From NCBI RefSeq assembly GCF_025231485.1, contig NZ_CP104003.1:2356001-2420000 (forward strand): DNA of 64,000 bases. The letters are read 5' to 3'. The notes under the pieces are model-generated. The model was not told where the DNA came from. It saw only the letters and a list, made by a program, of their open reading frames with translations, and did not search any database. A program made the position numbers and the translations under genes. Source of the DNA: Salinirubellus salinus (GTDB taxonomy: Archaea; Halobacteriota; Halobacteria; Halobacteriales; Haloarculaceae). This document shows, in pieces, positions 1-64,000 of this stretch (position 1 is its first letter; each line of letters opens with the position of its first letter).

Positions 1-379
1 CGACGTCGTCCAGCAGCCCGGGGGCGGCTCACACCAGTTCACCATCGAGGACAGCGTGATGCGAGCCGTCGACGAGTACGTCGACGAGGCCGTCGAGGAG
101 GTGGCCAACGGTTTCCTCCCGAAGCTCGCCTCGACGAACATGAAGGTGTACCAGCTCGCGCTGGAACAGCCGGTCGTCCTCACGGGTGGGATGGTCGCCA
201 TCCCCGGGCTCGTCGAGGCGTTCGAGCGCCGGCTGAGCGAGGCGCTCGACCGCGAGGTCACGGCCGTCGCACCCGACGAACCCGTCCGTGCGGCCGCCGT
301 CGGTGCCCAGCGCATCGCCGAGCGCCTCGCGGCGGTCCACGCCGGCGGTGCCGACGCCGCCGCCGCGGCCGACGACTGA
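1..379 (+). CDS. Actin/Hsp70-superfamily ATPase, C-terminal fragment
   Basis: The reading frame is open from base 2 to the TGA at 377-379, so the gene enters from beyond the left edge and only about 125 C-terminal residues are visible. The segment VVLTGGMVAIPGLVEAF followed by PVRAAAVGAQRIAERL matches the last part of the actin/Hsp70 ATPase fold: the glycine-rich phosphate/adenosine loop, then a helix, as in MreB, FtsA and related proteins. The N-terminal nucleotide-binding motifs lie outside the window, so the subfamily (MreB-like, FtsA-like or salactin-like) cannot be decided. The tail is Ala/Asp-rich. The next gene starts 4 bases downstream on the same strand, which suggests co-transcription. 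Confidence 0.6.
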   Translation, partial: DVVQQPGGGSHQFTIEDSVMRAVDEYVDEAVEEVANGFLPKLASTNMKVYQLALEQPVVLTGGMVAIPGLVEAFERRLSEALDREVTAVAPDEPVRAAAVGAQRIAERLAAVHAGGADAAAAADD

Positions 380-383
380 GCCG

Positions 384-1061
384 GTGCGCCGAACGGTCGA
401 GCGCGTCGAGCCCGACGCCGAACCCGACCCGATACCGGCCGACTTCTTCGAGGACGACGATGTCCGAGCCACGGCGTCGCTGGAGGCGGGCTGGGTCGCG
501 CTCTCGGACACGGAACTCCTCCGGTACCATCCCGACGGCGAGCCACCGCTGGCGCGGGTCCCCCTGCCGAACGTGGCCGCGCTCGAACTCCAGCGGACCG
601 GCGGGGGTCGCCTGCTCGCGTTCGTCCCGCGGCTGGTCACGTTCGGGATGGGCGCGCTGGTCGCCGGCCTCGTCCTCCGGGGGTTCTCGCTGCCGACGAG
701 CGCCGCCGAGGGGGCCGGCACCGAGGGGCTGGGGTCGCTGCTCGGCGTATTGAGCGCCGCGCTCTCGACGCTCGCGAGTGGCCTGCTCCTCGGCGGTGTG
801 GGACTGGTGTTCCTCGCCGTCTGCCTCGTGGGGGTCGCGCTCTCGCGCCGGGAGACGGAGCTGGCCGTCGAGCGAGCGGGTGGGGCGTCGGTCACCTGCC
901 CGGTCGGCGAGCGAGCTGGAAAGCGGGCGCTGCGGGCACTCGAACCCGGGCTGGCGGGGGGAGCGCCGCGGGAGGGGGACGAGGCCGCCAGCGACGAGGG
1001 GTCGCTGGCGAGGACTCAGTCGTCCGCCGAGACTCCGGTCGAGAGGTCGTCCTCGAGGTAG
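384..1061 (+). CDS. Membrane protein of unknown function, two transmembrane segments
   Basis: I do not recognise this family. The GTG at 384 is chosen because it lies just after the upstream stop and gives a 225-residue product; the same frame is open further upstream but inside the previous gene. About 40 acidic N-terminal residues are followed by a short beta-rich stretch (WVALSDTELLRYHPDGE) reminiscent of PH-like domains, then two hydrophobic segments (around LLAFVPRLVTFGMGALVAGL and LASGLLLGGVGLVFLAVCLV) and a charged cytoplasmic tail. It probably shares a transcript with the actin-fold gene, so a membrane-anchor role for a cytoskeletal protein is possible but is only inferred. Its 3' end overlaps the convergent small zinc protein by 46 bases. 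Confidence 0.6.
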   Translation: MRRTVERVEPDAEPDPIPADFFEDDDVRATASLEAGWVALSDTELLRYHPDGEPPLARVPLPNVAALELQRTGGGRLLAFVPRLVTFGMGALVAGLVLRGFSLPTSAAEGAGTEGLGSLLGVLSAALSTLASGLLLGGVGLVFLAVCLVGVALSRRETELAVERAGGASVTCPVGERAGKRALRALEPGLAGGAPREGDEAASDEGSLARTQSSAETPVERSSSR

Positions 1062-1183
1062 GCGACCGCACAGTCGGTCGAGCAGAAGCGACTCCCGAAC
1101 TCCATGTGCGGGTGGTGGTGGCGGAGGGTCACCCACCGGCCGTCGGTGTCGATAGGCGACTCACATCGGTCACAGCGCGGCAT
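1016..1183 (-). CDS. Small zinc-motif protein (55 aa)
   Basis: A 55-residue ORF starts at the ATG at 1183. It has two cysteine pairs, CDRC near the N-terminus (residues 4-7) and CSTDC near residue 34, separated by a His-rich stretch (RHHHPH). This is the arrangement of a single treble-clef or zinc-ribbon domain of the MYM/TRASH kind, in which the second pair sits in an FCSTDC-like motif. Such small haloarchaeal proteins are usually of unknown function; metal binding is inferred from the cysteines only. It overlaps the end of the convergent membrane-protein gene by 46 bases. Confidence 0.65.
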   Translation of the reverse strand: MPRCDRCESPIDTDGRWVTLRHHHPHMEFGSRFCSTDCAVAYLEDDLSTGVSADD

Positions 1184-1234
1184 CTTGCATCGTGATACGT
1201 GGGCAGGGGTTCTGTAGGTTACTCTTCTGGCGGT

Positions 1235-1261
1235 GGGCGTCACCCGGAGCGGGTGACGCCC
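1235..1261. repeat. Perfect 11-bp stem hairpin in a divergent intergenic region
   Basis: GGGCGTCACCC, a 5-nt loop, then GGGTGACGCCC: an 11-bp stem without mismatch. It lies between the starts of the small zinc protein (1183, minus) and the gene at 1344 (plus). It could be an operator for a dimeric regulator or an RNA structure in the leader of the plus-strand gene. No T-tract follows it, so a terminator is unlikely. Confidence 0.7.
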
Positions 1262-1343
1262 GTCGGACCGCGAGCCAACCACTATTACGGTCGCCTCACA
1301 CTCCCCACGCGAACGGGGCTCGCCCCGACCGCAATCACGACCG

Positions 1344-1916
1344 ATGCTCCCCGACCTCCCCGACGACGGCCGCAAGACGGTGTTCTGCGTGGATTGTGAC
1401 GAGTGGCGCCACCCCCGACACGCCTGTGCCCGAGACCCGACACACGACACGGCACCGCTGCCGGTCCTCCAGCTCAGAGCGGAGGGGCCGCTATCGCCGG
1501 CTGGGTTCCGCGACCGGGACGGGAGCTTCGGTCCGGAGGTCCGCCAGCAACACGACGTGACCAAGTTCGACCTGATGGCACACTCGAAGGGCCGCAACTC
1601 CACGTTTGGGGCGACGACACCGGTGTACTATCTAGCTGGGGAGCACGACCCGGCGCAGGTCATCTCGACGTGGCTCCGGGTGAACGAGTCGCTGTTGGCC
1701 GGGCGCGGTCTGAGCACCGAGAACGTCTCGCGTGCGCTCTCGAAGCGTGAGTTCCGGGCGGCGTGGCGGGACCTGCGCGAGGAGCGGACGTTCGAGTTCC
1801 TGCAGGAACCAGCGCAGTCGAACCACGGCGGGGGCCAGATGGAGGACGTCGAGTGCCCGTTCTGCGGCGCGATGGTCAAACGACTCCCGACACACCTCCC
1901 CTGCGCCTCGCAGTAG
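1344..1916 (+). CDS. Uncharacterised protein with terminal Cys/His motifs
   Basis: A 190-residue protein of no family I recognise. It carries CVDCDEWRHPRHAC at residues 15-28 and CPFCGAMVKRLPTHLPC at about 171-187. Both look like zinc-binding knuckles; the second resembles a C2H2/C2HC finger at the very C-terminus. The middle (roughly 60-160) is mixed alpha/beta with several Arg and Glu residues and no membrane segment. Zinc fingers at both ends suggest nucleic-acid or protein binding, by inference. It ends 26 bases from the 3' end of the tRNA-Met gene, a position often used by integrating elements, and its base composition is somewhat less GC-rich than its neighbours. I see no integrase. Confidence 0.6.
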   Translation: MLPDLPDDGRKTVFCVDCDEWRHPRHACARDPTHDTAPLPVLQLRAEGPLSPAGFRDRDGSFGPEVRQQHDVTKFDLMAHSKGRNSTFGATTPVYYLAGEHDPAQVISTWLRVNESLLAGRGLSTENVSRALSKREFRAAWRDLREERTFEFLQEPAQSNHGGGQMEDVECPFCGAMVKRLPTHLPCASQ

Positions 1917-1942
1917 GCACTGGGGGAGTTGAACAAAGTGAG

Positions 1943-2074
1943 TGCCCGGGGCGGGCTCCGAACCCGCGATCTCCGCATGACCCAGGTGCGAGGCAGGCAG
2001 CCTCGCGGGGCGGTGCGGTGGGACGCCGTGTTACCCTATGAGTGCGGCGCTATGTCCAACTAAGCCACCCGGGC
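1943..2074 (-). tRNA. tRNA-Met (anticodon CAT), elongator, with 58-nt intron
   Basis: Read on the minus strand, the gene starts GCCCGGG at 2074 and ends CCCGGGC plus discriminator A at 1943, giving a perfect 7-bp acceptor stem. The T arm is GCGGG-TTCGGAG-CCCGC. The anticodon arm is CCGCA-CTCATAA-TGCGG, with CAT as anticodon once an intron is removed. Exon 1 is 2037-2074 (38 nt) and exon 2 is 1943-1978 (36 nt); the intron at 1979-2036 sits at the canonical position 37/38. Haloarchaeal elongator tRNA-Met is known to carry an intron here, cut by the splicing endonuclease at a bulge-helix-bulge. CCA is not encoded. The U1-A72 pair of an initiator is absent. Confidence 0.93.
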
Positions 2075-2148
2075 GCACTCTTCCGTACCGGCCTGTCGCT
2101 CTTGAAGGTTCTCATATGCCCCCGCTCGACCCCGAAGCGCACCTGCGG

Positions 2149-2155
2149 TTTTATC
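2149..2155 (+). promoter_or_regulatory. TATA box for the gene at 2179
   Basis: TTTTATC lies 24-30 bases before the ATG at 2179. This spacing fits a haloarchaeal leaderless transcript and supports 2179 over the upstream in-frame starts at 2038 and 2116. Confidence 0.55.
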
Positions 2156-2178
2156 ACCGGCGGGTGACACCGACGAGC

Positions 2179-3249
2179 ATGGAACTCCCGGACCTGCTGC
2201 GCGACCGACTCGACGGGGAGTCGGTGCTCGCGAGCGTCGACCTCGGGGGTGGAGACCGCGTGGTGGTGACGCCGTCGCGGGCGCTTTGCTACCGGAGCGA
2301 GGGGCTGCTCTCCGACGAGTCCGTCGAGACGTTCCCGCTCGACGCCCAGCGACTCGAGCTCCGGTCGGGCCGGCGCAAGACCACGTTCGAACTCGGCTAC
2401 GTCGACGAGCGACGTGACTTCACCGTCCCGTCGAGTCGAGCCTCCGAGGTGCTCTCACCCCTGCTCGGTGGCGTGCTCCGGACCGCCGACATCGTCGAGA
2501 CCGACGAGTCGGTCCGTGGCGCCTACCGGTTCAGCGAACTCACGCTGGTCGTCACGGACCGTCGGCTCGTCAGACACGTCGGCGCCGCCGTCTGGGACGA
2601 GGAGTACGAGGTGGCTCCGTTCGCCGACCTGACCGGCCTCGCGTTCGAGGAGGGGAGCGTCGGCACCGAGGTGTCGGTCGAGGTTGACGGCTACCCACAG
2701 CGGTTCAAGGTGCCCAACGAACACGCCGGGAGCGTGCGCAAGACCCTCCAGAATGCCGTCTTCGCGTTCCACGGCGTCGACTCACTGGCCGAACTCGACG
2801 CCGCCGTCGGCGTCGACAGCGAGGCGGAGGACGAACTGGTCGAGAGCGGCTTCACGAAGAAACTCGGCGACGACGACGACGAGGAGCGACCGTTCGCCGA
2901 CCTGACTGCGCCCGAACTGGACCACGACAGGGACCGGGACGGGGGGCAGGAGACCGACCGGGAGACGGACGGCCGGGCACACGCGTCCCCACAGGCCGAC
3001 GACGGTGAGGAGGCCGTCACGGCGACCCGGACCGTCGAGACGGCACGGCCCGAGACGGAAGCGGAGCGCGGAACGGGGACGGAACCGGAGGCAGGGAGCG
3101 CCGAGACGGCGGGCGACGCGGCCGCCGGTGCCGAGGTGGCCGCGCGACTGGCCGCGCTCGAGGAGGCCGTGGAGCGACAGGGCGAACGCATCGAGCGACA
3201 GCAGCGGACCATCGAACGGCTGGTCGACGAGCTCCGTCGGGGTCGCTAG
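2179..3249 (+). CDS. Haloarchaeal protein with PH-like N-terminal half and C-terminal coiled coil
   Basis: A 356-residue protein resembling a haloarchaea-specific family (probably DUF7115; recalled, not searched). Residues 1-200 are beta-rich with two similar units, each containing an RVVVTPSRALCY / TLVVTDRRLVRH type strand pair, which recalls tandem PH-like domains. Residues about 215-310 are a very acidic, low-complexity linker. The last 35 residues form a clear heptad coiled coil (AALEEAVERQGERIERQQ). There is no signal peptide or membrane helix, so it is cytoplasmic. The start is set by a TATA box 24-30 bases upstream. Its stop codon shares bases with the stop of the convergent lipoprotein gene. 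Confidence 0.65.
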   Translation: MELPDLLRDRLDGESVLASVDLGGGDRVVVTPSRALCYRSEGLLSDESVETFPLDAQRLELRSGRRKTTFELGYVDERRDFTVPSSRASEVLSPLLGGVLRTADIVETDESVRGAYRFSELTLVVTDRRLVRHVGAAVWDEEYEVAPFADLTGLAFEEGSVGTEVSVEVDGYPQRFKVPNEHAGSVRKTLQNAVFAFHGVDSLAELDAAVGVDSEAEDELVESGFTKKLGDDDDEERPFADLTAPELDHDRDRDGGQETDRETDGRAHASPQADDGEEAVTATRTVETARPETEAERGTGTEPEAGSAETAGDAAAGAEVAARLAALEEAVERQGERIERQQRTIERLVDELRRGR

Positions 3250-4127
3250 CCCTCGACGAGCGCCGTCGCGTACCAGTCCGGGCGGGAGACGTCCGTCGCG
3301 CCGACGCCTGCTATCCGGCCGGCCCGGCGGACCCTGACGAGGCCGCCCTCGCGCCGGTCGGCGTACGTGACCGCGTACGACCTGACCAGTCCCGACTCCG
3401 TGACGACGGCCGTGACCGAGAGGTTCGCTATCGACGCCACGTCCGAGCGGCCGGTGAGCGACCGGAGCGCCGCCACCGAGCGCAGGCCGGTGCCGGCGAG
3501 TCGGTAGCGCCACTCCCCGTCGGCGCGCTCGCGGTCGGTGACGGTGGCGTTCACGGCCGAGAGCGCGAGCAACACCTCACGGCCAGCCGTCGGGCCGGGG
3601 AGGAGCGCGGTCGGCTGTGGGCCCTCGCCGTCGGCCGGGGCCACCGTCGCGTAGGTGGCGTTCCCGTCGTCGACGACGCGCCGCCGGAACCCGCGTTCGC
3701 TCGTCGCGTACTGCTCGACGCGGGCGACGGTGCCGAGGCGCTCACGGAGCGCCCCGTCGATGGTCCGGACGACGTGGTAGCGCCCGTCGGCGCCGAAACG
3801 AGCGCGGGTCACCACCCGACTCTCGACGGTACCGTCGGGGAGGGTGCGGCTGACGGTCCGGTTCGTCCGGAACGAGGTACCCTCGAGGTGCGAGCGGTGG
3901 GCCGCGAGGAGGGCGCCCGCGTCGGTCACGCCCGACGCGGTCAGGCCGGGCGCGAGGTCCGGGGGCGGCGTCGGTGGGGGCGAGGGGACGGGCGCGGGCG
4001 TCACCGTCTCGGCCGGCGTCGGCGCGGCAGGGGCGGTGAGCCCGCTACAGCCGGCGAGGACCAGCAGGCACGCGAGGGTGAGCGCCGACACCGCGTGGGT
4101 GGACGCCTCGGGACCGGACCGTCTCAC
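3246..4127 (-). CDS. Secreted lipoprotein of unknown function
   Basis: A 293-residue protein whose start is taken at the GTG at 4127, the only usable start that puts a signal sequence ahead of the lipobox: hydrophobic ALTLACLLVLAGC, with Cys as the lipid anchor. A Thr/Pro-rich linker (APTPAETVTPAPVPSPPP) tethers a globular domain of alternating beta strands with several N-x-T/S sequons. The domain resembles the outer-membrane-lipoprotein-carrier-like haloarchaeal lipoproteins (DUF7537 type; recalled, uncertain) that begin with a GLTASGVTDAGALLAAHRS-like segment. It is anchored at the outer face of the membrane. It overlaps the convergent upstream gene only at the stop codons. Confidence 0.7.
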   Translation of the reverse strand: MRRSGPEASTHAVSALTLACLLVLAGCSGLTAPAAPTPAETVTPAPVPSPPPTPPPDLAPGLTASGVTDAGALLAAHRSHLEGTSFRTNRTVSRTLPDGTVESRVVTRARFGADGRYHVVRTIDGALRERLGTVARVEQYATSERGFRRRVVDDGNATYATVAPADGEGPQPTALLPGPTAGREVLLALSAVNATVTDRERADGEWRYRLAGTGLRSVAALRSLTGRSDVASIANLSVTAVVTESGLVRSYAVTYADRREGGLVRVRRAGRIAGVGATDVSRPDWYATALVEG

Positions 4128-4211
4128 GCTCCACCGTGGCGCCGCGCGGACTTCAATCCCGGGCGAGGGTGAGAGTGCGATTGATGTGGGCCGGGTGCGG
4201 AGTGGGCGTCG

Positions 4212-5063
4212 ATGGACGATGCCACCCCGACGCTCGCGCGGGTCGCGGTCTACCCGGTGAAGTCGCTCGACCCGCACCCGCTCGACCGGGCGACGGTCCG
4301 CGAACACGGCGGCCTCAGTCACGACCGCGAGTTCGCCATCGTCGACGGCGACGGCGGGTACGTCAACGGCAAGCGCGAACCGGCGACCCACCGGCTTCGC
4401 TCGCGGTTCGAGCCCGGCGAGGTGTCGGAGACGCCTCGTGGAGCCGATGGAAGCGTCGGCGGCCCGACTCTCTCGCTCCGGCCGAACGACGCCGCGGAGT
4501 GGGCGACGTTCTCGCTGGCCGACGGGGAGCGGGCCCCGCTGGAGGCGTGGCTCTCGGACTACTTCGGCTACGAGGTGGCCGTCGAACGCGACGAGCGCGG
4601 CGGATTCCCGGACGACACGCACGCCGCGGGGCCGACGGTCGTCGCGAGCGGGACGCTCGAGGAGGTCGGCTCGTGGTTCGGGTTCGGCGCCGAGACGGCC
4701 CGTCGGCGCCTGCGCCCGAACCTCGTCGTCGACGCCCCCGCGTTCTGGGAGGACCGGCTCTACTCTGCGACCGACCGCGAGCGGGTCGTCCCGTTCACCG
4801 TCGGCGACGCGACGTTCGAGGGGGTCAACCCCTGCCAGCGGTGCGTGGTCCCCTCCCGGGACCCCGACACGGGCGAGGAGACACCCGGGTTCCGCCAGCG
4901 GTTCGTCGAGAAGCGCCGCGAGACGCTCCCCCCCTGGGCCGGCGACGCCTGGTTCGACCACTTCTTCCGGCTGACGGTGAACACGCGGGTGCCACGCGGG
5001 ACGGTGGGCGAGACGGTGAGCGTCGGCGCCCCGGTGCGGGTGGGCGAGGAGCGTCCGGTCTGA
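4212..5063 (+). CDS. MOSC-domain protein (molybdenum cofactor sulfurase C-terminal type)
   Basis: A 283-residue protein with an MOSC N-terminal beta-barrel (VAVYPVKSL at residues 12-20, the hallmark opening) followed by the MOSC domain. That domain contains NPCQRCVVPSRDPDTGE at about 209-225, with the conserved cysteine of the family. Members such as mARC/YcbX bind a molybdenum cofactor and reduce N-hydroxylated compounds or transfer sulfur to metal centres. The substrate cannot be predicted. There is no signal peptide, so it is cytoplasmic. It is divergent from the lipoprotein gene with an 84-base gap. Length and domain order are normal for the family. Confidence 0.88.
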   Translation: MDDATPTLARVAVYPVKSLDPHPLDRATVREHGGLSHDREFAIVDGDGGYVNGKREPATHRLRSRFEPGEVSETPRGADGSVGGPTLSLRPNDAAEWATFSLADGERAPLEAWLSDYFGYEVAVERDERGGFPDDTHAAGPTVVASGTLEEVGSWFGFGAETARRRLRPNLVVDAPAFWEDRLYSATDRERVVPFTVGDATFEGVNPCQRCVVPSRDPDTGEETPGFRQRFVEKRRETLPPWAGDAWFDHFFRLTVNTRVPRGTVGETVSVGAPVRVGEERPV

Positions 5064-5287
5064 ACGGACGTTTCGACGGTTCTGCGAGCTGGTTCATCGG
5101 CCCGTCCCTCCTCGCGACGGACGGGGACGACAGACACCCGACTCTCCCGGCGAACGGCGCTCGCGACGGCGGCGTCGCCGGTCCGGGGGTGGTGGTGCAC
5201 CTCGCCGCGGACGGCAGCCGAGCGGTCACGCTGTCGTCGTCCGCTCCCCACTCGCGCTCGTGCCACGCGCCACGGCGCCCCGTGCGC

Positions 5288-5770
5288 TCAGGGGAGGTAC
5301 CTGACGCTGACCAGGCCGGCCTCGTGGCGTATCTCGACGCGGTTCACGCCGAGCCGGGCCGCCCGGACGAGTGTCCCCTCGTCGTCGTGCACGTCTGCCA
5401 CGGCGGCCTCGGTGTCGGGTTCGGGGACGGTCAGGACGTGGATCTCACCCTCGCCAGCGCGTTCTCGGCGAGTCACGTCGCCGACCTCGGCGGGGGCGAG
5501 GTCGCGTTCCTGGGCGGTCGGTGGCTCCTCGCTCACCTCCACCGCGAGTCGCCAGCGGGTGTCCACCTCGACGACGCGCCACGTCACCTCCATCGGCGGG
5601 TCCGGCGCGACGGTGCCCTGGACCACGTCGCCGGCCTCGAGGCCGGGGTTCTCGCTCAGCGTGTGGACCTGGCCGCCGTCGACGTCCTTCAGCACCGCCG
5701 AGTCGGCCTCGGCGTGCGTGACGAGGAACCGGCCCTCTGTCGCGTTCTCGGGAGTCTCGGGGTCGCTCAC
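5288..5770 (-). CDS. Conserved haloarchaeal protein, probable DUF5812 family
   Basis: A 160-residue acidic cytoplasmic protein starting at GTG 5770. The N-terminus GRFLVTHAEADSAVLKDVDG followed by QVHTLSENPGLEAGDVVQGT and PPMEVTWRVVEV matches the haloarchaeal DUF5812 family as I remember it. The pattern suggests a small beta-barrel followed by a second mixed domain. Function is unknown. The plus-strand region 5064-5287 before it contains no convincing gene. Confidence 0.65.
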   Translation of the reverse strand: MSDPETPENATEGRFLVTHAEADSAVLKDVDGGQVHTLSENPGLEAGDVVQGTVAPDPPMEVTWRVVEVDTRWRLAVEVSEEPPTAQERDLAPAEVGDVTRRERAGEGEIHVLTVPEPDTEAAVADVHDDEGTLVRAARLGVNRVEIRHEAGLVSVRYLP

Positions 5771-5833
5771 GGGTGGGCTGAGGCGGCGGGTCTCCTTCCG
5801 GGTTTCGTGTTCGGTCGCCGGGCGACCGGGGAC

Positions 5834-6403
5834 TCAGGCCGCGTAGCGATGGGTGAAGTAGACGAGGAGGGCGGCCGCGAACGGGATGGCCGGGGCGGCC
5901 ACCTCGGGGACGGCGTAGAGCAGTTCGACCAGCGGCGCCGTGAGCCCGCTGGGGGCCGGCCGGGCCACCGTCTCGCCGTCGAGGACGAACTCCGGTGGGA
6001 TGGAGGCGGTGATACCGAGGTAGAGGCTGACGACGAACAGGAACCCCGAACCACCGAGCAGTCGGTCGTAGCGGGCGTCACTCCCGGTCCGTCGGTGGTT
6101 GCGGGCGACGAACAGCACCGGTGCCATCAGCGGTGCGACGACGAGCAGCCCGACGAGGATGAACAGCGCCCGCGCGAAGGTGAACGTCCCGCCGGGGCCG
6201 CCGAGCGTCTGGGCCACCTGGACGACGAGCGCGAACCCGAACAGCAGGGCGAGCGAGAGCGCGAGCAGTCCACCCACCAGCGCGTACGCGCGGAACAGCC
6301 GCGAGTCGCTCCGCCGGAACGCGTAGGGGTAGGCGCCGAACACGCCGCCGTAGCCGTCGTCCTCCGGCGGGCCGCCGGCCTCGCCGCTGGCCGTCTCGGT
6401 CAT
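5834..6403 (-). CDS. Integral membrane protein of unknown function
   Basis: A 189-residue protein from the ATG at 6403. After about 35 polar N-terminal residues (Gly/Asp/Tyr-rich), it has four to five hydrophobic segments: around LVGGLLALSLALLFGFALVV, ALFILVGLLVVAPLMAPVLF, GFLFVVSLYLGITASI and IPFAAALLVYFT. The C-terminus is HRYAA. No catalytic motif is visible. Conserved haloarchaeal membrane proteins of this size are common and uncharacterised. It follows the DMT transporter gene on the same strand with a 47-base gap, so the two may be co-transcribed. Confidence 0.6.
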   Translation of the reverse strand: MTETASGEAGGPPEDDGYGGVFGAYPYAFRRSDSRLFRAYALVGGLLALSLALLFGFALVVQVAQTLGGPGGTFTFARALFILVGLLVVAPLMAPVLFVARNHRRTGSDARYDRLLGGSGFLFVVSLYLGITASIPPEFVLDGETVARPAPSGLTAPLVELLYAVPEVAAPAIPFAAALLVYFTHRYAA

Positions 6404-6450
6404 TACCCACCGTAGGGCGGGCGGGTCGGTAAACCCCCCGATTCGGCGCG

Positions 6451-7395
6451 TCAGTCGGCCGACTCGGCCGTCGAGCGGGCGTACCGTCGCCACTCCGCCC
6501 GGATGGCCTCGCGTTTCACGAGGACGAACCCGACGACGATGACGAGGAAGCCTGCGACCGTGTTGGCGTCGATGACCTCCGAGAGGAGGAGGAAGCCGAC
6601 GAGCGCGGCGAAGACGGGGGCGACGTAGGAGACGAGGTTGATCTCGACCGGACCGAGACGGTCCAGCAGGTCGAAGTAGACGAGGAAGCCGAGCGCGCTC
6701 GCCGCGAGCGAGAGGTACGCGAGCGACCCGATGGCGTCGACGGGCGCGGCCTCGACGGCCGCGAGCATCGCCGCCGGCGACTCCCCGAGCCCGGCGCTCA
6801 ACCCGTGCATCAACAGCGCGCCGCCGACCATCGACCACGCCTCCATCGTCTCGATGGGGAGGTCGGCGTCGATGCGGCGGGTGAGGACGCTCCCGAACGC
6901 GAACGCGAGCGCGGCGCCGAAGACGAGCAACAGTCCGAGGTTCCCGAGGAGGTTCGTGGGGTCCGGCGGGTCGATGACGGCCACGCCGACGAGTCCGAGG
7001 ACCATCCCGACCAGCCCGACGACACCGAGTCGCTCGTCGGGGAGGAGGACGCGCGCGAACGCCGTGGTGAGGACGGGCGAGAGCGAGACGACGACGGCGG
7101 CGGCGGCGCTCGTCACCTCGGGGAACCCCTCGCCGACGAACAGGAGCGAGTGGTAGCCCGCGATGAGGAAGGTGGCGCCGACGGCGACTGTGGCCCACTC
7201 CGCGCGGCCGCGCGGGAGCGGTCGGTCGGTGACGAACGCGGCGTACGCGAGCATCAGGACGCCGGCCACGTCGTAGCGCACCGCGGCGAAGAGGACGGGC
7301 GGGAAGCCGAGGTCGAGGCCGGCCTTGATGGCGACGAAAGCGGAGCCCCAGACCGCCGCGAGGACGAGGAACAGCAGGAGGTTCCGGTAGCGCAC
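6451..7395 (-). CDS. DMT-superfamily transporter (EamA family)
   Basis: A 314-residue, ten-helix membrane protein with two EamA repeats. The first opens with FLVLAAVWGSAFVAIKAGL, the classic EamA/RhaT signature, and the second with LAFAFGSVLTRRI. The family (COG0697) exports amino acids, metabolites or drugs; the substrate is not predictable. The start is taken at GTG 7395, which begins four residues before the first helix; frames further upstream run into an intergenic hairpin cluster. It is probably followed in the same transcript by the small membrane protein ending at 5834. Confidence 0.85.
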   Translation of the reverse strand: MRYRNLLLFLVLAAVWGSAFVAIKAGLDLGFPPVLFAAVRYDVAGVLMLAYAAFVTDRPLPRGRAEWATVAVGATFLIAGYHSLLFVGEGFPEVTSAAAAVVVSLSPVLTTAFARVLLPDERLGVVGLVGMVLGLVGVAVIDPPDPTNLLGNLGLLLVFGAALAFAFGSVLTRRIDADLPIETMEAWSMVGGALLMHGLSAGLGESPAAMLAAVEAAPVDAIGSLAYLSLAASALGFLVYFDLLDRLGPVEINLVSYVAPVFAALVGFLLLSEVIDANTVAGFLVIVVGFVLVKREAIRAEWRRYARSTAESAD

Positions 7396-7436
7396 GTCGG
7401 GGGTCGGAGGGGGCCGTGCCTGAACGTTTCGGAGTG

Positions 7437-7545
7437 CGCGGCCGAACGAAGTGAGGCCGCGGGAGAGCGAGCGGGAGCGAACGGAGTCCTCACGAGCGAA
7501 GCGAGTGAGGGCCGTGGCAGGCGACCGGAGGGAGTCTGCCTGAGT
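7437..7545. repeat. Cluster of short inverted repeats between genes
   Basis: At least three hairpins are packed here: CGCGGCC/GGCCGCG (7437-7461), CCTCAC/GTGAGG around a GAGCGAAGCGA loop (7488-7510), and GGCAG/CTGCC (7516-7540). The GAGCGAAGCGAG motif recurs in other gaps of this window (near 50390 and 50490). No gene is supported in 7396-7607. The cluster lies upstream of the DMT transporter and downstream of the small winged-helix gene. Confidence 0.55.
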
Positions 7546-7607
7546 GGGCGACACGCGAGCAGCGTGGCGATGGCTCACCGAGAGCGAACGAGCGGTCTCT
7601 CGCCACC

Positions 7608-7853
7608 TCAGAAGATGTACGGGTCGTCCGGGCCGGCCATGTCGGGCACCACCCAGAGGCCGTCCCCGTCCTTCTCGATCTCGCCGTTGGCGTGCAGGTC
7701 CTCGAGCATCTCGCGGACCTCCTCGACCGGGAACCGGAGCGAGGCCGCGATGCTCCGCGCCGTCGCGCCGTCCGAGGCCGTCAGCACCTCGATGACGTCC
7801 TCCGTCGGACTCCCCTCGTCGCCGAACCCACCGTCGTCCCACTCGTCGTGCAT
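7608..7853 (-). CDS. Small winged-helix DNA-binding protein
   Basis: An 81-residue protein starting at ATG 7853. Residues about 18-65 form a compact helix-turn-helix: IEVLTASDGATARSIAASL, then FPVEEVREMLEDLHANGEI and a wing KDGDGLWVV. This is the pattern of a minimal winged helix of the kind common among haloarchaeal small regulators. No ligand domain is present. It is divergent from the CARF-like regulator at 8105, with inverted repeats in the shared upstream region. Regulatory function is inferred from the fold alone. Confidence 0.65.
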   Translation of the reverse strand: MHDEWDDGGFGDEGSPTEDVIEVLTASDGATARSIAASLRFPVEEVREMLEDLHANGEIEKDGDGLWVVPDMAGPDDPYIF

Positions 7854-7900
7854 GGATGCCCGTGGGCAACGGGGGATATGAACCCACGGGTCGACTCGGG

Positions 7901-7925
7901 CGGTGGACCGTGTGGGCGTCCACCG
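7901..7925. promoter_or_regulatory. Inverted repeat between two divergent regulator genes
   Basis: CGGTGGAC, 9 bases, GTCCACCG: perfect 8-bp arms, 48-72 bases upstream of the small winged-helix gene. A second repeat, CTCGTC-GATA-GACGAG, lies at 7984-7999. Both are candidate operators for the flanking DNA-binding proteins. Confidence 0.45.
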
Positions 7926-8073
7926 TGGTGGTTGCCCCCTGCTAACGCGAGAGATTTCTCCGGGCGGGCGGTTCCGTCTAGCACTCGTCGATAGACGAGA
8001 CGACCGGAGGTGGTAGCCCCCGTGTGGGTGCTGTCCTCCGACTGTTCGACACCGCGGAGCCGACGGCTCGTGG

Positions 8074-8081
8074 TTTTTATA
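8074..8081 (+). promoter_or_regulatory. TATA box for the CARF-like regulator
   Basis: TTTTTATA lies 24-31 bases upstream of the ATG at 8105, in a GC-rich surround. The spacing indicates a leaderless transcript and fixes the start at 8105 rather than at the in-frame codon at 8024. Confidence 0.65.
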
Positions 8082-8104
8082 CGCCCCGGCGCGGTCGTCC
8101 ACGT

Positions 8105-9043
8105 ATGCAGACCCACATCGTCCCGGTCGGGTTCGACTACGACCGGCTCATCGCGCCGCTGGTGCGCGACCGACTCGACGTTGACCGGGTCGTCCTCCTC
8201 GAGGGAGCGGTGGGGAGCGAGGCGAACGTGGAGTACTCCCAGCGGCTCGCGGAGAAACTGGAGAACGACTTCTCGAACCTGCTGGGGGCGGAGACCGAGC
8301 GCGTGCGTGTCGAGGACGTCTACGACTACGACGCCGCGTTCGAGCAGGCCTACCGACTCATCAACAGCGAACTCGACGCCGGCGCGGACGTCTGGGTCAA
8401 CGTCAGCGCGATGCCCCGCACCGTCTCGTTCGCCTACGCCACCGCCGCCCACTCCGTGATGGTCGAGCGCGAGGGGGACCGTGACCGCATCCGGACCTAC
8501 TACACCGTCCCCGAGCGGTACCTGGAGACCGACCTCGCCGAGGAACTCCGCTCGCAGATCCGGCTGCTGGAGGACCTGCTCGCCGAGGGGCTGGACGAGG
8601 AGGCCATCCGCGAGGGGCTCCGCTCGGCCCGGTCGCTCATCGCGGAGTTCGACGAGCGCGGGACCACCATCGGTGCGAAGGAGGTGAGCGGGAGCCACGT
8701 CGTGGAGCTGCCGGTGGCGTCGTTCACCTCCGTCAAGCCGTTCGAGGAACTCGTGCTGTTCACGCTCGGCGAGTACGGCGAGTTCGAGTCGGTGAGCGAC
8801 CTCGCCGCGACGCTCGCGGAGGACCTGGACGAGGAGTACACCGACGCGTTCCGGTCGAAGGTGCTCTACAACGTCGACCGACTCGGGCCGGGCGGGAAGG
8901 GGTACATCGAGCAGGAGGAACACGGGAAGTCCTACCGGACGCGACTCTCGCGCATCGGGGAACTGTGGGTCCGGGCGCACGCCGACGCCGATACGGAGCG
9001 GGTGAGCGGGTCGGGGACCGGCGCGGAGCCGGAGGACGGCTGA
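8105..9043 (+). CDS. CARF-like sensor / winged-helix regulator (DUF6293, HFX_2341-like)
   Basis: A 312-residue protein that I match from memory to the haloarchaeal HFX_2341/DUF6293 family. The N-terminal half starts with HIVPVGFDYDRLIAPLVRD and has a later VWVNVSAMPRTVSFAYATAA segment. These are the two nucleotide-contacting loops of a Rossmann-like CARF domain, as in Csa3. A helical linker (residues about 145-190) leads to a C-terminal winged helix (ELVLFTLGEYGEFESVSDLA onward). CARF domains bind cyclic oligonucleotides or related ligands, but no CRISPR, CBASS or nuclease gene is near. Ligand and targets are therefore unknown. It has its own TATA box and may control the divergent neighbour. 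Confidence 0.75.
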   Translation: MQTHIVPVGFDYDRLIAPLVRDRLDVDRVVLLEGAVGSEANVEYSQRLAEKLENDFSNLLGAETERVRVEDVYDYDAAFEQAYRLINSELDAGADVWVNVSAMPRTVSFAYATAAHSVMVEREGDRDRIRTYYTVPERYLETDLAEELRSQIRLLEDLLAEGLDEEAIREGLRSARSLIAEFDERGTTIGAKEVSGSHVVELPVASFTSVKPFEELVLFTLGEYGEFESVSDLAATLAEDLDEEYTDAFRSKVLYNVDRLGPGGKGYIEQEEHGKSYRTRLSRIGELWVRAHADADTERVSGSGTGAEPEDG

Positions 9044-9059
9044 CGCCACCTTCGCCAGG

Positions 9060-9434
9060 TCACTTCGTGTCCGAGTCGAGGTACGTCTCGTAGGCCGACT
9101 GGAGGACCCTCGGGGAGCGGTAGTTCCGACGCTCGGCGACGAGCGTCACCACCACGAGGAACACGAGGAAGCCCGCGGCGACCGCCGGGTCGTCGGTCGG
9201 GTCGAGTCGGTCGAGCGTCCGGTGGAACCAGAACACGTCCGTCAGCGGCGAGGTCTGGTGGAATCGACGGAGCGCCTCTCGAGCGACGGGACTCACCCAG
9301 TGAACGTCGGGGACCATCGCCCACGTGCCGCTTGCCAGGACGACCGTCCGGGGGTACCTTACCGTCGGCAGGAGGGTGAGGAGCAGCGTCGCCATCGCCG
9401 CCCCGAACGCGAAGTGCGCGAGTGCCAGCGACAC
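9060..9434 (-). CDS. Small membrane protein, possibly DUF457/YdjM-like
   Basis: A 124-residue protein starting at GTG 9434. The N-terminus has HFAFGAAMATLLL and then MVPDVHWVSP. This resembles the HxxxG...PDxD arrangement of the DUF457 (YdjM) putative membrane-bound metal-dependent hydrolases, but the protein is shorter than typical members and has lost part of the motif (DVH in place of DxDH). Two or three hydrophobic segments are visible, including DPAVAAGFLVFLVVVTLVA. Catalytic activity is doubtful. It is convergent with the CARF-like gene, 16 bases apart. Confidence 0.5.
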   Translation of the reverse strand: MSLALAHFAFGAAMATLLLTLLPTVRYPRTVVLASGTWAMVPDVHWVSPVAREALRRFHQTSPLTDVFWFHRTLDRLDPTDDPAVAAGFLVFLVVVTLVAERRNYRSPRVLQSAYETYLDSDTK

Positions 9435-9494
9435 GAGGGAGGGTACGGCCGGCGGCCGCTTAGCCGTTGGCGTGAGCGGGCGACTCGACCGTCG

Positions 9495-10286
9495 TCACGT
9501 CTCCCCCGACGCCTTCACCTTCGCCACCCGCGTCGCCAACGCGAGGAAGACACACGCGACGGTGAGGGTCACCGCCGCCGCCGCCGCGACGTCGTGGGCC
9601 GGGACCGTGTGGTCGAACCCCGCCGAGAGCGACAGGAACGGCTCGGCGTTCAACAGCGTGTGGGTGTACGTGTCGAACGGGCTGACGAGGTAGTCCACCA
9701 CGTCGTTGAGGACGTACCACGCGGTGGCGACGGCGACGGCACCCACGGAGAACGAGGCGTACCGCTGGACGAGGAACGCCTCCACGACCATCGCGAGGTG
9801 CGAGGTGACGAGGAACGTGTAGAGGCCGTACTCCCAGAGGAACGCGAGAGTGTCGAGGGAGCCGCCGAGGGCCGCGAGCCCCCCGCTCGGGTACTCGACC
9901 GGGAAGGCGGTGAGGACGAACGGCGTCCACGCGCCGAGCTTGATGCAGCCGAAGAACGCGAGCGCGTGGAGCCACGGCACCCGGTCGGCGTACCCGAGCT
10001 TCCACGACGCGAGCGAGAGCGCGATGAACAGCGTCGCCAGCGGGGAGTCGGGGACGACGGGCCACGCGGCGACGGGCGTGATGGAGAACTGGAACGAGTA
10101 GAACCAGAAGCCGAAGGCGGTACCCGCGAGGTTGACGGCGACGACGAGCCACACCAGCCGGAGCCCGAGGTCCTCCAGCCAGCCGGGGAGGGGCGCGACG
10201 TACCACGGCAACCCCTCGCGCTCGGGGAGGGCGTCGGCGGGGAACCGCCGGTCGTAGAGCCGACGGAGGCGGTCCGTGGTTGACAT
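9495..10286 (-). CDS. DUF1405 membrane protein
   Basis: A 263-residue protein from ATG 10286, with about seven transmembrane segments. Recognisable DUF1405 features are the early [16 protein letters not shown] segment, the [14 protein letters not shown] motif and the following [18 protein letters not shown]1405 occurs in haloarchaea and Bacilli; its biochemical role is unknown. The start choice puts 35 polar residues ahead of the first helix. It is divergent from pdxS with a 168-base gap that contains only promoter-like sequence. Confidence 0.8.
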
Positions 10287-10454
10287 AGGTGTCCGTGTGA
10301 CTGGGAGTGTAATGCGGCTTGGGGTTCCGGCGTGGGAGGGACACGACCGAGGGTCGACGTGCGGCCGTCGAACCCCCCGCCGAAGACGGCAATCCGTGCG
10401 AACCAGTCCCCCGCAAAGACACGCGTTAAGTGGGTCCAATCCTACGATAGACGT

Positions 10455-11369
10455 ATGAGCGACGAAGCGGCGACCGACCTCGAGGAACTCCGTCGTGGCA
10501 CCGAACTCGTCAAGCGTGGGTTCGCCAAGATGCAGAAGGGCGGCGTCATCATGGACGTCGTGACGCGAGAGCAGGCCCGCGTCGCGGAGGACGCCGGCGC
10601 GGTGGCGGTCATGAGTCTCGAAGCGGTCCCGGCCGACATCCGCAAGCGCGGCGGCGTGGCCCGGATGGCCGACCCCGCGGCGCTCGAGGAGATCATCGAC
10701 GAGGTCTCCATCCCGGTGATGGGGAAGGCCCGCATCGGCCACACCGTCGAGGCCCAGATCCTCGAGGCGACGGGCGCCGACATGGTCGACGAGAGCGAGG
10801 TGCTCACGCCTGCGGACAACGAGTACCACATCGACAAGCGCGACTTCACGGCGCCGTTCGTCTGCGGGGCGCGGAACCTGCAGGAGGCGCTGCGGCGCAT
10901 CGAGGAGGGTGCCGCCATGATCCGCACGAAGGGCGAGGCCGGCACGGGCGACGTGAACCAGGCCGTCACCCACCAGCGCGCCATCAAGGGCGCCATCCGT
11001 CAGCTGACGGGGATGAACCACGAGGAGCGCGAGAAGTGGGCGCGCGAGCACGAGGCACCCGCGCACCTCGTCCACGAGACTGCCGAGATGGGCCGGCTCC
11101 CGGTCGTCAACTTCGCGGCTGGCGGTATCGCCACCCCCGCCGACGCCGCGCTGATGATGTACCACGGCTGTGATGGCATCTTCGTCGGGAGCGGCATCTT
11201 CGGCGCCGAGGACCCGCAGGCGATGGGCGAGGCCATCGTCGAGGCCGTCAACCACTGGGACGACCCCGAGACCCTCAAGGAGATCGCCAAGGGCATCGGC
11301 AAGGGCATGAAGGGCCAGTCCAACACCGGGATGGCCGAGGAGGACAAACTGCAGGGTCGCGGCGTCTGA
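10455..11369 (+). CDS. pdxS: Pyridoxal 5'-phosphate synthase lyase subunit PdxS
   Basis: A 304-residue protein nearly identical in plan to PdxS/SNZ. It condenses ribose 5-phosphate, glyceraldehyde 3-phosphate and ammonia (supplied by PdxT) to pyridoxal phosphate. Visible signatures are [15 protein letters not shown] (Asp34), [11 protein letters not shown] with the Schiff-base Lys91, and [11 protein letters not shown] with the second lysine and phosphate-binding loop. A phosphate-site VGSGIF follows near residue 245. The ATG at 10455 is 22-29 bases after a GCGTTAAG element, a plausible TATA box. The partner pdxT is not in this window. The gene stands alone between divergent DUF1405 and a lipase. 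Confidence 0.97.
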
Positions 11370-11541
11370 CCGACCGCGCCCCCGACCACACGACCGAACG
11401 TTCAGTATTGCTGACCCGTCACCGAGCCGTCGAGCGCGCCGGCAGCGAGACCCCGGCTCCGCGCGAATAAACTCCTTCTCGCTGACGCGCCGTGTCGCAC
11501 GACTTAACCGGTTGTGGCCACGGGTAGCACGATAGACAGTG

Positions 11542-12249
11542 ATGGAAGTCGTCAGAAGCGCTCTCCGGGGGGTGTTCTCGCCGTTTCGGTCGCGGCCCAG
11601 CGGGACGGTGGTGGGGCGAGTCGCGGGCCCGAACCCGGACCCCGTGGTGCTGGTCCACGGCTTCCTGGACTACTACGGGACCCCGTGGTGGGCGACGATG
11701 GAGGAGTTGCTGGTGGAGGCGGGGTGGCCCGAGGAGCGGGTCCACAGCGTGACCATCAGCAAGCTCCCCGGGACGACCATCGGCTCCCCGATGTCGTACG
11801 CGGCGAAGGTACAGGAGACGCTGGAGTCGGCCCACGACGCCCACGGCCAGCCCGTCGACGTCATCGGCCACTCGATGGGCGGGCTGAAGGCCCGCTGGTG
11901 TGTCGAGCAGGGCGACGGCGAGGAGTACGTCGACGACCTCGTCACGCTCGGGACGCCGCACCAGGGCACCTACGCGGCCTACTGGGCGCTCCTGACACCC
12001 GGTGGGCGCGACATGATCCCCGGAAGCTCGTTCGTCCGGACGCTGAACGAGGGGGGACTCGCACCGTCGGTCCGGTACACGTCGGTGTGGTCGAGCGCCG
12101 ACTCGCTCGTCCTGCCCCAGTCGAACGCGAAGATTCCAGCCGAGATCGTGGACGAGGACACGGAGAACATCTACTGCGGGGCGAAGGCACACATCTCGAT
12201 GGTCCACGACGCCGAGGTGCTGGGGATGTACGCCCACCGGCTGGACTGA
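11542..12249 (+). CDS. Lipase-like alpha/beta hydrolase (triacylglycerol lipase / PGAP1-like)
   Basis: A 235-residue protein from ATG 11542 (GTG at 11539 is adjacent). The oxyanion strand VVLVHGFLDYYGTPWW and nucleophile elbow GHSMGG (Ser about residue 112) identify an esterase/lipase of the LipA/LipB type. The acid is likely Asp in WSSADSLVLP and the base His in AKAHISMVHD near the C-terminus, so the triad is complete. The segment LVTLGTPHQGT is typical of this group. No signal peptide is visible, so it acts inside the cell unless exported by another route. The substrate is unknown. A TTAACC element about 36 bases upstream may be its promoter. Confidence 0.85.
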   Translation: MEVVRSALRGVFSPFRSRPSGTVVGRVAGPNPDPVVLVHGFLDYYGTPWWATMEELLVEAGWPEERVHSVTISKLPGTTIGSPMSYAAKVQETLESAHDAHGQPVDVIGHSMGGLKARWCVEQGDGEEYVDDLVTLGTPHQGTYAAYWALLTPGGRDMIPGSSFVRTLNEGGLAPSVRYTSVWSSADSLVLPQSNAKIPAEIVDEDTENIYCGAKAHISMVHDAEVLGMYAHRLD

Positions 12250-12274
12250 TCCTTGGACGGCCGGCCCGACCCGG

Positions 12275-12661
12275 TCAGGGCCAGAACCGCTGGAGCGAGC
12301 CGACGGTCGTCGGCGAGGCGAACGGGGTGGCGTCGTGGAGCGTCGGCCGGACGTTCGCCTTCCCGTCGAGGAACCGTTCGAGGTCGGCCCGGTCGGTGTG
12401 GTCGTAGTTCGTGATGGTCCACGGCGGCCACACCGACAGGTGCTCGAACCGCGTCCCGTTCCACCGGGCGTAGACGTCGGCGGCGCCGTCCTGGGCGACC
12501 AGCGCCACCACACCGTCCGTCGCTCGCATCGTCTCGAGGAGGTCGGTCAGGTCCGCCTCGCCACCCCCGACGTGCGCCTGGAACACGTTCCTGACGGCCC
12601 GGTGGTCCGAGTGTTCGAGCAGCGTCTCCCGGAGGTCCTCGTCGCTACTGCCGGTGCTCAT
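12275..12661 (-). CDS. Uncharacterised acidic protein (128 aa)
   Basis: A 128-residue cytoplasmic protein not recognised as a named family. It starts at ATG 12661 and ends 26 bases from the lipase gene on the opposite strand. The first half is helical and acidic (DEDLRETLLEHSDHRAVRNV); the second half is beta-rich with four tryptophans (YARWNGTRFEHLSVWPPWTI). This resembles small ligand-binding or stress-induced haloarchaeal proteins, but no catalytic motif is present. The promoter has a TATA box at 12687-12693 and a short inverted repeat between it and the start, so repression by a dimeric regulator is likely. Confidence 0.55.
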   Translation of the reverse strand: MSTGSSDEDLRETLLEHSDHRAVRNVFQAHVGGGEADLTDLLETMRATDGVVALVAQDGAADVYARWNGTRFEHLSVWPPWTITNYDHTDRADLERFLDGKANVRPTLHDATPFASPTTVGSLQRFWP

Positions 12662-12667
12662 CGACCG

Positions 12668-12693
12668 TGTGTACTGTTCACACAGTCTTAAAC
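12668..12693 (-). promoter_or_regulatory. Promoter with candidate operator for the gene at 12661
   Basis: On the minus strand, GTTTAAG (12687-12693) lies 26-32 bases before the ATG at 12661. Between the two sits TGTGT-ACTGTTC-ACACA (12668-12684), with perfect 5-bp arms. A protein bound there would cover the transcription start. Confidence 0.5.
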
Positions 12694-12792
12694 GGACGGG
12701 GTCGTCGAGGACCGCCGGAGAGCGACGCGACGGCCGTGCCCGACGGCGCGGGCGGCCACCGACTTCATGCCCTCCGGGGGCGACACGTCGCT

Positions 12793-13782
12793 ATGGACAG
12801 ACGACTGCTGGCGGTCGTCCTCGCGACGCTCGCGGTGCTGGCCGGGTGTACCACCGCCCTCCCGGAAGCCACGCCGGGCGAGCCGGACGGCGGTGACGGG
12901 GGCGGAGCCACCGTCGCCCCCGGTGCCGACCTCACCCCCACGGGCGGTGGGAGCGTCACGGTGACCGTCACCCGCGTGGTCGACGGCGACACGATGAAGG
13001 TCACCTTCGAGAACGGCACGGAGGACACGGTCCGCCTGCTCGGCGTCGACACCCCGGAGGTCCACTCCGAGAACTCGCCCGACGAGTTCGAGGGCGTCCC
13101 CGAGACCGACGAGGGGAGCGAGTGTCTCCGGCGCTACGGCGAGCGTGCCTCCTCGTTCGCCAAGGAGACGCTGGAAGGCGAGACGGTGACCCTCCAGTTC
13201 GACCCGGACTCCGACCGGCGGGGCTACTACGGCCGGCTGCTCGGCTACCTCGTCGTCGACGGCCAGAACTTCAACTACCGCCTCGTCGCCGAGGGCCACG
13301 CCCGCGTCTACGACTCCTCGTTCTCGCTGCGGGACGGGTTCGACGACGCCGAGGCGAGCGCCCGGGCCGCCGGGACGGGCCTCTGGTCGTGTGCCGAGGG
13401 CGGCACCGGTCCCACCGCCACGGCCAGCGCGACACCCGACGGCGGGAGCGTCGACGGCCGACTGGCCGTCGTGGCCATCAACGCCGACGCCGAGGGGAAC
13501 GACAACGAGAACCTGAACGACGAGTACGTCACGCTCGAGAACCGCGGGACAGAGTCGCTCGACCTCTCGGGGTGGACGGTGACCGACGAGGCGGGCAAGA
13601 CCTACACGTTCGGGGACGTCACGCTCGGCGCGGGCGAACGGGTCACGCTCCACTCCGGGAGCGGCGAGGACACCGCCACGGACGTCTACTGGGGCCAGTC
13701 GAGCGCCGTCTGGAACAACGGCGGCGACACGGTGACGGTCCGGGACGCCGACGGCGAGGTGGTCGCCGAGCGGTCGTACTGA
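12793..13782 (+). CDS. Secreted thermonuclease-like lipoprotein with lamin-tail domain
   Basis: A 329-residue protein from ATG 12793. A signal peptide ends in LAVLAGC (lipobox), followed by a Gly/Thr/Pro linker. Residues about 55-210 are a staphylococcal-nuclease domain: [21 protein letters not shown] and [11 protein letters not shown] carry the equivalents of the metal-binding Asp, Arg35/Asp40/Glu43 and Arg87. The C-terminal 100 residues form a lamin-tail (LTD) beta sandwich, with [21 protein letters not shown] as its signature. The expected role is extracellular, calcium-dependent cleavage of DNA or RNA, perhaps for nutrient use. SNase-LTD fusions are known in haloarchaea and bacteria. Confidence 0.9.
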
Positions 13783-13820
13783 CCCCGACGCTCCGCCGGA
13801 CACCCGGCTCGTCGCACACG

Positions 13821-13838
13821 CCTGCGCGTACGCGCAGG
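13821..13838. promoter_or_regulatory. Perfect 18-bp palindrome upstream of pcn
   Basis: CCTGCGCGTACGCGCAGG reads the same on both strands. It lies 38 bases after the nuclease stop codon and 49 bases before the PCNA start, with GAGTTTTTGA (13851-13860) after it. It may be an operator for pcn, or a hairpin plus T-tract terminator for the nuclease gene. Confidence 0.55.
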
Positions 13839-13886
13839 AACGTGAAGGGGAGAGTTTTTGACGGAAGGTTTCGTAACCCGTTTTAT

Positions 13887-14630
13887 ATGTTCAAGGCCAT
13901 CGTGAGCGCCGACACGCTCGGGGCTGCCCTCGACTCCGTGAGCGTGCTGGTCGACGAGTGCAAGATCAACCTCAACGACGACGGCCTCGCCATCCGGGCC
14001 GTCGACCCGGCCAACGTCGGGATGGTCGACCTCACGCTCGACGAGTCCGCCTTCGAGTCCTACGAGACGGACGGGGGCGTCATCGGCGTCAACCTCGCCC
14101 GCCTCGAGGAGTTCGTCGGGATGGCCGACGCCGGCCAGCTCGTCCAGCTCGAGCTCGACGAGGAGACCCGCAAGCTCCACATCCAGATCGAGGGGCTGGA
14201 GGGTACCCTCGCGCTCATCGACCCCGAGTCCATCCGCAAGGAGCCGGACATCCCGGACCTCGACCTCCCGGCGACCATCGTCGTCGAGGGCAAGGACATC
14301 GACCGCGCGGTCAAGGCCGCCGACATGGTCTCCGACCACATCGCGCTCGGCGTCGACGAGACCGAGGAGACGTTCTACGTCGAGGCCGAGGGTGACACCG
14401 ACGACGTCCACCTGACGCTCGGCCGTGACGAACTCATCGACCTCGTGGCCGGCGAGGCACGCTCGCTGTTCTCGCTCGACTACCTGAAGGACATGAACAA
14501 GGCCATCCCGAAGGACGCCGAGGTCGAGATCGAACTCGGGCAGGAGTTCCCGGTGAAGATGCACTTCGACATCGCCGAGGCGCAGGGGCAGGTCACGTAC
14601 ATGCTCGCGCCGCGCATCCAGAGCGACTGA
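13887..14630 (+). CDS. pcn: DNA polymerase sliding clamp PCNA
   Basis: A 247-residue protein that is collinear with archaeal PCNA throughout. It forms a homotrimeric ring that tethers DNA polymerases, Fen1, ligase and RFC-loaded factors to DNA. Visible features are the N-terminal [20 protein letters not shown], the centre-loop helix region and [20 protein letters not shown] in the second domain. The C-terminal [10 protein letters not shown] holds the site where PIP-box partners dock. As usual for haloarchaea, it is acidic even on surfaces that are basic in other clamps. ATG 13887 gives exactly the expected length. A T-rich element at 13851-13860 and TTTTATA just before the start are candidate promoter parts. 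Confidence 0.97.
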
Positions 14631-14709
14631 GACGGTCGTTCACCGGACCGCTCACGAACCGCACACACCACCCCGGCCTTCTTCGACCGCCGATACCCGA
14701 CAGCCCTGC

Positions 14710-15588
14710 TCAGGTCTCGGCCGGCACCCGCGCGCCGAGGAACTCGTCGAGCAGTTCCACGAGGCGCTCGGGCTGGTCCTCCGGGACCAGCGCGTAGGCG
14801 TCCGGGACCCGCTCGAGTCGGGCGTCGGGGAACGCGGCGACCAGTCGCTCGGCGTCCGCGAGCGGGAATATCGGGTCGTCGGTCCCCCAGACGACGAGGA
14901 CGGGCCGGTCGAAGTCGGGGAACGACGCGGCCGCCTCGTTGGTGTACCGCGGGTCGACGCCGAGCAGCGCCGTCCGGAGGTCGCGTCGCACCCCCGGGTC
15001 ACGGGTGAGCGCGTCGACGTAGTCCGCGAGGACGCGGTCCTCGACGGGGTGTTTCGTCAGCAGGCGGAAGGCGAGTCGCCGAACCGTCGCCGACCGGAGT
15101 GACCGGGCGAACAGGCCGACGACGCCCGGCACCCGTGCGCCGAGCGTGAACGGCTTGGCCGCCAGCGGCGGGAAGTTGTCGTAGGCGTCGCAGTTCACCA
15201 GCACCAGTCGGGCGACCCGTTCGGGGTGCCGGGTGAGGAACACCTGACAGAGCGCGCCGCCGGTGTCGTTGCCGACGAGCGTCACCCGGTCGACGTCGAG
15301 GGCGTCGAGGAACGCCGCGAGCAGGTCCGCCAGCCCCGAGGGTGTGAGGTCGGCGTGCGCGTCCATCGCCAGTCGGTGGCCGCCGAGCGGGAGCGTCGGG
15401 ACGAGACAGCGGTGCGTCGCCGAGAGCGGGCCGGCCACGTTCCGCCACAGGTCGCCGTTCACGAACGCGCCGTGGACGAACAGGAGCGGGTCGCCCTCGC
15501 CGACGTCGTGGTACTCGAGCGTGCCCTGCGGGAGGTCGACCGTCCGTCGTTCCTCGTCCAGTCCCGTCTGTCGTGGCGACCGTGTCAT
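14710..15588 (-). CDS. Alpha/beta-fold hydrolase with Asp nucleophile
   Basis: A 292-residue protein from ATG 15588. It has the oxyanion strand LLFVHGAFVNGDLWRNV, and the nucleophile elbow is GNDTGG at 106-111. The nucleophile is therefore Asp108 and not Ser, as in haloalkane/fluoroacetate dehalogenases and epoxide hydrolases. A cap region follows (about 135-205), then VVWGTDDPIF with a likely acid. The expected catalytic His near the C-terminus is missing: the segment reads VPDAYALVPEDQPERL where GH is usual. Many relatives with this GNDTGG elbow occur in Actinobacteria. Activity is therefore uncertain. It is divergent from a FilR1-type regulator that probably controls it. Confidence 0.82.
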   Translation of the reverse strand: MTRSPRQTGLDEERRTVDLPQGTLEYHDVGEGDPLLFVHGAFVNGDLWRNVAGPLSATHRCLVPTLPLGGHRLAMDAHADLTPSGLADLLAAFLDALDVDRVTLVGNDTGGALCQVFLTRHPERVARLVLVNCDAYDNFPPLAAKPFTLGARVPGVVGLFARSLRSATVRRLAFRLLTKHPVEDRVLADYVDALTRDPGVRRDLRTALLGVDPRYTNEAAASFPDFDRPVLVVWGTDDPIFPLADAERLVAAFPDARLERVPDAYALVPEDQPERLVELLDEFLGARVPAET

Positions 15589-15633
15589 GCGTTCGAGGAG
15601 GCGTCGTACGGGCCTCAAGGCTCCGACCGGGAA

Positions 15634-15652
15634 ATTCCGGGGCGCCCGGAAT
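15634..15652. promoter_or_regulatory. 19-bp palindrome between hydrolase and FilR1-type regulator
   Basis: ATTCCGGG-GCG-CCCGGAAT has perfect 8-bp arms. It is centred in the 111-base divergent gap, about 46-64 bases from each start codon. It is a strong candidate operator for the adjacent transcription regulator, controlling both genes. Confidence 0.6.
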
Positions 15653-15699
15653 CCACCCGAGACGGTCGGATTGATGTGCCGCCGACGGGAGGGGGAGGT

Positions 15700-16449
15700 A
15701 TGGACGGGGCGGACCTCACGGAGTTGCTCCGGCTGCGACACGACGTCCTCCGGGCGCTCGTCGACCAGCCACGGCCGCGACACGAACTCGTGGACGCGCT
15801 CCCCGACTCGAAGTCGACGGTCTACAAGGGCCTCACACAGCTCGAGGAGGCCGGACTCGTCGATCGGACCGACGGGAGGTTCGCCCCGACGCTGTTCGGC
15901 GTGGTGGCGCTCGCGCGCTACGAGGCGCTGGTGGAGACGGCGGCCTACGGCGACCTGCTCGCCGACCTGCCGGGCGACGCGGTCGACCCGGCGGCGCTCG
16001 TGGGCGCGAGCGTCGTCCGGCCCGACGACTCCGACGCCGAGCGACACCTCGAGGCCGTCTGGGACCTGCTCGCGGGAGCCGACCGGGTCAGCGGTGTCGC
16101 ACCGGTCGTCTCGCCGGGCTACGTCGACCGGTTCCGGGCGATACTGGACGCCGGGCTGGACGCCGACCTCGTGTTGCCGACGGCCGTCGTCGAGACGCTC
16201 CGTCGGGACCACGCGGCGGCGCTGGCGGCCGTCACCGAGCGCGCGACCCTCTACGAGACGGCCGACCCGGTCCCGTTCGGCGTCCTCGTCACCGACGGCT
16301 CGCCGGGACAGATGGCCATCGAACTCCGCGACGGACCGCTCATCACCGGACTCGTGACGAACGAGACGCCGGCCGCGGCGGCGTGGGCGCGGGCGACGGT
16401 CGACCGGTACCGCGAGGGCGCCACCCGGGTCACCCCCGACGGGTCGTGA
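15700..16449 (+). CDS. Winged-helix transcription regulator with FilR1-type C-terminal domain
   Basis: A 249-residue protein. Residues 1-65 form an ArsR-like winged helix (LLRLRHDVLRALVDQPRP, then SKSTVYKGLTQLEEAGLVDR as recognition helix region and a short wing). Residues about 110-245 match the FilR1/DUF1724 domain, found in methanogen FilR1 and in many haloarchaeal regulators: GVAPVVSPGYVDRFRAILDAG, ETADPVPFGVLVTD and AAWARATVDRYRE. The ligand of this domain is unknown. Divergent orientation and a 19-bp palindrome in the shared gap suggest that it regulates itself and the Asp-nucleophile hydrolase. Confidence 0.85.
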   Translation: MDGADLTELLRLRHDVLRALVDQPRPRHELVDALPDSKSTVYKGLTQLEEAGLVDRTDGRFAPTLFGVVALARYEALVETAAYGDLLADLPGDAVDPAALVGASVVRPDDSDAERHLEAVWDLLAGADRVSGVAPVVSPGYVDRFRAILDAGLDADLVLPTAVVETLRRDHAAALAAVTERATLYETADPVPFGVLVTDGSPGQMAIELRDGPLITGLVTNETPAAAAWARATVDRYREGATRVTPDGS

Positions 16450-16455
16450 CCTCGC

Positions 16456-17064
16456 TCACGCCACCAGCACGCTCTCGCCGGCCCGCACCTTCTCTCCGCG
16501 CTCGACCACGACGTCCGCGAGCGACACCTCGGGTGGGAACAGCACGTCCGCCCGCGACCCGAACGAGATGTGGGCGAACCGCTGGCCGCGTTCCAGTTCC
16601 GCGCCACCGTCCACCCACGGATGGATGCGTCGTGCCACCGCGCCGGCGATCAGGGTCACCTCGAACGCGCCGCAGTCGAAGCGGACCCGCTCGTTCCGGT
16701 CGGACTCCTTCGTGAACGCCGGGAGGTGCTTTCCGGGTTCGTGGGTGACGGACTCGACCGTCGCGGGCGCGGGCATCCGGTTGACGTGGACGTCGGTGAC
16801 GTTCATGAAGACGGCCACGCGCACCCGCGTCTCGCCGGCGTGTTCCTCCTCACGGACCACGCTCACGCGACCGTCGGCGGGCGAGAGGTAGCCGTCCGTC
16901 GCCGTGGGCGTGCGCGAGGGGTCGCGGTTGAACCAGACGGCGACGCCGAACGCGACGGGCACGAGGAGGACGGCGGGCGGGAATAGGGGCGCGAGGAGGA
17001 CCGGGACGAGCCCACAGACGAGTGCCAGTCGCAGGGTGCCGGGGGCGACTCGGAACCCGCTCAT
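16456..17064 (-). CDS. asd: Archaetidylserine / phosphatidylserine decarboxylase, short form
   Basis: A 202-residue membrane-associated pyruvoyl enzyme that decarboxylates archaetidylserine to archaetidylethanolamine. Two hydrophobic stretches (LRLALVCGLVPVLLAPLF and AVLLVPVAFGVAVW) precede FNRDPSR and YLSPADGRVS, the family signatures. VFMNVTDVHVNRMPAP and the self-cleavage motif HISFGSRADVLFP (Gly-Ser, the Ser becoming pyruvoyl) complete the short bacterial/archaeal form. The start codon ATG 17064 overlaps the stop of the upstream gene by 4 bases (ATGA), so the two are translated from one message. The archaetidylserine synthase gene is not adjacent. Confidence 0.92.
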   Translation of the reverse strand: MSGFRVAPGTLRLALVCGLVPVLLAPLFPPAVLLVPVAFGVAVWFNRDPSRTPTATDGYLSPADGRVSVVREEEHAGETRVRVAVFMNVTDVHVNRMPAPATVESVTHEPGKHLPAFTKESDRNERVRFDCGAFEVTLIAGAVARRIHPWVDGGAELERGQRFAHISFGSRADVLFPPEVSLADVVVERGEKVRAGESVLVA

Positions 17065-17645
17065 CCGTGGCGGTCGATGACCGCCTTCGCGGCCCGGGCC
17101 TTCTCCTTCCAGCCGTAGCCCTGTTCGTAGACGTGTTTCTTCGCGTCGACCAGTTCCTCGGGCGAGGCCTCCTCGAACCCGCCGCGGGCCCACGTCCCGG
17201 ACTCGTACATCCACTCGACGACCTGTTCGCGCGTCTCCTGCCACGAGAGGCCGACCATCTCGTAGAACGCGACCAGCGCGAACACGCTGTTGTCGTGGGC
17301 ACCCGGCACGCTGCCACGCTCGTAGATGGTCCTGAGCGGTTCGCTCGTCGGGCGCGAGACCTTCTCCTTGTACTCCTCGACGGTCAGCAGGTGGAGGAGT
17401 CCCTCGCGTTCCTCGACGCGGCGGTCGCCCTTCAGACGCCGGAGGACGGCCTGGTGGAGCGGCGACCAGTCCTCGAGGTCGTCGCTCAGGGCCGACTCAC
17501 GGTACGGGCGGGTGGAGAGCGCACTCAGCACGTCCACGTACGCGCCCTCTACCTCGGGGCGGCGACGGCCGTCGTGCTCACAGGCGGCGTCGTGGACGTT
17601 GCTGGTGGTCCGACAGTCCGGACAGGGGTACGCGAACCGCGGCAC
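17061..17645 (-). CDS. Conserved haloarchaeal protein with N-terminal zinc knuckle (DUF7474-like)
   Basis: A 194-residue protein starting at GTG 17645; an in-frame ATG at 17747 would add residues unlike the family. The first 20 residues read MPRFAYPCPDCRTTSNVHDAAC, a CPxC...C zinc knuckle. A helical domain follows, containing HLLTVEEYKEKV, FALVAFYEMVGLSWQETREQ and YEQGYGWKEKARAAKAVID. I recall this as a haloarchaea-wide family of unknown function; the DUF number is uncertain. It is the promoter-proximal gene of an operon with the decarboxylase, overlapping it by 4 bases. Confidence 0.65.
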   Translation of the reverse strand: MPRFAYPCPDCRTTSNVHDAACEHDGRRRPEVEGAYVDVLSALSTRPYRESALSDDLEDWSPLHQAVLRRLKGDRRVEEREGLLHLLTVEEYKEKVSRPTSEPLRTIYERGSVPGAHDNSVFALVAFYEMVGLSWQETREQVVEWMYESGTWARGGFEEASPEELVDAKKHVYEQGYGWKEKARAAKAVIDRHG

Positions 17646-17852
17646 GACTGGTCGGTTCAGGGGGCGCGAGTAAGAGACTGTCGGGTGCCCGGCGGCGGGA
17701 GACGTCGCCGAGGACCGCCAGCGAGACTGTCCCGTTAACCCCATCATAAGTGCCCGTGCCGTGGCTCTCCGCGCCGGATTCGGGAATCAACGACGGGGGG
17801 TCGTAGGATAATCCGACACTAACGAAGATGCTCGGGGGTCACGGTTTATCGC

Positions 17853-19034
17853 ATGAAACTCGGAGTCATCGGGTACGGGAACGCTGGCGGCAAGATCGCC
17901 GACCGACTACTCCAGTTCGAGGAGCAGACCCACCGCAACCTGACCCGCGCGGTCATCGCCATCAACTCGGCGAAGGTCGACCTCGAGCGACTCGAGCACA
18001 TCCCGCGGGAGAACCGGTTCCTCGTCGGACAGACCGACGAGCGGGTGAAGGGACACGGCGTCGGGGGCGACCCGGACCTCGGTGCGGAGATTACCCGGCA
18101 GGACCAGTACGAGATCGACCGGGCGCTGGACCGGGTGCCTGTCTACGACATCGGCGGATTCCTCATCATCGCGGGGCTCGGCGGCGGGACGGGGAGCGGC
18201 GGGGCCCCCGAGCTGGCCGAACACATCAGGGAGACCTACGAGGAGCCGGTGTACGGGCTCGGCATCCTGCCGGCCGAGGAGGAGGGTGGCCGCGCCGCGC
18301 TCAACGCCGCCCGGTCGCTGCAGGCGTTCACACAGGCGACCGACAACCTCGTGCTGTTCGACAACCACGCGTGGCGGGGAAGCGAGGACTCCGTCGTCGG
18401 CGGGTTCGACCGGACGAACACGGAGATCGTCAAGCGGGTGGTGACGCTGCTCTCGGCCGGCGAGATCGACGGCTCGCGCATCTCCGAGAACGCGATGGAC
18501 TCGGGCGACATCCGCCGGACGATGGCGACGGGCGGGGTCAGCACCATCGCCTACGCCGAGACGGCCCTCGGCACCGAAGAGCGCGACGCGGGGTTGCTCG
18601 GCCGGTTCCGCGAGCAGAACTCGCGCGCGACGGCCAACGGGGCCGACGCCGGCACGCGCGTCAGCGGACTCATCCGGCAGGCGGTACAGTCGCGTCTCAC
18701 CTGTCCGGCGGCCGTCGACTCCGCCGAGCGGTCGCTCATCGTCGTCTCCGGACCGCCGGAGGCGTTCTCCCGGAAGGGGCTGGAGAAGGGCCGCCAGTGG
18801 CTCGAGCGGGAGACCGACAGCGCAGAGGTGCTGGCCGGCGACGACCCGCGCGACGGTGCACGCACCCTCTCGGCGGTGGTGTTGCTCTCGAACGTGACCG
18901 ACGTACCGCGTGTCAAGCAGCTCCAGCAACAGGCCATCATGGCCCAGCGCTCCATCAAGGAGCGCGAGACGACCCGCGCGGACGAGATCCAGGCGCTCAT
19001 CACGGACGACGGGAACGAGCTCGAGCCGCTCTGA
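17853..19034 (+). CDS. cetZ: CetZ family tubulin-like GTPase
   Basis: A 393-residue member of the tubulin/FtsZ superfamily, closest to haloarchaeal CetZ proteins. These control cell shape and motility rather than division. The GTP-binding core starts MKLGVIGYGNAGGKIADRLL, and the tubulin signature is GGGTGSG at residues 110-116. AEEEGGRAALNAARSLQAF and the NxDxxx-like loop region follow. The C-terminal GTPase-activating domain is complete, and the tail (MAQRSIKERETTRADEIQALI) is helical and acidic. Length is typical. Which CetZ subgroup (CetZ1, CetZ2 or other) cannot be assigned by eye. The promoter region has a GGATAATCC element at 17807-17815. Confidence 0.93.
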   Translation: MKLGVIGYGNAGGKIADRLLQFEEQTHRNLTRAVIAINSAKVDLERLEHIPRENRFLVGQTDERVKGHGVGGDPDLGAEITRQDQYEIDRALDRVPVYDIGGFLIIAGLGGGTGSGGAPELAEHIRETYEEPVYGLGILPAEEEGGRAALNAARSLQAFTQATDNLVLFDNHAWRGSEDSVVGGFDRTNTEIVKRVVTLLSAGEIDGSRISENAMDSGDIRRTMATGGVSTIAYAETALGTEERDAGLLGRFREQNSRATANGADAGTRVSGLIRQAVQSRLTCPAAVDSAERSLIVVSGPPEAFSRKGLEKGRQWLERETDSAEVLAGDDPRDGARTLSAVVLLSNVTDVPRVKQLQQQAIMAQRSIKERETTRADEIQALITDDGNELEPL

Positions 19035-19112
19035 GCGCGGGCGGGGACCGGTCGCCGGCGATCGCCGGCCGAACCTTGAAATCCGGAGGCGGCACCACCC
19101 TTCGACACGTCT

Positions 19113-21518
19113 ATGCAGGGGCCGCCACGAGGGACGTGCGTGACCGAGGAGTCCGGAGCGGCGGCCGAAGCCGACACCGAGCGCCCGCCGTGGCGCGACG
19201 TGTTCGGCCACGCCGAACCCTACGAGGAACAGGCCGAGGGTATCGCCACGGCCGTCGAGACGGCGAGCGAGAACGGCTTCCTCGCGCTCGAGGGCGCCTG
19301 CGGGACGGGCAAGACGATGCTCGCGCTCACCGCTGGCATCCACCTCGTCCGCGACCCGGACTCCCAGTACGAACGCGTCCTCGTCCTCACGAGCGTCAAA
19401 CAGCAGTTGCGCCAGTTCGAACAGGACCTTCGACTGGTCAACGAGAACCTCCCCGAGGACTGGCGGCCGGTCTCGGGGCTCACGCTCGTCGGGAAGGCCG
19501 ACGTCTGCCCGTACAACCGCGAGGGCGCGGGCGGTATCGACGGCGAGAACGTCTACGACCGGTGTGAGAGCCTGCGCGAGCGGACCCGTGGGCTGACCGA
19601 GGACACCAGCGCCGGGAGCCTCGCCCAGCACGGCCGCTCACAGCAGGTCGGACTCGCCGACTCGGGGGCCGAGGACGGCGGGGCCTCCTACCTCGAGTCG
19701 GCGGGCGGGATGTCGCCGTACGCCCCCGAGATGCCCGAGTACGGCACCGACACGGGCAGCGTGGAGTTCTGCCCGTTCTACGCGCAGTACCTGGACGACC
19801 TGCCGGAGGAAGGCAATCCGGTCGAGGCCGTCCCGTTCGACCACACCGAGGCCGGCCTCATCACGACCGAGGACCTCGTCCGTCACTCGGTCGAACACGG
19901 GACCTGTCCGCACTCGGTGATGGGGGCGCTCCTCCCGAGCGTGGAGGTCGTCGTCGGGAACTACTACCACGCGTTCGATCCCACGACCACCGAGTCGTTC
20001 ACCGGCCCCTTGCTGGACGACTCGACGTTCCTCGTCTGCGACGAGGCGCACATGCTCGAGCCCCGCGTGCGCGAACTCGTCAGCGACGGGGTGAGCGACA
20101 CGGCGCTGCGCGACGCCGAGGCCGAGATCGCGCAGGTCGTCCAGCCGCTCACGATGAGCGCCGAGGGCCGGGCGACCGGACCGGTCGAGACCATCCGCGG
20201 CGAACTGCAGGACTCCGGGGTCACGGTCGAGGACTGCCAGCGGGTGCGGACGTTCCTCCGCGACCTGCGCGAGTACCTCGACGACCGGGTGACCGACCAC
20301 CTCGACCGGGAGCACCGCGGCTGGCAGGACTCGATGGCCGACCTGCCGGACGTGGAGCTACCGCTGCGCGACCCCGAGGAACCGGCCGTGGACGACCTGA
20401 CCGAGTGGGCGAGCGAGACGGGCTACACCGACTCGGACTGGGCGCTCGCGGCGTCGGTGGGCGCCGTCGTCGGGCACGTCCTGAACACCGTCGACGAGGC
20501 CAGCGAGGAGGACGACGGAGAGAAGCGCCGGACGGCCCCCGCCGTGGGGCGGGCGCTGGCGGCGTGGGCCGAGGCCGACCACACCGACCACTTCCGCGAG
20601 ATTCGACTGGAGCGGACGTGGAACGACGTGGCCCCGCGAGACTCGTGGCGCCGAGCCTACAACGGCCGGTTCGAACTCCACTGCTGCGTCCCCGGCGACC
20701 GCATCGGCGAGCGCCTCGCCGAGTTCGGCGGCGGCGTGTTGATGTCAGCGACGCTGGCGCCGCTCGACGTGTTCCGCTCGGTCTCCGGGCTCGACCACCT
20801 CGCCGACGCCGGTCGGCCCGTCACCGAGCGGGTGTACGAGATGAACTTCCCGCCGGAGAACCGCGCCTCGTTCGCGGTGAAGGCGCCGAAGTTCACCTAC
20901 GCCAACCGGGGCGCGCCGGACGAGGAGACGCCCACGCGGGTGGCCCACGCCCGCGCCATCCGGCAGGTCGCCTCGGTCGAGGGGAACGTCCTCGTCGGGA
21001 TGCCCTCCTACGCCGAGGCCGAGTGGGCGGCCGGCGTCCTCCGCGGGCACGTCGACAAGGAGGTACTGCTCGACGAGTCCTCCTCGGACGCCGCGACGGG
21101 CGCGATGCGCGACGAGTTCTTCGAGGGACCGGGGAAGGTGCTCGTCACGTCGCTCCGCGGGACGCTCACCGAAGGGGTCGACTACCGGGGCGACCGCCTC
21201 ACGGCGGCCGTCGTCTCCGGCGTCCCCATCGTCAACACCGCCTCGCCGCGGACGAAGGCGGTACGGACCGCCTACGACCGCCGGTTCGGGGAGGGCTTCC
21301 GCGACGCGTTGCTCGTGCCGGCAGTCCGAAAGGCGCGACAGGCCATCGGCCGCGTCATCCGCGGACCGGACGAGCGCGGCGTCCGGGTCCTGCTGGACGA
21401 GCGCTACGCCAGTGACGACTGGGACTCGGTGCGTGACCTGCTCGGGCCGGACCGCGAGGAGTTCCAGCCCGTGGGGCCGGACATGCTCGACTTCGCGCTG
21501 GAGCGGTTCGACGGCTAG
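19113..21518 (+). CDS. XPD/Rad3-like ATP-dependent DNA helicase
   Basis: An 801-residue superfamily 2 helicase. The Walker A-type motif is EGACGTGKTMLAL (about residues 65-77), motif II is CDEAHML, and the C-terminal half carries VLVTSLRGTLTEGVDYRGDRL and the arginine-finger motif VRKARQAIGRVIRGPDERG. Four cysteines between motifs Ia and II (about 132, 151, 220 and 265) match the [4Fe-4S] ligands of XPD/DinG helicases, although the third and fourth are more widely spaced, with a disordered insertion between them. It probably acts 5'-3' in repair. An alternative start is the in-frame GTG at 19140. Haloarchaea usually carry more than one such helicase. Confidence 0.9.
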   Translation: MQGPPRGTCVTEESGAAAEADTERPPWRDVFGHAEPYEEQAEGIATAVETASENGFLALEGACGTGKTMLALTAGIHLVRDPDSQYERVLVLTSVKQQLRQFEQDLRLVNENLPEDWRPVSGLTLVGKADVCPYNREGAGGIDGENVYDRCESLRERTRGLTEDTSAGSLAQHGRSQQVGLADSGAEDGGASYLESAGGMSPYAPEMPEYGTDTGSVEFCPFYAQYLDDLPEEGNPVEAVPFDHTEAGLITTEDLVRHSVEHGTCPHSVMGALLPSVEVVVGNYYHAFDPTTTESFTGPLLDDSTFLVCDEAHMLEPRVRELVSDGVSDTALRDAEAEIAQVVQPLTMSAEGRATGPVETIRGELQDSGVTVEDCQRVRTFLRDLREYLDDRVTDHLDREHRGWQDSMADLPDVELPLRDPEEPAVDDLTEWASETGYTDSDWALAASVGAVVGHVLNTVDEASEEDDGEKRRTAPAVGRALAAWAEADHTDHFREIRLERTWNDVAPRDSWRRAYNGRFELHCCVPGDRIGERLAEFGGGVLMSATLAPLDVFRSVSGLDHLADAGRPVTERVYEMNFPPENRASFAVKAPKFTYANRGAPDEETPTRVAHARAIRQVASVEGNVLVGMPSYAEAEWAAGVLRGHVDKEVLLDESSSDAATGAMRDEFFEGPGKVLVTSLRGTLTEGVDYRGDRLTAAVVSGVPIVNTASPRTKAVRTAYDRRFGEGFRDALLVPAVRKARQAIGRVIRGPDERGVRVLLDERYASDDWDSVRDLLGPDREEFQPVGPDMLDFALERFDG

Positions 21519-22216
21519 CGAACGTCCAGCGACGGGTCGCAGGCCACGTCGAACCCGACCGAGCTATCCTCGTCGTTCCGCCAGAGCGAGAGCGTGACGT
21601 TTCGCGCCCGCCGCGGGACGGCGAACGGGACGACGCCGCTCGCCGACTCGCCGGGGTCGAGCGTCAGTTCCTCGGCGCCGAACGCCGCCTCGAGTCCCGT
21701 CAGCGTCCACCCGGTGTACCAAGCCGACTGGCCCGCCCGGACCAGCACCGCCAGCCCCTCCGTGGGGCGGAAGCTGACGCTCGAGGAGGCCCCACCGGGG
21801 AGCGAGTAGACCAGCCGATAGATGGCGTAGGCCTCGCCCTCGCCCGGGGTGTAGGTGAGAAACCCCGAGCCAATTCCGGGCTGGAGGCGGGCGTGCCACC
21901 GGAGCGAGAGCCGCGGGCTGACACTCCCGGTACCGGCCGGGTCGACGCGGAGCGGAATCGGTTCGACGTCACCCTTCGTCTCCCGGCTCACACACCCCTG
22001 TGGCGTGGGGGTAGGACTCGGCGTCGGCGTCTCCGAGGGAGTCGGCGATTCGGTCGGCGTCGGTGAGTCCGTCGGGGTGGGTGAGTCCGTCGGCGTCGGT
22101 GTCGCCGCCGGTGTCGCCGTCGGCGTCGACTCGTCGTCGAAGAGCGAGGAACACCCGGCCAGGCCCGCCGCTCCGGCGAGGCCCGCCGCGCGCAGGAACG
22201 ACCGTCTGTCGGGCAT
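21515..22216 (-). CDS. Tat-exported lipoprotein of unknown function
   Basis: A 233-residue protein from ATG 22216. The signal peptide has DRRSFLRAAGLAGAAGLAGC: a twin-arginine motif followed by a lipobox, so it is exported folded and lipid-anchored. A repetitive Thr/Pro/Ser linker (residues about 30-70) built on the unit PTPTDS leads to a beta-rich domain with no recognised motif (YAIYRLVYSLPGGASSSV, LAVLVRAGQSAWYTGW). The rhythm suggests an immunoglobulin-like fold. A TATA-like CGGATTTATC (minus strand, 22241-22250) lies 25-34 bases upstream, so it is leaderless. It meets the helicase gene at overlapping stop codons. Confidence 0.75.
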   Translation of the reverse strand: MPDRRSFLRAAGLAGAAGLAGCSSLFDDESTPTATPAATPTPTDSPTPTDSPTPTESPTPSETPTPSPTPTPQGCVSRETKGDVEPIPLRVDPAGTGSVSPRLSLRWHARLQPGIGSGFLTYTPGEGEAYAIYRLVYSLPGGASSSVSFRPTEGLAVLVRAGQSAWYTGWTLTGLEAAFGAEELTLDPGESASGVVPFAVPRRARNVTLSLWRNDEDSSVGFDVACDPSLDVR

Positions 22217-22502
22217 CGTCGATTTGTCGATACAGCGGCAGATAAATCCGCGGACCTATCCGATATTCGAACAGTCACGAGCGGGGGGACACGGGGGCAG
22301 ACGCACTGCTGTGTGACCAGCGTCAGACGCTCGTCAGACTGCCGATTCCACACGTGATGGCGGTCTATCCCCCCGCCGTAGTGTGGTTCTCTCGACCGGC
22401 GCTTACCCCCGTGTTTCGTGTGGAACGGGCGCACGCCACGCGACCCACGTCGGCGGGTCGCGCCGGAGACAGGTTTTTGTCACGTGGGCTAGAATCGAAA
22501 CC

Positions 22503-23606
22503 GTGTCGAGACGCGCACGGCAGCGACAGTACGTCCTGGCGGCGGCGCTGGTCGCCGTAGCCGCCGTGGCCGCCTTCGTCCTCGCGGAGGTGGTGGGGAC
22601 GGTGTTCTTCGCCGTCACCGTCGCGTACGTGCTGGTGCCGGTGCGTCACCGACTGGTCGACCAGGGGGTCCCCCGGCAGTGGGCGGCGGCGGCCGTCGCG
22701 AGCGGCGCGTTCGGCCTCGTCCTCGCCGTCATCGCCCCGCTTGGCTGGGTCCTCTACCGACGGCGGCGTGAGCTCATCGACCTCATCGGCTCCATCCCCC
22801 AGTCCATCGTCGTCCCGCTGGGGGAGTTCACGTACACGCTCGATACGAGCGTCGTCCTCCAGTTCCTCCAGTCGTCGATCCGGGGCGTGGCCGTCGGCGT
22901 CGCCGCCGCCGCTCCCGTCATCGCGCTCGAGCTGTTCCTCTTCGCCATCCTGCTGTACGCCCTGTTGCTCCGGCCGGGCGCGGCCGGCAGAGCGGTCCTC
23001 GGGGTGGTCCCGAGTGCGTACCACGACGTGCCGGTGGCGCTGAACCGCCGGGTCCGCGAGACGCTCTACGGCATCTACGTCCTGCAGGCGGCCACCGCCG
23101 CCGGGACGTTCGTCATCGCGTTCGCGGTGTTCGCGGCGCTCGGGTACAGCGCCTCGTTCACCCTCGCGGTGGTCGCCGGCTTCCTCCAGTTCGTCCCCGT
23201 CGTCGGGCCGGGGCTCCTCGTCGGGGTGCTTGCGGTCGTCGACCTCGTCGGCGGGATGCCGACTCGCGCGGTGCTCGTGGCCGTGCTGGGTGCCGTGTTC
23301 GTCAGTCTCGCGCCGGACGCCATCATCCGTCCCCGACTCGCCTCGCGGGCCGCCCACCTCCCCACGAGCCTCTACTTCATCGGGTTCACCGGCGGCCTCC
23401 TGACCGTCGGGGCCATCGGCTTCATCGCCGGGCCCCTCGTCGTCGCGTTGCTCGTCGAGGTGGTCGAACTGCTCTCGGACGCCGGGCCGGAGCAACGGAC
23501 GCTGGAGGAGACGGGGCTACGCCGTGGGACGCCCACGGACGACGAGGGCGGCGAGGACGACGAGGCAGGGCCGAACGAGGAGCGCCACGAGGACGCCGGG
23601 GCCTGA
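22503..23606 (+). CDS. AI-2E family transporter
   Basis: A 367-residue polytopic protein starting at GTG 22503. A T-rich promoter element (AGGTTTTTGT) about 30 bases upstream supports this start. It has eight membrane segments in the AI-2E/PerM arrangement, including the re-entrant-like FLQFVPVVGPGLLVGVLAVVD and the C-terminal FIGFTGGLLTVGAIGFIAGP signature. Family members export or exchange small molecules; the AI-2 name derives from E. coli TqsA, and others act as Na+/H+ antiporters or have unknown substrates. The last 40 residues are acidic and disordered. It is convergent with a rhodanese gene. Confidence 0.88.
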   Translation: MSRRARQRQYVLAAALVAVAAVAAFVLAEVVGTVFFAVTVAYVLVPVRHRLVDQGVPRQWAAAAVASGAFGLVLAVIAPLGWVLYRRRRELIDLIGSIPQSIVVPLGEFTYTLDTSVVLQFLQSSIRGVAVGVAAAAPVIALELFLFAILLYALLLRPGAAGRAVLGVVPSAYHDVPVALNRRVRETLYGIYVLQAATAAGTFVIAFAVFAALGYSASFTLAVVAGFLQFVPVVGPGLLVGVLAVVDLVGGMPTRAVLVAVLGAVFVSLAPDAIIRPRLASRAAHLPTSLYFIGFTGGLLTVGAIGFIAGPLVVALLVEVVELLSDAGPEQRTLEETGLRRGTPTDDEGGEDDEAGPNEERHEDAGA

Positions 23607-23612
23607 CCGCGG

Positions 23613-24401
23613 TCAGACTGTCTCCAGTTCGCCGCCCTCGGCCTCCCACTCGGTGAGTGACCCCTCGTAGAACGCGAGGTCGGTGAACCCGAGGTGTCGC
23701 AGGACGACGTAGGTGTGGCTGATACGACGGGCGGTGTTGCAGTAGAGCACGACCCGTCGCTCCGGGTCGATATCGCGCTCGCGGAGGATCGCGCGTATCT
23801 CCTCGACGGGCCGCAGGCCACGTGAGTCCTGGTCGACCAGTTCGAGCCAGTCCAGTCGTACCGCGCCGGGGATGTGGCCCTCCTCGTACTCCCACTGCTC
23901 GCGCGTGTCGACGACGACGGTGTCCGGGTCCGAGAGCGCCGCCTCGACGGTGTCCATCTCCACGAGCGGCCCGCCAGGGTCGTACGCGGCGTGGTACTCG
24001 CTCGGGTCGACCGTCGGTGCCTCGCGGCTCACCTCTCCCTCGCGTTGCCACGCGCTGAAGTCGCCGTCCAGCAGGTGGAGTCGCTCGCGGGGGTGACCGT
24101 AGAGTTCCGCCGTGACGAGGAACCGCGCGGCGAACACCCCGTGGGTGTCGTCGTAGGCGACGAGGTGGTCGTCGTTCTCGATGCCCGCGGCCGAGAGGAG
24201 GTCCCCGAACACCTCGGCACCGGGGAGCATCCCCGCCTCGCCCCCGTCGGCCGACCGGAACGAGTCGAACGGGACGTTCACCGCGCCCGGCAGGTGCCCG
24301 ATGCCGTCGTACTCCCACGCCTCGCGGACGTCGACCAGCCGGACGTCGGCGTCGCCGAGTCGCTCGGTCACCCACGCCGGGGCGACCACGATGTCGCTCA
24401 T
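23613..24401 (-). CDS. Thiosulfate/3-mercaptopyruvate sulfurtransferase (two rhodanese domains)
   Basis: A 262-residue tandem rhodanese protein from ATG 24401. The N-terminal inactive domain has VRLVDVREAWEYDGIGHLPGA. The C-terminal domain has DTVVVDTREQWEYEEGHIPGA and the active-site loop YCNTARRISHTY, whose Cys carries the persulfide. It transfers sulfane sulfur from thiosulfate or mercaptopyruvate to acceptors such as cyanide or thiols. The CNTARR loop differs from the CRIGER loop of its divergent neighbour, so the two likely have different donors. It is cytoplasmic, of normal length, and shares a 268-base divergent gap with the second sulfurtransferase. Confidence 0.92.
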   Translation of the reverse strand: MSDIVVAPAWVTERLGDADVRLVDVREAWEYDGIGHLPGAVNVPFDSFRSADGGEAGMLPGAEVFGDLLSAAGIENDDHLVAYDDTHGVFAARFLVTAELYGHPRERLHLLDGDFSAWQREGEVSREAPTVDPSEYHAAYDPGGPLVEMDTVEAALSDPDTVVVDTREQWEYEEGHIPGAVRLDWLELVDQDSRGLRPVEEIRAILRERDIDPERRVVLYCNTARRISHTYVVLRHLGFTDLAFYEGSLTEWEAEGGELETV

Positions 24402-24570
24402 ACACGCACTCGGAGGGCAGGGGTCACAAGCCCCTCGGCGGCGGCGGTTCCGGTCCCGACTCGGAGATACCAGCATACGTTGCCGATACGTGTGCGAGGC
24501 GGTTCCAGTGTCCCGCGCCGCCCCGACACGGACGCCCGCGCCGAGCGCCCGTCGGTGGACGCCCCCGGCG

Positions 24571-24584
24571 TGCCGTTACCGGCA
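24571..24584. repeat. Short hairpin in the sulfurtransferase divergent region
   Basis: TGCCG-TTAC-CGGCA, with 5-bp arms, lies in the 268-base gap between the two divergent sulfurtransferase genes. No gene is visible in 24402-24669. A GATAACC element near 24634 may be the promoter of the plus-strand gene. Confidence 0.3.
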
Positions 24585-24669
24585 ACATTTACTGCATCTG
24601 CGCACAGGTGGCCGATACGTCCGGCAGGCGAGTAGATAACCGAGTGTGGCCTATACTAGCGGTCGCACC

Positions 24670-25524
24670 ATGACCGACTACGCCAACGACGTCCTCGTCT
24701 CCGCCGACTGGGTCGAGGACCACCTCGAGGAGTTCCAGCGCGACGACCCCGCCCACCGACTGGTGGAGGTGGACGTCGACACCGAGGCCTACGAGGAGTC
24801 CCACGCGCCCGGAGCCGTCGGGTTCAACTGGGAGACCCAGTTGCAGGACCAGACGACCCGCGACGTCCTCACGAAGGAGGAGTTCGAGGACCTCATGGGG
24901 AGCCACGGCATCACCGAGGACTCCACCGTCGTCCTCTACGGTGACAACGCCAACTGGTTCGCCGCCTACACCTACTGGCAGTTCAAGTACTGGGGCCACG
25001 ACGACGTGCGCCTGATGGACGGCGGCCGCGACTACTGGCTGGAGAACGACTACCCGACGACGGACGAGGTACCCGAGTTCTCCGCGCAGACCTACACCGC
25101 GAGCGGCCCCCGCGAGTCCATCCGCGCGTACCGCGACGACGTCGAGAACGCCATCGAGCGTGGCATCCCACTCGTCGACGTCCGCTCGCCCGAGGAGTTC
25201 TCCGGTGAGATCCTCGCCCCGCCGGGACTGCAGGAGACCGCCCAGCGCGGCGGTCACATCCCCGGCGCGAAGAACATCTCGTGGGCGGCCGTGACGAAGG
25301 ACGACGGGACGTTCAAGTCCTTCGACGAGCTGCGAGACCTCTACGCCGAACACGGCATCACGGGCGAGGGGACCACCGTCGCCTACTGCCGTATCGGTGA
25401 GCGCTCCTCCGTCGCCTGGTTCGCACTCCACGAACTGCTGGGGTACGAGGACGCCATCAACTACGACGGCTCGTGGACCGAGTGGGGCAACCTCGTCGGC
25501 GCCCCCATCGAGAAGGGCAACTAG
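24670..25524 (+). CDS. Thiosulfate sulfurtransferase (two rhodanese domains)
   Basis: A 284-residue tandem rhodanese protein from ATG 24670. It is the haloarchaeal type that begins TDYANDVLVSADWVEDHLEE. The first domain has RLVEVDVDTEAYEESHAPGA; the second has PLVDVRSPEEFSGEILAPPG and the active-site loop AYCRIGERSSVAWFAL with the catalytic Cys. The CRxGxR loop is typical of thiosulfate:cyanide sulfurtransferases. It is divergent from a second double-rhodanese protein, and the pair may serve related sulfur-relay steps. Length is normal, and there is no signal peptide. Confidence 0.93.
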   Translation: MTDYANDVLVSADWVEDHLEEFQRDDPAHRLVEVDVDTEAYEESHAPGAVGFNWETQLQDQTTRDVLTKEEFEDLMGSHGITEDSTVVLYGDNANWFAAYTYWQFKYWGHDDVRLMDGGRDYWLENDYPTTDEVPEFSAQTYTASGPRESIRAYRDDVENAIERGIPLVDVRSPEEFSGEILAPPGLQETAQRGGHIPGAKNISWAAVTKDDGTFKSFDELRDLYAEHGITGEGTTVAYCRIGERSSVAWFALHELLGYEDAINYDGSWTEWGNLVGAPIEKGN

Positions 25525-25572
25525 GTCGTCCACCCACCCGACCACTCTCCTCCCCGACCCAGCCAGCGACGC

Positions 25573-25770
25573 CTAGTGCCCGACCTCCTCCTCCGGCGGC
25601 TCCAGCATCCCCAGACTGAGCGCCAGCCACCCCACGCTCGCCACCATCATCGCGCTCCCGACCCCGAGGACGAGGTTCACGCCACCCTGCAACACGCCCA
25701 GCAGCATCACCACCATCCCGACGACGAGGAGTACCACCACGCCCGTGTACGCTGCAGTCTCGCTGACCAT
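25573..25770 (-). CDS. Small two-helix membrane protein (65 aa)
   Basis: A 65-residue protein from ATG 25770. It has two transmembrane helices (YTGVVVLLVVGMVVMLLGVL and LGVGSAMMVASVGWLALSLG) joined by a short loop, and ends in PPEEEVGH. Small proteins of this plan are frequent in haloarchaea and lack assigned functions. It lies between a sulfurtransferase and a rubrerythrin-like gene, convergent with the first, and has no partner in an operon. Confidence 0.6.
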   Translation of the reverse strand: MVSETAAYTGVVVLLVVGMVVMLLGVLQGGVNLVLGVGSAMMVASVGWLALSLGMLEPPEEEVGH

Positions 25771-25870
25771 GGCTCGCCCTCGACGCCCACCCACCTAAGC
25801 GTGTCCCACAGTGACACACCACGTCCGGAGTCCCGCCACCTACAAGCCGCCAGCCGTGGAACTCCGGGGT

Positions 25871-26500
25871 ATGAACGCAGACGAGTTCGTCGACGAGGTT
25901 CGCGAGGCGAACCGCACCGCCCTGTCCCGGCTCGGCTCCTCGAAGAGCCTGTACGCCGACACCATGGGCGAGATGGACACCGACACCGTCCTCACGGCCG
26001 CCGCCGACGCCGAGTTCCACGCCGCCGAGACGTACGCCGCGTGGGCCGACGACGAGGACGACACCGAGGTCGCGGAGGCGTTCGCGGCCACCGCCGACGA
26101 GGAGCAGGACCACTACGAGACGGTCGTCTCGAAACTCGGCGCGCACGACCCGAGCGACGAGCTCCCGGCCATCCAGACCTACCTCCGGCACCGCGAGGGG
26201 ACCGTCGCCCGCCTCGGCGCGTTCGTCGGGCGCACGCTCGCCGCGGAGAAGTCGAAGGAGCAACTCACGGGCTTCTTCGTCGGCCAGGCCGACCCGCAGA
26301 CCGCGGGGACGTTCCGCGAGATGGGTGGTGACCTCGACACGCAACTGGCGCGAGCGACCTCGCTACTGGCCGACCGCTGTGATACCGAGGACGAGTGGGA
26401 CGTGGCGCTGGCCGCCGCGAGCGAGGCGATCCAGGCGGCCTACGAGGAGTACACGGAGCGACTGGAGGGGATGGGGGTGAACCCCAAGCCCGTCTGCTGA
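25871..26500 (+). CDS. Rubrerythrin-family (ferritin-like) protein
   Basis: A 209-residue helical protein from ATG 25871. Helix A carries DAEFHAAETYAAW and helix B DEEQDHYETVV, with an ExxH as in ferritin-like diiron proteins. The second pair of helices (TVARLGAFVGRTLAAEKSKE and EWDVALAAASEAIQAAYEEY) has acidic residues but no second ExxH. A complete symmetrical diiron site is therefore not obvious, and there is no rubredoxin domain. Members are thought to function in peroxide defence or iron handling. A T-tract and hairpin directly after the stop could end the transcript. Confidence 0.78.
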   Translation: MNADEFVDEVREANRTALSRLGSSKSLYADTMGEMDTDTVLTAAADAEFHAAETYAAWADDEDDTEVAEAFAATADEEQDHYETVVSKLGAHDPSDELPAIQTYLRHREGTVARLGAFVGRTLAAEKSKEQLTGFFVGQADPQTAGTFREMGGDLDTQLARATSLLADRCDTEDEWDVALAAASEAIQAAYEEYTERLEGMGVNPKPVC

Positions 26501-26501
26501 A

Positions 26502-26585
26502 CCTTTTTCTCGTCGGGTGCGCCTTCGGCGCACCGCTCCTCGAAAAACGTTCACGAAAAAGGCGCGCCTCGCTGCGCTCGGCGCG
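26502..26585 (+). terminator. T-tract and nested inverted repeats after the rubrerythrin-like gene
   Basis: CCTTTTTCTCG begins 2 bases after the stop codon. It is followed by GGTGCGCC-TTC-GGCGCACC (26516-26534, perfect 8-bp stem), then ACGAAAAAGG (which pairs with the first T-tract) and CGCGCC/GGCGCG. The T-run fits archaeal intrinsic termination; the hairpin family recurs elsewhere in the window. No gene is visible in 26501-26701. Confidence 0.5.
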
Positions 26586-26701
26586 GGTGGGTGTGCTTGT
26601 GGTTCAGCCCCGCTACCGCACCACCTCCGCTCCCCACCGCACCGCCTCAGCACCGCGACTGCACAGTAGGCCTTTTCGGGTTCCACGGCGTTCTGACTCC
26701 C

Positions 26702-27328
26702 ATGAGCGACTTCGACAAGGAAGCGGAGCGGGAGAAACTGCGCGAGAAGTTCGCCAAGGACGAGCAGAAACGCGAGCGCACCTCGCGGATGAGCGAACTC
26801 CTCCTCAAGGGCGCGACGATGACGAACAAACACCACGACTGCGGGTCGCCCATCTTCCGCTGGGAGGGCGAGGAGTTCTGCCCCACCTGTCAGGGCACCC
26901 CCGACGGTGAAGGGGTCGCCCAGGTCGAGGGAGAGCAGGACGCAGCGGCGGCCGAGGCCGCCGACGTCGAGGTGGAGACGCCCGCCGAGCGCCCGAGCGA
27001 GGAGGCGCCGTCCCCGGAGACTGCCAACGGGACACCGGAGACGGCCGACCGGACGCCAGCGCGAGCGCCCGACACGGCACCCGAGACGGCCGCGGACGCA
27101 CAGGCACCGACACCGGAGCCGACTCGCACGCCCACGCCCACGGGTGCGGCGAGCACGGCCGGGCAGGGCGGTGAGCTCGACGAGGCACGCGCGTCGCTCA
27201 CCCGGACGCTCACGTCGCTGGCGCAGCAGGCGGAGGCGACGAGCGACCTCTCGAAACGGCGGGATCTGCTGGCGGCCGTCGAAGACGCGGCCGAGGCGCT
27301 CGAAGCGACCAAGCGCGCCGACCGCTGA
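26702..27328 (+). CDS. Sjogren/scleroderma autoantigen 1 (p27) family zinc-ribbon protein
   Basis: A 208-residue protein from ATG 26702. The N-terminal 60 residues match the p27/SSSCA1 family: a helical lead (REKLREKFAKDEQKRERTSR MSELLLKGA), then CGSPIFRWEGEEFCPTCQG, a zinc ribbon with three visible cysteines plus His. A long acidic Pro/Thr/Glu-rich linker (about residues 75-150) and a C-terminal helical bundle (SLTRTLTSLAQQAEATSDL) follow. Haloarchaeal members are conserved; their role is unknown. It is convergent with hef, 9 bases apart. Confidence 0.8.
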   Translation: MSDFDKEAEREKLREKFAKDEQKRERTSRMSELLLKGATMTNKHHDCGSPIFRWEGEEFCPTCQGTPDGEGVAQVEGEQDAAAAEAADVEVETPAERPSEEAPSPETANGTPETADRTPARAPDTAPETAADAQAPTPEPTRTPTPTGAASTAGQGGELDEARASLTRTLTSLAQQAEATSDLSKRRDLLAAVEDAAEALEATKRADR

Positions 27329-27337
27329 CCGGTCGGG

Positions 27338-29884
27338 TCAGCCGTCGTAGTCGCTCCCGACCACGTCCCGTATCCGACCGGCCGTCACCTTCCCGACCCC
27401 CTCGACGTCGAGCAACGCGTCCTCGTCGGCGGTCATCACCGCCTCCACGCTCCCGAAGTGTTCGAGCAGCGCGCGGGCCGTCACGGGCCCGACCTCGGCG
27501 ATCGAGCCGACGACGTACTCCTGCTGTTCCGTGCGGGTCCGTTTCCCCTTCTCGCCGTGGACGCTCACCTGCCGGTCGTCGTCCTCCTGTTCGCGCCGGG
27601 CGATGGTGTAGAGCAGTTCGGCGGTGTCCTGCTCGTCGCTCGTGCGGAGGACGCTCGCACCGAAGTCCACCGCGAGCGAGGAGAGCGCCCCGCGGATGGC
27701 GTTCGGGTGGACGTTCCGCCGGCCGTAGAGGTCCTCGCCCTCCAGAACCACGACCGGCCGGGCGTAGTGGCGGGCCGCGTCGCCCACCTGCTCGAACATC
27801 GAGCGGTCACCCCCCGTCAGCGTGTCGAGGAAGTCCTCGACGGACTTTCGCTCGACGGCGACCCGGTCCGAGAGGACGTAGTCGCCGACCGCGAGCGTCT
27901 CCAGTCGCGTGCGGACCCCCTCCTTGCGCGAGAGGTCACGCGCGATGCTGGAGTCGAGTTCGCGCTGGTCGACGACGATCTCGACGCCGTCGAACGCCTC
28001 GTCCTCGCCAGCGGTGGCGACGACCGCGTCATCGGTCGCGTCGTCGTCGTCGGTCGCGTCGTCGCCGGTACCCGGTTCGGTCTCGGCCTCGCTCGCGTCC
28101 GGTTCGTCGGCCCCGTCCCCCTCGTCGACCTCGTCGCCGCCGCCCGCGAACGCGGAGATCCCGGCCTGTCCGTCGTCCCCGCTCGAACTGCCCGACCCGC
28201 CGGTAGCGGCCGTCGACGCGGTCGATTCGGTCGCCGCTGGCTCCGGGTCGGGGTCGCCTGTCGTGTCCGTCTTCGAGACGTCGGCCTCGGCCGCCGTGAA
28301 CGTCGCCAGCGCCGCCTGCGTCTCGGTGAGTTCCGACTCGATGTCCCCCTCCATCGACTTGAGCTTCCGCAACTCCTGGGCCATCCGCTTCTCCTCGTTG
28401 CGCGACATCCAGTAGTACGCCTCGTCGCGCGTGTCGTTCGCGATGAGGACGACGACCTTCCCCTCGGTCTGCCGGCCGGTCCGGCCCTTCCGCTGGATGG
28501 AGCGGATGCCCTTCGGGACGGGTTCGTAGAACAGCACGAGGTCCACCTCCGGGACGTCGAGGCCCTCCTCGGCGACGCTGGTGGAGACGAGCACCTCGAA
28601 CTCGCCGTTCCGGAACTCGTCGAGCGTCGCCTTCTGCTGGGTCTGGGTCATCCCGTCTGATCCCTCCCGGTCACCCTGACCGACGAACTTCCGGACGTCG
28701 AACGACTCGCTCAGGAACTCGACGAGCGTCTCGGCGGTGTCGCGCGACTCGGTGAACGCGATGACGCGGTCCCCACCCTCGATGCCGAGCGTCTCGGCCA
28801 GCAGGATGCGGGTCTTGCGGAACTTCGGGTGGATGTCGTCGTACCGCTCGGCGCGCGAGCGGGCCTGCTTCACGCCGAGTTCGCTCACGAACCGCTGGGA
28901 GGCCTTCGAGGCACCGGAGGACCGCGCGGCGTTCTCCTGTCGCTCGAAGTACCGGCGGAGGCTCTCGACCGACTGGGTCTCGGCGTAGGTGACGGCGGTC
29001 CGTATCTTCCGGAGTTCGGCGAGGATGCTCATCGCCTTGTAGCCCGCCGAGTCGTCGTCGTTCATCAGCTGGCGGGCCTTGGCCTGGAGTTTCCGGAGGT
29101 CGCCCTCCGAGAGCGACGGGTCCGTCTTCCGCGTGAGTCCCAGCTCCCGCAGCGTCTCCAGACGCTCGGCCATCACGTCGGTCAGCCGGTCGCGGATGTC
29201 GAGTATCTCCTCGGGCAGGTCGAGGTGCTCCCACTCGACGGTCGTCTCGTAGGTGTGCTGGGCCACGTCGGCGTCGTCCTCGGTCATCACCGCCACGTCG
29301 CGCAGGCCGAGGTTCTGACACACCTGCAGGATCTCCTCCTTGTCGCCGCCGGGCGAGGCGCTCATCCCCGTCACCAGCGGCGTCTCGGCGTCGGCGTGGT
29401 ACCGCTCGGCGATGTAGTTGTACGCGTAGTCGCCGGTCGCGCGGTGACACTCGTCGAACGTGCAGTGGGTCACCTCGGCCAGCGAGACGCGGTTGCCGAT
29501 GAGGTCGTTCTCGACGACCTGCGGGGTGGCGACGACGACCCGAGCCTCCTCCCAGACCGCGGCCCGGTCGTCCGGCCTGACCTCGCCCGTGAACACCACG
29601 ATCTCGTCGTCGGGCACCTCGAGCGCCTCGCGGTAGAACGCGGCGTGCTGTTCGACCAGCGGTTTCGTCGGCGCCAGCAGGAGCGACTTCCCGCCGTACT
29701 CCGCGAGGCGGTGGGCCGTGACGAGCAGCGAGACGGCCGTCTTCCCGAGGCCCGTGGGCAGACAGACCAGCGTGTGGTCGGCCATCGCCGTCTCCGCGAG
29801 TTCCACCTGGTAGCGACGGTTCTCCAGCAGGCCCGGCACGACGAGTGGCCGGTCGAGGAACTGGTCGCTGTCGGTGGCCGCCAT
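27338..29884 (-). CDS. hef: Hef helicase-nuclease (FANCM/XPF family)
   Basis: An 848-residue fork-repair enzyme. The N-terminal superfamily 2 helicase has PTGLGKT at 43-49, the DECH box at 144-147 and the motif VI region FYEPVPKGIRSIQRKGRTGR. An acidic disordered linker (about 535-650) joins it to an ERCC4/XPF nuclease domain with VERKSVEDFLDTL near residue 677, the catalytic ERKxxxD. The C-terminus has a helix-hairpin-helix tandem (VGPVTARALLEHFGSVEAVM). It unwinds and cleaves stalled replication forks and is known in Haloferax as an alternative to Hjc. The start at ATG 29884 is 30 bases after a TTATTG box; the in-frame TTG at 29914 is less likely. Confidence 0.95.
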   Translation of the reverse strand: MAATDSDQFLDRPLVVPGLLENRRYQVELAETAMADHTLVCLPTGLGKTAVSLLVTAHRLAEYGGKSLLLAPTKPLVEQHAAFYREALEVPDDEIVVFTGEVRPDDRAAVWEEARVVVATPQVVENDLIGNRVSLAEVTHCTFDECHRATGDYAYNYIAERYHADAETPLVTGMSASPGGDKEEILQVCQNLGLRDVAVMTEDDADVAQHTYETTVEWEHLDLPEEILDIRDRLTDVMAERLETLRELGLTRKTDPSLSEGDLRKLQAKARQLMNDDDSAGYKAMSILAELRKIRTAVTYAETQSVESLRRYFERQENAARSSGASKASQRFVSELGVKQARSRAERYDDIHPKFRKTRILLAETLGIEGGDRVIAFTESRDTAETLVEFLSESFDVRKFVGQGDREGSDGMTQTQQKATLDEFRNGEFEVLVSTSVAEEGLDVPEVDLVLFYEPVPKGIRSIQRKGRTGRQTEGKVVVLIANDTRDEAYYWMSRNEEKRMAQELRKLKSMEGDIESELTETQAALATFTAAEADVSKTDTTGDPDPEPAATESTASTAATGGSGSSSGDDGQAGISAFAGGGDEVDEGDGADEPDASEAETEPGTGDDATDDDDATDDAVVATAGEDEAFDGVEIVVDQRELDSSIARDLSRKEGVRTRLETLAVGDYVLSDRVAVERKSVEDFLDTLTGGDRSMFEQVGDAARHYARPVVVLEGEDLYGRRNVHPNAIRGALSSLAVDFGASVLRTSDEQDTAELLYTIARREQEDDDRQVSVHGEKGKRTRTEQQEYVVGSIAEVGPVTARALLEHFGSVEAVMTADEDALLDVEGVGKVTAGRIRDVVGSDYDG

Positions 29885-29959
29885 CTTGGCCCGAACTATC
29901 GCCCCACCGCTCAATAACCTTCGTACAGCGAGGTGAAAGTGGAGTGCGTGGCCGAGCAG

Positions 29960-30003
29960 CGAGGGACCGCAGGTCCCTCGTGCGAGCGGGCGCGAAGCGC
30001 CCG
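29960..30003. repeat. Two tandem hairpins with GNA triloops
   Basis: CGAGGGACC-GCA-GGTCCCTCG (29960-29980, 9-bp stem) is followed 6 bases later by CGGGCGC-GAA-GCGCCCG (29987-30003, 7-bp stem). Both have GNA triloops. They lie in the 193-base gap between ppk2 and hef, which contains no gene. Confidence 0.65.
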
Positions 30004-30077
30004 TGAGCGAATCGAGGCCACGGTGTGGCGAGCGGGAGCGAACGATCCACGAGTGGGGAACGGCGCGACCCGCGGGT

Positions 30078-30950
30078 TCAGGTCCGGTCCGGGTCCGTGG
30101 GGAGCGTCCCGAACTCCGCGGGCACCCACCGCTGGTCCTCGATGGGCGGGCGCTCGTAGTCGCCCCGTTCGGGCCGGGACGGCAACTCGATCGGCTCCGG
30201 GGTGCGGTCCTCGTAGTCGAACTGCGAGAGCAGGTGACTGATGCAGTTGAGCCGCGCGTGGCGCTTCACGTCCGCGTCGACGACGTACCACGGCGCGAAC
30301 TCGGTGTCAGTCGCCTCGAACATCCGGTCTTTCGCCCGCGAGTAGGCCTCCCACTGGGTACGGGCCTCGAGGTCCATCGGGCTCAGTTTCCACCGCCGCC
30401 TCGGATCCTCGTTGCGCCGCTCGAACCGGCGTTCCTGCTCGGCGTCGCTGATGGAGAACCAGTACTTCAGGAGCACCATCCCGCTGTCCACGAGCAGTCG
30501 CTCGAACGTGGGACACGAGTCGAGGAACCGCTCGTACTCCTCGTCCGTACAGAATCCCATCACCCGCTCGACGCCGGCGCGATTGTACCACGAGCGGTCG
30601 AACAGCGCCATCTCACCCGCGGTGGGGAGGTGTTCGACGTACCGCTGGAAGTACCACTGGCCCTGCTCGCGCTCCGTGGGCTTGTCCAGTGCCACCACCC
30701 GGACGATGCGAGGGTTCAGCCGCTTCGTGATGCGCTTGATGACCCCGCCCTTCCCGGCGGCATCGCGGCCCTCGAACACCACGCAGACGGGGATGCCCTC
30801 GTCACGCAGCCAGTGCTGGAGTTTCACCAGCTCCGTCCGCAGGCGCTTCAGCTCCTTCTTGTACGGCTTCTTCTTCAGCACCCCGTCCTCGTCGTACCGG
30901 TCGTCGTCGGCGAGCGGGTGGCGTGTCTCGTCGGCCCCGTCCTCGGTCAT
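30078..30950 (-). CDS. ppk2: Polyphosphate kinase 2 family protein
   Basis: A 290-residue PPK2 of the single-domain class, which moves phosphate between polyphosphate and nucleotides (class I enzymes make ATP or GTP from diphosphates). Signatures visible are VVFEGRDAAGKGGVIKRI (Walker A), ALDKPTEREQGQWYFQRYV, the Walker B / lid start ALFDRSWYNRAGVERVMGF and RWKLSPMDLEARTQWEAYSRA. The class cannot be set by eye, but the length and lid fit class I. The ATG at 30950 is preceded only by a 54-base gap to the unknown gene ending at 31005, so they may be co-transcribed. Confidence 0.93.
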   Translation of the reverse strand: MTEDGADETRHPLADDDRYDEDGVLKKKPYKKELKRLRTELVKLQHWLRDEGIPVCVVFEGRDAAGKGGVIKRITKRLNPRIVRVVALDKPTEREQGQWYFQRYVEHLPTAGEMALFDRSWYNRAGVERVMGFCTDEEYERFLDSCPTFERLLVDSGMVLLKYWFSISDAEQERRFERRNEDPRRRWKLSPMDLEARTQWEAYSRAKDRMFEATDTEFAPWYVVDADVKRHARLNCISHLLSQFDYEDRTPEPIELPSRPERGDYERPPIEDQRWVPAEFGTLPTDPDRT

Positions 30951-31004
30951 ACCACGGAAGAGGCGCGAGGGAGGATAAGCGGTCGGGCGGCGGACGCCGG
31001 GTGC

Positions 31005-31445
31005 TCAGTCGTGGATCCGGACGGTCGCACCGGCGTCGATGGCCACGTCCGCCACGTCGGCGAGCGTCCGCAGCGTCTCGTACCCACCCGCCAGCCGTCG
31101 CTCGGCGGGCGTGAACCACTGCTGGGCGTCGGCCGCCCACCGCTCCAGCAGGGGGTCGACGGCGCGCTCCGCCCGGAGCACCTCGGCGTGCGCTCGGCAG
31201 TCGGTCCGGAGCGCCCGGAGCGTCGACTGGTCGAGCCGTGCCTCGACACGCGCCGGGGGGTCACGCTCCGGTAGCCGGAGCACCTCGCGCAGCGAGTCGA
31301 CCCGCCGATCCACCGTCGCCAGTTCGGCCGCCAGTCCGTCCAGTCGCCCCGCGGTCACCGTGGTCCGCCGGGGGGCGCGCCGCTCGCCACGGACGGCCCG
31401 GACCGTCTCGTAGTCGTCCGGCGCGAACGCGACCACGCGGTGCAC
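31005..31445 (-). CDS. Uncharacterised helical protein
   Basis: I do not recognise this 146-residue protein. The GTG at 31445 is chosen because the ATG at 31550 overlaps the start of the divergent antiporter-regulator gene, and the extra residues look non-coding. The sequence MHRVVAFAPDDYETVRAVRG is followed by an Arg-rich helical region (LAAELATVDRRVDSLREVLR) and a second part with AADAQQWFTPAERRLAGGYE. No membrane segment or catalytic motif is seen. Its upstream neighbours concern ion transport and its downstream neighbour polyphosphate, which does not reveal a function. Confidence 0.5.
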   Translation of the reverse strand: MHRVVAFAPDDYETVRAVRGERRAPRRTTVTAGRLDGLAAELATVDRRVDSLREVLRLPERDPPARVEARLDQSTLRALRTDCRAHAEVLRAERAVDPLLERWAADAQQWFTPAERRLAGGYETLRTLADVADVAIDAGATVRIHD

Positions 31446-31517
31446 GGCCGGTCGTCGGCCGGCGTCGACTTGGGCGTGGCGGCGCGAGGCGGTCCCCGGA
31501 CGGCCCCACGGGGTGGG

Positions 31518-31526
31518 ACTTATCCC
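31518..31526 (+). promoter_or_regulatory. TATA box for the antiporter operon
   Basis: ACTTATCCC lies 23-31 bases before the ATG at 31549, consistent with a leaderless transcript of the regulatory subunit and the antiporter. Confidence 0.5.
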
Positions 31527-31548
31527 GACTACCGTCCTTTGCTCGCGC

Positions 31549-32025
31549 ATGACCGTCTACGAGACCGACGTCCCCGGCGTCGGCAAGAAGTTCGAACTCG
31601 ACGTCGAGGACGACGCCCGGGCCGTCGTCCTCCTCCACCACGACGGCCGGGTCGAGGTGTTCCGCCGCTCGAACCCGGACGCCGACTCGGAGAAGGTGTT
31701 CGACCTGACGCGGGGCGAGGCCAACCGCCTCGGCTCCATCCTCGAGGGGGCCTACTTCGAGGCCGTCTCCACCGACGAACTCCAGGTCCCGCTCGGCGAC
31801 GCGTTCATCGAGTGGGTCGACATCGACGAGGACTCGCAGGTCGCCGGCCAGACGCTCGTCGAGTCCGACCTCCGGAACGTCACCGGCGTCTCCGTCATCG
31901 CCGTCCAGCGCGGCGAGGAGACCATCCCCAACCCGGACCCCGAGTTCCAGGTGGAGGCCGGTGACATCCTCGTCACGCTCGGTAACCGCGAGCAGCAAGC
32001 CGACTTCGCCGCCCGCTGCCGGTAG
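31549..32025 (+). CDS. Cation:proton antiporter regulatory subunit (TrkA-C domain)
   Basis: A 158-residue cytoplasmic protein. It opens MTVYETDVPGVGKKFELDV, the typical start of antiporter regulatory subunits (KhtT/YhaT-like), and contains a C-terminal RCK/TrkA-C domain (FIEWVDIDEDSQVAGQTLVE...GVSVIAVQRGEE..PNPDPEFQVEAGDILVTLG) that binds small ligands such as c-di-AMP or nucleotides. Its stop codon is immediately followed by the ATG of the transporter, so the two are translationally coupled. It is expected to gate the K+ or Na+/H+ exchange activity of that partner. Confidence 0.9.
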   Translation: MTVYETDVPGVGKKFELDVEDDARAVVLLHHDGRVEVFRRSNPDADSEKVFDLTRGEANRLGSILEGAYFEAVSTDELQVPLGDAFIEWVDIDEDSQVAGQTLVESDLRNVTGVSVIAVQRGEETIPNPDPEFQVEAGDILVTLGNREQQADFAARCR

Positions 32026-33249
32026 ATGGCGGCCGCCGGACTCCTGCTCGACGCCGGGGTCGTCCTCGCCGCCGTCGCCGTCGGCGGCGCCATCGCGACC
32101 CGTCTCGACCAGTCGGTCATCCCCGCCTACATCGTCGGCGGGGTCCTGCTCGGCCCGAACGGGCCCGTGCCGAGTCTCCGCCTCGTCGGCTCCGCGGAGT
32201 TCATCGACCTGCTGCAGGGGCTCGGCGTCATCCTCCTGCTGTTCTTCATCGGCCTGCACTTCTCGCCCTCGACGCTCGTCGAGCGCCGCGAAGCCGTCTT
32301 CCGCGCCGGCGGACTGGACCTGCTGAACGGCCTCGTCGGCCTCGCGTTCGGCTTCCTGCTCGGGTTCACCGCACTCGAGTCGCTGCTGCTCGCCGGCGTC
32401 GTCTACATATCCTCCTCCGCGATAATCACCAAGTCGCTCATCGAACTCGGCTGGATCGCCGACCCCGAGGCCGAGTCCATCCTCGGCCTGCTCGTCTTCG
32501 AGGACATCGTCATCGCCGTCTACCTCGCCATCGTCGCCGCGCTCGCGCTGGGCGGGACCGGCGGCGTCGGCGGGGGCGGCGCGCTCACCGCCGTCGGCGT
32601 CAGCCTCGTCGTCGTCGCCCTCCTCGCCCTCCTCGCGTTCCGCGGGACTCCCGTGGTCGAGCGCGTGCTCGACACCCGCTCCGACGAACAGTTCCTCGTG
32701 CGCATCCTCGCGGTCGCGACGCTCGTCGGCGGCGGCGCGCTCTACCTCGGCGTGAGCGAGGCCGTCGCCGCGTTCTTCCTCGGGGCCGCCGTCGGCGGCA
32801 CCACTCACGCCGACCGTGTCGAGCGCGTCATCACCTCCGAGCGTGACCTCTACGCCGCCGTCTTCTTCTTCGCCATCGGCCTTGCGACCGACCTCTCGAC
32901 GCTCCTCCCCCTGCTCGTCCCGGTGCTCGCGCTCGCGGTGGTCTCGGGCGCCGGCAAACTCGTCACGGGCTACCTCGGCGGCCGGGCCTACGGTCTGAGC
33001 GAGCGGCGCTCGGCCCGCGTCGCGGTGGCGATGGTCGCCCGCGGGGAGTTCTCGCTCGTCATCGCCGCCATCGCCGTGCAGGCGAACCTCGACCCGCGGC
33101 TCTCGGCGCTCGCGGTCGGCTACGTCCTCGTGATGAGCGTGGCCGGGACGGTGCTGATGAGCCAGTCGGCGCGGGTGGAGGACCTCGCCGAGCGGTTCCT
33201 CGCTGGTCGGACGCTCGCGGAGGGACCAGCCGGCCCGGAGACCTCCTGA
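32026..33249 (+). CDS. CPA2-type cation:proton antiporter (KefB/KhtU-like membrane subunit)
   Basis: A 407-residue protein with about 12 membrane helices of the Na+/H+ exchanger fold. Signatures include GGVLLGPNGPVPSLRLVGS near the N-terminus, VYISSSAIITKSLIELGWI in the core unwound helix region and LGLLVFEDIVIAVYLAI with the conserved ED pair. There is no C-terminal TrkA-N domain; regulation is instead supplied by the separate subunit encoded directly upstream. The pair probably exports K+ (or Na+) in exchange for protons, for pH and osmotic control. A short charged tail follows the last helix. Confidence 0.92.
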   Translation: MAAAGLLLDAGVVLAAVAVGGAIATRLDQSVIPAYIVGGVLLGPNGPVPSLRLVGSAEFIDLLQGLGVILLLFFIGLHFSPSTLVERREAVFRAGGLDLLNGLVGLAFGFLLGFTALESLLLAGVVYISSSAIITKSLIELGWIADPEAESILGLLVFEDIVIAVYLAIVAALALGGTGGVGGGGALTAVGVSLVVVALLALLAFRGTPVVERVLDTRSDEQFLVRILAVATLVGGGALYLGVSEAVAAFFLGAAVGGTTHADRVERVITSERDLYAAVFFFAIGLATDLSTLLPLLVPVLALAVVSGAGKLVTGYLGGRAYGLSERRSARVAVAMVARGEFSLVIAAIAVQANLDPRLSALAVGYVLVMSVAGTVLMSQSARVEDLAERFLAGRTLAEGPAGPETS

Positions 33250-33265
33250 GGGCCCGACACCTGCG

Positions 33266-34522
33266 TCACTCGCTCGCTTCCCCCACGCTCGCCGTGAACC
33301 CCACCGCCCGCAGTCGCTCGGCCAGCGGCAGGCCGATACCCGACGCGGGCGTCAGCACCCCACCGGAGAGCGGCGAGTCGACCTCGTCTCGCAGGAGACA
33401 CATCGCGGACTCGCCGAGCATCCGGGCGGTGCCGCCGTAGCCGGGGTCGCGGTCGGTGCCGAACTCGGCCTCGACGGTGAACGGCCCGTCCGTGGCCGTC
33501 CCCCGTCCGAGCACGCGGACGGTGAAGTGCCCGTTCTCGATCTGTCGCTCCGAGGGACCCTCGCCGGGCGCGGGGAACACGAACCGGCGCAGCGTCGAGC
33601 GGACCGGGGCGACGGACATCGCGGCCGAGAACAGCCCGAGACCACCGGCGACGGCCGACGAGGTGGCCGCACCGACCAGCGAGCGGCCGGTCGGGACGAC
33701 CTCCGAACACTGGAACTCGCGGCCGTAGGGGTAGCCCAGCAGCGCGTTGCTGCGCCGGACCACGCGCTCGTTCACCGGCGCCATCGGGGAGGGAGCCGTC
33801 CACTCCCCGGTCAGGCGGTCCTTCCGCGCGAGGCGTTGCTGGCCGCGGTCGACGCCGTCGCGCTCGCCGGGCGGCGCCAGCGAGTACGGGTTCCGGAGCG
33901 TCTCGCGAGCCACCGGGTCCTTCGAGGCGGCCTCGAACAGTTCGGCGAAGCTCGCCAGCGTGCCGCCGCTGACCCCGCCGCTCGCGCTCTCGAGGTAGAT
34001 ACGGACCTGCTCGCACGGCGCCCCGAACGTCTCCGTCGCGTAGGACTGGACGAGCAGGGTGCCGATGTCCGCGGGCACGGAGTCGAACCCACAGCTGTGG
34101 ACGATGCGCGTCTCGGCGTCGACCGCCGCGTCGTGGTAGCGGTCGACCGTCTCCCGGACCCAGTTCACCTCGCCGGTCAGGTCGCAGTAGTCAGTCCCGG
34201 TCTCGATGCACGCCTCGACCAGCGGCGTCCCGTAGGTCGTGTACGGCCCGACGGTGGTGGCGACGACGTGCGTGTCGCGGGCGATGGCGCGCAGGCTCTC
34301 GGGGTCGGTGGCGTCGCCGAGCACCGTGGGGACCGCGTCCCACGCGGTGCCCGCGCAGAGGTCGGCCTCGACGGCGGCGAGACGGTCGGCGTCGCGGCCG
34401 CCGATGGCCAGCGAGAGCTCGTCCGGCGGGTACTGTTCGGCGAGGTACTCGGCGAGGAGACGGCCGGCGACGCCGGTCGCCCCCCACACCACGATGTCGT
34501 ACGGACGGTCGCTGTCGGACAC
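33266..34522 (-). CDS. Saccharopine dehydrogenase-like / trans-acting enoyl reductase family protein
   Basis: A 418-residue protein starting at GTG 34522. The Rossmann N-terminus reads DIVVWGATGVAGRLLAEYLA, followed by LSLAIGGRDADRL. TGTDYCDLTGEVNWVRETVD and VHSCGFDSVPADIGTLL are the recognisable signatures of the family that includes mycobacterial trans-acting enoyl reductases and human SCCPDH. A hydrophobic patch near residue 285-310 may associate with the membrane. It may reduce isoprenoid or other lipid substrates; this is inferred. It is convergent with the antiporter gene. A CTTTAG element 32 bases upstream fits a promoter. Confidence 0.9.
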   Translation of the reverse strand: MSDSDRPYDIVVWGATGVAGRLLAEYLAEQYPPDELSLAIGGRDADRLAAVEADLCAGTAWDAVPTVLGDATDPESLRAIARDTHVVATTVGPYTTYGTPLVEACIETGTDYCDLTGEVNWVRETVDRYHDAAVDAETRIVHSCGFDSVPADIGTLLVQSYATETFGAPCEQVRIYLESASGGVSGGTLASFAELFEAASKDPVARETLRNPYSLAPPGERDGVDRGQQRLARKDRLTGEWTAPSPMAPVNERVVRRSNALLGYPYGREFQCSEVVPTGRSLVGAATSSAVAGGLGLFSAAMSVAPVRSTLRRFVFPAPGEGPSERQIENGHFTVRVLGRGTATDGPFTVEAEFGTDRDPGYGGTARMLGESAMCLLRDEVDSPLSGGVLTPASGIGLPLAERLRAVGFTASVGEASE

Positions 34523-34615
34523 GGGTACGGCCGGTGGTACGCGACCCGGCGGCTAAAGCCTCTTGATGGGGCTGGCGCCGGGCGGGAGTGAGCGGCGGCG
34601 AGTCGTGCCAGCGCG

Positions 34616-35209
34616 TCACACCACCGCCAGCACGACTGTCATCGCCGTGGCCGCCGCCGGCGGGATGGTGAGGTTGTCGTCCACCACGTAGCCCGCCACG
34701 ACCGGCTTCACGCCGTCGGCGAGCGTCGCCGCCGCCCCGCCGGCCGCCGCGGCGAGCCACGAGGGGACGAACGGCACCGCCAGCAGCGTACAGGTCCCGA
34801 ACATCACCAGCAGGACGTACGTCCGTTTCACCGACTGGAGTTCGTCCGACCCGAGCAGGCCGCTCACCGGGTCGCCGATGGCCAGCATCAGCATCGAGGC
34901 GGCGGCGACCCCCTCCGTGACGCCGAGCCCGGCCGAGACGGCGAGGGCGACGAGCGTCATGCTCACCGTGTAGAGCGCGTAGCCGGCGAGGTTCTCCTGC
35001 TCGTACTCGCGGGTCAGGCGGTCGTAGACCCACGACTCCAGTCCCCCGAGCAGGCGACCGGCCTCAAGCGCCATCGCCACCACGAGGCCGAACACCCAGA
35101 GCCCCTGCACCGCTCGCCAGTCGTAGATACCCACGGCCCACCCCAGCGGGACGAGCGCGCCGAGCGAGTGGACGAGTCGGCGCTGGACCTCCGGGGGGAC
35201 CGAGACCAT
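34616..35209 (-). CDS. Dolichol kinase-like / CTP-dependent isoprenoid kinase family membrane protein
   Basis: A 197-residue protein with about six membrane helices, of the COG0170 (SEC59/VTE5) type. Features are RRLVHSLGALVPLGWAVGI at the start, ALEAGRLLGGLESW, and the conserved MLMLAIGDPVSGLLG with a metal/CTP-associated Asp, then KRTYVLLVMFGTCTLL. The archaeal substrate may be dolichol or another polyprenol used in N-glycosylation or lipid salvage. The start is 4 bases after the glyS stop, so it is the last gene of a three-gene operon (CBS protein, glyS, this). Confidence 0.82.
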   Translation of the reverse strand: MVSVPPEVQRRLVHSLGALVPLGWAVGIYDWRAVQGLWVFGLVVAMALEAGRLLGGLESWVYDRLTREYEQENLAGYALYTVSMTLVALAVSAGLGVTEGVAAASMLMLAIGDPVSGLLGSDELQSVKRTYVLLVMFGTCTLLAVPFVPSWLAAAAGGAAATLADGVKPVVAGYVVDDNLTIPPAAATAMTVVLAVV

Positions 35210-35213
35210 CGGG

Positions 35214-36950
35214 TTACTCGCCGAGCGTCTTCGTCCCCGCGCGGAGCGCGGTCAGTTCGGCCGGGAGGTCGGCCACGTCGACGCGAGCCTGCTCGGTCGA
35301 GTCGCGTTCACGGACGGTGACGGTGTCGTCCTCCAGCGTCTCGTAGTCGACGGTGACGCAGTAGGGCGTGCCCACCTCGTCCTGTCGGCGGTAGCGCCGG
35401 CCGATGTTGCCCGACTCGTCGTACTGGACCGAGAAGCCGGCGTCGCGGAGGGTCTCGGCGATCTCCTCGGCCGTCTCGTCCATGCCGTCCTTGCCCATCA
35501 GCGGGAACACGCCGACGGTCGTGGGCGCGACCTCCGCGGGCAGGTCGAGGTAGGCGCGCTCCTCGCCGTCCACCTCGTCGGTCGAGTAGGCGTGCGTCAG
35601 CACCGTGTAGACGATGCGGCCGATACCGAACGACGGCTCGACGACGTGCGGCGTGACGTGCTCGCCCGACTCCGTGACCGTCTCGACCGAGAAGTTCGCC
35701 ACCTCGCTGGCGACCTCGTAGGACTCGCCGTCGACCTCGACCGTGACCGAGTCGCCGTCGAAGGCGTCGGGGTCGGTCGCCGCGAGGTCGTGCAGGGCGT
35801 CGGCGATGTCTGCGGCGGCACCGCCGTACTCGGGGCCGAGCGTCGCCATGTCCAGGTCGACCGTGGCGCGCTCGACGGTCCGGGGCTCGTCGTACTGCTT
35901 GAACACGGTGAAGTCGTCGTCCGCGTACTCGCCGTGTTTCGAGAGGTCGTAGTCCGACCGGTAGGCGAACCCCGTTATCTCGACCCAGTTGCCGCCGACC
36001 TCCGCCTCGGCGTCCCAGCAGTCCGCGGCGTAGTGCGCCAGCTCGCCGCCGAGGTGCTGGCGGAAGCGGAACCGGTCCATGTCAACGCCGACGCGCTCGT
36101 ACCAGCCCTGCGAGACGCCGAGGTAGTAGGCCACCCACGGGTCAACGGTGCCCGAGTCGACGGCCTCCTGCACGGTCATCTCGACGTACTCCTCGTCCTC
36201 GGCCTCCTGCTCGGCCGCCGGGTAGAGCGTCAACTCCACGTCCGCGACCTTCGAGATGTCCGGCTCGTCCGCCTCCGGGTCGACGAAGTGCTCCAGCTCC
36301 GCTTGCGTGAACTCGCGCACCCGGACCAGCGCCCGCCGCGGGGCGATCTCGTTGCGCCACGCCGTGCCGATCTGGCCCACCGCGAACGGGAGCTGGCCGC
36401 GGGCGTACTCCTTCAGCCGCGGGAACTCGACGAAGATGCCCTGTGCCGTCTCGGGCCGGAGGTAGCCCTGCTTGCCCGTGCCGGGGCCGATGGTCGTCTC
36501 GAACATGAGGTTGAAGTCCTCGACCGGCACCCCGGCGAGCGACTCGCCACAGGAGGGGCAGACGAGGTCGTACTCCTCGAACAGCGCCTCGACGTCCGCG
36601 ATGGGCATCGCCTCGGCGTCGGCGACGTCCGTGCTATCCTCGACGATGTGGTCGGCCCGATGGGACGTCTCACACTCGGGACACACGATGATCATGTCGT
36701 CGAAGCCGTCGAGGTGGCCCGACGCCTCGAAGACGGCCTCGGGCATCACGTCGGGGGCGGCGATCTCGGTGTGGCCCTCTCGCGTGAGGAACCGGTCGCG
36801 CCACGCGTCCTCGATGGCCCGCTTCAGCGCCGCGCCCTGCGGCCCGTAGGTGTAGAAGCCGGCGACGCCGCCGTACGCCTCCACCGCGGGGAAGAAGAAC
36901 CCGCGACGCTTGGCGAGTTCGGCGACCGTCTCCAGTTCGTTCTCACGCAT
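35214..36950 (-). CDS. glyS: Glycyl-tRNA synthetase (class II, alpha2 type)
   Basis: A 578-residue enzyme that charges tRNA-Gly. It has RRGFFFPAVEAYGGVAGFYTYGP at the start, class II motif 1 and a zinc-binding segment with ICPECETSHRADHIVED and LVCPSCGESL. Motif 2 is GTAWRNEIAPRRALVRVREF and motif 3 EPSFGIGRIVYTVL. The C-terminal anticodon-binding domain carries VAPTTVGVFPLMGKDGM. Length is normal for the archaeal/eukaryal form. Its ATG overlaps the end of the CBS-protein gene by 8 bases, and the dolichol-kinase-like gene follows after 4 bases, so translation is coupled along the operon. Confidence 0.97.
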   Translation of the reverse strand: MRENELETVAELAKRRGFFFPAVEAYGGVAGFYTYGPQGAALKRAIEDAWRDRFLTREGHTEIAAPDVMPEAVFEASGHLDGFDDMIIVCPECETSHRADHIVEDSTDVADAEAMPIADVEALFEEYDLVCPSCGESLAGVPVEDFNLMFETTIGPGTGKQGYLRPETAQGIFVEFPRLKEYARGQLPFAVGQIGTAWRNEIAPRRALVRVREFTQAELEHFVDPEADEPDISKVADVELTLYPAAEQEAEDEEYVEMTVQEAVDSGTVDPWVAYYLGVSQGWYERVGVDMDRFRFRQHLGGELAHYAADCWDAEAEVGGNWVEITGFAYRSDYDLSKHGEYADDDFTVFKQYDEPRTVERATVDLDMATLGPEYGGAAADIADALHDLAATDPDAFDGDSVTVEVDGESYEVASEVANFSVETVTESGEHVTPHVVEPSFGIGRIVYTVLTHAYSTDEVDGEERAYLDLPAEVAPTTVGVFPLMGKDGMDETAEEIAETLRDAGFSVQYDESGNIGRRYRRQDEVGTPYCVTVDYETLEDDTVTVRERDSTEQARVDVADLPAELTALRAGTKTLGE

Positions 36951-37797
36951 CGACGAGCGCCTCCAGCAGGTCCATGTCGACGACGACGCCGACGAGGTCG
37001 CCCGCCTCGAGGACGGGGATCTGCTCGATGCCGTGTGAGATCATGAGCTGAGCCGCCTCGCGGGCGGTCCGCTTGGCCGAGACGGTGACGAGGTCCTCGG
37101 TCATGAACTCGCGGACGGGTTCGCTCGGTATCTCGACGTTCCGCGTCGGCGTGTAGCGCGACCCGACAGCCTTGATGCCCTCCCACATCCACTCGTCGTC
37201 CTGGTCGGCGAAGGAGTCGCCCGTCTCCGCCTCACCCTCGACGACGCGGGCCACGTCGATGATGTCCACCTCGGTGAGCATCCCGCACGGTTCGCCCTCC
37301 TCGTCGAGGACGACGCCGTAGGGGACCTGTGCGTAGGAGAGTTCGCGGCCAGCGACGGGGAGCGGCGTCTCGACGTACACGGAGTTGACGGCGGCCGTCC
37401 GCACCTCGCCGACCACCGTGTCCCCGTCGGTCAGGCCGTCGGCGATGGCCCGGACCACGTCGGTGATGGTGACGATGCCCACGAGTCGGCTGTCGACCAC
37501 CGGGACGCGGCGAGCGCCCGTCTCGCGCATCAGCGCGGCCAGTTCCGAGATATCGTCGTCCGCCTCGACGCTCGGGACGGCCTCGACGAGCATCGCGAGC
37601 TGGTCCTCGTCGGGCTGGTCGATGAGCGACTCGCGCGAGACCAGCCCACGGAACTCCTCGCCGTCGTCGGTCTGTTTGACCACCGGGACGGAGGAGAACG
37701 ACCGCTCCTGGAGGTATGCGAGCACGTCCTCGCGGGTACCGGGGAGCTCGACAGTCACGAGCGACTCCCGGGGAGTCATAGCGTCTGCGACGTTCAT
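36943..37797 (-). CDS. Four-CBS-domain protein
   Basis: A 284-residue protein of four CBS motifs forming two Bateman modules: MNVADAMTPRESLVTVELPG, VEAVPSVEADDDISELAALM, VRTAAVNSVYVETPLPVAGR and VREFMTEDLVTVSAKRTARE. Each has the G-(I/V)-(V/L)-T/S-x-x-D end (GIVTITDVVRAI, GMLTEVDIIDVA, GVVVDMDLLEAL). Such proteins bind AMP, ATP or S-adenosyl-methionine and act as energy sensors. Its partner is unknown, but the 8-base overlap with glyS makes a link with translation capacity plausible. The promoter is probably CTCTTAGTAG (minus strand, near 37822), about 25-30 bases upstream. Confidence 0.9.
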   Translation of the reverse strand: MNVADAMTPRESLVTVELPGTREDVLAYLQERSFSSVPVVKQTDDGEEFRGLVSRESLIDQPDEDQLAMLVEAVPSVEADDDISELAALMRETGARRVPVVDSRLVGIVTITDVVRAIADGLTDGDTVVGEVRTAAVNSVYVETPLPVAGRELSYAQVPYGVVLDEEGEPCGMLTEVDIIDVARVVEGEAETGDSFADQDDEWMWEGIKAVGSRYTPTRNVEIPSEPVREFMTEDLVTVSAKRTAREAAQLMISHGIEQIPVLEAGDLVGVVVDMDLLEALVDA

Positions 37798-37876
37798 AGA
37801 CAGGGTGGCGCGCCGGCGCTACTAAGAGGTTTCACATCCGCGCGGCGCCCTCACACGCGTCGACGCCGCTCGACGG

Positions 37877-38590
37877 TCACTCCTCGGTCGACTCGTCGTC
37901 GAAGTCCTCCGGGAGCCGCTGGTCCTCGACTTCCTCGGGGTCGACGTCGTCCAGTCGGGCGTTCTGCATCGGTGGGTTCTCCCCGGCCATCTGCGCGACG
38001 GTCCATCGGTCGAACTCCTCGACCCCCTCGACGGCGGCCTTCTCCATCTCCTCGGAGACCTGCTGCAGGCGCTGCTCCCCGTCCGGGAAGAACGGCTCCC
38101 ACTGCTCGTGGCGGAAGCTCCCGAGGTGGGTCTTGTCGAGCAACTGGACGTGCGTGTACATCTCCCCCTGCTTCATCGCGGTGGCGATGAGCGGGTTCGC
38201 GTGCATCAGCTCGTAGTTGCCGGCCAGCAGGATGGCCCGGTCCGTCTCCCGGTCGTAGAAGACGGTCACCTGGAAGACGGTCCCGGCCACCTCGTTGCGG
38301 AACACCTCGTACTCGTCGAACCCACCGGGGCGGAACGCGCTCGTGAAGTCCTCCTCGTAGTTGTTCGGGATGACGTAGGTGAGCCCGAAGCGGCCCTCCG
38401 GTTCCACGCGGGGGCTCTCGGGGGCGGTGTGGCCGGCGCCGACGTAGGTGGCGTCCCAGCCGTCCGCTTCCAGCTCCTCGGCCATCGCCTTCATCTCCTC
38501 GATGGTCGCCTCCCAGGCGTCCTTGTACGCCTGTGCGTTCTGACTCATCCGCTCGGCGTAGTCGAGTTCGTCTTCGGTGTGCGTGGGCAT
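37877..38590 (-). CDS. Conserved haloarchaeal protein (DUF7529-like)
   Basis: A 237-residue acidic cytoplasmic protein from ATG 38590. Recognisable blocks are AYKDAWEATIEEMKAMAEEL, DATYVGAGHTAPESPRV, FGLTYVIPNNYEEDF and GEMYTHVQLLDKTHLGSFRH. I recall these blocks as shared by a haloarchaea-specific family; the DUF number is uncertain. The fold seems to be alpha/beta with a helical N-terminus, and the last 40 residues are highly acidic. No catalytic signature is known. It is transcribed in the same direction as the glyS operon and the importer operon, with independent gaps on both sides. Confidence 0.6.
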   Translation of the reverse strand: MPTHTEDELDYAERMSQNAQAYKDAWEATIEEMKAMAEELEADGWDATYVGAGHTAPESPRVEPEGRFGLTYVIPNNYEEDFTSAFRPGGFDEYEVFRNEVAGTVFQVTVFYDRETDRAILLAGNYELMHANPLIATAMKQGEMYTHVQLLDKTHLGSFRHEQWEPFFPDGEQRLQQVSEEMEKAAVEGVEEFDRWTVAQMAGENPPMQNARLDDVDPEEVEDQRLPEDFDDESTEE

Positions 38591-38644
38591 TCTTGGCGGC
38601 CGTAGCGGCCCCACACGGAAAGCCCTTTTCAGGTTCTCCGGGGC

Positions 38645-39073
38645 TCAGGCCCCGACGACCACGCCGAACACCGTCTCCATCACGAACGAGATGGCGAGCA
38701 TCAGGGCACCCGCAAGCAACACCCGGACGCCGGTCGGGAACCGCTCGCTGGGCGCCAGCGCGAAACCGCCGAGCAGCCGGTCGACGAGCGCCTGGAACGG
38801 CGTCGACTCCGCCGACCGACTCACGTACGGTTCGTCGCGCCACGCTGGCGTCGGCCGCGAGAGCACGCCGCCGATTCCGAGCGCGAGGAAGCCGACGACG
38901 AACAGGAGGTACTTCACGCCCAGCCAGCGCCCGCCCAGCGCGAAACTGATGGCGGCGCTGACGGCGACGACGACTGTCGTCAGGACGAGCGCGCGGGCCA
39001 GCGCGTCGAGCAGTCGGCGGGCGAACGAGGCGCTGTCGGCGCCCCCGCCGTCGACGCCCTGACCGACGCTCAT
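38645..39073 (-). CDS. Small membrane protein at the end of the dipeptide-importer operon
   Basis: A 142-residue protein from ATG 39073, one base after the stop of the ABC ATPase gene, so it belongs to the importer operon. It has three to four hydrophobic segments: around ALVLTTVVVAVSAAISFALG, LGVKYLLFVVGFLALGIGGV and VRVLLAGALMLAISFVMETV. The loop between helices 2 and 3 contains RPTPAWRDEPYVSRSAEST. It has no similarity to standard Dpp/Opp subunits that I recognise. Its position suggests an accessory subunit of the importer, possibly contacting the membrane domain fused to the upstream ATPase; this is inference. Confidence 0.6.
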   Translation of the reverse strand: MSVGQGVDGGGADSASFARRLLDALARALVLTTVVVAVSAAISFALGGRWLGVKYLLFVVGFLALGIGGVLSRPTPAWRDEPYVSRSAESTPFQALVDRLLGGFALAPSERFPTGVRVLLAGALMLAISFVMETVFGVVVGA

Positions 39074-39074
39074 C

Positions 39075-41567
39075 TCAGTCGTCGGCGCTCGCGGCGCCGG
39101 CACTCGACCCGCCCTCGGTCCGACCCAGCACGCGGTCGAACACGGGCTCTGGTTCCTCGTACTCCGCCAGGTGACGGTGACAGAAGCTCGTCCGTCCCGA
39201 CTCGCTGACGGGGTTGTGCGCGGGCTTCTCGCCGTCACACACGCTGGAGAACTCGGCGGCGAGTACCTCCAGCGCACGCTCCTCGTCGCCGTCCATCGCC
39301 GCCTCGACGGCCTCGGTGACCGTCGGCCGGACCGACTCGGGGAGGGTCTCCAGCATCTCGAGACCGCTCCGGTCGTCCGGCGTCCCGTCCGTCGTCGGCG
39401 TGGCCGGGTTCCCCTCGCCGAAGATCTCGACGAGGATGTCCTCGTAGCCGGCGAACCGCGTCTCCAGACCGAGCAGTTCGCGCGTCGTCTCGGTCAGGGT
39501 CTTGTCCGCGCGCTGGCGCTCGCGGAGGATGCCGCGCAGCACCTCGATACCCTCCCAGACGTCGTCGTCGAGCGTCTCGTACTCGTCGGGGCGTATCTTC
39601 ACCGGACAGCGCGTGGCGAACGGGCAGCCCTCGGGCGGGAACCGCGGCGACGGGGGCGTCCCGCGCAGGGTCACCCGCTCGCGGTCCGCCGTCGGGTCCG
39701 TCGACGGGATGGCCGACAGCAGCGAGTACGTGTACGGGTTCTTCGGCTGCTCGAACAACTCCTCGGTGTCGCCGATCTCCATGATGTGTCCGAGGTACAT
39801 CACCGCGACCCGGTCACAGATGTGCCGAACGACCGAGAGGTCGTGGGCGATGAACAGGTACGTCAGCCCGAACTCGTCCTGCAGGTCCTCGAGCAGGTTG
39901 AGGATCTTCGCCTGCACGGAGACGTCGAGCGCCGAGACCGGTTCGTCGAGGACGACGAACTCCGGTTCCAGCGCGAGCGCCCGCGCGATACCGATGCGCT
40001 GGCGCTGGCCCCCGCTGAACTGGTGGGGGTACCGGAAGTAGTGCTCCTCCTGCAGGCCGACCGTGCGCAGGAGGTTCCGGACGTGTTCACGCCGGATGCG
40101 GCTCTTGGACTTCACGACGTCCACGTCGACGGTCAACTCGGTCCCGTCGTCGTCCACGGTGACACGGACGTCGTCGGGCGAGAGGGGGACGTTCTCCCGG
40201 ACCTGCACGTCGGTGCCCGTCGAGTCGACGGTGACGGTCAGGTCCACGTCACGGCCCTCCGCACCCTCGGGCGCCTCGACGCCGTCGCCCGTCACGGTCG
40301 CGGGCTTGTTCGCCTCGACCGTCACCGCGAGGTTGGGCCAGTCGTGGACGTCGAGCGGCTCCCGGACGATCTCGCCGACCGTCATCCGGTCGTTGAGCGA
40401 GGACTCCGGGTCCTGGAACACGATCTGTGCGTTCCGCCGCCAGTTCTTGAGGTCCGTGCCGGCGAGCTTCGTGATGTCCTCGCCGTCGAACAGCACCTCG
40501 CCGTCCGTGGCGTTCTCGAGCTGGACGAGCGTCCGTCCGAGCGTGGTCTTCCCACAGCCGGACTCGCCGACGAGCCCCAGCGTCTCGCCACGCTTGATCT
40601 CGAAGTCGACGCCGTCGACGGCCTTGACCGGGGTGCCGGCCACGGCGCTGGCGCCGTCCTCCTCGGTGTCGAGCCGCGCGGGGTTGAGCGTCGGCGTCGC
40701 CCCCTGTCCCCAGAGGTCGAACACCATCACCGCCACGTAGAACGTGGCGAGCGCGCCCGGCACGATCGCCAACAGCAGCGAGAAGAAGTTCCCCAGCACC
40801 GGGACGAGCAACAGCGGGACGAGGATGGGCGTCAACACGAGGTTCACGAGGTACGCGAGGATGGCGCCGAGCACGCCGCCGAAGATGGCGACGAGCACCG
40901 CGGCACCCCACTTGCGGGCGTACTCGCCCTCGGTGACCGTGCTCGTGACGGTGCCCAGCGCGAAGCCGGCAGCGACCCGGCCGGTGTAGGCGGCGTTGGC
41001 GATGGCCGCCGGGGCGAGGTAGCCGAGCAGGAGCGTCAGCACCGCCCCGCCGGCGGTCAGCGCCGTGGCGGTCGACCCGCCGACCACGTCGGCGACGCCG
41101 AGCGCGCTCGCCGCCCCGACACCGAGCACCGCGAACGGTACCGCGAGGTAGGCGGCGGCGACGACCAGTCCCTTCGCGCCGTCGGCGAACAGCCGCCGCA
41201 CGTCCTTCAGCGGCGGCAGCGGATCGCCGACGACGGTGGCCCGCGTCACGCGGGTGTAGTAGCCGAAGGCGGCGATGCCGGGCACCAGCAACAGCAGGCC
41301 CAGCCCCGCCCCGGCAGCCGTCGGGAGGTCCACGGCCCCCACGGCCAGCAGGACGCCGAAGACCGGCGCGAGCTGGAGCAGCGTCCCCGGCAGGCTCACG
41401 TCGGCCGGGATCTCGGGGAGACCGATGTCGCCACCACCGTAGTAGGTCCGCAACTGGTTCACGTCGACGAGGGCGGAGCCGGCAGCGCCGGGCGTGGCGC
41501 CGGCCGCCATCCCCCCGTCGGACGCGAGTTCCGACGAAGCCTCGCTGCGGTCGGTCCCGTCAGTCAT
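39075..41567 (-). CDS. Dipeptide-type ABC importer ATPase fused to a DUF4013-like membrane domain
   Basis: An 830-residue protein. Residues about 33-47 ([15 protein letters not shown]) look like the first strand of a DppF-type ATPase. That strand is interrupted by a polytopic domain (about 60-300; six or more helices, including [20 protein letters not shown] and [20 protein letters not shown]) that matches DUF4013. The ATPase then continues with [20 protein letters not shown] (Walker A near 334) and the Q-loop [15 protein letters not shown] beta-rich insertion of about 80 residues follows (about 407-485), then [10 protein letters not shown] (signature, near 515), and [11 protein letters not shown] and the H-loop. 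The tail with CPFATRCPV is expanded before the last cysteines. Its ATG overlaps the upstream ATPase gene by 8 bases. Confidence 0.88.
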
Positions 41568-42936
41568 CGGAACTCACCTCCTCTGCCGCGAGGTCGCGGT
41601 GGTACGCCACCGCCTCCTCCTCGCTCCGGTCCTCGGGGTAGAGGAGGCACGAGGCGGTGTGGTCGGCCTCGCGGTCGGAGACGTCCACCGACTGCGGGTG
41701 GATGGCCTCGCAGGCCTCGAACGCCTCCGGACAGCGCGGCGCGAACCGACAGTACGTCGGGGGTTCGTTCGGCGTCGGCACGTCGCCCTCGATGGTGGCG
41801 AGGCGGTCGGCACCGACGTTCTCGCCCGGGATCGAGGCGAGCAACCCCTGCGTGTACGGGTGTTTCGGGTTGGCGAACAGGTCCTCGACGGGCGCGCTCT
41901 CGACGACCTCGCCCGCGTACATCACGTTGACGCGGTCGGCGATCTCGGCGATGACGCCCATGTCGTGGGTGATGAACATGATAGAGAGGTCTCGCTCCTC
42001 CTGCAACTCGTCGAGCAACTCGAGGATCTGGGCCTGTATGGTGACGTCCAGTGCCGTCGTCGGCTCGTCGCAGATGAGCAGTTCCGGCTGACAGGCCAGC
42101 GCCATCGCGATGACCGCACGCTGGCGCATCCCACCGGAGAACTGGTGGGGGTACTCGTCGATACGACGCCGCGCGTCCGGAATCTGCACGGCTTCGAGGA
42201 GGCGGATGGCCTCGTCCGTCGCGGGCTTACCACGGAGGTTCTGGTGGAGGCGCAGCGCCTCCTTGATCTGGTTCCCGACCGTGTAGACCGGGTTCAGCGA
42301 CGTGAGCGGGTCCTGGAAGATCATCGCGATACCCGAGCCCCGGAATCCACGGAGCGCCGGCTCCGGCGCGCGGGTGGTGTCCACGTAGCCCACGTCGCCG
42401 TCGCGGACGACGAAGTCCGTCTCGTCGGTCACACCGAGACGGTCGGTGAGCCGTCGCTTCACGAGGTCACGCACGTCCAGCCCGTCGAGCAGGTCCGTCG
42501 CGTCCACGTCGCGGGCGGCCAACCCACGGTGGTCCGGGTCCCCGGTGATGCGGGCTGGCGAGACCCCCCGCGAGAGGAGTTCGCCGACCAGCGAGCCGAG
42601 ATCCTCCTGCTCGCGGAGTTTCGCCACGTCGACGACACGACGCGGGTAGTCGTCGGCGAGACGTTCGACCGTCGTCGGGTCGGAGAAGCGGACGCTACCG
42701 CCGACGACCCGACCGGGGGTGTCGACCAGCCCCATGATGGAGCGTGCGGTGACCGACTTGCCCGAGCCGGACTCGCCGACGATACCGACCGTCTCGCCGT
42801 CGCCGATCTCGAAACTGATGCCGTCCACGGCCCGGATGGTCTCCCGGTCCGTGAAGAACGACGTCTGCAGGTTGTCGACCGCGAGGACGGGTTCCTCGCC
42901 ACCGGCCGACCCGGGGCGCTGGGTCTGCTGACTCAT
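41560..42936 (-). CDS. Dipeptide-type ABC importer ATPase (DppD-like)
   Basis: A 458-residue ATP-binding subunit. Walker A is [17 protein letters not shown] (residues about 49-65), the Q-loop [10 protein letters not shown] near 205, the signature [11 protein letters not shown], Walker [14 protein letters not shown], and the H-loop FITHDMGVI. The C-terminal [14 protein letters not shown] cysteine cluster typical of oligopeptide importers is present. About 100 extra residues lie between Walker A and the Q-loop (about 85-185; [40 protein letters not shown]), so the protein is longer than bacterial DppD. ATG 42936 overlaps the permease stop (TGATG); its own end overlaps the next ATPase gene by 8 bases. 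Confidence 0.92.
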
Positions 42937-44528
42937 CACCCACCACCCCCTGCGGCCGCAGCCTCCGCAGCGCCACCTTCGCCACCTTCGGACTGCGGGT
43001 CGATGGCGTCGCGGATGCCGTCACCCATCGCGTTGAACGCCGTGACGACGAACACGATGAGCAGGCCCGGGATCAGCGCGATGTGCCCGGAGTTGGTCGT
43101 GACGTACGAGCGGCCGCCGGCGACGGCCCGCCCCCACTCGGGGGTGGGTGGCGTGATGCCGATGCCGAGGAACGACAGCGCCGCCGTCGTGATGATGACG
43201 CCGCCGATGGTCAGCGAGCCGTAGATGAGCAGGTAGCCGAGGATGTACGGCAGCATGTGCTTGCGCATCGTCTGGGTCGAGCGCTGCCCGTACGAGCGGG
43301 CGGCGTCCACCCACTCCTGCTCGGACACCTGGAAGGCGGGCCCACGCACGGCGCGCCAGAGCCCCGGGAAGTAGACGAACCCGAGGATGACCGCGATGAG
43401 GAAACCGCCGTCGTATATGGTGGTCAACCAGTGGTCGGCGAAGACCACGGACAGCAGTATCAGCAACAGGATGGCCGGGATGGTCTGGATGGTGTCGGAG
43501 ACCATCACCACCGAGAGGTCGATGAGTCCCTTGTAGTACGCCGTCAGCAGGCCGAACAGCGCGGCGAGGAAGCTACTGATGGCGATGGCGATGAGGCCGA
43601 CGAACAGCGATATCCGGGCCCCGTAGGCCATGAACGTGAACAGGTCCTGGCCGGGCGTCTGCATCGTCCCGAACGGGTGGTACCGGCCGAACTGGTCGTA
43701 ACTGAACGGCTTGGTGTACTGGTCGGGACCGGTGGAGGCCGCGGCGAGGTTCGCGTTCGCCGGCAGCACCTCCTCTACCTGCCCCGTCTCCTCGTCGAAG
43801 TACTTGATGGAGTTGTCGGGGTTGTACGCGCCGGTGACGTTCTGCTCGAACGTCGTCGGCGAGACGGCCGGCGCGAAGATAGCCAGCGTCAGGAACAGGA
43901 TGACGATGACCATCCCGAACTGACCCCAGCGGTGCGAGCGCAGGCGCCGGACCACGTCGTCACGCGGCGTCCAGTCGGCATAGCGGTAGTGCTCGACGAA
44001 CGTCCGGTAGCCGTACCAGAGCCAGTAGAGGAAGACGAACACGTAGGCGACGATGAGCCCGGTTCGGAGCGCCCACGCCGCCGCGGGCGAGAGGCCCGTC
44101 TCGAAGCCGAGGTTCGTCGGGAAGGTGCCGTCCCACGGCGCCGAGGCGCCGGGACCGGTCTGCCAGCCCTGGTTCGGGATGGTCTCGCGAGAGAGCAGGT
44201 TCGGGAGCGAGCGGGCGAACTCGATTATCGGGTCGAGCGCCGTCTCGGCCGCGAACTGGCCGACGATGCCGCCGCCGGCCGCCGCCGCGCCGCCGCTGCC
44301 CGCCGCCTCGGCCGCGCTGCTCTGTCCGAGGAACGTCAGGACACCGCGGACGACGGCCCCGACGATGGACTCGGTGGTCACGCTGAGGAACGTCAGCAGC
44401 GACCCGAACTGGACCGCGAGCAACAGCGCGAACACGACGCCCCACAGCAACGCCGGGCGAGGGTTGCGCCGGATACGCGCGGCGAGCGGTGCGTTCTCCG
44501 TGTCGGAGTCTGGTGTAGTGGTACTCAT
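42936..44528 (-). CDS. Dipeptide-type ABC importer permease (DppC-like) with extended N-terminus
   Basis: A 530-residue permease. The core begins near residue 190 (RLRSHRWGQFGMVIVILFLT) and contains the BPD-permease EAA loop region DAARSYGQRSTQTMRKHMLP and the final GLLIVFVVTAFNAMGDGIRD. Ahead of it are about 190 extra residues with at least two membrane helices (PALLWGVVFALLLAVQFGSL and TGLIVAYVFVFLYWLWYGYR) separated by an Ala/Gly-rich extracytoplasmic region. A 70-residue loop after the first core helix (VSPTTFEQNVTGAYNPDNSI) faces outside. The start overlaps the DppB-like stop by 4 bases (ATGA). Confidence 0.92.
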   Translation of the reverse strand: MSTTTPDSDTENAPLAARIRRNPRPALLWGVVFALLLAVQFGSLLTFLSVTTESIVGAVVRGVLTFLGQSSAAEAAGSGGAAAAGGGIVGQFAAETALDPIIEFARSLPNLLSRETIPNQGWQTGPGASAPWDGTFPTNLGFETGLSPAAAWALRTGLIVAYVFVFLYWLWYGYRTFVEHYRYADWTPRDDVVRRLRSHRWGQFGMVIVILFLTLAIFAPAVSPTTFEQNVTGAYNPDNSIKYFDEETGQVEEVLPANANLAAASTGPDQYTKPFSYDQFGRYHPFGTMQTPGQDLFTFMAYGARISLFVGLIAIAISSFLAALFGLLTAYYKGLIDLSVVMVSDTIQTIPAILLLILLSVVFADHWLTTIYDGGFLIAVILGFVYFPGLWRAVRGPAFQVSEQEWVDAARSYGQRSTQTMRKHMLPYILGYLLIYGSLTIGGVIITTAALSFLGIGITPPTPEWGRAVAGGRSYVTTNSGHIALIPGLLIVFVVTAFNAMGDGIRDAIDPQSEGGEGGAAEAAAAGGGG

Positions 44529-45601
44529 TCGTATCCGATCCGGGGGTCGATGACCGTGTACAGGAAGTCCTGCAGGATGTTGATGCTCAAGGTGATCAGG
44601 ATGAAGATGAAGATGAGCGACCCGGCGACCGGGAGGTCACCCTGCAGCACCGAGGTCAGGAACAGCTCACCCATGCCGTTGATGCCGAACACCCGTTCGA
44701 CGATGACCGAGCCACCGAGGAGGAGGAACGCCTCCGCGGTGATGATGGGGACGAGCGGGATGAGCGCGTTCCGGAAGACGTGCTTCCAGACGATGCTACG
44801 GGGGCCCAGTCCCTTCGCGCGGGCCGTCTCGACGTAGTTCGAGTTGATGGTCTCGAGGACGGCCGTCCGGCCGATACGCATCTCGTTACCCATCGACGCC
44901 GACCCGAGGACCAGCGCGGCGGGCAGTATCTGCTTGATGGCCGCACCGAGTTCCGCCGGGTCACCGAGGTTCTCGAGCGGCGGCGCCGTCGTCACCTTGG
45001 TCTCGAATATCCAGGTCGACCAGTCGAACGCGAACCCGAGGTACTCCTGTGTCAGCGTCTCCGAGTTCACCAGCAGCGCGACGATGATGATGCCGAGCCA
45101 GAAGTTCGGCATCGCCCGCCAGACGATACCGCCGAACGAGGCGGTGTAGTCCGAGAGCGTGTTCGGGTGCAGCCCCGCGTAGAAGCCGAGCGGGATGCCG
45201 ATGAAGATGGCCACCAGCACCGACCAGAAGCCGAGCCAGATGGTCACGGGCGCACGGGTGGCGATGAGTTCGGCAACCGGCGTCCCGCGCGAGATGTTGT
45301 ACGACTGGCCCAGTTCGAACCGGAACAGGCCGGTCATGAAGTCGATGTACTGCTGCCAGAGCGGGACCCGGCAGGCCTGAAACGCGGCCTCCGGCTGTCC
45401 CGGTTCGACACAGTTCGCTTCGATGATGCCGATACTCTCCGCGACGGCGATGCGGAACGACGGGTCCGGGTTGAGGCCGACGACGGCCGACACCGGGTCG
45501 ATCGGTCCGGCACGGATGATGAGGAACGTGAGCGAGGTCGAGAACAGCAACACCGGGATGGCCAGTATCACCCGACGGGCGAAGTACCGCCAGCGGCTCA
45601 C
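44525..45601 (-). CDS. Dipeptide-type ABC importer permease (DppB-like)
   Basis: A 358-residue permease with about six to seven helices, beginning SRWRYFARRVILAIPVLLFS, the standard DppB/OppB opening. The GTG at 45601 is decided by a good ribosome-binding site (GGAGGTG, 8 bases upstream), so this gene has a leader, unlike many here. The EAA loop (YVETARAKGLGPRSIVWKHV) couples to the ATPases. It is separated from the binding-protein gene by 157 bases containing a palindrome and a possible internal promoter, so permease and ATPase levels may be set independently. Confidence 0.93.
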   Translation of the reverse strand: MSRWRYFARRVILAIPVLLFSTSLTFLIIRAGPIDPVSAVVGLNPDPSFRIAVAESIGIIEANCVEPGQPEAAFQACRVPLWQQYIDFMTGLFRFELGQSYNISRGTPVAELIATRAPVTIWLGFWSVLVAIFIGIPLGFYAGLHPNTLSDYTASFGGIVWRAMPNFWLGIIIVALLVNSETLTQEYLGFAFDWSTWIFETKVTTAPPLENLGDPAELGAAIKQILPAALVLGSASMGNEMRIGRTAVLETINSNYVETARAKGLGPRSIVWKHVFRNALIPLVPIITAEAFLLLGGSVIVERVFGINGMGELFLTSVLQGDLPVAGSLIFIFILITLSINILQDFLYTVIDPRIGYE

Positions 45602-45680
45602 GGCTGCTCACCTCCGTCTGTGCGCGAAATCATACTGAGGGGTACTCGTTTGGTTCCGTTTTCCGGCAATTATCTCTTTC

Positions 45681-45712
45681 GCTATCCGAAGGGCCGATTC
45701 GGCCCCGTAGCG
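45681..45712. promoter_or_regulatory. Palindrome and possible internal promoter between binding protein and permease genes
   Basis: GGGCCGA-T-TCGGCCC (45691-45705) is flanked by CGCTA (45681-45685) and TAGCG (45708-45712). Downstream in the transcription direction (minus) comes CGAAAGAGATAATTG, a good BRE/TATA match, then a leader and a GGAGGT site before the permease. It may be an operator, or a stem that lowers read-through. Confidence 0.5.
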
Positions 45713-45758
45713 GTCGCTAGCCACCGGTCCGCGAAAGAACAGGTCTGTGTGTGGACCC

Positions 45759-47621
45759 TTACTCGCTGTCGGTCTCCAGCCCCTGATCGACGCCCCAGTT
45801 GGTGTACGTGAGCACACCGGTCTGGCCGGTGACCGTGTTCGGGGGGTAGATCAGCTGGAGGAAGTTGTCCGCCGCGGGCCAGTCGGCGATCCACCCGAGG
45901 GTGTACGCCTGCAGGTTGCCCTGGCGACCACGGTCGAGGAGCGTCCCGAACTGGGCCTCCTCGATCTGCATGTCGATGTACGCCTCGCTGAGCGACCCCT
46001 GCAGGATCTGGGCGATCTCGCTCCAGACCGTGCTCTGGTAGTGGGTGAACGTCATCTCGAAGCGGTTGTCGTCGGAGAAGCCGGCCTCCTCCATGACCTG
46101 CACGGCAGAGGCGATGTCCTGCTCACCGGGCGAGTAGGGGTAGGCGTCCTGGACGTGCTGGTCGTACGCGTTGCCACCGCCCGGGTAGACGAGCGGCGGG
46201 GTCAGGTGGTACGCGGGCGACTGGCGGTTCTTGAACACCTGCGACGCGAGCTGCTCCTGGTTCGTCACGTAGGCGACGGCCTGCCGGACCGGCTTGGGCA
46301 CCTCCTGCGTGTTGAACCCGAAGTAGAACGTGCTGACCTCCGGCACCTTGAGGTACTGGGCGGTCATGTCGTTGTCGAGCGGGCCGTACTCGCCGACGGT
46401 GCGGCCGGACTCGTCCTTCGAGGCGTTCTGGACGTTGTCCTGGGAGTACTTCGCGGTGGGGATGCCGAAGATGTCGGCGTTCTGATTCATCGCGTACTGG
46501 AACGCCGCCTCGTCGTCCTCGATGACCTGCCAGTGGACGGCCTCGAGCTTGGCCGGCTCACCGTAGTAGTCGTCGTTGCGGACGATGTCGACGGACGTGC
46601 CCTTCTCCCAGTTGTCGAAGACGAACGGGCCGGCACCGACCGGGTTGGTCTCGAGGAACTCCCGGTAGGAGTCGGTGAGGTTGCCCTCGTCGTCCTGCTC
46701 GTCGCTCGGCGAGTCGCCGGCGATGCCCTTCGGGTAGACCGCGAAGGACGAGTACGCCAGCATCTGGAGCGTCGCGTGGAACGCCTGGTTCAGCTGGATG
46801 CGGAACGTCTGCTCGTCGTCGGCGAAGACGGCGAGGCCCTCCTCTGCGTAGTCGCCGTCGCCGCCCTCCTGGACGACGCCGAGCGAGTCGAGGATGAAGT
46901 ACGAACGGACCGAGTTCGGGGAGTACGCGAGGCGCTCGAACGCGTAGACGAAGTCCTCGGCGGTGACCGGGTCGCCGTTGTGGAACGTCGCGTCCTGGAG
47001 CGTGAACGTGTACTCGGTGAAGTCGTCGTTCGTCTCGTACTCCGCGGCCAGCAGCGGCTCGGTCGTCGTCTCGCCGTTCGGGTAGTTGAACAGCGCGTCG
47101 AAGACGTTCTGGACGACGGTCCCGGAGGCGGTGTCACCGGACTTGACCGGGTCGTAGCCACCGGAGCCGTTCGTGCCCGTCAGAATCTGCTCGAGGGTGC
47201 GACCGTTCGGGTTGTCGCCCTTGTCGAAGTCGACCTTCTTCTGGCGCGAGGTCCCCATCGCACCGAACTTCGGCGCATCGACGTAGTCGTACGCGAAGCG
47301 CTCGGTGGCGCCGTGGAACGCGTTGACGAGGACGACGTCCTCCCAGTTCGCCTCCTCGATGGCGACGTAGGCTTCGTTGCGGGCCTGTGCGGCCTCGTCG
47401 GTCGGGCCGAGGTTCGACTGGACCGTCTCGTAGGCCGCCTTGGCGTCCTGCCACGCCGAGGACTCGGCCATCGGCGCTTCGGTCGGCGTGCCGTCGCCGT
47501 CGCCACCGCCTTCCGTCGGGGTGCTGTCGGTGCCGGAACAGCCAGCGAGGCCGACTGCACCCGCCGTACCGCCCGTCGCCACGAGGAAGCGGCGGCGGGA
47601 CATGTTGTTATCGTTAGTCAT
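45759..47621 (-). CDS. Dipeptide/oligopeptide-type ABC importer substrate-binding protein (Tat lipoprotein)
   Basis: A 620-residue family 5 solute-binding protein. The signal peptide is MSRRRFLVATGGTAGAVGLAGC: Tat motif plus lipobox. A Thr/Gly/Asp linker follows. The SBP_bac_5 body includes FTLQDATFHNGDPVTAEDFV, the hallmark strand-helix, and later EEAGFSDDNRFEMTFTHYQS. It captures a peptide or other ligand outside the cell for the permeases encoded downstream. Two starts are possible, ATG 47621 and ATG 47603; two TATA-like elements (GTAAATTTAA at 47651-47660 and CAATAAAAAC at 47634-47643, minus strand) fit one each. The substrate is not known. Confidence 0.93.
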   Translation of the reverse strand: MTNDNNMSRRRFLVATGGTAGAVGLAGCSGTDSTPTEGGGDGDGTPTEAPMAESSAWQDAKAAYETVQSNLGPTDEAAQARNEAYVAIEEANWEDVVLVNAFHGATERFAYDYVDAPKFGAMGTSRQKKVDFDKGDNPNGRTLEQILTGTNGSGGYDPVKSGDTASGTVVQNVFDALFNYPNGETTTEPLLAAEYETNDDFTEYTFTLQDATFHNGDPVTAEDFVYAFERLAYSPNSVRSYFILDSLGVVQEGGDGDYAEEGLAVFADDEQTFRIQLNQAFHATLQMLAYSSFAVYPKGIAGDSPSDEQDDEGNLTDSYREFLETNPVGAGPFVFDNWEKGTSVDIVRNDDYYGEPAKLEAVHWQVIEDDEAAFQYAMNQNADIFGIPTAKYSQDNVQNASKDESGRTVGEYGPLDNDMTAQYLKVPEVSTFYFGFNTQEVPKPVRQAVAYVTNQEQLASQVFKNRQSPAYHLTPPLVYPGGGNAYDQHVQDAYPYSPGEQDIASAVQVMEEAGFSDDNRFEMTFTHYQSTVWSEIAQILQGSLSEAYIDMQIEEAQFGTLLDRGRQGNLQAYTLGWIADWPAADNFLQLIYPPNTVTGQTGVLTYTNWGVDQGLETDSE

Positions 47622-47633
47622 TCCAAAGGAGTC

Positions 47634-47660
47634 GTTTTTATTGCTCGTGGTTAAATTTAC
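47634..47660 (-). promoter_or_regulatory. Promoter region of the dipeptide-importer operon
   Basis: Two A/T-rich elements on the minus strand, GTAAATTTAA (47651-47660) and CAATAAAAAC (47634-47643), lie upstream of the binding-protein gene. The whole 306-base gap 47622-47927 is less GC-rich than its surroundings and holds only this promoter and the one for the small plus-strand gene. Confidence 0.5.
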
Positions 47661-47896
47661 CGTTACCGCTCCACCACGAGGGGAGCGTACTGTTTCCCGG
47701 CCGAACGTAGTGGGAATGTGCCATACGCTGCCGTCCCGTTACAACTTTCGACACAAGTACCTGCCGTACGGTGAAATCCGATTTTTACTGTCAGTCGCTG
47801 GCACGCGACCACGTGCGCGCGAGCAGCCCGCTATCGGGCGATTCCGCCGCCCCCTCACCGGGGTGCGAGAGTGTGATACGGTGTCAATCCACCATA

Positions 47897-47905
47897 CTTA
47901 TATAC
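47897..47905 (+). promoter_or_regulatory. TATA box for the 52-residue protein
   Basis: CTTATATAC lies 23-31 bases before the ATG at 47928. It is one of the best TATA matches in the window and indicates a leaderless transcript. Confidence 0.65.
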
Positions 47906-47927
47906 TCCGTGGCAACTACTCGCATAT

Positions 47928-48086
47928 ATGTCGACTGAACCGGCCACTACCGGCGGGGATATGTACGACTGCGAGGTGATGGCCTCCGAGGACGGCGAGG
48001 AGTTCGTCATCGCGGAGATATGTCGGGACGACGCGTGGCTCTCGGCACGGAGCGAGGGCGCGCTCCCGCTCGACGAGTGGCGGTAG
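47928..48086 (+). CDS. Small acidic protein (52 aa), DUF7556-like
   Basis: An ORF of 53 codons with its own strong TATA box. The protein reads MSTEPATTGGDMYDCEVMAS, then DGEEFVIAEICRDDAWLSA and ends LPLDEWR. The EFVIAxIxxDxAWLS core is shared by a family of very small haloarchaeal proteins, which I recall as DUF7556 (not verified). There is no membrane segment, and the two cysteines are not in a pair. Function is unknown. It lies between the importer operon (divergent) and the convergent MutS-like gene. Confidence 0.7.
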   Translation: MSTEPATTGGDMYDCEVMASEDGEEFVIAEICRDDAWLSARSEGALPLDEWR

Positions 48087-48111
48087 CCGACCCCGTGACC
48101 GGTCGGTCCGG

Positions 48112-50115
48112 TCAGTCCGACTGGGCGGGCCGGCGGTTCCCGCCGAACTTCTCCAGCAACCGTTCGTAGAACGCCCCGTCACCGTCGGGGTCGGTCGCCA
48201 GTTTCTCCACGATGAGCTCCGGCGTCGACCGGGCGAGGTGGTCCTTCCGGGGCGAACGGTTCACCACGAGTTCTCCCGCCTCCAGTCCGACCGCCTCGAT
48301 GCCGTCGACGGTCACGTCGATACTGCAGGCGTCGCGGATCTCGCCCGCGAGGTGCGAGACGAACACCGCCGTCGAGTCCGACTCCGCGAGCGACTCCAGG
48401 ATACCTGCGATGATGACCGCGCTCGCGCCCGGTTCGGTTATCGACTCCAGCTCGTCGACGAGGACGAGTCGCCGGGCGTCGCCGGTCGCCAGCCCACCGA
48501 ACTCCCGGAGCGTCGACTCGAACGCGCCCGCGTCGAGTGTTCCCTGTGACTTGGCCTGGTAGTGGACCGACTCGAACCGCTCCGTGCGGGCGGCCTCGGC
48601 CGGGACGGGCAGGCCCATGTGCGCGAGGACGACGACGAGCGCGACGAGGTCGAGGGTGGAGGTCTTGCCTCCCGAGTTCACGCCCGACAGGAGCGCCACC
48701 CCGCCAACGCCGTAGTCGACCGGGTCCACGTCCGCGAACGCCACGTCCAGCAACGGCGAGCGACCGCCCTCGATCTCGAACCCCTCGTCGCCGAACTCGG
48801 GCATCGTGCACTCGAAGTCGCGGGCGAACCGCGAGACGGCCAGTTCCACGTCGAGTTCGAGCGCCGCGTCCACGAGGTCCGCCGCGGGGTCCCGCAGGTC
48901 GGCCAGCGACTCGGCGAGTTCCCGTTTCAGGCGCGCGGCCCGCCGGTCACGCTCGGCGGTGAGCTGCTCGCGCAGCCGGGAGACCACCCGGTCGTCCGCC
49001 TCGACGGGGAACGTCGGCTCGTCGCCGAACGCCTGTCGCACCAGCGACTCGTGGTCGGGCACGCCCAGCGCGTCGACGAGGTGCTCGCGGGCCGCCTCGA
49101 CGGCCGCGGCGAACTCGTCGCTCAGTTCCCGGCGGAGCAGGGAGTCGACGCCCGCGCCCTGCTCCACCAGCGAGAGCAGGTCCGCCCCTTCGATAGTCAC
49201 GTCGCGCTCCTCGATGGCCTCGCGGAGGCGGTCGTTCGCGACGCTCTCGGCCACCGACACCGCGGCGTCGAGGTCGTCGACCGCCCGTTCGAGTGCGTCC
49301 AGCTCGTCGTCGCCGGCGACGGTCCCGTCGCCCTCCAGCCCCGCCAGCGCCGCCTCCAGCGCGTCGAGGTCACAGTCGGTGTCGAGGTCGGCCGCCCGCG
49401 CGACGGCCGCGGCCGCTCGCAGTCGGTCGCGGTTGCGCGCGAAGAAGTCCAGTGCTCGCTCGGGCACCACCGAGAGCGGGTCCGCCAGCGCCTCGGGTTC
49501 GACGCGCACGTCGCCCTCCACCTCCACGCCGAGGAACCGCTCATCCAGCGCGACGACGGTCGAGTACCCCCGTGCCAGCTCGGCGAGGCCGCGGGCGTCC
49601 TCCACGAGTTCGACGGAGAGTTCGGGGACGGCGTTCCGGGCACGGGAGTACGTCTCGGCGTCACCCGTCGCGAGACAGCGGTCGCGGACCCGCACGTCGC
49701 GGGCGGGTTCGAGCGGTTCGACCCCCTCGAGCGCCTCCAGCACGGCGGGGTCGGGGTCGCGCTCGGCCGCGGCCTCGGCGAACGTCCGGACCTCCTCGAT
49801 GCGCGACTCGCTGGCCGAGGGATAGAGCGTCTCGAGGCGTCTCGCGGCGTAGTCGGTGACCGCACGCTCCTGCAGCAGCGAGAGGGCCGACCGGTAGATC
49901 TCCCGGGAGCGGTCGGTCCCGAGGAAGGTGCCATCGTCGCCGTGGCGGGCCCGGATTGCAGCCCGAGCGATACGGGCCGCCCGGCCCTCGCTGATGCCCG
50001 GTGCGCGGGCGATGGTCGCCACGTCGCCGGCGTCGAGGGCCGCTTCCGGGTCGTCCAGCTCGCGGAGGCGGTCGGCGGTCTTCGACCCGACGCCGGGGAT
50101 GGCCTCGAGGTCCAT
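48112..50115 (-). CDS. MutS-family ATPase with N-terminal helix-hairpin-helix (MutS5/MutS2-like)
   Basis: A 667-residue protein from ATG 50115. The first 55 residues are an HhH DNA-binding unit (LEAIPGVGSKTADRLRELDD; then APGISEGRAARIARAAI). Long helical core and clamp regions follow. The C-terminal MutS ATPase has Walker A LLSGVNSGGKTSTLDL (near 475), LPVPAEAARTERFESVHYQA, STLREFGGLATGDARRLVLV leading to Walker B VDELES, and FVSHLAGEI. It lacks the N-terminal mismatch-recognition domain with Phe-x-Glu, so it is not a canonical MutS1. It resembles the haloarchaeal MutS5-type proteins thought to act on branched DNA. No MutL is adjacent. Confidence 0.88.
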   Translation of the reverse strand: MDLEAIPGVGSKTADRLRELDDPEAALDAGDVATIARAPGISEGRAARIARAAIRARHGDDGTFLGTDRSREIYRSALSLLQERAVTDYAARRLETLYPSASESRIEEVRTFAEAAAERDPDPAVLEALEGVEPLEPARDVRVRDRCLATGDAETYSRARNAVPELSVELVEDARGLAELARGYSTVVALDERFLGVEVEGDVRVEPEALADPLSVVPERALDFFARNRDRLRAAAAVARAADLDTDCDLDALEAALAGLEGDGTVAGDDELDALERAVDDLDAAVSVAESVANDRLREAIEERDVTIEGADLLSLVEQGAGVDSLLRRELSDEFAAAVEAAREHLVDALGVPDHESLVRQAFGDEPTFPVEADDRVVSRLREQLTAERDRRAARLKRELAESLADLRDPAADLVDAALELDVELAVSRFARDFECTMPEFGDEGFEIEGGRSPLLDVAFADVDPVDYGVGGVALLSGVNSGGKTSTLDLVALVVVLAHMGLPVPAEAARTERFESVHYQAKSQGTLDAGAFESTLREFGGLATGDARRLVLVDELESITEPGASAVIIAGILESLAESDSTAVFVSHLAGEIRDACSIDVTVDGIEAVGLEAGELVVNRSPRKDHLARSTPELIVEKLATDPDGDGAFYERLLEKFGGNRRPAQSD

Positions 50116-50678
50116 TTGTCCGGGATAGCGCCGGCGGAGTGGTTAACTCCACCGCCTCCGGGTGTGTGCGGCTTCGGATAGTTCTGGTGCGCCTGCCGTG
50201 GGCGGCGACGAGCGGGAAGGGGGTGCCTCGTGGCGACGAGCGGGAGCGCGAATCGCGGTACAACGTAAACCGCACCGCCCAGCACAGCCCTCGTACCTCC
50301 CCAACCGGCTCGCTTCGCTCGCCCCTCGCGCGGAGCCATTCGCGGGCGCTCCCTTCGGTCGCGCACCGCTCACCGCACGCGCCGGGATGTTCGCTCAGGC
50401 GAGCGAAGCACCCGGCCTGCGCGGCGTGAGCGAACGTACTGTGAGCGCCGCCGCGCACAGGGGAAGGGCTGGGCACGCCGTGTCCGAGCGAAGCGAGGAC
50501 CGGCCGCTTCGCGGAGCGGTCGCTGTGCGGCGCGGTTCACCATGTACCGTGCTAGTCCACATGCCCGTCTCCACAAAACCCACCACACGCCCGTCTCCAC
50601 AAAAATTCACTACCCACTCGACCCGAAGCACACCCGCCTTCCGGTCGGCTTTTCACCACCCACCACGACCCACACGCA
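50116..50678. other. Intergenic region without a gene; hairpin-rich, with a direct repeat
   Basis: 563 bases between the MutS-like gene and larE. Reading both strands I see no ORF with haloarchaeal protein character. The first 400 bases are rich in GAGCGAAGCGAG-like and CTCGCTTCGCTC-like motifs and short inverted repeats. The last 120 bases are poorer in GC and hold a 16-base direct repeat and a probable larE promoter (GCTTTTCACC at about 50648). Confidence 0.6.
50563..50604 (+). repeat. 16-base direct repeat upstream of larE
   Basis: GCCCGTCTCCACAAAA occurs at 50563-50578 and again at 50589-50604, exactly 26 bases apart. The copies lie 75-116 bases before the larE start and could be tandem binding sites for a regulator. 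Confidence 0.65.
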
Positions 50679-51560
50679 ATGACCGACGCCACGCTGGACG
50701 AGAAGATTGCGGCCGTCCGCGAGGACCTCGCCGGCTTCGACGGCGTCCTCGTCGCGTTCTCCGGCGGCGTGGACTCCGCCGTGGTCGCGGCGCTCGCCCA
50801 CGACGCGCTCGGGGACGACGCCGTCGCCTGCACGGCCCGCAGCGAGACGCTCCCCGCAGCGGAACTCGAGGACGCCACCCGCGTCGCCGAGGAGATCGGC
50901 ATCCGCCACGAGACGACCACGTTCTCCGAACTCGACGACCCGAACTTCGTCCTCAACGACGGCGACCGGTGCTACCACTGCCGGACGATGCGGCTCGGGA
51001 AGATGTTCGAGACGGCCCGCGAACTGGGCATCTCGACGGTCTGTGACGGCACGAACGCGTCCGACCCCGGCGAGGGCCACCGGCCCGGCCTCCGCGCCGT
51101 CGCGGAGATGGACGCCTACTCCCCCCTGCTCGAACACGACGTCACCAAGCCCGAGGTCCGCGCGATCGCCGAGCGCTACGACCTCTCCGTGGCCGACAAG
51201 CCCTCGATGGCCTGTCTCTCCTCGCGCATCCCGACCGGCCTCGAGGTGACCGAGGAACGCCTCTCGCGCGTGGAGCGGGCCGAGACCCTCCTCCGCGAGT
51301 GGGGGTTCGAGCAGTTCCGCGTGCGCGACCACGACGGTCTCGCCCGCATCGAGGTCGGCACCGAGGAACTGGAACGCGCGCTGGACCCGGCGTTCGCCGA
51401 GGCCGCGGAACACCACCTGAGCGATATCGGCTTCGAGCACGTCACGCTCGACCTGGGCGGCTACGAGACGGGGAGCGTCTCGCCGGCCGGCGAGGACGAG
51501 GAGGTGGAAGCGGACGTCGAGGCCATCCTCGACGCCGACTACCCGAGCGTCGACGACTGA
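50679..51560 (+). CDS. larE: ATP-dependent sacrificial sulfur transferase LarE
   Basis: A 293-residue PP-loop enzyme. The ATP site is AFSGGVDSAVVAAL (residues 26-39). LarE adenylates and thiolates the carboxylates of the pyridinium dithio-dicarboxylate nickel-pincer nucleotide, the cofactor of lactate racemase and relatives. It has three conserved cysteines, Cys98 and Cys101 (DRCYHCR) and Cys179 (PSMACLSSRIPTG). This matches the LarE class in which three cysteines hold a [4Fe-4S] cluster that carries the transferable sulfur, rather than the class that sacrifices a single Cys. larB, larC and larA are not in the window. The C-terminal domain is complete. Confidence 0.93.
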   Translation: MTDATLDEKIAAVREDLAGFDGVLVAFSGGVDSAVVAALAHDALGDDAVACTARSETLPAAELEDATRVAEEIGIRHETTTFSELDDPNFVLNDGDRCYHCRTMRLGKMFETARELGISTVCDGTNASDPGEGHRPGLRAVAEMDAYSPLLEHDVTKPEVRAIAERYDLSVADKPSMACLSSRIPTGLEVTEERLSRVERAETLLREWGFEQFRVRDHDGLARIEVGTEELERALDPAFAEAAEHHLSDIGFEHVTLDLGGYETGSVSPAGEDEEVEADVEAILDADYPSVDD

Positions 51561-51579
51561 GCGCGGCGGGCTGCCGGCC

Positions 51580-52299
51580 TCAGAGGTTCGCCGGCCGCAG
51601 CAGGTCGTCGCCCCCGTCGCCGTCCAGTTCGACCGGAAGCCGGGGGGCGCCGTCGCGCAGTTGCGGTCGAATCCAGCCGTGCGTGTTCACGACGCCCGCC
51701 TCGACCGGCCGGCCGTCGGTGTCGACCACCGCGATACCGTCGCTCCGGAGTCGCGAGACGGTGACCCGTGAGCCGTACTCGCGGATGTCGCCGTAGGCGA
51801 TGAACCGGCCGTCCTCGCCGGCGGCGGTCAGGCCGACGGCGCCGAGCGCCCCGATGACGCCGTCGCCGGTGCCGCCGTACTCGTCGAGGAACACGCCGGC
51901 GTCCTCGGCCACCGCGTGGGCCTCGTGCTTCTCGACCACGTCCGTCTGAGCGCGGTGGCCGAACGCCGTCACCGTCGCGGGCACGTCGGCCTCGGGCGCG
52001 ACGCAGAGACCGGGGTCGGCCACGTCGGCCATCACGTCCGCGAGGTAGGCGCCCGCGTCCGCGACGACGGCCTCGCGGGGGTCGTCACGGTCGTCGTCGA
52101 CCTCGAACACGAGGCAGGCGGCGCTGTTGTGGGTCGTGTAGGGGACCCGGTCGTCGACGAGGAACTGCTGGCGGACGCTCCCGACCCACGAGAGGTCGTG
52201 GGCGGCCGCCAGTTCCGCGCCGAGGTCGCGGCTGACCCACCCGGTGCCGTGGTCGCTGTCGACCGAGTCCGTGTCGTCGATTCCGACGAGGAGTCGCAT
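51580..52299 (-). CDS. TiaS-like protein, short form (IDDTDS family)
   Basis: A 239-residue protein from ATG 52299. It starts LLVGIDDTDSVDSDHGTGWV, the signature of tRNA-Ile2 agmatinylcytidine synthetase (TiaS) and its paralogues. It continues with a VPYTTHNSAACLVFEV strand and EYGGTGDGVIGALGAVGLTA, the Gly-rich segment of the kinase-like domain. Full TiaS has about 420 residues with an OB fold and zinc ribbon for tRNA binding; these are absent, so this is probably a paralogue with another substrate. It is divergent from an iron/cobalamin-type importer and shares its promoter palindrome, so the two may be co-regulated. Confidence 0.75.
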   Translation of the reverse strand: MRLLVGIDDTDSVDSDHGTGWVSRDLGAELAAAHDLSWVGSVRQQFLVDDRVPYTTHNSAACLVFEVDDDRDDPREAVVADAGAYLADVMADVADPGLCVAPEADVPATVTAFGHRAQTDVVEKHEAHAVAEDAGVFLDEYGGTGDGVIGALGAVGLTAAGEDGRFIAYGDIREYGSRVTVSRLRSDGIAVVDTDGRPVEAGVVNTHGWIRPQLRDGAPRLPVELDGDGGDDLLRPANL

Positions 52300-52317
52300 C
52301 GGCGACCCTGCGGGGCG

Positions 52318-52333
52318 AACGACTTTAGTCGTT
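52318..52333. promoter_or_regulatory. 16-bp palindrome in a shared divergent promoter
   Basis: AACGACT-TT-AGTCGTT: perfect 7-bp arms. Its centre, TTTAG/CTAAA, is about 26 bases from the ATG at 52299 and 28 bases from the ATG at 52354. That is the TATA distance for both leaderless genes. A dimeric regulator binding here would block both promoters at once. Confidence 0.65.
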
Positions 52334-52353
52334 GTGAGCCTCGCGATATATCC

Positions 52354-53634
52354 ATGGAGAGACAACGCTCGCGACGGCGGGTGCTGCAGGGACTCGGTGC
52401 ACTCGGGGTCGGGGGGCTGACCGGCCTCGCGGGCTGCACCTCGGGGACGGGCGACGACGGGACCCCGACGGGGACACCCCCAGACGGTGACGGGGTGTCG
52501 ACGGCGACGACCACGGACTCGCCGACGGGGACGCCGGCCCCGCGGACGGTGACCGACGCTGTGGGCCGTAGCGTGACGGTGCCCGCCGAGGTGGAGCGAG
52601 TGGTGGCCCTCGGCTCCGGCGGGTTGCGCTTCGTCGTCTACGCCGGCGGTGTCGACCGGGTGGTCGGCGCCGAGCAGCTGGAGACGACGAACGCCGACCG
52701 GCCGTTCCGCCCCTACACGCTGGCGAACCGGCAGTTGACCGACCTCCCGACGGTCGGGACCCGCAAGAGCCCGGACCTCGAACGGGTCCTCCAGCGCGAC
52801 CCGGACGTGGTCGTCTACGGCTACGCGAGCGAGAGCGACGCCGACACGGTGCAGGAACAGCTCGGCGTCCCCGTCGTCGTCACCCGACCGGGCGGGCTGA
52901 CGCCGGACCTGCGCGACGGCTTCTTCGGCACGCTCGACCTCCTCGGGACGGTCCTCGGCACCACCGAGCGGACCGAGTCGCTGAAGGGCTACGTCGAGGA
53001 GACGCTCGCGGACCTCGAATCGCGCGCGTCCGGCGTCGACCCGAAGCCACAGGGCTACGTCGGCTACCTCGGCCGCGGCAAACACGGCCTCACCTTCACC
53101 CAACCCAGCTACGTCCCGTTCGCGTTCGGCGGTGTCGCCAACGTCGCCGAGGGAGCCTCCGGGACCGACGACGGCGGCGGCGGTGGCGGTGGCGGTGGTG
53201 GCGGTGGTGGCGGAGGAGGCAGTGGTGGCGGTGGTGGCGGAGGAGGCGGTGGTGGCGGCGGCGGTGGCGGCGGGGGACGCAAGGGCGCCACCCGCATCAC
53301 CATCGACCCCGAGACGCTCATCCAGTGGGACCCCGAGGTGCTGTTCGTCGACCTCGGGACCGAGACCTACGAGGCGCTCGACGCCCCCGAGTACCAGGAC
53401 GTCACGGCCATCGCGAACGACGAGGTGTACGCCGTCCTCCCGACGCGGGACTACGGGACGAACTTCGGCACCGTCGTCGCCGACGCCTACGCCGTCGGCG
53501 CGGCCGCCAACCCCGACGCCTACGAGGTGGACCCGGTGGCGAAGGCGAACGAGGTGTACGAGACGTTCGTCGGCGAGGGCGTCTACGAGGGTGTGGCCGA
53601 CGCCTACGGCGAGGGCTTCGGCCCGATGAGGTAA
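52354..53634 (+). CDS. Iron/cobalamin-type ABC importer substrate-binding protein with polyglycine insert
   Basis: A 426-residue Tat lipoprotein: RSRRRVLQGLGALGVGGLTG then LAGC. After a Thr/Asp/Pro linker, the body is a BtuF/FecB-type (TroA-like) fold. RTVTDAVGRSVTVPAEVERV and VVALGSGGLRFVVYAGGVDR form the first lobe, and DPETLIQWDPEVLFVDLGTE and AIANDEVYAVLPTRDYGTNF the second. Residues 274-308 are glycine except for one serine, inserted in a loop of the second lobe between FGGVANVAEGASG and TRITID. The ligand may be a siderophore, haem, cobalamin or metal. The permease gene follows after 7 bases and the ATPase gene overlaps that. Confidence 0.88.
   Translation: MERQRSRRRVLQGLGALGVGGLTGLAGCTSGTGDDGTPTGTPPDGDGVSTATTTDSPTGTPAPRTVTDAVGRSVTVPAEVERVVALGSGGLRFVVYAGGVDRVVGAEQLETTNADRPFRPYTLANRQLTDLPTVGTRKSPDLERVLQRDPDVVVYGYASESDADTVQEQLGVPVVVTRPGGLTPDLRDGFFGTLDLLGTVLGTTERTESLKGYVEETLADLESRASGVDPKPQGYVGYLGRGKHGLTFTQPSYVPFAFGGVANVAEGASGTDDGGGGGGGGGGGGGGGGSGGGGGGGGGGGGGGGGGGRKGATRITIDPETLIQWDPEVLFVDLGTETYEALDAPEYQDVTAIANDEVYAVLPTRDYGTNFGTVVADAYAVGAAANPDAYEVDPVAKANEVYETFVGEGVYEGVADAYGEGFGPMR
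53173..53277 (+). repeat. GGN microsatellite coding for 16 Gly - Ser - 18 Gly
   Basis: 35 codons, all GGN apart from one AGT at 53221-53223. A 24-base unit GGTGGCGGTGGT plus GGCGGAGGAGGC occurs at 53197-53220 and again at 53224-53247, a 27-base period. This suggests slippage or unequal duplication. Length polymorphism between strains is likely. Confidence 0.9.
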
Positions 53635-53641
53635 CCGGGCA

Positions 53642-54766
53642 GTGTCCGACGCCGACACACCCGGCACGACGGCCGGGGGGTCGCTCGCGGAGAGCGGCGA
53701 CACCGAGGGGGCCACGGCCCGGAACCCCGTCACCGCCTACGAGGAGCGCGTCCACCGGAAGCTCCTCGTCGTCGGAGGCCTCCTCGCCGTCCTCCTGAGC
53801 CTGTCGGCGTACGCACTCCTGACCGGTCCCATCGAGGTGCCGCTCCGGTCGCTCCCCGGCATCCTGCTCGGCGGGCAGGGTGGCACCCCCGCGCGAGTGG
53901 TCTGGAACATTCGCCTACCGCGCATCGCGGCGGCCGTCGGCGCCGGGTTCGGCCTCGCCGTCGCCGGGACCGTCCTCCAGAGCCTCCTGCGGAACCCGCT
54001 GGCCTCACCCTACACGCTGGGCATTTCGCAGGCCGCGGCGTTCGGCGCGGCCGTCGCCATCGTCGTCTTCGGTGCCGGCTCCTCGACGACGAGTTCCGCG
54101 CTCGACTGGGTGCCGTACCTCGTCACGGCGACGGCGTTCGCCGCGGCGATGTGCTCGACGGCGGCCATCCTCCTCGTCGCGCGGTTCCGCCCGGCCACCC
54201 CCGAGACGCTCGTGCTGACCGGCATCGCGCTCGGGGCGTTCTTCGCCGCCGGCACCTCCGCGCTGGAGTACTTCGCCACGAACGTCCAGCTCGCGGCGCT
54301 GGTGGCGTGGAAGTTCGGCACCGTCTCCGGCGCGACGTGGGACGCCAACCTCGTCCTCTGGGTGACGGCGGCCGTCGCCGGCCTCTACTTCGTCCGGCGC
54401 GCGTGGGCCTACGAGGTGCTGGACGCGGGCGACGACACGGCCCGGTCGCTCGGTGTCGACGTGACCCGCGTCCGCATCACGGGGATGATCGTCGCCTCGT
54501 TCCTGACGAGCGTCGTCGTCTCGCTGTTCGGTGTCATCGGGTTCGTCGGCCTCGTCGTCCCGCACATCGTCCGACGCATCGTCGGCGGTGACGAGCGGTT
54601 CCTCGTCGTTGCCGCCAGCGTCGCCGGGGGCGCCCTGCTCGTCGCCTCGGACCTCGTCGCTCGCACCGTCATCGCACCGGTCGTCCTCCCCGTGGGTATC
54701 GTCACCGCCTTCGTCGGCGTGCCGCTGTTCCTCTACCTCATCGTCAACGGGAGGGAGTACTGGTGA
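53642..54766 (+). CDS. FecCD-family ABC importer permease
   Basis: A 374-residue permease starting at GTG 53642, 7 bases after the binding-protein stop. Following an acidic Gly/Thr-rich N-terminus of about 40 residues there are about ten helices in the BtuC/FecD arrangement. Signatures are NIRLPRIAAAVGAGFGLAVA, AGTVLQSLLRNPLASPYTLG and the late FVGLVVPHIVRRIVGGDER, the cytoplasmic coupling helix. Two copies form the pore for iron-siderophore or corrinoid. Its stop overlaps the ATPase start (GTGATC). Confidence 0.93.
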   Translation: MSDADTPGTTAGGSLAESGDTEGATARNPVTAYEERVHRKLLVVGGLLAVLLSLSAYALLTGPIEVPLRSLPGILLGGQGGTPARVVWNIRLPRIAAAVGAGFGLAVAGTVLQSLLRNPLASPYTLGISQAAAFGAAVAIVVFGAGSSTTSSALDWVPYLVTATAFAAAMCSTAAILLVARFRPATPETLVLTGIALGAFFAAGTSALEYFATNVQLAALVAWKFGTVSGATWDANLVLWVTAAVAGLYFVRRAWAYEVLDAGDDTARSLGVDVTRVRITGMIVASFLTSVVVSLFGVIGFVGLVVPHIVRRIVGGDERFLVVAASVAGGALLVASDLVARTVIAPVVLPVGIVTAFVGVPLFLYLIVNGREYW

Positions 54767-55512
54767 TCGAACTCGACGCGGTCACGGCGGGCTACGACGA
54801 CCCGGTCGTCTCCGACGTCTCGTTCGACGTGGAGCGGGGCGAACTGGTCGCGCTGCTCGGCCCGAACGGCGTCGGGAAGTCCACGCTGTTGCGGACCGTC
54901 CTCGGCCTCCGTGACCCGCTCTCGGGGACGGTCACGCTCGACGGCGAGGACGTGGCGACGCTGGAGCGGACCGACGTGGCCCGACGGCTGGGCTACGTCC
55001 CACAGTCCGAATCGGGAGGGCTCCCCTCGACGGTGTTCGAGACGGTGCTCACGGGGCGGAAACCGCACACCTCGTGGCGGCCCACCGCGGAGGACCGCGA
55101 GGTGGTCGGCGAGGTGCTGACGGAGGTCGGTATCGACGACCTCGCGATGCGACCCCTGACGGACCTCTCGGGGGGGCAGCGCCAGCAGGTCAGACTGGCA
55201 CGGGCACTCGCCCAGCAGCCGGCGGCGCTCGTCCTCGACGAACCGACGAGCAGTCTGGACCTGCGCCACCAGTTCGACGTGCTGGACCACGTCGCCCGCC
55301 TCGCCGACGAGGGGCTCGCGGTGCTGTTCGCGCTCCACGACCTCGAACTGGCGACGCGATACGCCGACCGCCTCGTCTTCCTCGCGGACGGGGAGGTGGC
55401 GGCCGTCGGCGGTCCCGAGGTGGTCACCTCGGATCTGGTCGCCGAGGTGTACGACATCCGCGCCCGCGTCGTCGACGTGGAGGGCCACCGGGTCGTCCTG
55501 CCGGACCCCTGA
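54763..55512 (+). CDS. FecE/BtuD-family ABC importer ATPase
   Basis: A 249-residue ATP-binding subunit starting at GTG 54763, overlapping the permease stop by 4 bases. Walker A is LLGPNGVGKSTLLRTV, the Q-loop GYVPQSESGGLPSTVFETVL, the signature DLSGGQRQQVRLARAL, Walker B ALVLDEPTSSLD and the H-loop ALHDLELATRYADR. Order and spacing are those of FepC/BtuD ATPases. It completes a binding protein - permease - ATPase importer whose promoter palindrome is shared with the TiaS-like gene. Confidence 0.94.
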   Translation: MIELDAVTAGYDDPVVSDVSFDVERGELVALLGPNGVGKSTLLRTVLGLRDPLSGTVTLDGEDVATLERTDVARRLGYVPQSESGGLPSTVFETVLTGRKPHTSWRPTAEDREVVGEVLTEVGIDDLAMRPLTDLSGGQRQQVRLARALAQQPAALVLDEPTSSLDLRHQFDVLDHVARLADEGLAVLFALHDLELATRYADRLVFLADGEVAAVGGPEVVTSDLVAEVYDIRARVVDVEGHRVVLPDP

Positions 55513-55548
55513 CCCCGAGCCTGCCACCGGGTCGCCGTCGCCCGCCGG

Positions 55549-56208
55549 CTACTCCTCCGCGGCCCGCCCGTCCGCGTTCCCGAACGCCCCGTCGATAGCG
55601 TCGCCCTCGTCCCACTCGGTGACGTTCTCGCGGACCACGCGGGTCGTCCCGTCGTGGTGAAACTCGTTGACCCCGCAGTTCGACTGGGAGTGCTCGAGGA
55701 GCGCCGTCTCGACGTCGAGGGTCTTCACGTGTCCCAGCAGGAGATAGATGGGCCCACCGTGCGTGACGACCAGCACCGTCCCGTCGCCGCCGTCGAGGAC
55801 CTCGCGCCACCCGTCGACCACCCGGTCGCGCATCTGGAGTATCGACTCGCCGCCCTCCGGTACCTCGCTCGCGGCACGGACCGCCGCCTCGCCCAGCGCG
55901 AACTCCGGGAACCGCTCGTGGATGTCGCCGTAGGAGAGTCCCTGGTAGACGCCGAGGTCACGCTCGCGCCACGCGCTGTCGAACTCGACGGGAGCGTCGA
56001 CGTGCTCGCCGACGTGCTCGGCGGTCTGGCGGGTCCGTAGGAGGTCAGAGGCGACCACGCGGTCGAACGCGTACTCGCGGGCGAGGTAGCGGCCCACACG
56101 GTCGGCCTGCTGGCGACCCGTCTCGTTCAGCGGCACCGGGGCGTGCCCCTGCATCCGCCCGTTCAGGTTCCAGTCCGTCTCCCCGTGTCGGACCACGACG
56201 ACTCGCAT
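55549..56208 (-). CDS. Histidine phosphatase family protein
   Basis: A 219-residue phosphoglycerate-mutase-like protein from ATG 56208. The phosphate-accepting His is in VVVRHGETDWN, followed by MQGHAPVPLNETGRQQADRV. WRERDLGVYQGLSYGDIHER has the general acid Glu region, and VVTHGGPIYLLLGH carries the second catalytic His. The substrate could be a phosphosugar, phosphoserine or alpha-ribazole phosphate; nothing here decides. It lies 28 bases from a second member of the family (different start sequence), so they are probably an old tandem duplication transcribed together. Confidence 0.88.
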   Translation of the reverse strand: MRVVVVRHGETDWNLNGRMQGHAPVPLNETGRQQADRVGRYLAREYAFDRVVASDLLRTRQTAEHVGEHVDAPVEFDSAWRERDLGVYQGLSYGDIHERFPEFALGEAAVRAASEVPEGGESILQMRDRVVDGWREVLDGGDGTVLVVTHGGPIYLLLGHVKTLDVETALLEHSQSNCGVNEFHHDGTTRVVRENVTEWDEGDAIDGAFGNADGRAAEE

Positions 56209-56236
56209 TCGCTCGGCGCTAGGGTGGGCCGACGTA

Positions 56237-56923
56237 TCACCGTTCCCCTCGCATCCGGTCCTCGGTGCTCGGGTCCGGGTCTTCGGTGTCGCCCCCGTCC
56301 GCGGCCACCCCGTCCGGGCGGAGGTTCGTCCGCACCACCTCGGTCCCGTCCCCGTCCACCCGGAGTTCCGCCACCGAGCCGTTCGAGGCCCACCCCTCGC
56401 CGAGCGTCGAGAGGAAGTCCCGGTCCTCGACGTGCGCCAGCAGGGCGAAGATGGGCCCGCCGTGGCTCACGACGAGCGTCGTCCCCTCGTCGTGGCGGCC
56501 GGTCAGCGCGTCCCACCCGGCCAGCACCCGCTCGCGCATCTCGAGGAACGACTCGCCGCCGGGCGGGGTGGCGCGGGCGCCGTGGATACCCGAGTGGAGC
56601 AGCGAGTACTCCGGGTGGCCGCCGTAGGCCTCCTCGACGGTGAGTCCCTGTAACTGCCCCATCGAGCGCTCGCGCCACGCCCGGTCGAACGTCGGGTCGT
56701 GGTCCCAGCCGGCCGCGTGGAGCGCGTGGACCGTCGTCTCCCTCGTCCGCCGGAGGTCCGAGGCGAACACGCGGTCCACGTCGTACTCGGCGGCGAGCAG
56801 TCGCCCGGCGGCCGCCGCCTGCTCGACCCCACGGTCGGTCAGCGGCGTCGGCGCCCACCCCTGAACGCGGTTCTCGGTGTTCCACGTCGACTCGCCGTGG
56901 CGCAACAGCAACACGGTGTGCAC
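56237..56923 (-). CDS. Histidine phosphatase family protein (tandem paralogue)
   Basis: A 228-residue member starting at GTG 56923. Motifs are LLLRHGESTWN (catalytic His), VQGWAPTPLTDRGVEQAAAA, WRERSMGQLQGLTVEEAYGG (acid) and VVSHGGPIFALLAHVEDRDF (second His). It shares the plan of the adjacent gene (55549-56208) with moderate identity, and it carries an acidic C-terminal extension (GVAADGGDTEDPDPSTEDRM). It is the upstream gene of the pair, with a 120-base gap to tatC, transcribed in the same direction. Confidence 0.88.
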   Translation of the reverse strand: MHTVLLLRHGESTWNTENRVQGWAPTPLTDRGVEQAAAAGRLLAAEYDVDRVFASDLRRTRETTVHALHAAGWDHDPTFDRAWRERSMGQLQGLTVEEAYGGHPEYSLLHSGIHGARATPPGGESFLEMRERVLAGWDALTGRHDEGTTLVVSHGGPIFALLAHVEDRDFLSTLGEGWASNGSVAELRVDGDGTEVVRTNLRPDGVAADGGDTEDPDPSTEDRMRGER

Positions 56924-57043
56924 GGCTGGACTACGGGCGATGGCGACAAAGCGTCAGCGTTCGCGGGGGGCGGTGGCGAACCGGCGGCGGTCGTGGTGCC
57001 GTCCAGTGTCAGCGAGCGTGGGCGGCCGTGGTGCCGCCGACCG

Positions 57044-58360
57044 TCACCGCCCGAACAGCGCCTCGCGCCCCCGTTTGGTCCACTTGTCGAGGAACAGCGT
57101 CCCCTCGAACAGGGCGATCATCGTCGCCGCGACGAGGATGGGCGCCATCCCGGTCGGGTCGGGCGCGAACAGGAACGCGATGCCGACGAACGCCCCCCAG
57201 AAGTAGAGGCGCCGGTCCGCCATCCACCGCCGGGAGACGATGCCCATCATCAGCGCCAGCGCCACGAACAGGGGGATCTGGAAGATGAGCGCGAACCAGC
57301 CGAGCATCAGGACCATCAGGTCGAACGTCTCGGTCAGGCCGAACGCGATCTCCGCGGCGTTCTCCGTGTAACCGAGGAAGTACGTGAACAGGAACGGGAG
57401 GACGAGGAAGTACGCGAACAGCACGCCGACGGTGGCGAGCACGAGGCTCGTCGGGACGCTCGCGAGGTAGTAGCGGCGCTCCTTCGGGTAGAGCCCGGGG
57501 CGCATGAACAGGTACGTCTCGTAGACGAAGACGGGGAGGCCGACGACGAAGCCGGCGAGCGTCGCCACCTTCAGCCGGGCGAGGATGAGCGCCAGCGGAG
57601 CGTACACCCGCGGTTGGGGCACGTCGCCGACCACCGGCCCGGAGTTGAGGATTGAGTACCAGAGGAAGTTGATGATCTCCGCGCCGAACGGGAAGACGAT
57701 GCCGCTGACGATGGCCATCACGACGAGGACGACGCCCAGTCGGCGGACCATCTCCTCGATGTGGTCGGCCAGCGGCATCTCCTGGTCGCTGGCCGGGCCG
57801 TCGTGGACGAACTCCTCGTCCGCACCGGGCGTCTCGAACTCCGACCCGGCAGTGCCCGTGCCGTCGGCGTAGCCGCCGTCGGACTTGGCCTCGCCCGGCG
57901 ACTCCGGCTCCGAGTGCGAGTCCGGCTGCTCCGCCTCCGGGTCGACCGGACTCTCGTACTCGGGGGGCTCGAGTTCGACGTCGTCGAACTCCTCGTCGGC
58001 GTCGGCCGGGTCGTCGGCGTCGGACTCGTCGGGCAGGTCGTCCGTCGCGTCGGCGTCCGCTCCCTCGTCGCTCCGGTGGTCGCCGACGGCGTGCGGCCAG
58101 CCCTGTCCACCCGTCGGGTCCCACGCCGCCTCCAGTTCCTCGATGTCCTCCTCGGAGAGGTTCTGGCCGAACCCCTCCTCGTAGTCGTCTTCCTCGGGGT
58201 CGTAGCCGGCCGTGTCGGGCGCCGAGTCGGTCGCCGACGCCTCGTCGGCTCCGTCGGACGCCGCCGCCGGCGCGTCTTCCCCGTCGGTGCCGTCGGTGGC
58301 ACCGTCGCTCCCGTCGGACGTGTCCGGGGCTGGCGGCTCGTCCGACGACTCCTCAGCCAT
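57044..58360 (-). CDS. tatC: Sec-independent translocase TatC, with acidic N-terminal extension
   Basis: A 438-residue protein. The TatC domain starts at about residue 195 (MPLADHIEEMVRRLG, the conserved cytoplasmic N-terminus). It has six helices, including FVVGLPVFVYETYLFMRPGL, YPKERRYYLASVPTSLVLAT and the conserved FAPDPTGMAPILVAATMIAL. It binds twin-arginine signal peptides. The first 194 residues are an Asp/Glu/Ser-rich disordered cytoplasmic extension, far longer than in bacterial TatC; acidic leaders are known in haloarchaeal TatC. It has a TATA box (GGCTTACAAG, 58384-58393) 24-33 bases upstream and is divergent from the double-TatC gene. Confidence 0.94.
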   Translation of the reverse strand: MAEESSDEPPAPDTSDGSDGATDGTDGEDAPAAASDGADEASATDSAPDTAGYDPEEDDYEEGFGQNLSEEDIEELEAAWDPTGGQGWPHAVGDHRSDEGADADATDDLPDESDADDPADADEEFDDVELEPPEYESPVDPEAEQPDSHSEPESPGEAKSDGGYADGTGTAGSEFETPGADEEFVHDGPASDQEMPLADHIEEMVRRLGVVLVVMAIVSGIVFPFGAEIINFLWYSILNSGPVVGDVPQPRVYAPLALILARLKVATLAGFVVGLPVFVYETYLFMRPGLYPKERRYYLASVPTSLVLATVGVLFAYFLVLPFLFTYFLGYTENAAEIAFGLTETFDLMVLMLGWFALIFQIPLFVALALMMGIVSRRWMADRRLYFWGAFVGIAFLFAPDPTGMAPILVAATMIALFEGTLFLDKWTKRGREALFGR

Positions 58361-58383
58361 TGGGTACGATTGGGTTCCTATCG

Positions 58384-58439
58384 CTTGTAAGCCTTTTCTG
58401 TCGGTTCCCGCGCGAGCGTGTGACGTGAAAGATTGATAG
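58384..58439. promoter_or_regulatory. Back-to-back promoters of tatC and the double-tatC gene
   Basis: GGCTTACAAG (minus strand, 58384-58393) is 24-33 bases before the tatC ATG. GATTGATAG (plus strand, 58431-58439) is 24-32 bases before the GTG at 58463. Both spacings fit leaderless transcripts, and the second supports GTG 58463 as start. Confidence 0.55.
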
Positions 58440-58462
58440 TCGGGAGTTCGCTACAGAGGGGT

Positions 58463-61400
58463 GTGTCTAGTGCGCTCGACGAGGACGTGGTGCGGACGGT
58501 AGACAACGGCCGTGAGACGCTCGGTGCGATGATCGGTGCCGCGCAGAGCCACCTCCGCAAGGTGTTCATCGTCTTCGTCGTCGGCCTGATCGGGACCATC
58601 TACGCCCTGCAGGAGTTCATCTGGGCGCAGATGAAGGCCGACCTGAACGCCAACCCCGACATCCAGATCGTCGCGGTCACGCCGTTCGACGTCATCCTGC
58701 TCCAGGTCAAGATCGGCCTGGTCGTCGGGGCACTCCTCTCGCTCCCCCTGCTCGTCTACTACGCTCGCCAGCCCCTCCGCGAACGGGGGCTCTGGGTCCC
58801 CGACCGGCTCGACGTCTCCGTCGGGGGCTACGTCGCCCTCGCGCTCGTGAGTCTCGGCCTCCTCGTCGGCGGCATCGCCTACGCCTACTTCCTGTTCTTC
58901 CCGCTGATGCTCGACTTCCTCGCCTCGAACGCCACGAGTGCCGGCTTCGAGCCGACCTACAGCATCGTGATGTGGGCGCAGTTCATCTTCCTGCTCTCGG
59001 TCTCGTTCGGCCTCGCCGCCCAGTTGCCGCTCGTCATGTCCGGACTCTCGTACACGGACGTCGTCCCCTACGAGACGTTCCGCGACAAGTGGCGCTACGC
59101 CGTCATCGGCATCTTCGCCTTCGGCGCGCTGTTCTCCCCGCCGGACCCGTTCACGCAGATCATGTGGGCCGTCCCGCTGCTGTTCCTCTACGGCCTCTCG
59201 CTGGGGCTGGCCCGCATCGTCACCACCGCCCGCGTCTCCAGCGAGGCCATCGGCGTGCGGACGCTGGCACGCCGACGCTGGAACCTCCTCGTCGGCGCGT
59301 TCGTGGTCGTCGCCGGTGGCACCTACCTGCTCGGACAGGCGCTCTACGCCGGCCGCTTCGACGCCACGCTCCAGCAGTTGCCCGCCCCCATCCGTCCCGG
59401 CCTGTTCGCCCGTGACCTCCTGTTCGGCCTCCCGGTCGACGGCGTCCTCGCCGTCGTGGGCGTCCTCCTCGGCCTGCTCACCGCCGGTGCCGTCGTCGTC
59501 GTCCTCCTGTTCACCGAACTCGAGGAACTCCCGTCGCCCGAGGAACGACGCCGCGGGCGGGCCCGCGCGGCCCCCGCCAGCACCGGGACGCCCGCCGCAC
59601 TCGACGTGGGGGCACTCGACGTCCACGGCGTCCGGGCCGCGCCCATCGAACCGTTCGTCGAGATGACCGAGGACGAGGCGCTGGCGCTCGCCCGCGAGGC
59701 GATGGACGACGACGACCCGGACAAGGCCGAGGCCCTCCTCGACCGGTTCGACGAGGCACAGGCGATGGTCGAGGCCAACCCGGAGGCCAACGGTGCGACG
59801 GCGGCGGCCGCCAATCGCGTCGGCGAGGACGGCGAACTCGAGGACTCGGAGGCCGCCAAACCGGCGACCCCGAACCCCACAGCCGAGGACCCGGCCGACG
59901 TCGAGATCGTCGGGCTGACCGCCAGCGGCGTCCGGAACGCCCCCGACGAGGTGTTCGCCGAGATGACCGAGGACGAGGCCGTCGACCACGCCCAGCAGGC
60001 GATGGAAGCGGGCAACGCCGAGAAGGCCGAGGCCATCTTCGAGCGGTTCGACGCCGTGCAAGAGCGCATCCGCGCCGAGGGTCCGACCGGGACGTGGGGC
60101 GAGTCCGCCGAGGGGTACGGCGCGGTCCTCCGCCTCGGCGCCTCGCGGGTCGACTGGCGCGGCCGGTTCGGCGCCGTCTGGAACCTGCTGGCCGTGCTGG
60201 CCGTCCTCGTCGGCGGCGGGGTCTACCTCGGCGTCTCGCAGGGCGCGGTGACGCTCCCGCCCGCGCTGGCCGATATCGCCGGCCCGACGGTGCTCGGGGC
60301 GGCGCTCGGCGTCCTCGCGGGGGTGCTCGTCGCCGGCCTCGTCGCCGGCGGCCTCGCGGCGCTCTGGGCCTACCGCGCCGCGACCGACGCCACCGCTGTC
60401 GACTTCGCCGTACTCACCGTCGAGGAGGTCCGTGACGCCCCGTTCGCCGCGTTCTTCGGGACGCTGGAGGGCGACGTGGACCGCGAGGCCGAGGCGCTGA
60501 TCCGACGCGGGGAGTCGGAGAAGGCCCAGGCCCTGTTCGACCGGTACGAGGAGGTCGAGTCCGAGCGCGAGAACACCGAGACCCGTCGGCGCGCCTCCCG
60601 TGGCGCCAACGATGGCGGCGTCTTCTCCCGCACCGGCGCCGGGATGGCGAGCGCGTTCACCGACGACGACGTGGACGACGACGACATCGGCGGCTACTAC
60701 TACGACCTCGCGTTCATCTTCGACTCCATCACGTCGAAGACGTTCTGGCTGGTCGGCTGGTTCATGGCCGTCCTCGCCCTGACGTTCGTCACGCTCTACC
60801 AGGGCGGTATCGGCGTGCTGAAGAACCAGTTCTACGCGCGCCTGCCCGCGAGCGTCCAGCCCGACAGCGTCCAGCTGGTCACGCTCCACCCGGTCGAGGC
60901 GCTCATCTTCGAGATCAAGGTCTCGACCATCATCGCCGCCGTCGCCACCCTGCCGCTCCTGCTCTACTACGTCTGGCCGGCGCTGAAGGAACGCGGGTTC
61001 GCCAGCGGCGACCGGAACGTGCTGGTGACGTGGGCGGGGACGCTGTTCGGCGGCCTCCTCGTCGGGAGCGTCGTCGGGTTCCTGTTCGTCGCCCCGACCA
61101 TCATCTCGTGGCTCGCGGCCGACGTGGTCCAGAACGAGATGCTCATCCGCTACCGTATCAACAACTTCGGCTGGCTGGTGTTCTTCACCACCGTCGGGGT
61201 CGGGTTGATGCTGGACATCCCGCTGTCGATGTGGCTGTTCCACCGCGGCGGGCTGGTCCCCTACCGCTCGATGAAGGCACGCTGGCGCGAGGTGACCATC
61301 GCCGTCCTCGCGGTGGCGGCGCTCGCCTCCCCGAAGGGCATCTTCACGATGTTCCTGCTCGGCGTGCCCATCATGGCGTGCTACGGGCTCGGGCTGGCGA

Positions 61401-61474
61401 TACTCCGGCTCTACGTCGCCGTCAGCGGCGACGAGGGACGCCCGCCGCTCCTCAGCGGGCAGGAGGCGGACTGA
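58463..61474 (+). CDS. tatCt: Double TatC (TatCt), two TatC domains joined by a long membrane/soluble linker
   Basis: A 1003-residue protein. The N-terminal TatC domain (about 20-270) and C-terminal TatC domain (about 745-995) each have six helices (for example VKIGLVVGALLSLPLLVYYA and IKVSTIIAAVATLPLLLYYV). The linker contains two two-helix units, each opening WNLL (about 273-355 and 573-640). It also has three copies of a soluble repeat with GVRxAP...EMTEDEA...KAEALxxRFD (about 384-438, 484-539 and, diverged, 648-705). Haloarchaeal TatCt is a known Tat component; it is usually described with 14 helices, whereas I count 16. GTG 58463 is chosen by its promoter. Confidence 0.93.
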   Translation: MSSALDEDVVRTVDNGRETLGAMIGAAQSHLRKVFIVFVVGLIGTIYALQEFIWAQMKADLNANPDIQIVAVTPFDVILLQVKIGLVVGALLSLPLLVYYARQPLRERGLWVPDRLDVSVGGYVALALVSLGLLVGGIAYAYFLFFPLMLDFLASNATSAGFEPTYSIVMWAQFIFLLSVSFGLAAQLPLVMSGLSYTDVVPYETFRDKWRYAVIGIFAFGALFSPPDPFTQIMWAVPLLFLYGLSLGLARIVTTARVSSEAIGVRTLARRRWNLLVGAFVVVAGGTYLLGQALYAGRFDATLQQLPAPIRPGLFARDLLFGLPVDGVLAVVGVLLGLLTAGAVVVVLLFTELEELPSPEERRRGRARAAPASTGTPAALDVGALDVHGVRAAPIEPFVEMTEDEALALAREAMDDDDPDKAEALLDRFDEAQAMVEANPEANGATAAAANRVGEDGELEDSEAAKPATPNPTAEDPADVEIVGLTASGVRNAPDEVFAEMTEDEAVDHAQQAMEAGNAEKAEAIFERFDAVQERIRAEGPTGTWGESAEGYGAVLRLGASRVDWRGRFGAVWNLLAVLAVLVGGGVYLGVSQGAVTLPPALADIAGPTVLGAALGVLAGVLVAGLVAGGLAALWAYRAATDATAVDFAVLTVEEVRDAPFAAFFGTLEGDVDREAEALIRRGESEKAQALFDRYEEVESERENTETRRRASRGANDGGVFSRTGAGMASAFTDDDVDDDDIGGYYYDLAFIFDSITSKTFWLVGWFMAVLALTFVTLYQGGIGVLKNQFYARLPASVQPDSVQLVTLHPVEALIFEIKVSTIIAAVATLPLLLYYVWPALKERGFASGDRNVLVTWAGTLFGGLLVGSVVGFLFVAPTIISWLAADVVQNEMLIRYRINNFGWLVFFTTVGVGLMLDIPLSMWLFHRGGLVPYRSMKARWREVTIAVLAVAALASPKGIFTMFLLGVPIMACYGLGLAILRLYVAVSGDEGRPPLLSGQEAD

Positions 61475-61567
61475 GCGACGACCGAGCGAGGAGGTACCAC
61501 GGCCCACCCCGCTCGGCGCGCGTGCGAGTCGGGGCAGTGATAAGTAATCGCCACGGAACCCTCCGGT

Positions 61568-61753
61568 ATGCCCAAGATAAGCGTCGAGATACCGCAGGAG
61601 TTGCTCGACGACCTCGACGACCACGTCGGAGACGACGGGAAGTTCGTCAACCGGAGTGACGCCATCCGGGCGTCCATCCGGAAGACGCTGGACCTGCTCG
61701 ACGAGATCGACGAGCGCCACGGTCGACTGGCCGAGGAGGACGACGACGCGTGA
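61568..61753 (+). CDS. Ribbon-helix-helix (CopG-type) regulator
   Basis: A 61-residue protein. MPKISVEIPQELLDDLDDHV forms the DNA-contacting beta strand and first helix, and NRSDAIRASIRKTLDLLDEI the second helix, which is the standard MetJ/Arc/CopG dimer fold. The Lys/Ser residues of the strand contact DNA. A TATA-like ATAAGTAAT near 61540 is about 25 bases upstream. Its stop codon overlaps the GTG of the transporter gene (GTGA), so it is co-translated with it and probably autoregulates the pair, perhaps in response to a queuosine/archaeosine precursor; the ligand link is inference. Confidence 0.85.
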   Translation: MPKISVEIPQELLDDLDDHVGDDGKFVNRSDAIRASIRKTLDLLDEIDERHGRLAEEDDDA

Positions 61754-62463
61754 GCGCCCAGCAGGACATCCCGTTCGGGGCGACGGTGCTCACGGCGGTG
61801 TTCGTCACCGCGCTCGTCACCGCCCAGCTCACGGCGGCGAAGGTGCTCGCGTTCCCCTCACCCGTCTCGCTCCCGTTCTCCGGGGCGACGCTCGTGCTCC
61901 CCGGCGCGGCGCTGGCGTACGCGCTCACGTTCTTCGCCTCGGACTGCTACGCCGAACTCTACGGCCGGTGGGCCGCGACCCGCCTCGTCAACACGGCGTT
62001 CGTGATGAACTTCGTCGTGCTCGGGCTGGTGTTCACGACCATCGCGGCGCCCGCCGCCCGGTCGAGCATCGACCCCGCCGCGTTCGAGCAGGTGCTCGGC
62101 GCCTCTACGAACATCGTCGCCGGCTCGCTCGTCGCCTACCTCGTCAGTCAGAACTGGGACGTGTTCGTCTTCCACGCGCTCCGGGACGCCACGGACGGGG
62201 AGTACCTCTGGCTCCGCAACGTCGGGTCGACGGCCACGAGCCAGTTGCTAGACACGGTCATCTTCGTCGGCATCGCGTTCTACCTCCTGCCGAACGTCGC
62301 GGGCATCGGCCCGCAGCTCCCGACGAGCGTGGTGCTGGGGCTGATGGTCGGCCAGTACGTTCTGAAACTCGGCATCGCCGTCCTCGACACCCCGTTCGTC
62401 TACCTCGTCGTTCGAGCGGTCCGGGGGAGCGAAGCCGGCCACGAGAGCCCGATTCTGGGGTAG
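61750..62463 (+). CDS. Queuosine/archaeosine precursor transporter (YhhQ/VUT family)
   Basis: A 237-residue membrane protein starting at GTG 61750, overlapping the RHH gene. The family (COG1738) has six to seven helices and the signatures LTAAKVLAFP, LTFFASDCYAELYGRWAATR and LLDTVIFVGIAFYLLPNVAG. It takes up queuosine precursors (preQ0/preQ1) in bacteria. In archaea the likely cargo is preQ0 or a relative for archaeosine at tRNA position 15. SQNWDVFVFHALRDATDGEY LWLRN is the conserved loop. The short C-terminal tail is polar. Length is normal for the family. Confidence 0.9.
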   Translation: MSAQQDIPFGATVLTAVFVTALVTAQLTAAKVLAFPSPVSLPFSGATLVLPGAALAYALTFFASDCYAELYGRWAATRLVNTAFVMNFVVLGLVFTTIAAPAARSSIDPAAFEQVLGASTNIVAGSLVAYLVSQNWDVFVFHALRDATDGEYLWLRNVGSTATSQLLDTVIFVGIAFYLLPNVAGIGPQLPTSVVLGLMVGQYVLKLGIAVLDTPFVYLVVRAVRGSEAGHESPILG

Positions 62464-62468
62464 TCTCT

Positions 62469-62927
62469 TCAGACGACCAATCCAGACAAGCTGAGGAAGG
62501 TCACAATAGCAATCAGGATGAGAATCCACGAGACAGCCACGAGCTTCCGAATTCGGTTATTCCGTCTCCCAGTGTCTTCCAGCTTGGTGGCATACATATC
62601 TACTACTTCTTCGTCCGAGAACTGGCCGTCACGGATGTCGCGAACGTCTTGACCATCGCTCCCGAGCCACCAACTGATAGAAAGATATCCGTAGACACCA
62701 ACACCTAGTCCGGCAGTCAGTAGCACCAGCGACGCCACCATAGCGTTACCCCCTCCCGCGTAGGCCGGGAGACGGCTTGCACCCACAAGGAGGGTTCCGA
62801 GCAGCAGCGTCGTTTTGATAGCGTCCACACAGTCGTTAGAGAGGCTCTCCGAGTGCGAAACCATCAGACTGAGAGTCCGCCTCCCCTCCTCCAGAGAGCG
62901 TTCCACGCGGTGGTCGCGTTTGCTCAT
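62469..62927 (-). CDS. Uncharacterised membrane protein in a lower-GC segment
   Basis: A 152-residue protein from ATG 62927. An N-terminal helix (EEGRRTLSLMVSHSESLSND) leads into a first membrane segment (TTLLLGTLLVGASRL), a second (MVASLVLLTAGLGVGVYGYL), an acidic cytoplasmic helix (FSDEEVVDMYATKLEDTGRR) and a third segment (LVAVSWILILIAIVTFLSLS). The plan recalls small haloarchaeal membrane proteins that often pair with other accessory genes, and loosely the SLATT-type effectors, but I cannot confirm either. Base composition is close to 50% GC here, clearly below the neighbours, and codon use differs, which suggests recent acquisition. Confidence 0.6.
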   Translation of the reverse strand: MSKRDHRVERSLEEGRRTLSLMVSHSESLSNDCVDAIKTTLLLGTLLVGASRLPAYAGGGNAMVASLVLLTAGLGVGVYGYLSISWWLGSDGQDVRDIRDGQFSDEEVVDMYATKLEDTGRRNNRIRKLVAVSWILILIAIVTFLSLSGLVV

Positions 62928-62986
62928 TGAATCCTCATTTAGAAGGAATAGTAATGGGCCTGACGGGTACAGTGAGTTGGTCGTAC

Positions 62987-63745
62987 TCAGTCCACCCGCT
63001 CCGCGAACCCGAACCGCGGTTTCACGTCCACCACCGTCACCTGCACCTCCTCACCCGTCTCCGTGCCGGGGACGAACAACGTGAACCCCTCCACCTTCGC
63101 GATGCCGTCGCCCTCGCTGCCCACGTCCTCGATGGTGACCGCCAGTTCGTCGCCGGTCCGGACCGGCGCCGTGAGGTGGTTCTTCGCCACGAGGAACAGC
63201 TCCGAGGAGGAGTCTCGTGAGGCCTCGGGGTGGATCGCCCGGACGTACTCGAACTCCGCCTCCATGTCCGTCCGAAGTCGGCCCGTGTCGGGACCCTCGA
63301 ACACCTTCACCGCGAGGTCACCGCCACCCTCGAGGACCTCCAGCGCCGTCTCGAACGCCTGCCGGGCGAGGTACACGGAGCGAGCGTGGTCGACGCTGTA
63401 CTCGCCGGTCATGTTCGGCGCCATGTCCGAGAGCACCACGTCGGCCTTCCCGACCCGCTCGACGACCTCGGCGCGCGTGTCCTCGTCGGTCATGTCGCCG
63501 CGGATGGTCTCCACGCCGTCGATGTCGTCGATGCGCTGGAGGTCCACGCCGAGGACGCTTCCGGAGTCGCCGACGAGCTCCGTCGCCACCTGGAGCCACC
63601 CGCCGGGGGCGGCCCCGAGGTCGACGACGGTGTCACCGGGCTGGACGATGCCGGTCTCCTCGTGGAGTTGTTTGAGCTTGTAGGCGGCGCGAGAGCGGTA
63701 GCCCTCCTGTTTCGCGCGGTTGTAGTAATCGTCCTTGCGAGTCAT
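62987..63745 (-). CDS. rlmE: 23S rRNA 2'-O-ribose methyltransferase RlmE (FtsJ) with C-terminal TRAM domain
   Basis: A 252-residue protein from ATG 63745. RkDDYYNRAKQEGYRSRAAYKLKQ and VVDLGAAPGGWLQVA (SAM motif) start the RrmJ fold. The catalytic tetrad K-D-K-E is visible as the early Lys (SRAAYKL), DMAPNMTG, AVKVFEG and the late Glu in SSSELFLVAK. It methylates the ribose of the U2552 equivalent in the A loop of 23S rRNA. The C-terminal 60 residues are a TRAM domain (VRTGDELAVTIEDVGSEGDG), an RNA-binding barrel commonly fused in haloarchaeal RlmE. It is of normal length for that form. Confidence 0.94.
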   Translation of the reverse strand: MTRKDDYYNRAKQEGYRSRAAYKLKQLHEETGIVQPGDTVVDLGAAPGGWLQVATELVGDSGSVLGVDLQRIDDIDGVETIRGDMTDEDTRAEVVERVGKADVVLSDMAPNMTGEYSVDHARSVYLARQAFETALEVLEGGGDLAVKVFEGPDTGRLRTDMEAEFEYVRAIHPEASRDSSSELFLVAKNHLTAPVRTGDELAVTIEDVGSEGDGIAKVEGFTLFVPGTETGEEVQVTVVDVKPRFGFAERVD

Positions 63746-63798
63746 TCGTTGGGAGCAGTTGTCTGTGTGGCCTGATACGCCCTTCGGGACGGGCGGGG

Positions 63799-63832
63799 CC
63801 GTGCCGCGCCTCGGCACGGAGATAGATTTAAC
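63799..63832 (+). promoter_or_regulatory. Hairpin and TATA box ahead of the last gene
   Basis: CCGTGCCG-CGCCT-CGGCACGG (63799-63819, 8-bp stem) is directly followed by TAGATTTAAC (63823-63832), which lies 27-36 bases before the ATG at 63859. The hairpin could be an operator for that gene or part of the divergent rlmE leader. Confidence 0.5.
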
Positions 63833-63858
63833 AGACGGCGTCCGGTCGGTCTGCATAC

Positions 63859-64000
63859 ATGTCGACCAGTACCATCCGTGGGACCGTCAGCGGGCTGGGG
63901 TATCGGGCGAATCCGGCGTTCGCCGCCGGGGCGGTGGGCGTCGCCGTCGTCGCGGTGGTGTACGCGCTCACGACGGCGACCGTCCAGCACCACACCTACG
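63859..64000 (+). CDS. Membrane protein, N-terminal fragment
   Basis: The ORF starts at ATG 63859 and runs off the right edge, so only 47 residues are visible. It begins MSTSTIRGTVSGLGYRANPA, followed by a hydrophobic helix (FAAGAVGVAVVAVVYALTTA) and VQHHTY. The visible part suggests an integral membrane protein with a short cytoplasmic N-terminus. The family cannot be named from this fragment. A TATA box and a hairpin precede it. Confidence 0.6.
   Translation, partial: MSTSTIRGTVSGLGYRANPAFAAGAVGVAVVAVVYALTTATVQHHTY

What the first reader, a model, noticed from the sequence alone, without database searches (positions are those of the whole stretch)
58463..61474. Double TatC with duplicated two-helix modules and three soluble repeats in the linker
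The linker between the TatC domains holds two units that each start WNLL and contain two helices, and three copies of a short repeat around GVRxAP, EMTEDEA and KAEALxxRFD, the third diverged. This gives about 16 membrane helices where haloarchaeal TatCt is generally described with 14. The repeats sit on the cytoplasmic side and could recognise Tat signal peptides, TatA or a chaperone.
Basis: partly seen in the sequence, partly recalled or inferred. Interest (0 to 1): 0.6.

Follow-up and report, generated by a model that had tools for sequence, protein, structure and literature searches.

The report
Haloarchaeal TatCt with expanded linker
A salt-loving archaeon's fused double TatC protein, part of the machine that exports folded proteins, has between its two halves an unusually large linker with two membrane hairpins and three copies of a small helical domain; close relatives carry only one of each, so this is an enlarged version of a known part.

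Summary
The gene (58463-61474, +) encodes a 1003-residue double TatC (TatCt) whose linker holds two membrane hairpins and three copies of a ~55-residue soluble domain ("S"). S1, S2 and S3 are significantly alike, as are the two hairpins, and AlphaFold2 gives 6+2+2+6 = 16 membrane helices with each S folded as a four-helix mini-domain.

The S domain itself is not special to this gene. It is in 379 of 392 haloarchaeal genomes, normally one copy; all 108 TatCt linkers extracted have it, and no strong hit lay outside TatCt. No Pfam or NCBIfam family covers it. What is unusual is copy number: this is the only genome of 146 in its family with the second hairpin module, and the only linker of 108 with 16 helices plus three S. 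Other lineages have two modules, two or three S, no hairpin, or neither. Module B resembles the second module of another family (73 bits) more than its own family's module (29 bits).

Function is inferred: a cytoplasmic docking or assembly element. Signal-peptide recognition by S is less likely, because TatCo keeps the bacterial signal-peptide residues and both TatCt domains have lost them.

The parts
58463..59248 (+). TatC domain 1 (residues 1-262), six membrane helices; keeps the Q215-equivalent of E. coli TatC (Q232)
   Evidence: Pfam PF00902 and TIGR01912; alignment to solved TatC; Q in 69/76
59279..59524 (+). hairpin A: helices at residues 273-295 and 325-354, starts WNLL
   Evidence: AlphaFold2, hydropathy; groups with single hairpin modules of its own family
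59597..59776 (+). S1, soluble four-helix mini-domain (residues 379-438)
   Evidence: profile 7e-25; model of this copy alone pLDDT 91
59900..60079 (+). S2, second copy (residues 480-539), extra relative to all two-hairpin relatives examined
   Evidence: profile 7e-22; 29/62 identical to S1, Z=19
60173..60382 (+). hairpin B: helices at about residues 571-592 and 603-640, preceded by VDWRGRFG, starts WNLL
   Evidence: AlphaFold2; Z=4.6 to hairpin A; hairpin part 29.5 bits with the f4 module-B profile against 9.3 or less with the others
60398..60577 (+). S3, diverged third copy (residues 646-705)
   Evidence: profile 2e-7; Z 8-9.5 to S1 and S2
60665..61432 (+). TatC domain 2 (residues 735-990), six membrane helices; lacks the signal-peptide residues and the Q215-equivalent
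   Evidence: Pfam; alignment to solved TatC; column counts
57044..58360 (-). TatCo, divergent neighbour, single TatC domain with all five signal-peptide residues and an acidic N-terminal tail of about 190 residues

Best explanation
This is an ordinary haloarchaeal TatCt whose linker has grown by copy-number expansion of its two standard parts, a membrane hairpin and a small cytoplasmic helical domain (S). Shown by computation: two hairpins, three S domains, 16 predicted membrane helices; the S domain is a separately folding four-helix unit seen only in TatCt; module B (hairpin B + S3) is more like the second module of another haloarchaeal family than like its own family's module. Inferred: TatCt supplies two TatC units and TatCo the third of a trimeric receptor like the bacterial one; TatCo binds the signal peptide, and the linker lies at the cytoplasmic face, where S serves as a docking or assembly surface for TatA, for TatCo or for incoming cargo, a place taken in bacteria by the cytoplasmic helix of TatB, which archaea lack. 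More copies would mean more docking sites or a longer reach.
For: Repeats and fold. S in 379/392 genomes of the order and in none of the genomes sampled outside it; strong hits in 59 genomes were all in TatCt-sized frames. S stays when the hairpin is absent (L059, L105, L109, L115), which speaks for a role of its own. Module B: 1 of 146 genomes of the family, 16 sampled genomes of family f4, 73.0 bits with the f4 module-B profile built without the window against 28-43 with other modules, clade support 99. Exactly three TatC domains in 109 of 116 near-complete genomes. TatCo keeps the signal-peptide residues; neither TatCt domain does. Bacterial receptor is a (TatBC)3 trimer with TatB helices across the cytoplasmic face (PMC13323110). 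Archaea lack TatB (PMC2910488).
Against: No partner of S is known and no experiment is available. TatCt of families f9 and f11 has no S and no hairpin, so S is not needed for a TatCt fusion as such. TatA gene number (1-3) does not follow linker size. No Foldseek match at E below 3 for S and no TatA/B family match in the protein, so the comparison with TatB is one of position only. A heterotrimer has not been shown: three domains per genome does not fix stoichiometry.
Confidence: 0.4

Rival explanations
1. The linker is a passive tether. Hairpins and S copies vary in number by near-neutral duplication and loss, and only hold the two TatC domains together and keep the fusion soluble and correctly inserted.
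For: Linker type varies widely: none in f9/f11, S alone, hairpin + S, hairpin + 2 or 3 S, two hairpins + 2 or 3 S. The spacers between units are acidic and poorly predicted.
Against: S itself is strongly conserved (mean column identity 59%, F, E and R invariant in 96 copies) and is kept in 379/392 genomes, which a passive spacer would not need.
Confidence: 0.3
2. S domains recognise Tat signal peptides or the cargo directly, raising affinity or widening substrate range.
For: Cytoplasmic position; weak TPR-like helix-pair similarity in about ten of 96 copies; haloarchaea send most exported proteins through Tat (PMC2910488).
Against: TatCo keeps the known signal-peptide site; TatCt in f9/f11 has no S; TPR scores are below the curated cut-off.
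Confidence: 0.12
3. Hairpin B and S3 are a fresh duplication within this lineage, and the likeness to f4 module B is convergence or long-branch attraction.
For: win_B is the longest branch; holding win_A with win_B is not rejected (p-AU 0.34).
Against: The f4 profile, built without the window, scores win_B 73 bits against 29 for the own-family profile; placing win_B among the family's single modules is rejected (p-AU 0.022).
Confidence: 0.2
4. Assembly error or a broken gene.
For: The architecture is seen in only one genome.
Against: No stops, genome of two contigs and 100% estimated completeness; the three S copies differ by about half to two-thirds of their residues, so this is not a collapsed or repeated read.
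Confidence: 0.02

Closest known systems
Haloarchaeal TatCt (e.g. Haloferax, Halarchaeum and most of the order)
   Same: Two TatC domains fused, hairpin + S in the linker, divergent TatCo next door
   Different: Standard linker has one hairpin and one S (14 helices); here two hairpins and three S (16 helices)
Two-module TatCt of family f4 (genera g61, g69, g73, g87, g89, g99)
   Same: Two hairpins, each followed by S; module B of the same kind
   Different: Two S, not three; this genome lies in another family, and its TatC domains and module A match that family
TatCt with tandem S (f7 g64 with two, f10 g43 with three)
   Same: S multiplied in tandem
   Different: Only one hairpin
Bacterial TatBC receptor
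   Same: TatC fold; three TatC units per receptor would fit two from TatCt and one from TatCo
   Different: Bacterial trimer is of one TatC gene plus TatB; no TatA/B family match in this protein

Membership tests
TatCt (fused haloarchaeal TatC) | two TatC domains in one chain | tested here: met
   two stretches of PF00902 and TIGR01912
TatCt (fused haloarchaeal TatC) | cytoplasmic linker with S, usually with a hairpin | tested here: met
TatCt (fused haloarchaeal TatC) | neighbouring TatCo gene | tested here: met
   divergent TatCo at 57044-58360; 97 TatCo frames found in fetched loci
TatCt (fused haloarchaeal TatC) | works in Tat export | not testable with these tools
   needs genetics
Standard 14-helix TatCt | single hairpin, single S | tested here: not met
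   two hairpins, three S
TatA/TatB | PF02416 match | tested here: not met
   no match in P0001 at E up to 10
Tetratricopeptide repeat | score above curated cut-off | tested here: not met
   only weak matches in about ten of 96 S copies; no significant fold match
Trimeric Tat receptor | three TatC units per complex | tested here: inconclusive
   three TatC domains per genome in 109/116; stoichiometry not measured

The most novel reading that the evidence does not exclude
Haloarchaeal Tat receptors are built as one fixed trimer, two TatC units from TatCt and one from TatCo, with labour divided: signal-peptide site in TatCo only, the TatA/TatB polar-cluster glutamine in TatC domain 1 only, and domain 2 structural; the linker's S domains and hairpins occupy the cytoplasmic place of the missing TatB, and this genome has enlarged that part.
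Probability: 0.25. Interest if true: 0.75.

Novelty: new variant of a known kind. Interest (0 to 1): 0.45.

Why it matters
It points to a mini-domain, without a curated family, that is nearly universal in and apparently restricted to haloarchaeal TatCt, and gives a natural series of linkers (12, 14 and 16 helices; zero to three S) on which its role can be tested. The TatCo/TatCt residue pattern also offers a concrete, testable answer to why haloarchaea keep both proteins.

Tried and rejected
Standalone S or hairpin proteins: weak hits in 547-551 aa frames (L103, L104, L113) are coiled-coil transducer-like proteins, not relatives. Link between TatA gene number and linker size: none seen. TatCo N-terminal tail as S partner: tail length and sequence vary too much to show co-variation. 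Known family for S: none in Pfam or NCBIfam above cut-off; PDB sequence hits are mostly designed helical proteins and leucine-rich repeats, judged chance; no fold match. S1/S2 as a very recent duplication: rejected, 47% aa identity with third-position identity about the same as for S1/S3. Minus-strand ORF of 1089 aa: shadow frame. Literature: the Haloferax TatCt genetics paper (Dilks 2005) is not held, so the '14 helices' statement rests on general knowledge and on the relatives studied here.

Full report
What is there. The reading frame at 58463-61474 (+) starts with GTG, giving MSSALDED..., and runs 1003 residues without a stop. It carries two TatC domains. Divergent to it lies a single-domain TatC, TatCo, at 57044-58360 (-). 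Between the TatC domains lies a linker of 455 residues. Its units, in order: hairpin A, S1, S2, hairpin B, S3.

Is the repetition real. DNA search finds a three-copy family of 163 nt. Shuffle tests give Z=19 for S1/S2, 8.3 and 9.5 for pairs with S3, and 4.6 for the two hairpins. A profile of S built from single-copy relatives, without the window, finds all three copies (7e-25, 7e-22, 2e-7). AlphaFold2 on a 76-row alignment of loci gives mean pLDDT 82 and a helix pattern of 6+2+2+6 membrane spans; S1 is among the best predicted stretches of the linker. S1 alone folds at pLDDT 91 into four helices.

What the S domain is. It has no family above cut-off in Pfam or NCBIfam and no significant fold match. 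It is found in 379 of 392 genomes of the order, 342 of 345 of the better ones. In a closer look at 59 genomes every strong hit lay in a frame of TatCt size. In a sample of the phylum the hits were all from this order. All 108 distinct TatCt linkers taken from loci fetched by that point hold at least one S. Its consensus is about IDLxxLDAxGVRAAPxEAFxxMxExEALxxAxxAMxxDDxEKAQAILDRFDEA, with F, E and R invariant. I found no description of it in the papers that could be searched, but most subscription journals are not held.

How linkers vary. Families f9 and f11 have a bare fusion with an acidic linker, no S and no hairpin, and S profile scores near zero. Four proteins have S without a hairpin (L059, L105, L109, L115). 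The common form has one hairpin and one S. Two genera have two or three S in tandem with one hairpin (L098-L101). Sixteen proteins of family f4 have two hairpins and two S. The window protein has two hairpins and three S, the largest of the 108. Within its own family it is the only one of 146 genomes with module B; the next-best hit falls from 83 to 40 bits (the window sequence is one row of that query, so its own score is helped). Within 392 genomes of the order, 17 show module B.

Where module B came from. A profile of f4 module B built without the window gives window module B 73.0 bits, against 29.4 for the own family's single modules, 31.0 for f4 module A and 42.5 for other families; for the hairpin alone it is 29.5 against 9.3 or less. 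Module A behaves the opposite way (170 bits with its own family). The tree puts window B with f4 B at 99, also when the long-branched L073 copy is left out. Holding window B among the family's single modules is rejected at p 0.022, but pairing window A with window B is not (p 0.34). I take shared origin with f4 B as likely, by retention or exchange, not proven.

How it might work. The bacterial receptor is a trimer of TatBC units, with TatB helices lying across the cytoplasmic face and E. coli TatC residues H12, E15, F94, Y100 and E103 contacting the signal peptide (PMC13323110). Aligned through solved TatC structures, TatCo keeps H12, E15, F94 and E103 in 95 of 95 and Y100 as Y or F. In TatC domain 1 the F94 position is mostly A and the E103 position P in 64 of 76; in domain 2 they are A in 64 of 76, and D or R in 58 of 76. 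The H12/E15 region of the TatCt domains is not aligned by the tool, so its loss there is read by eye. The Q215 position, part of the TatA/TatB polar cluster, is Q in 69 of 76 in domain 1 and M in 74 of 76 in domain 2; in TatCo it is not Q, read from the pairwise alignment. And 109 of 116 near-complete genomes hold exactly three TatC domains. This suggests one receptor of three unlike TatC units, TatCo holding the signal peptide. In that picture the linker sits at the cytoplasmic face and S is a docking or assembly surface; this last step is inference only, with confidence around 0.4.

Limits. Topology is predicted, not measured. Queries A1 and A3 include window rows, so the window's own scores in those searches are helped. 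Counts per genome depend on the tool's first look. The organism was not identified. No binding partner, stoichiometry or phenotype can be derived from sequence here.

Noticed in passing
L050 and L051 (G065, G063), also L083 (G152): TatCt in which the TatC domain 2 match is split by roughly 80-120 extra residues containing a further hydrophobic stretch; a different kind of insertion from the one studied here.
   Followed up: no
L138-L148 (G153, G155, G168, G180, G190): TatCt of families f9 and f11 is a bare fusion of two TatC domains with an acidic linker and no S or hairpin, a natural minimal form.
   Followed up: yes
L105, L109, L115 and genomes G174, G192, G227, G242, G442: Genomes with five or more TatC domains; some carry a second TatCt paralogue whose linker has S but no hairpin. 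G442 has seven TatC matches.
   Followed up: partly
window 57044-58360 and TatCo of fetched loci: TatCo has an acidic, low-complexity N-terminal tail whose length differs greatly between relatives; only the ...PLxxHI stretch at its end is nearly constant.
   Followed up: partly
window 55549-56208 and 56237-56923 (-): Two adjacent phosphoglycerate-mutase-like ORFs that look like tandem paralogues, judged from the translation only.
   Followed up: no
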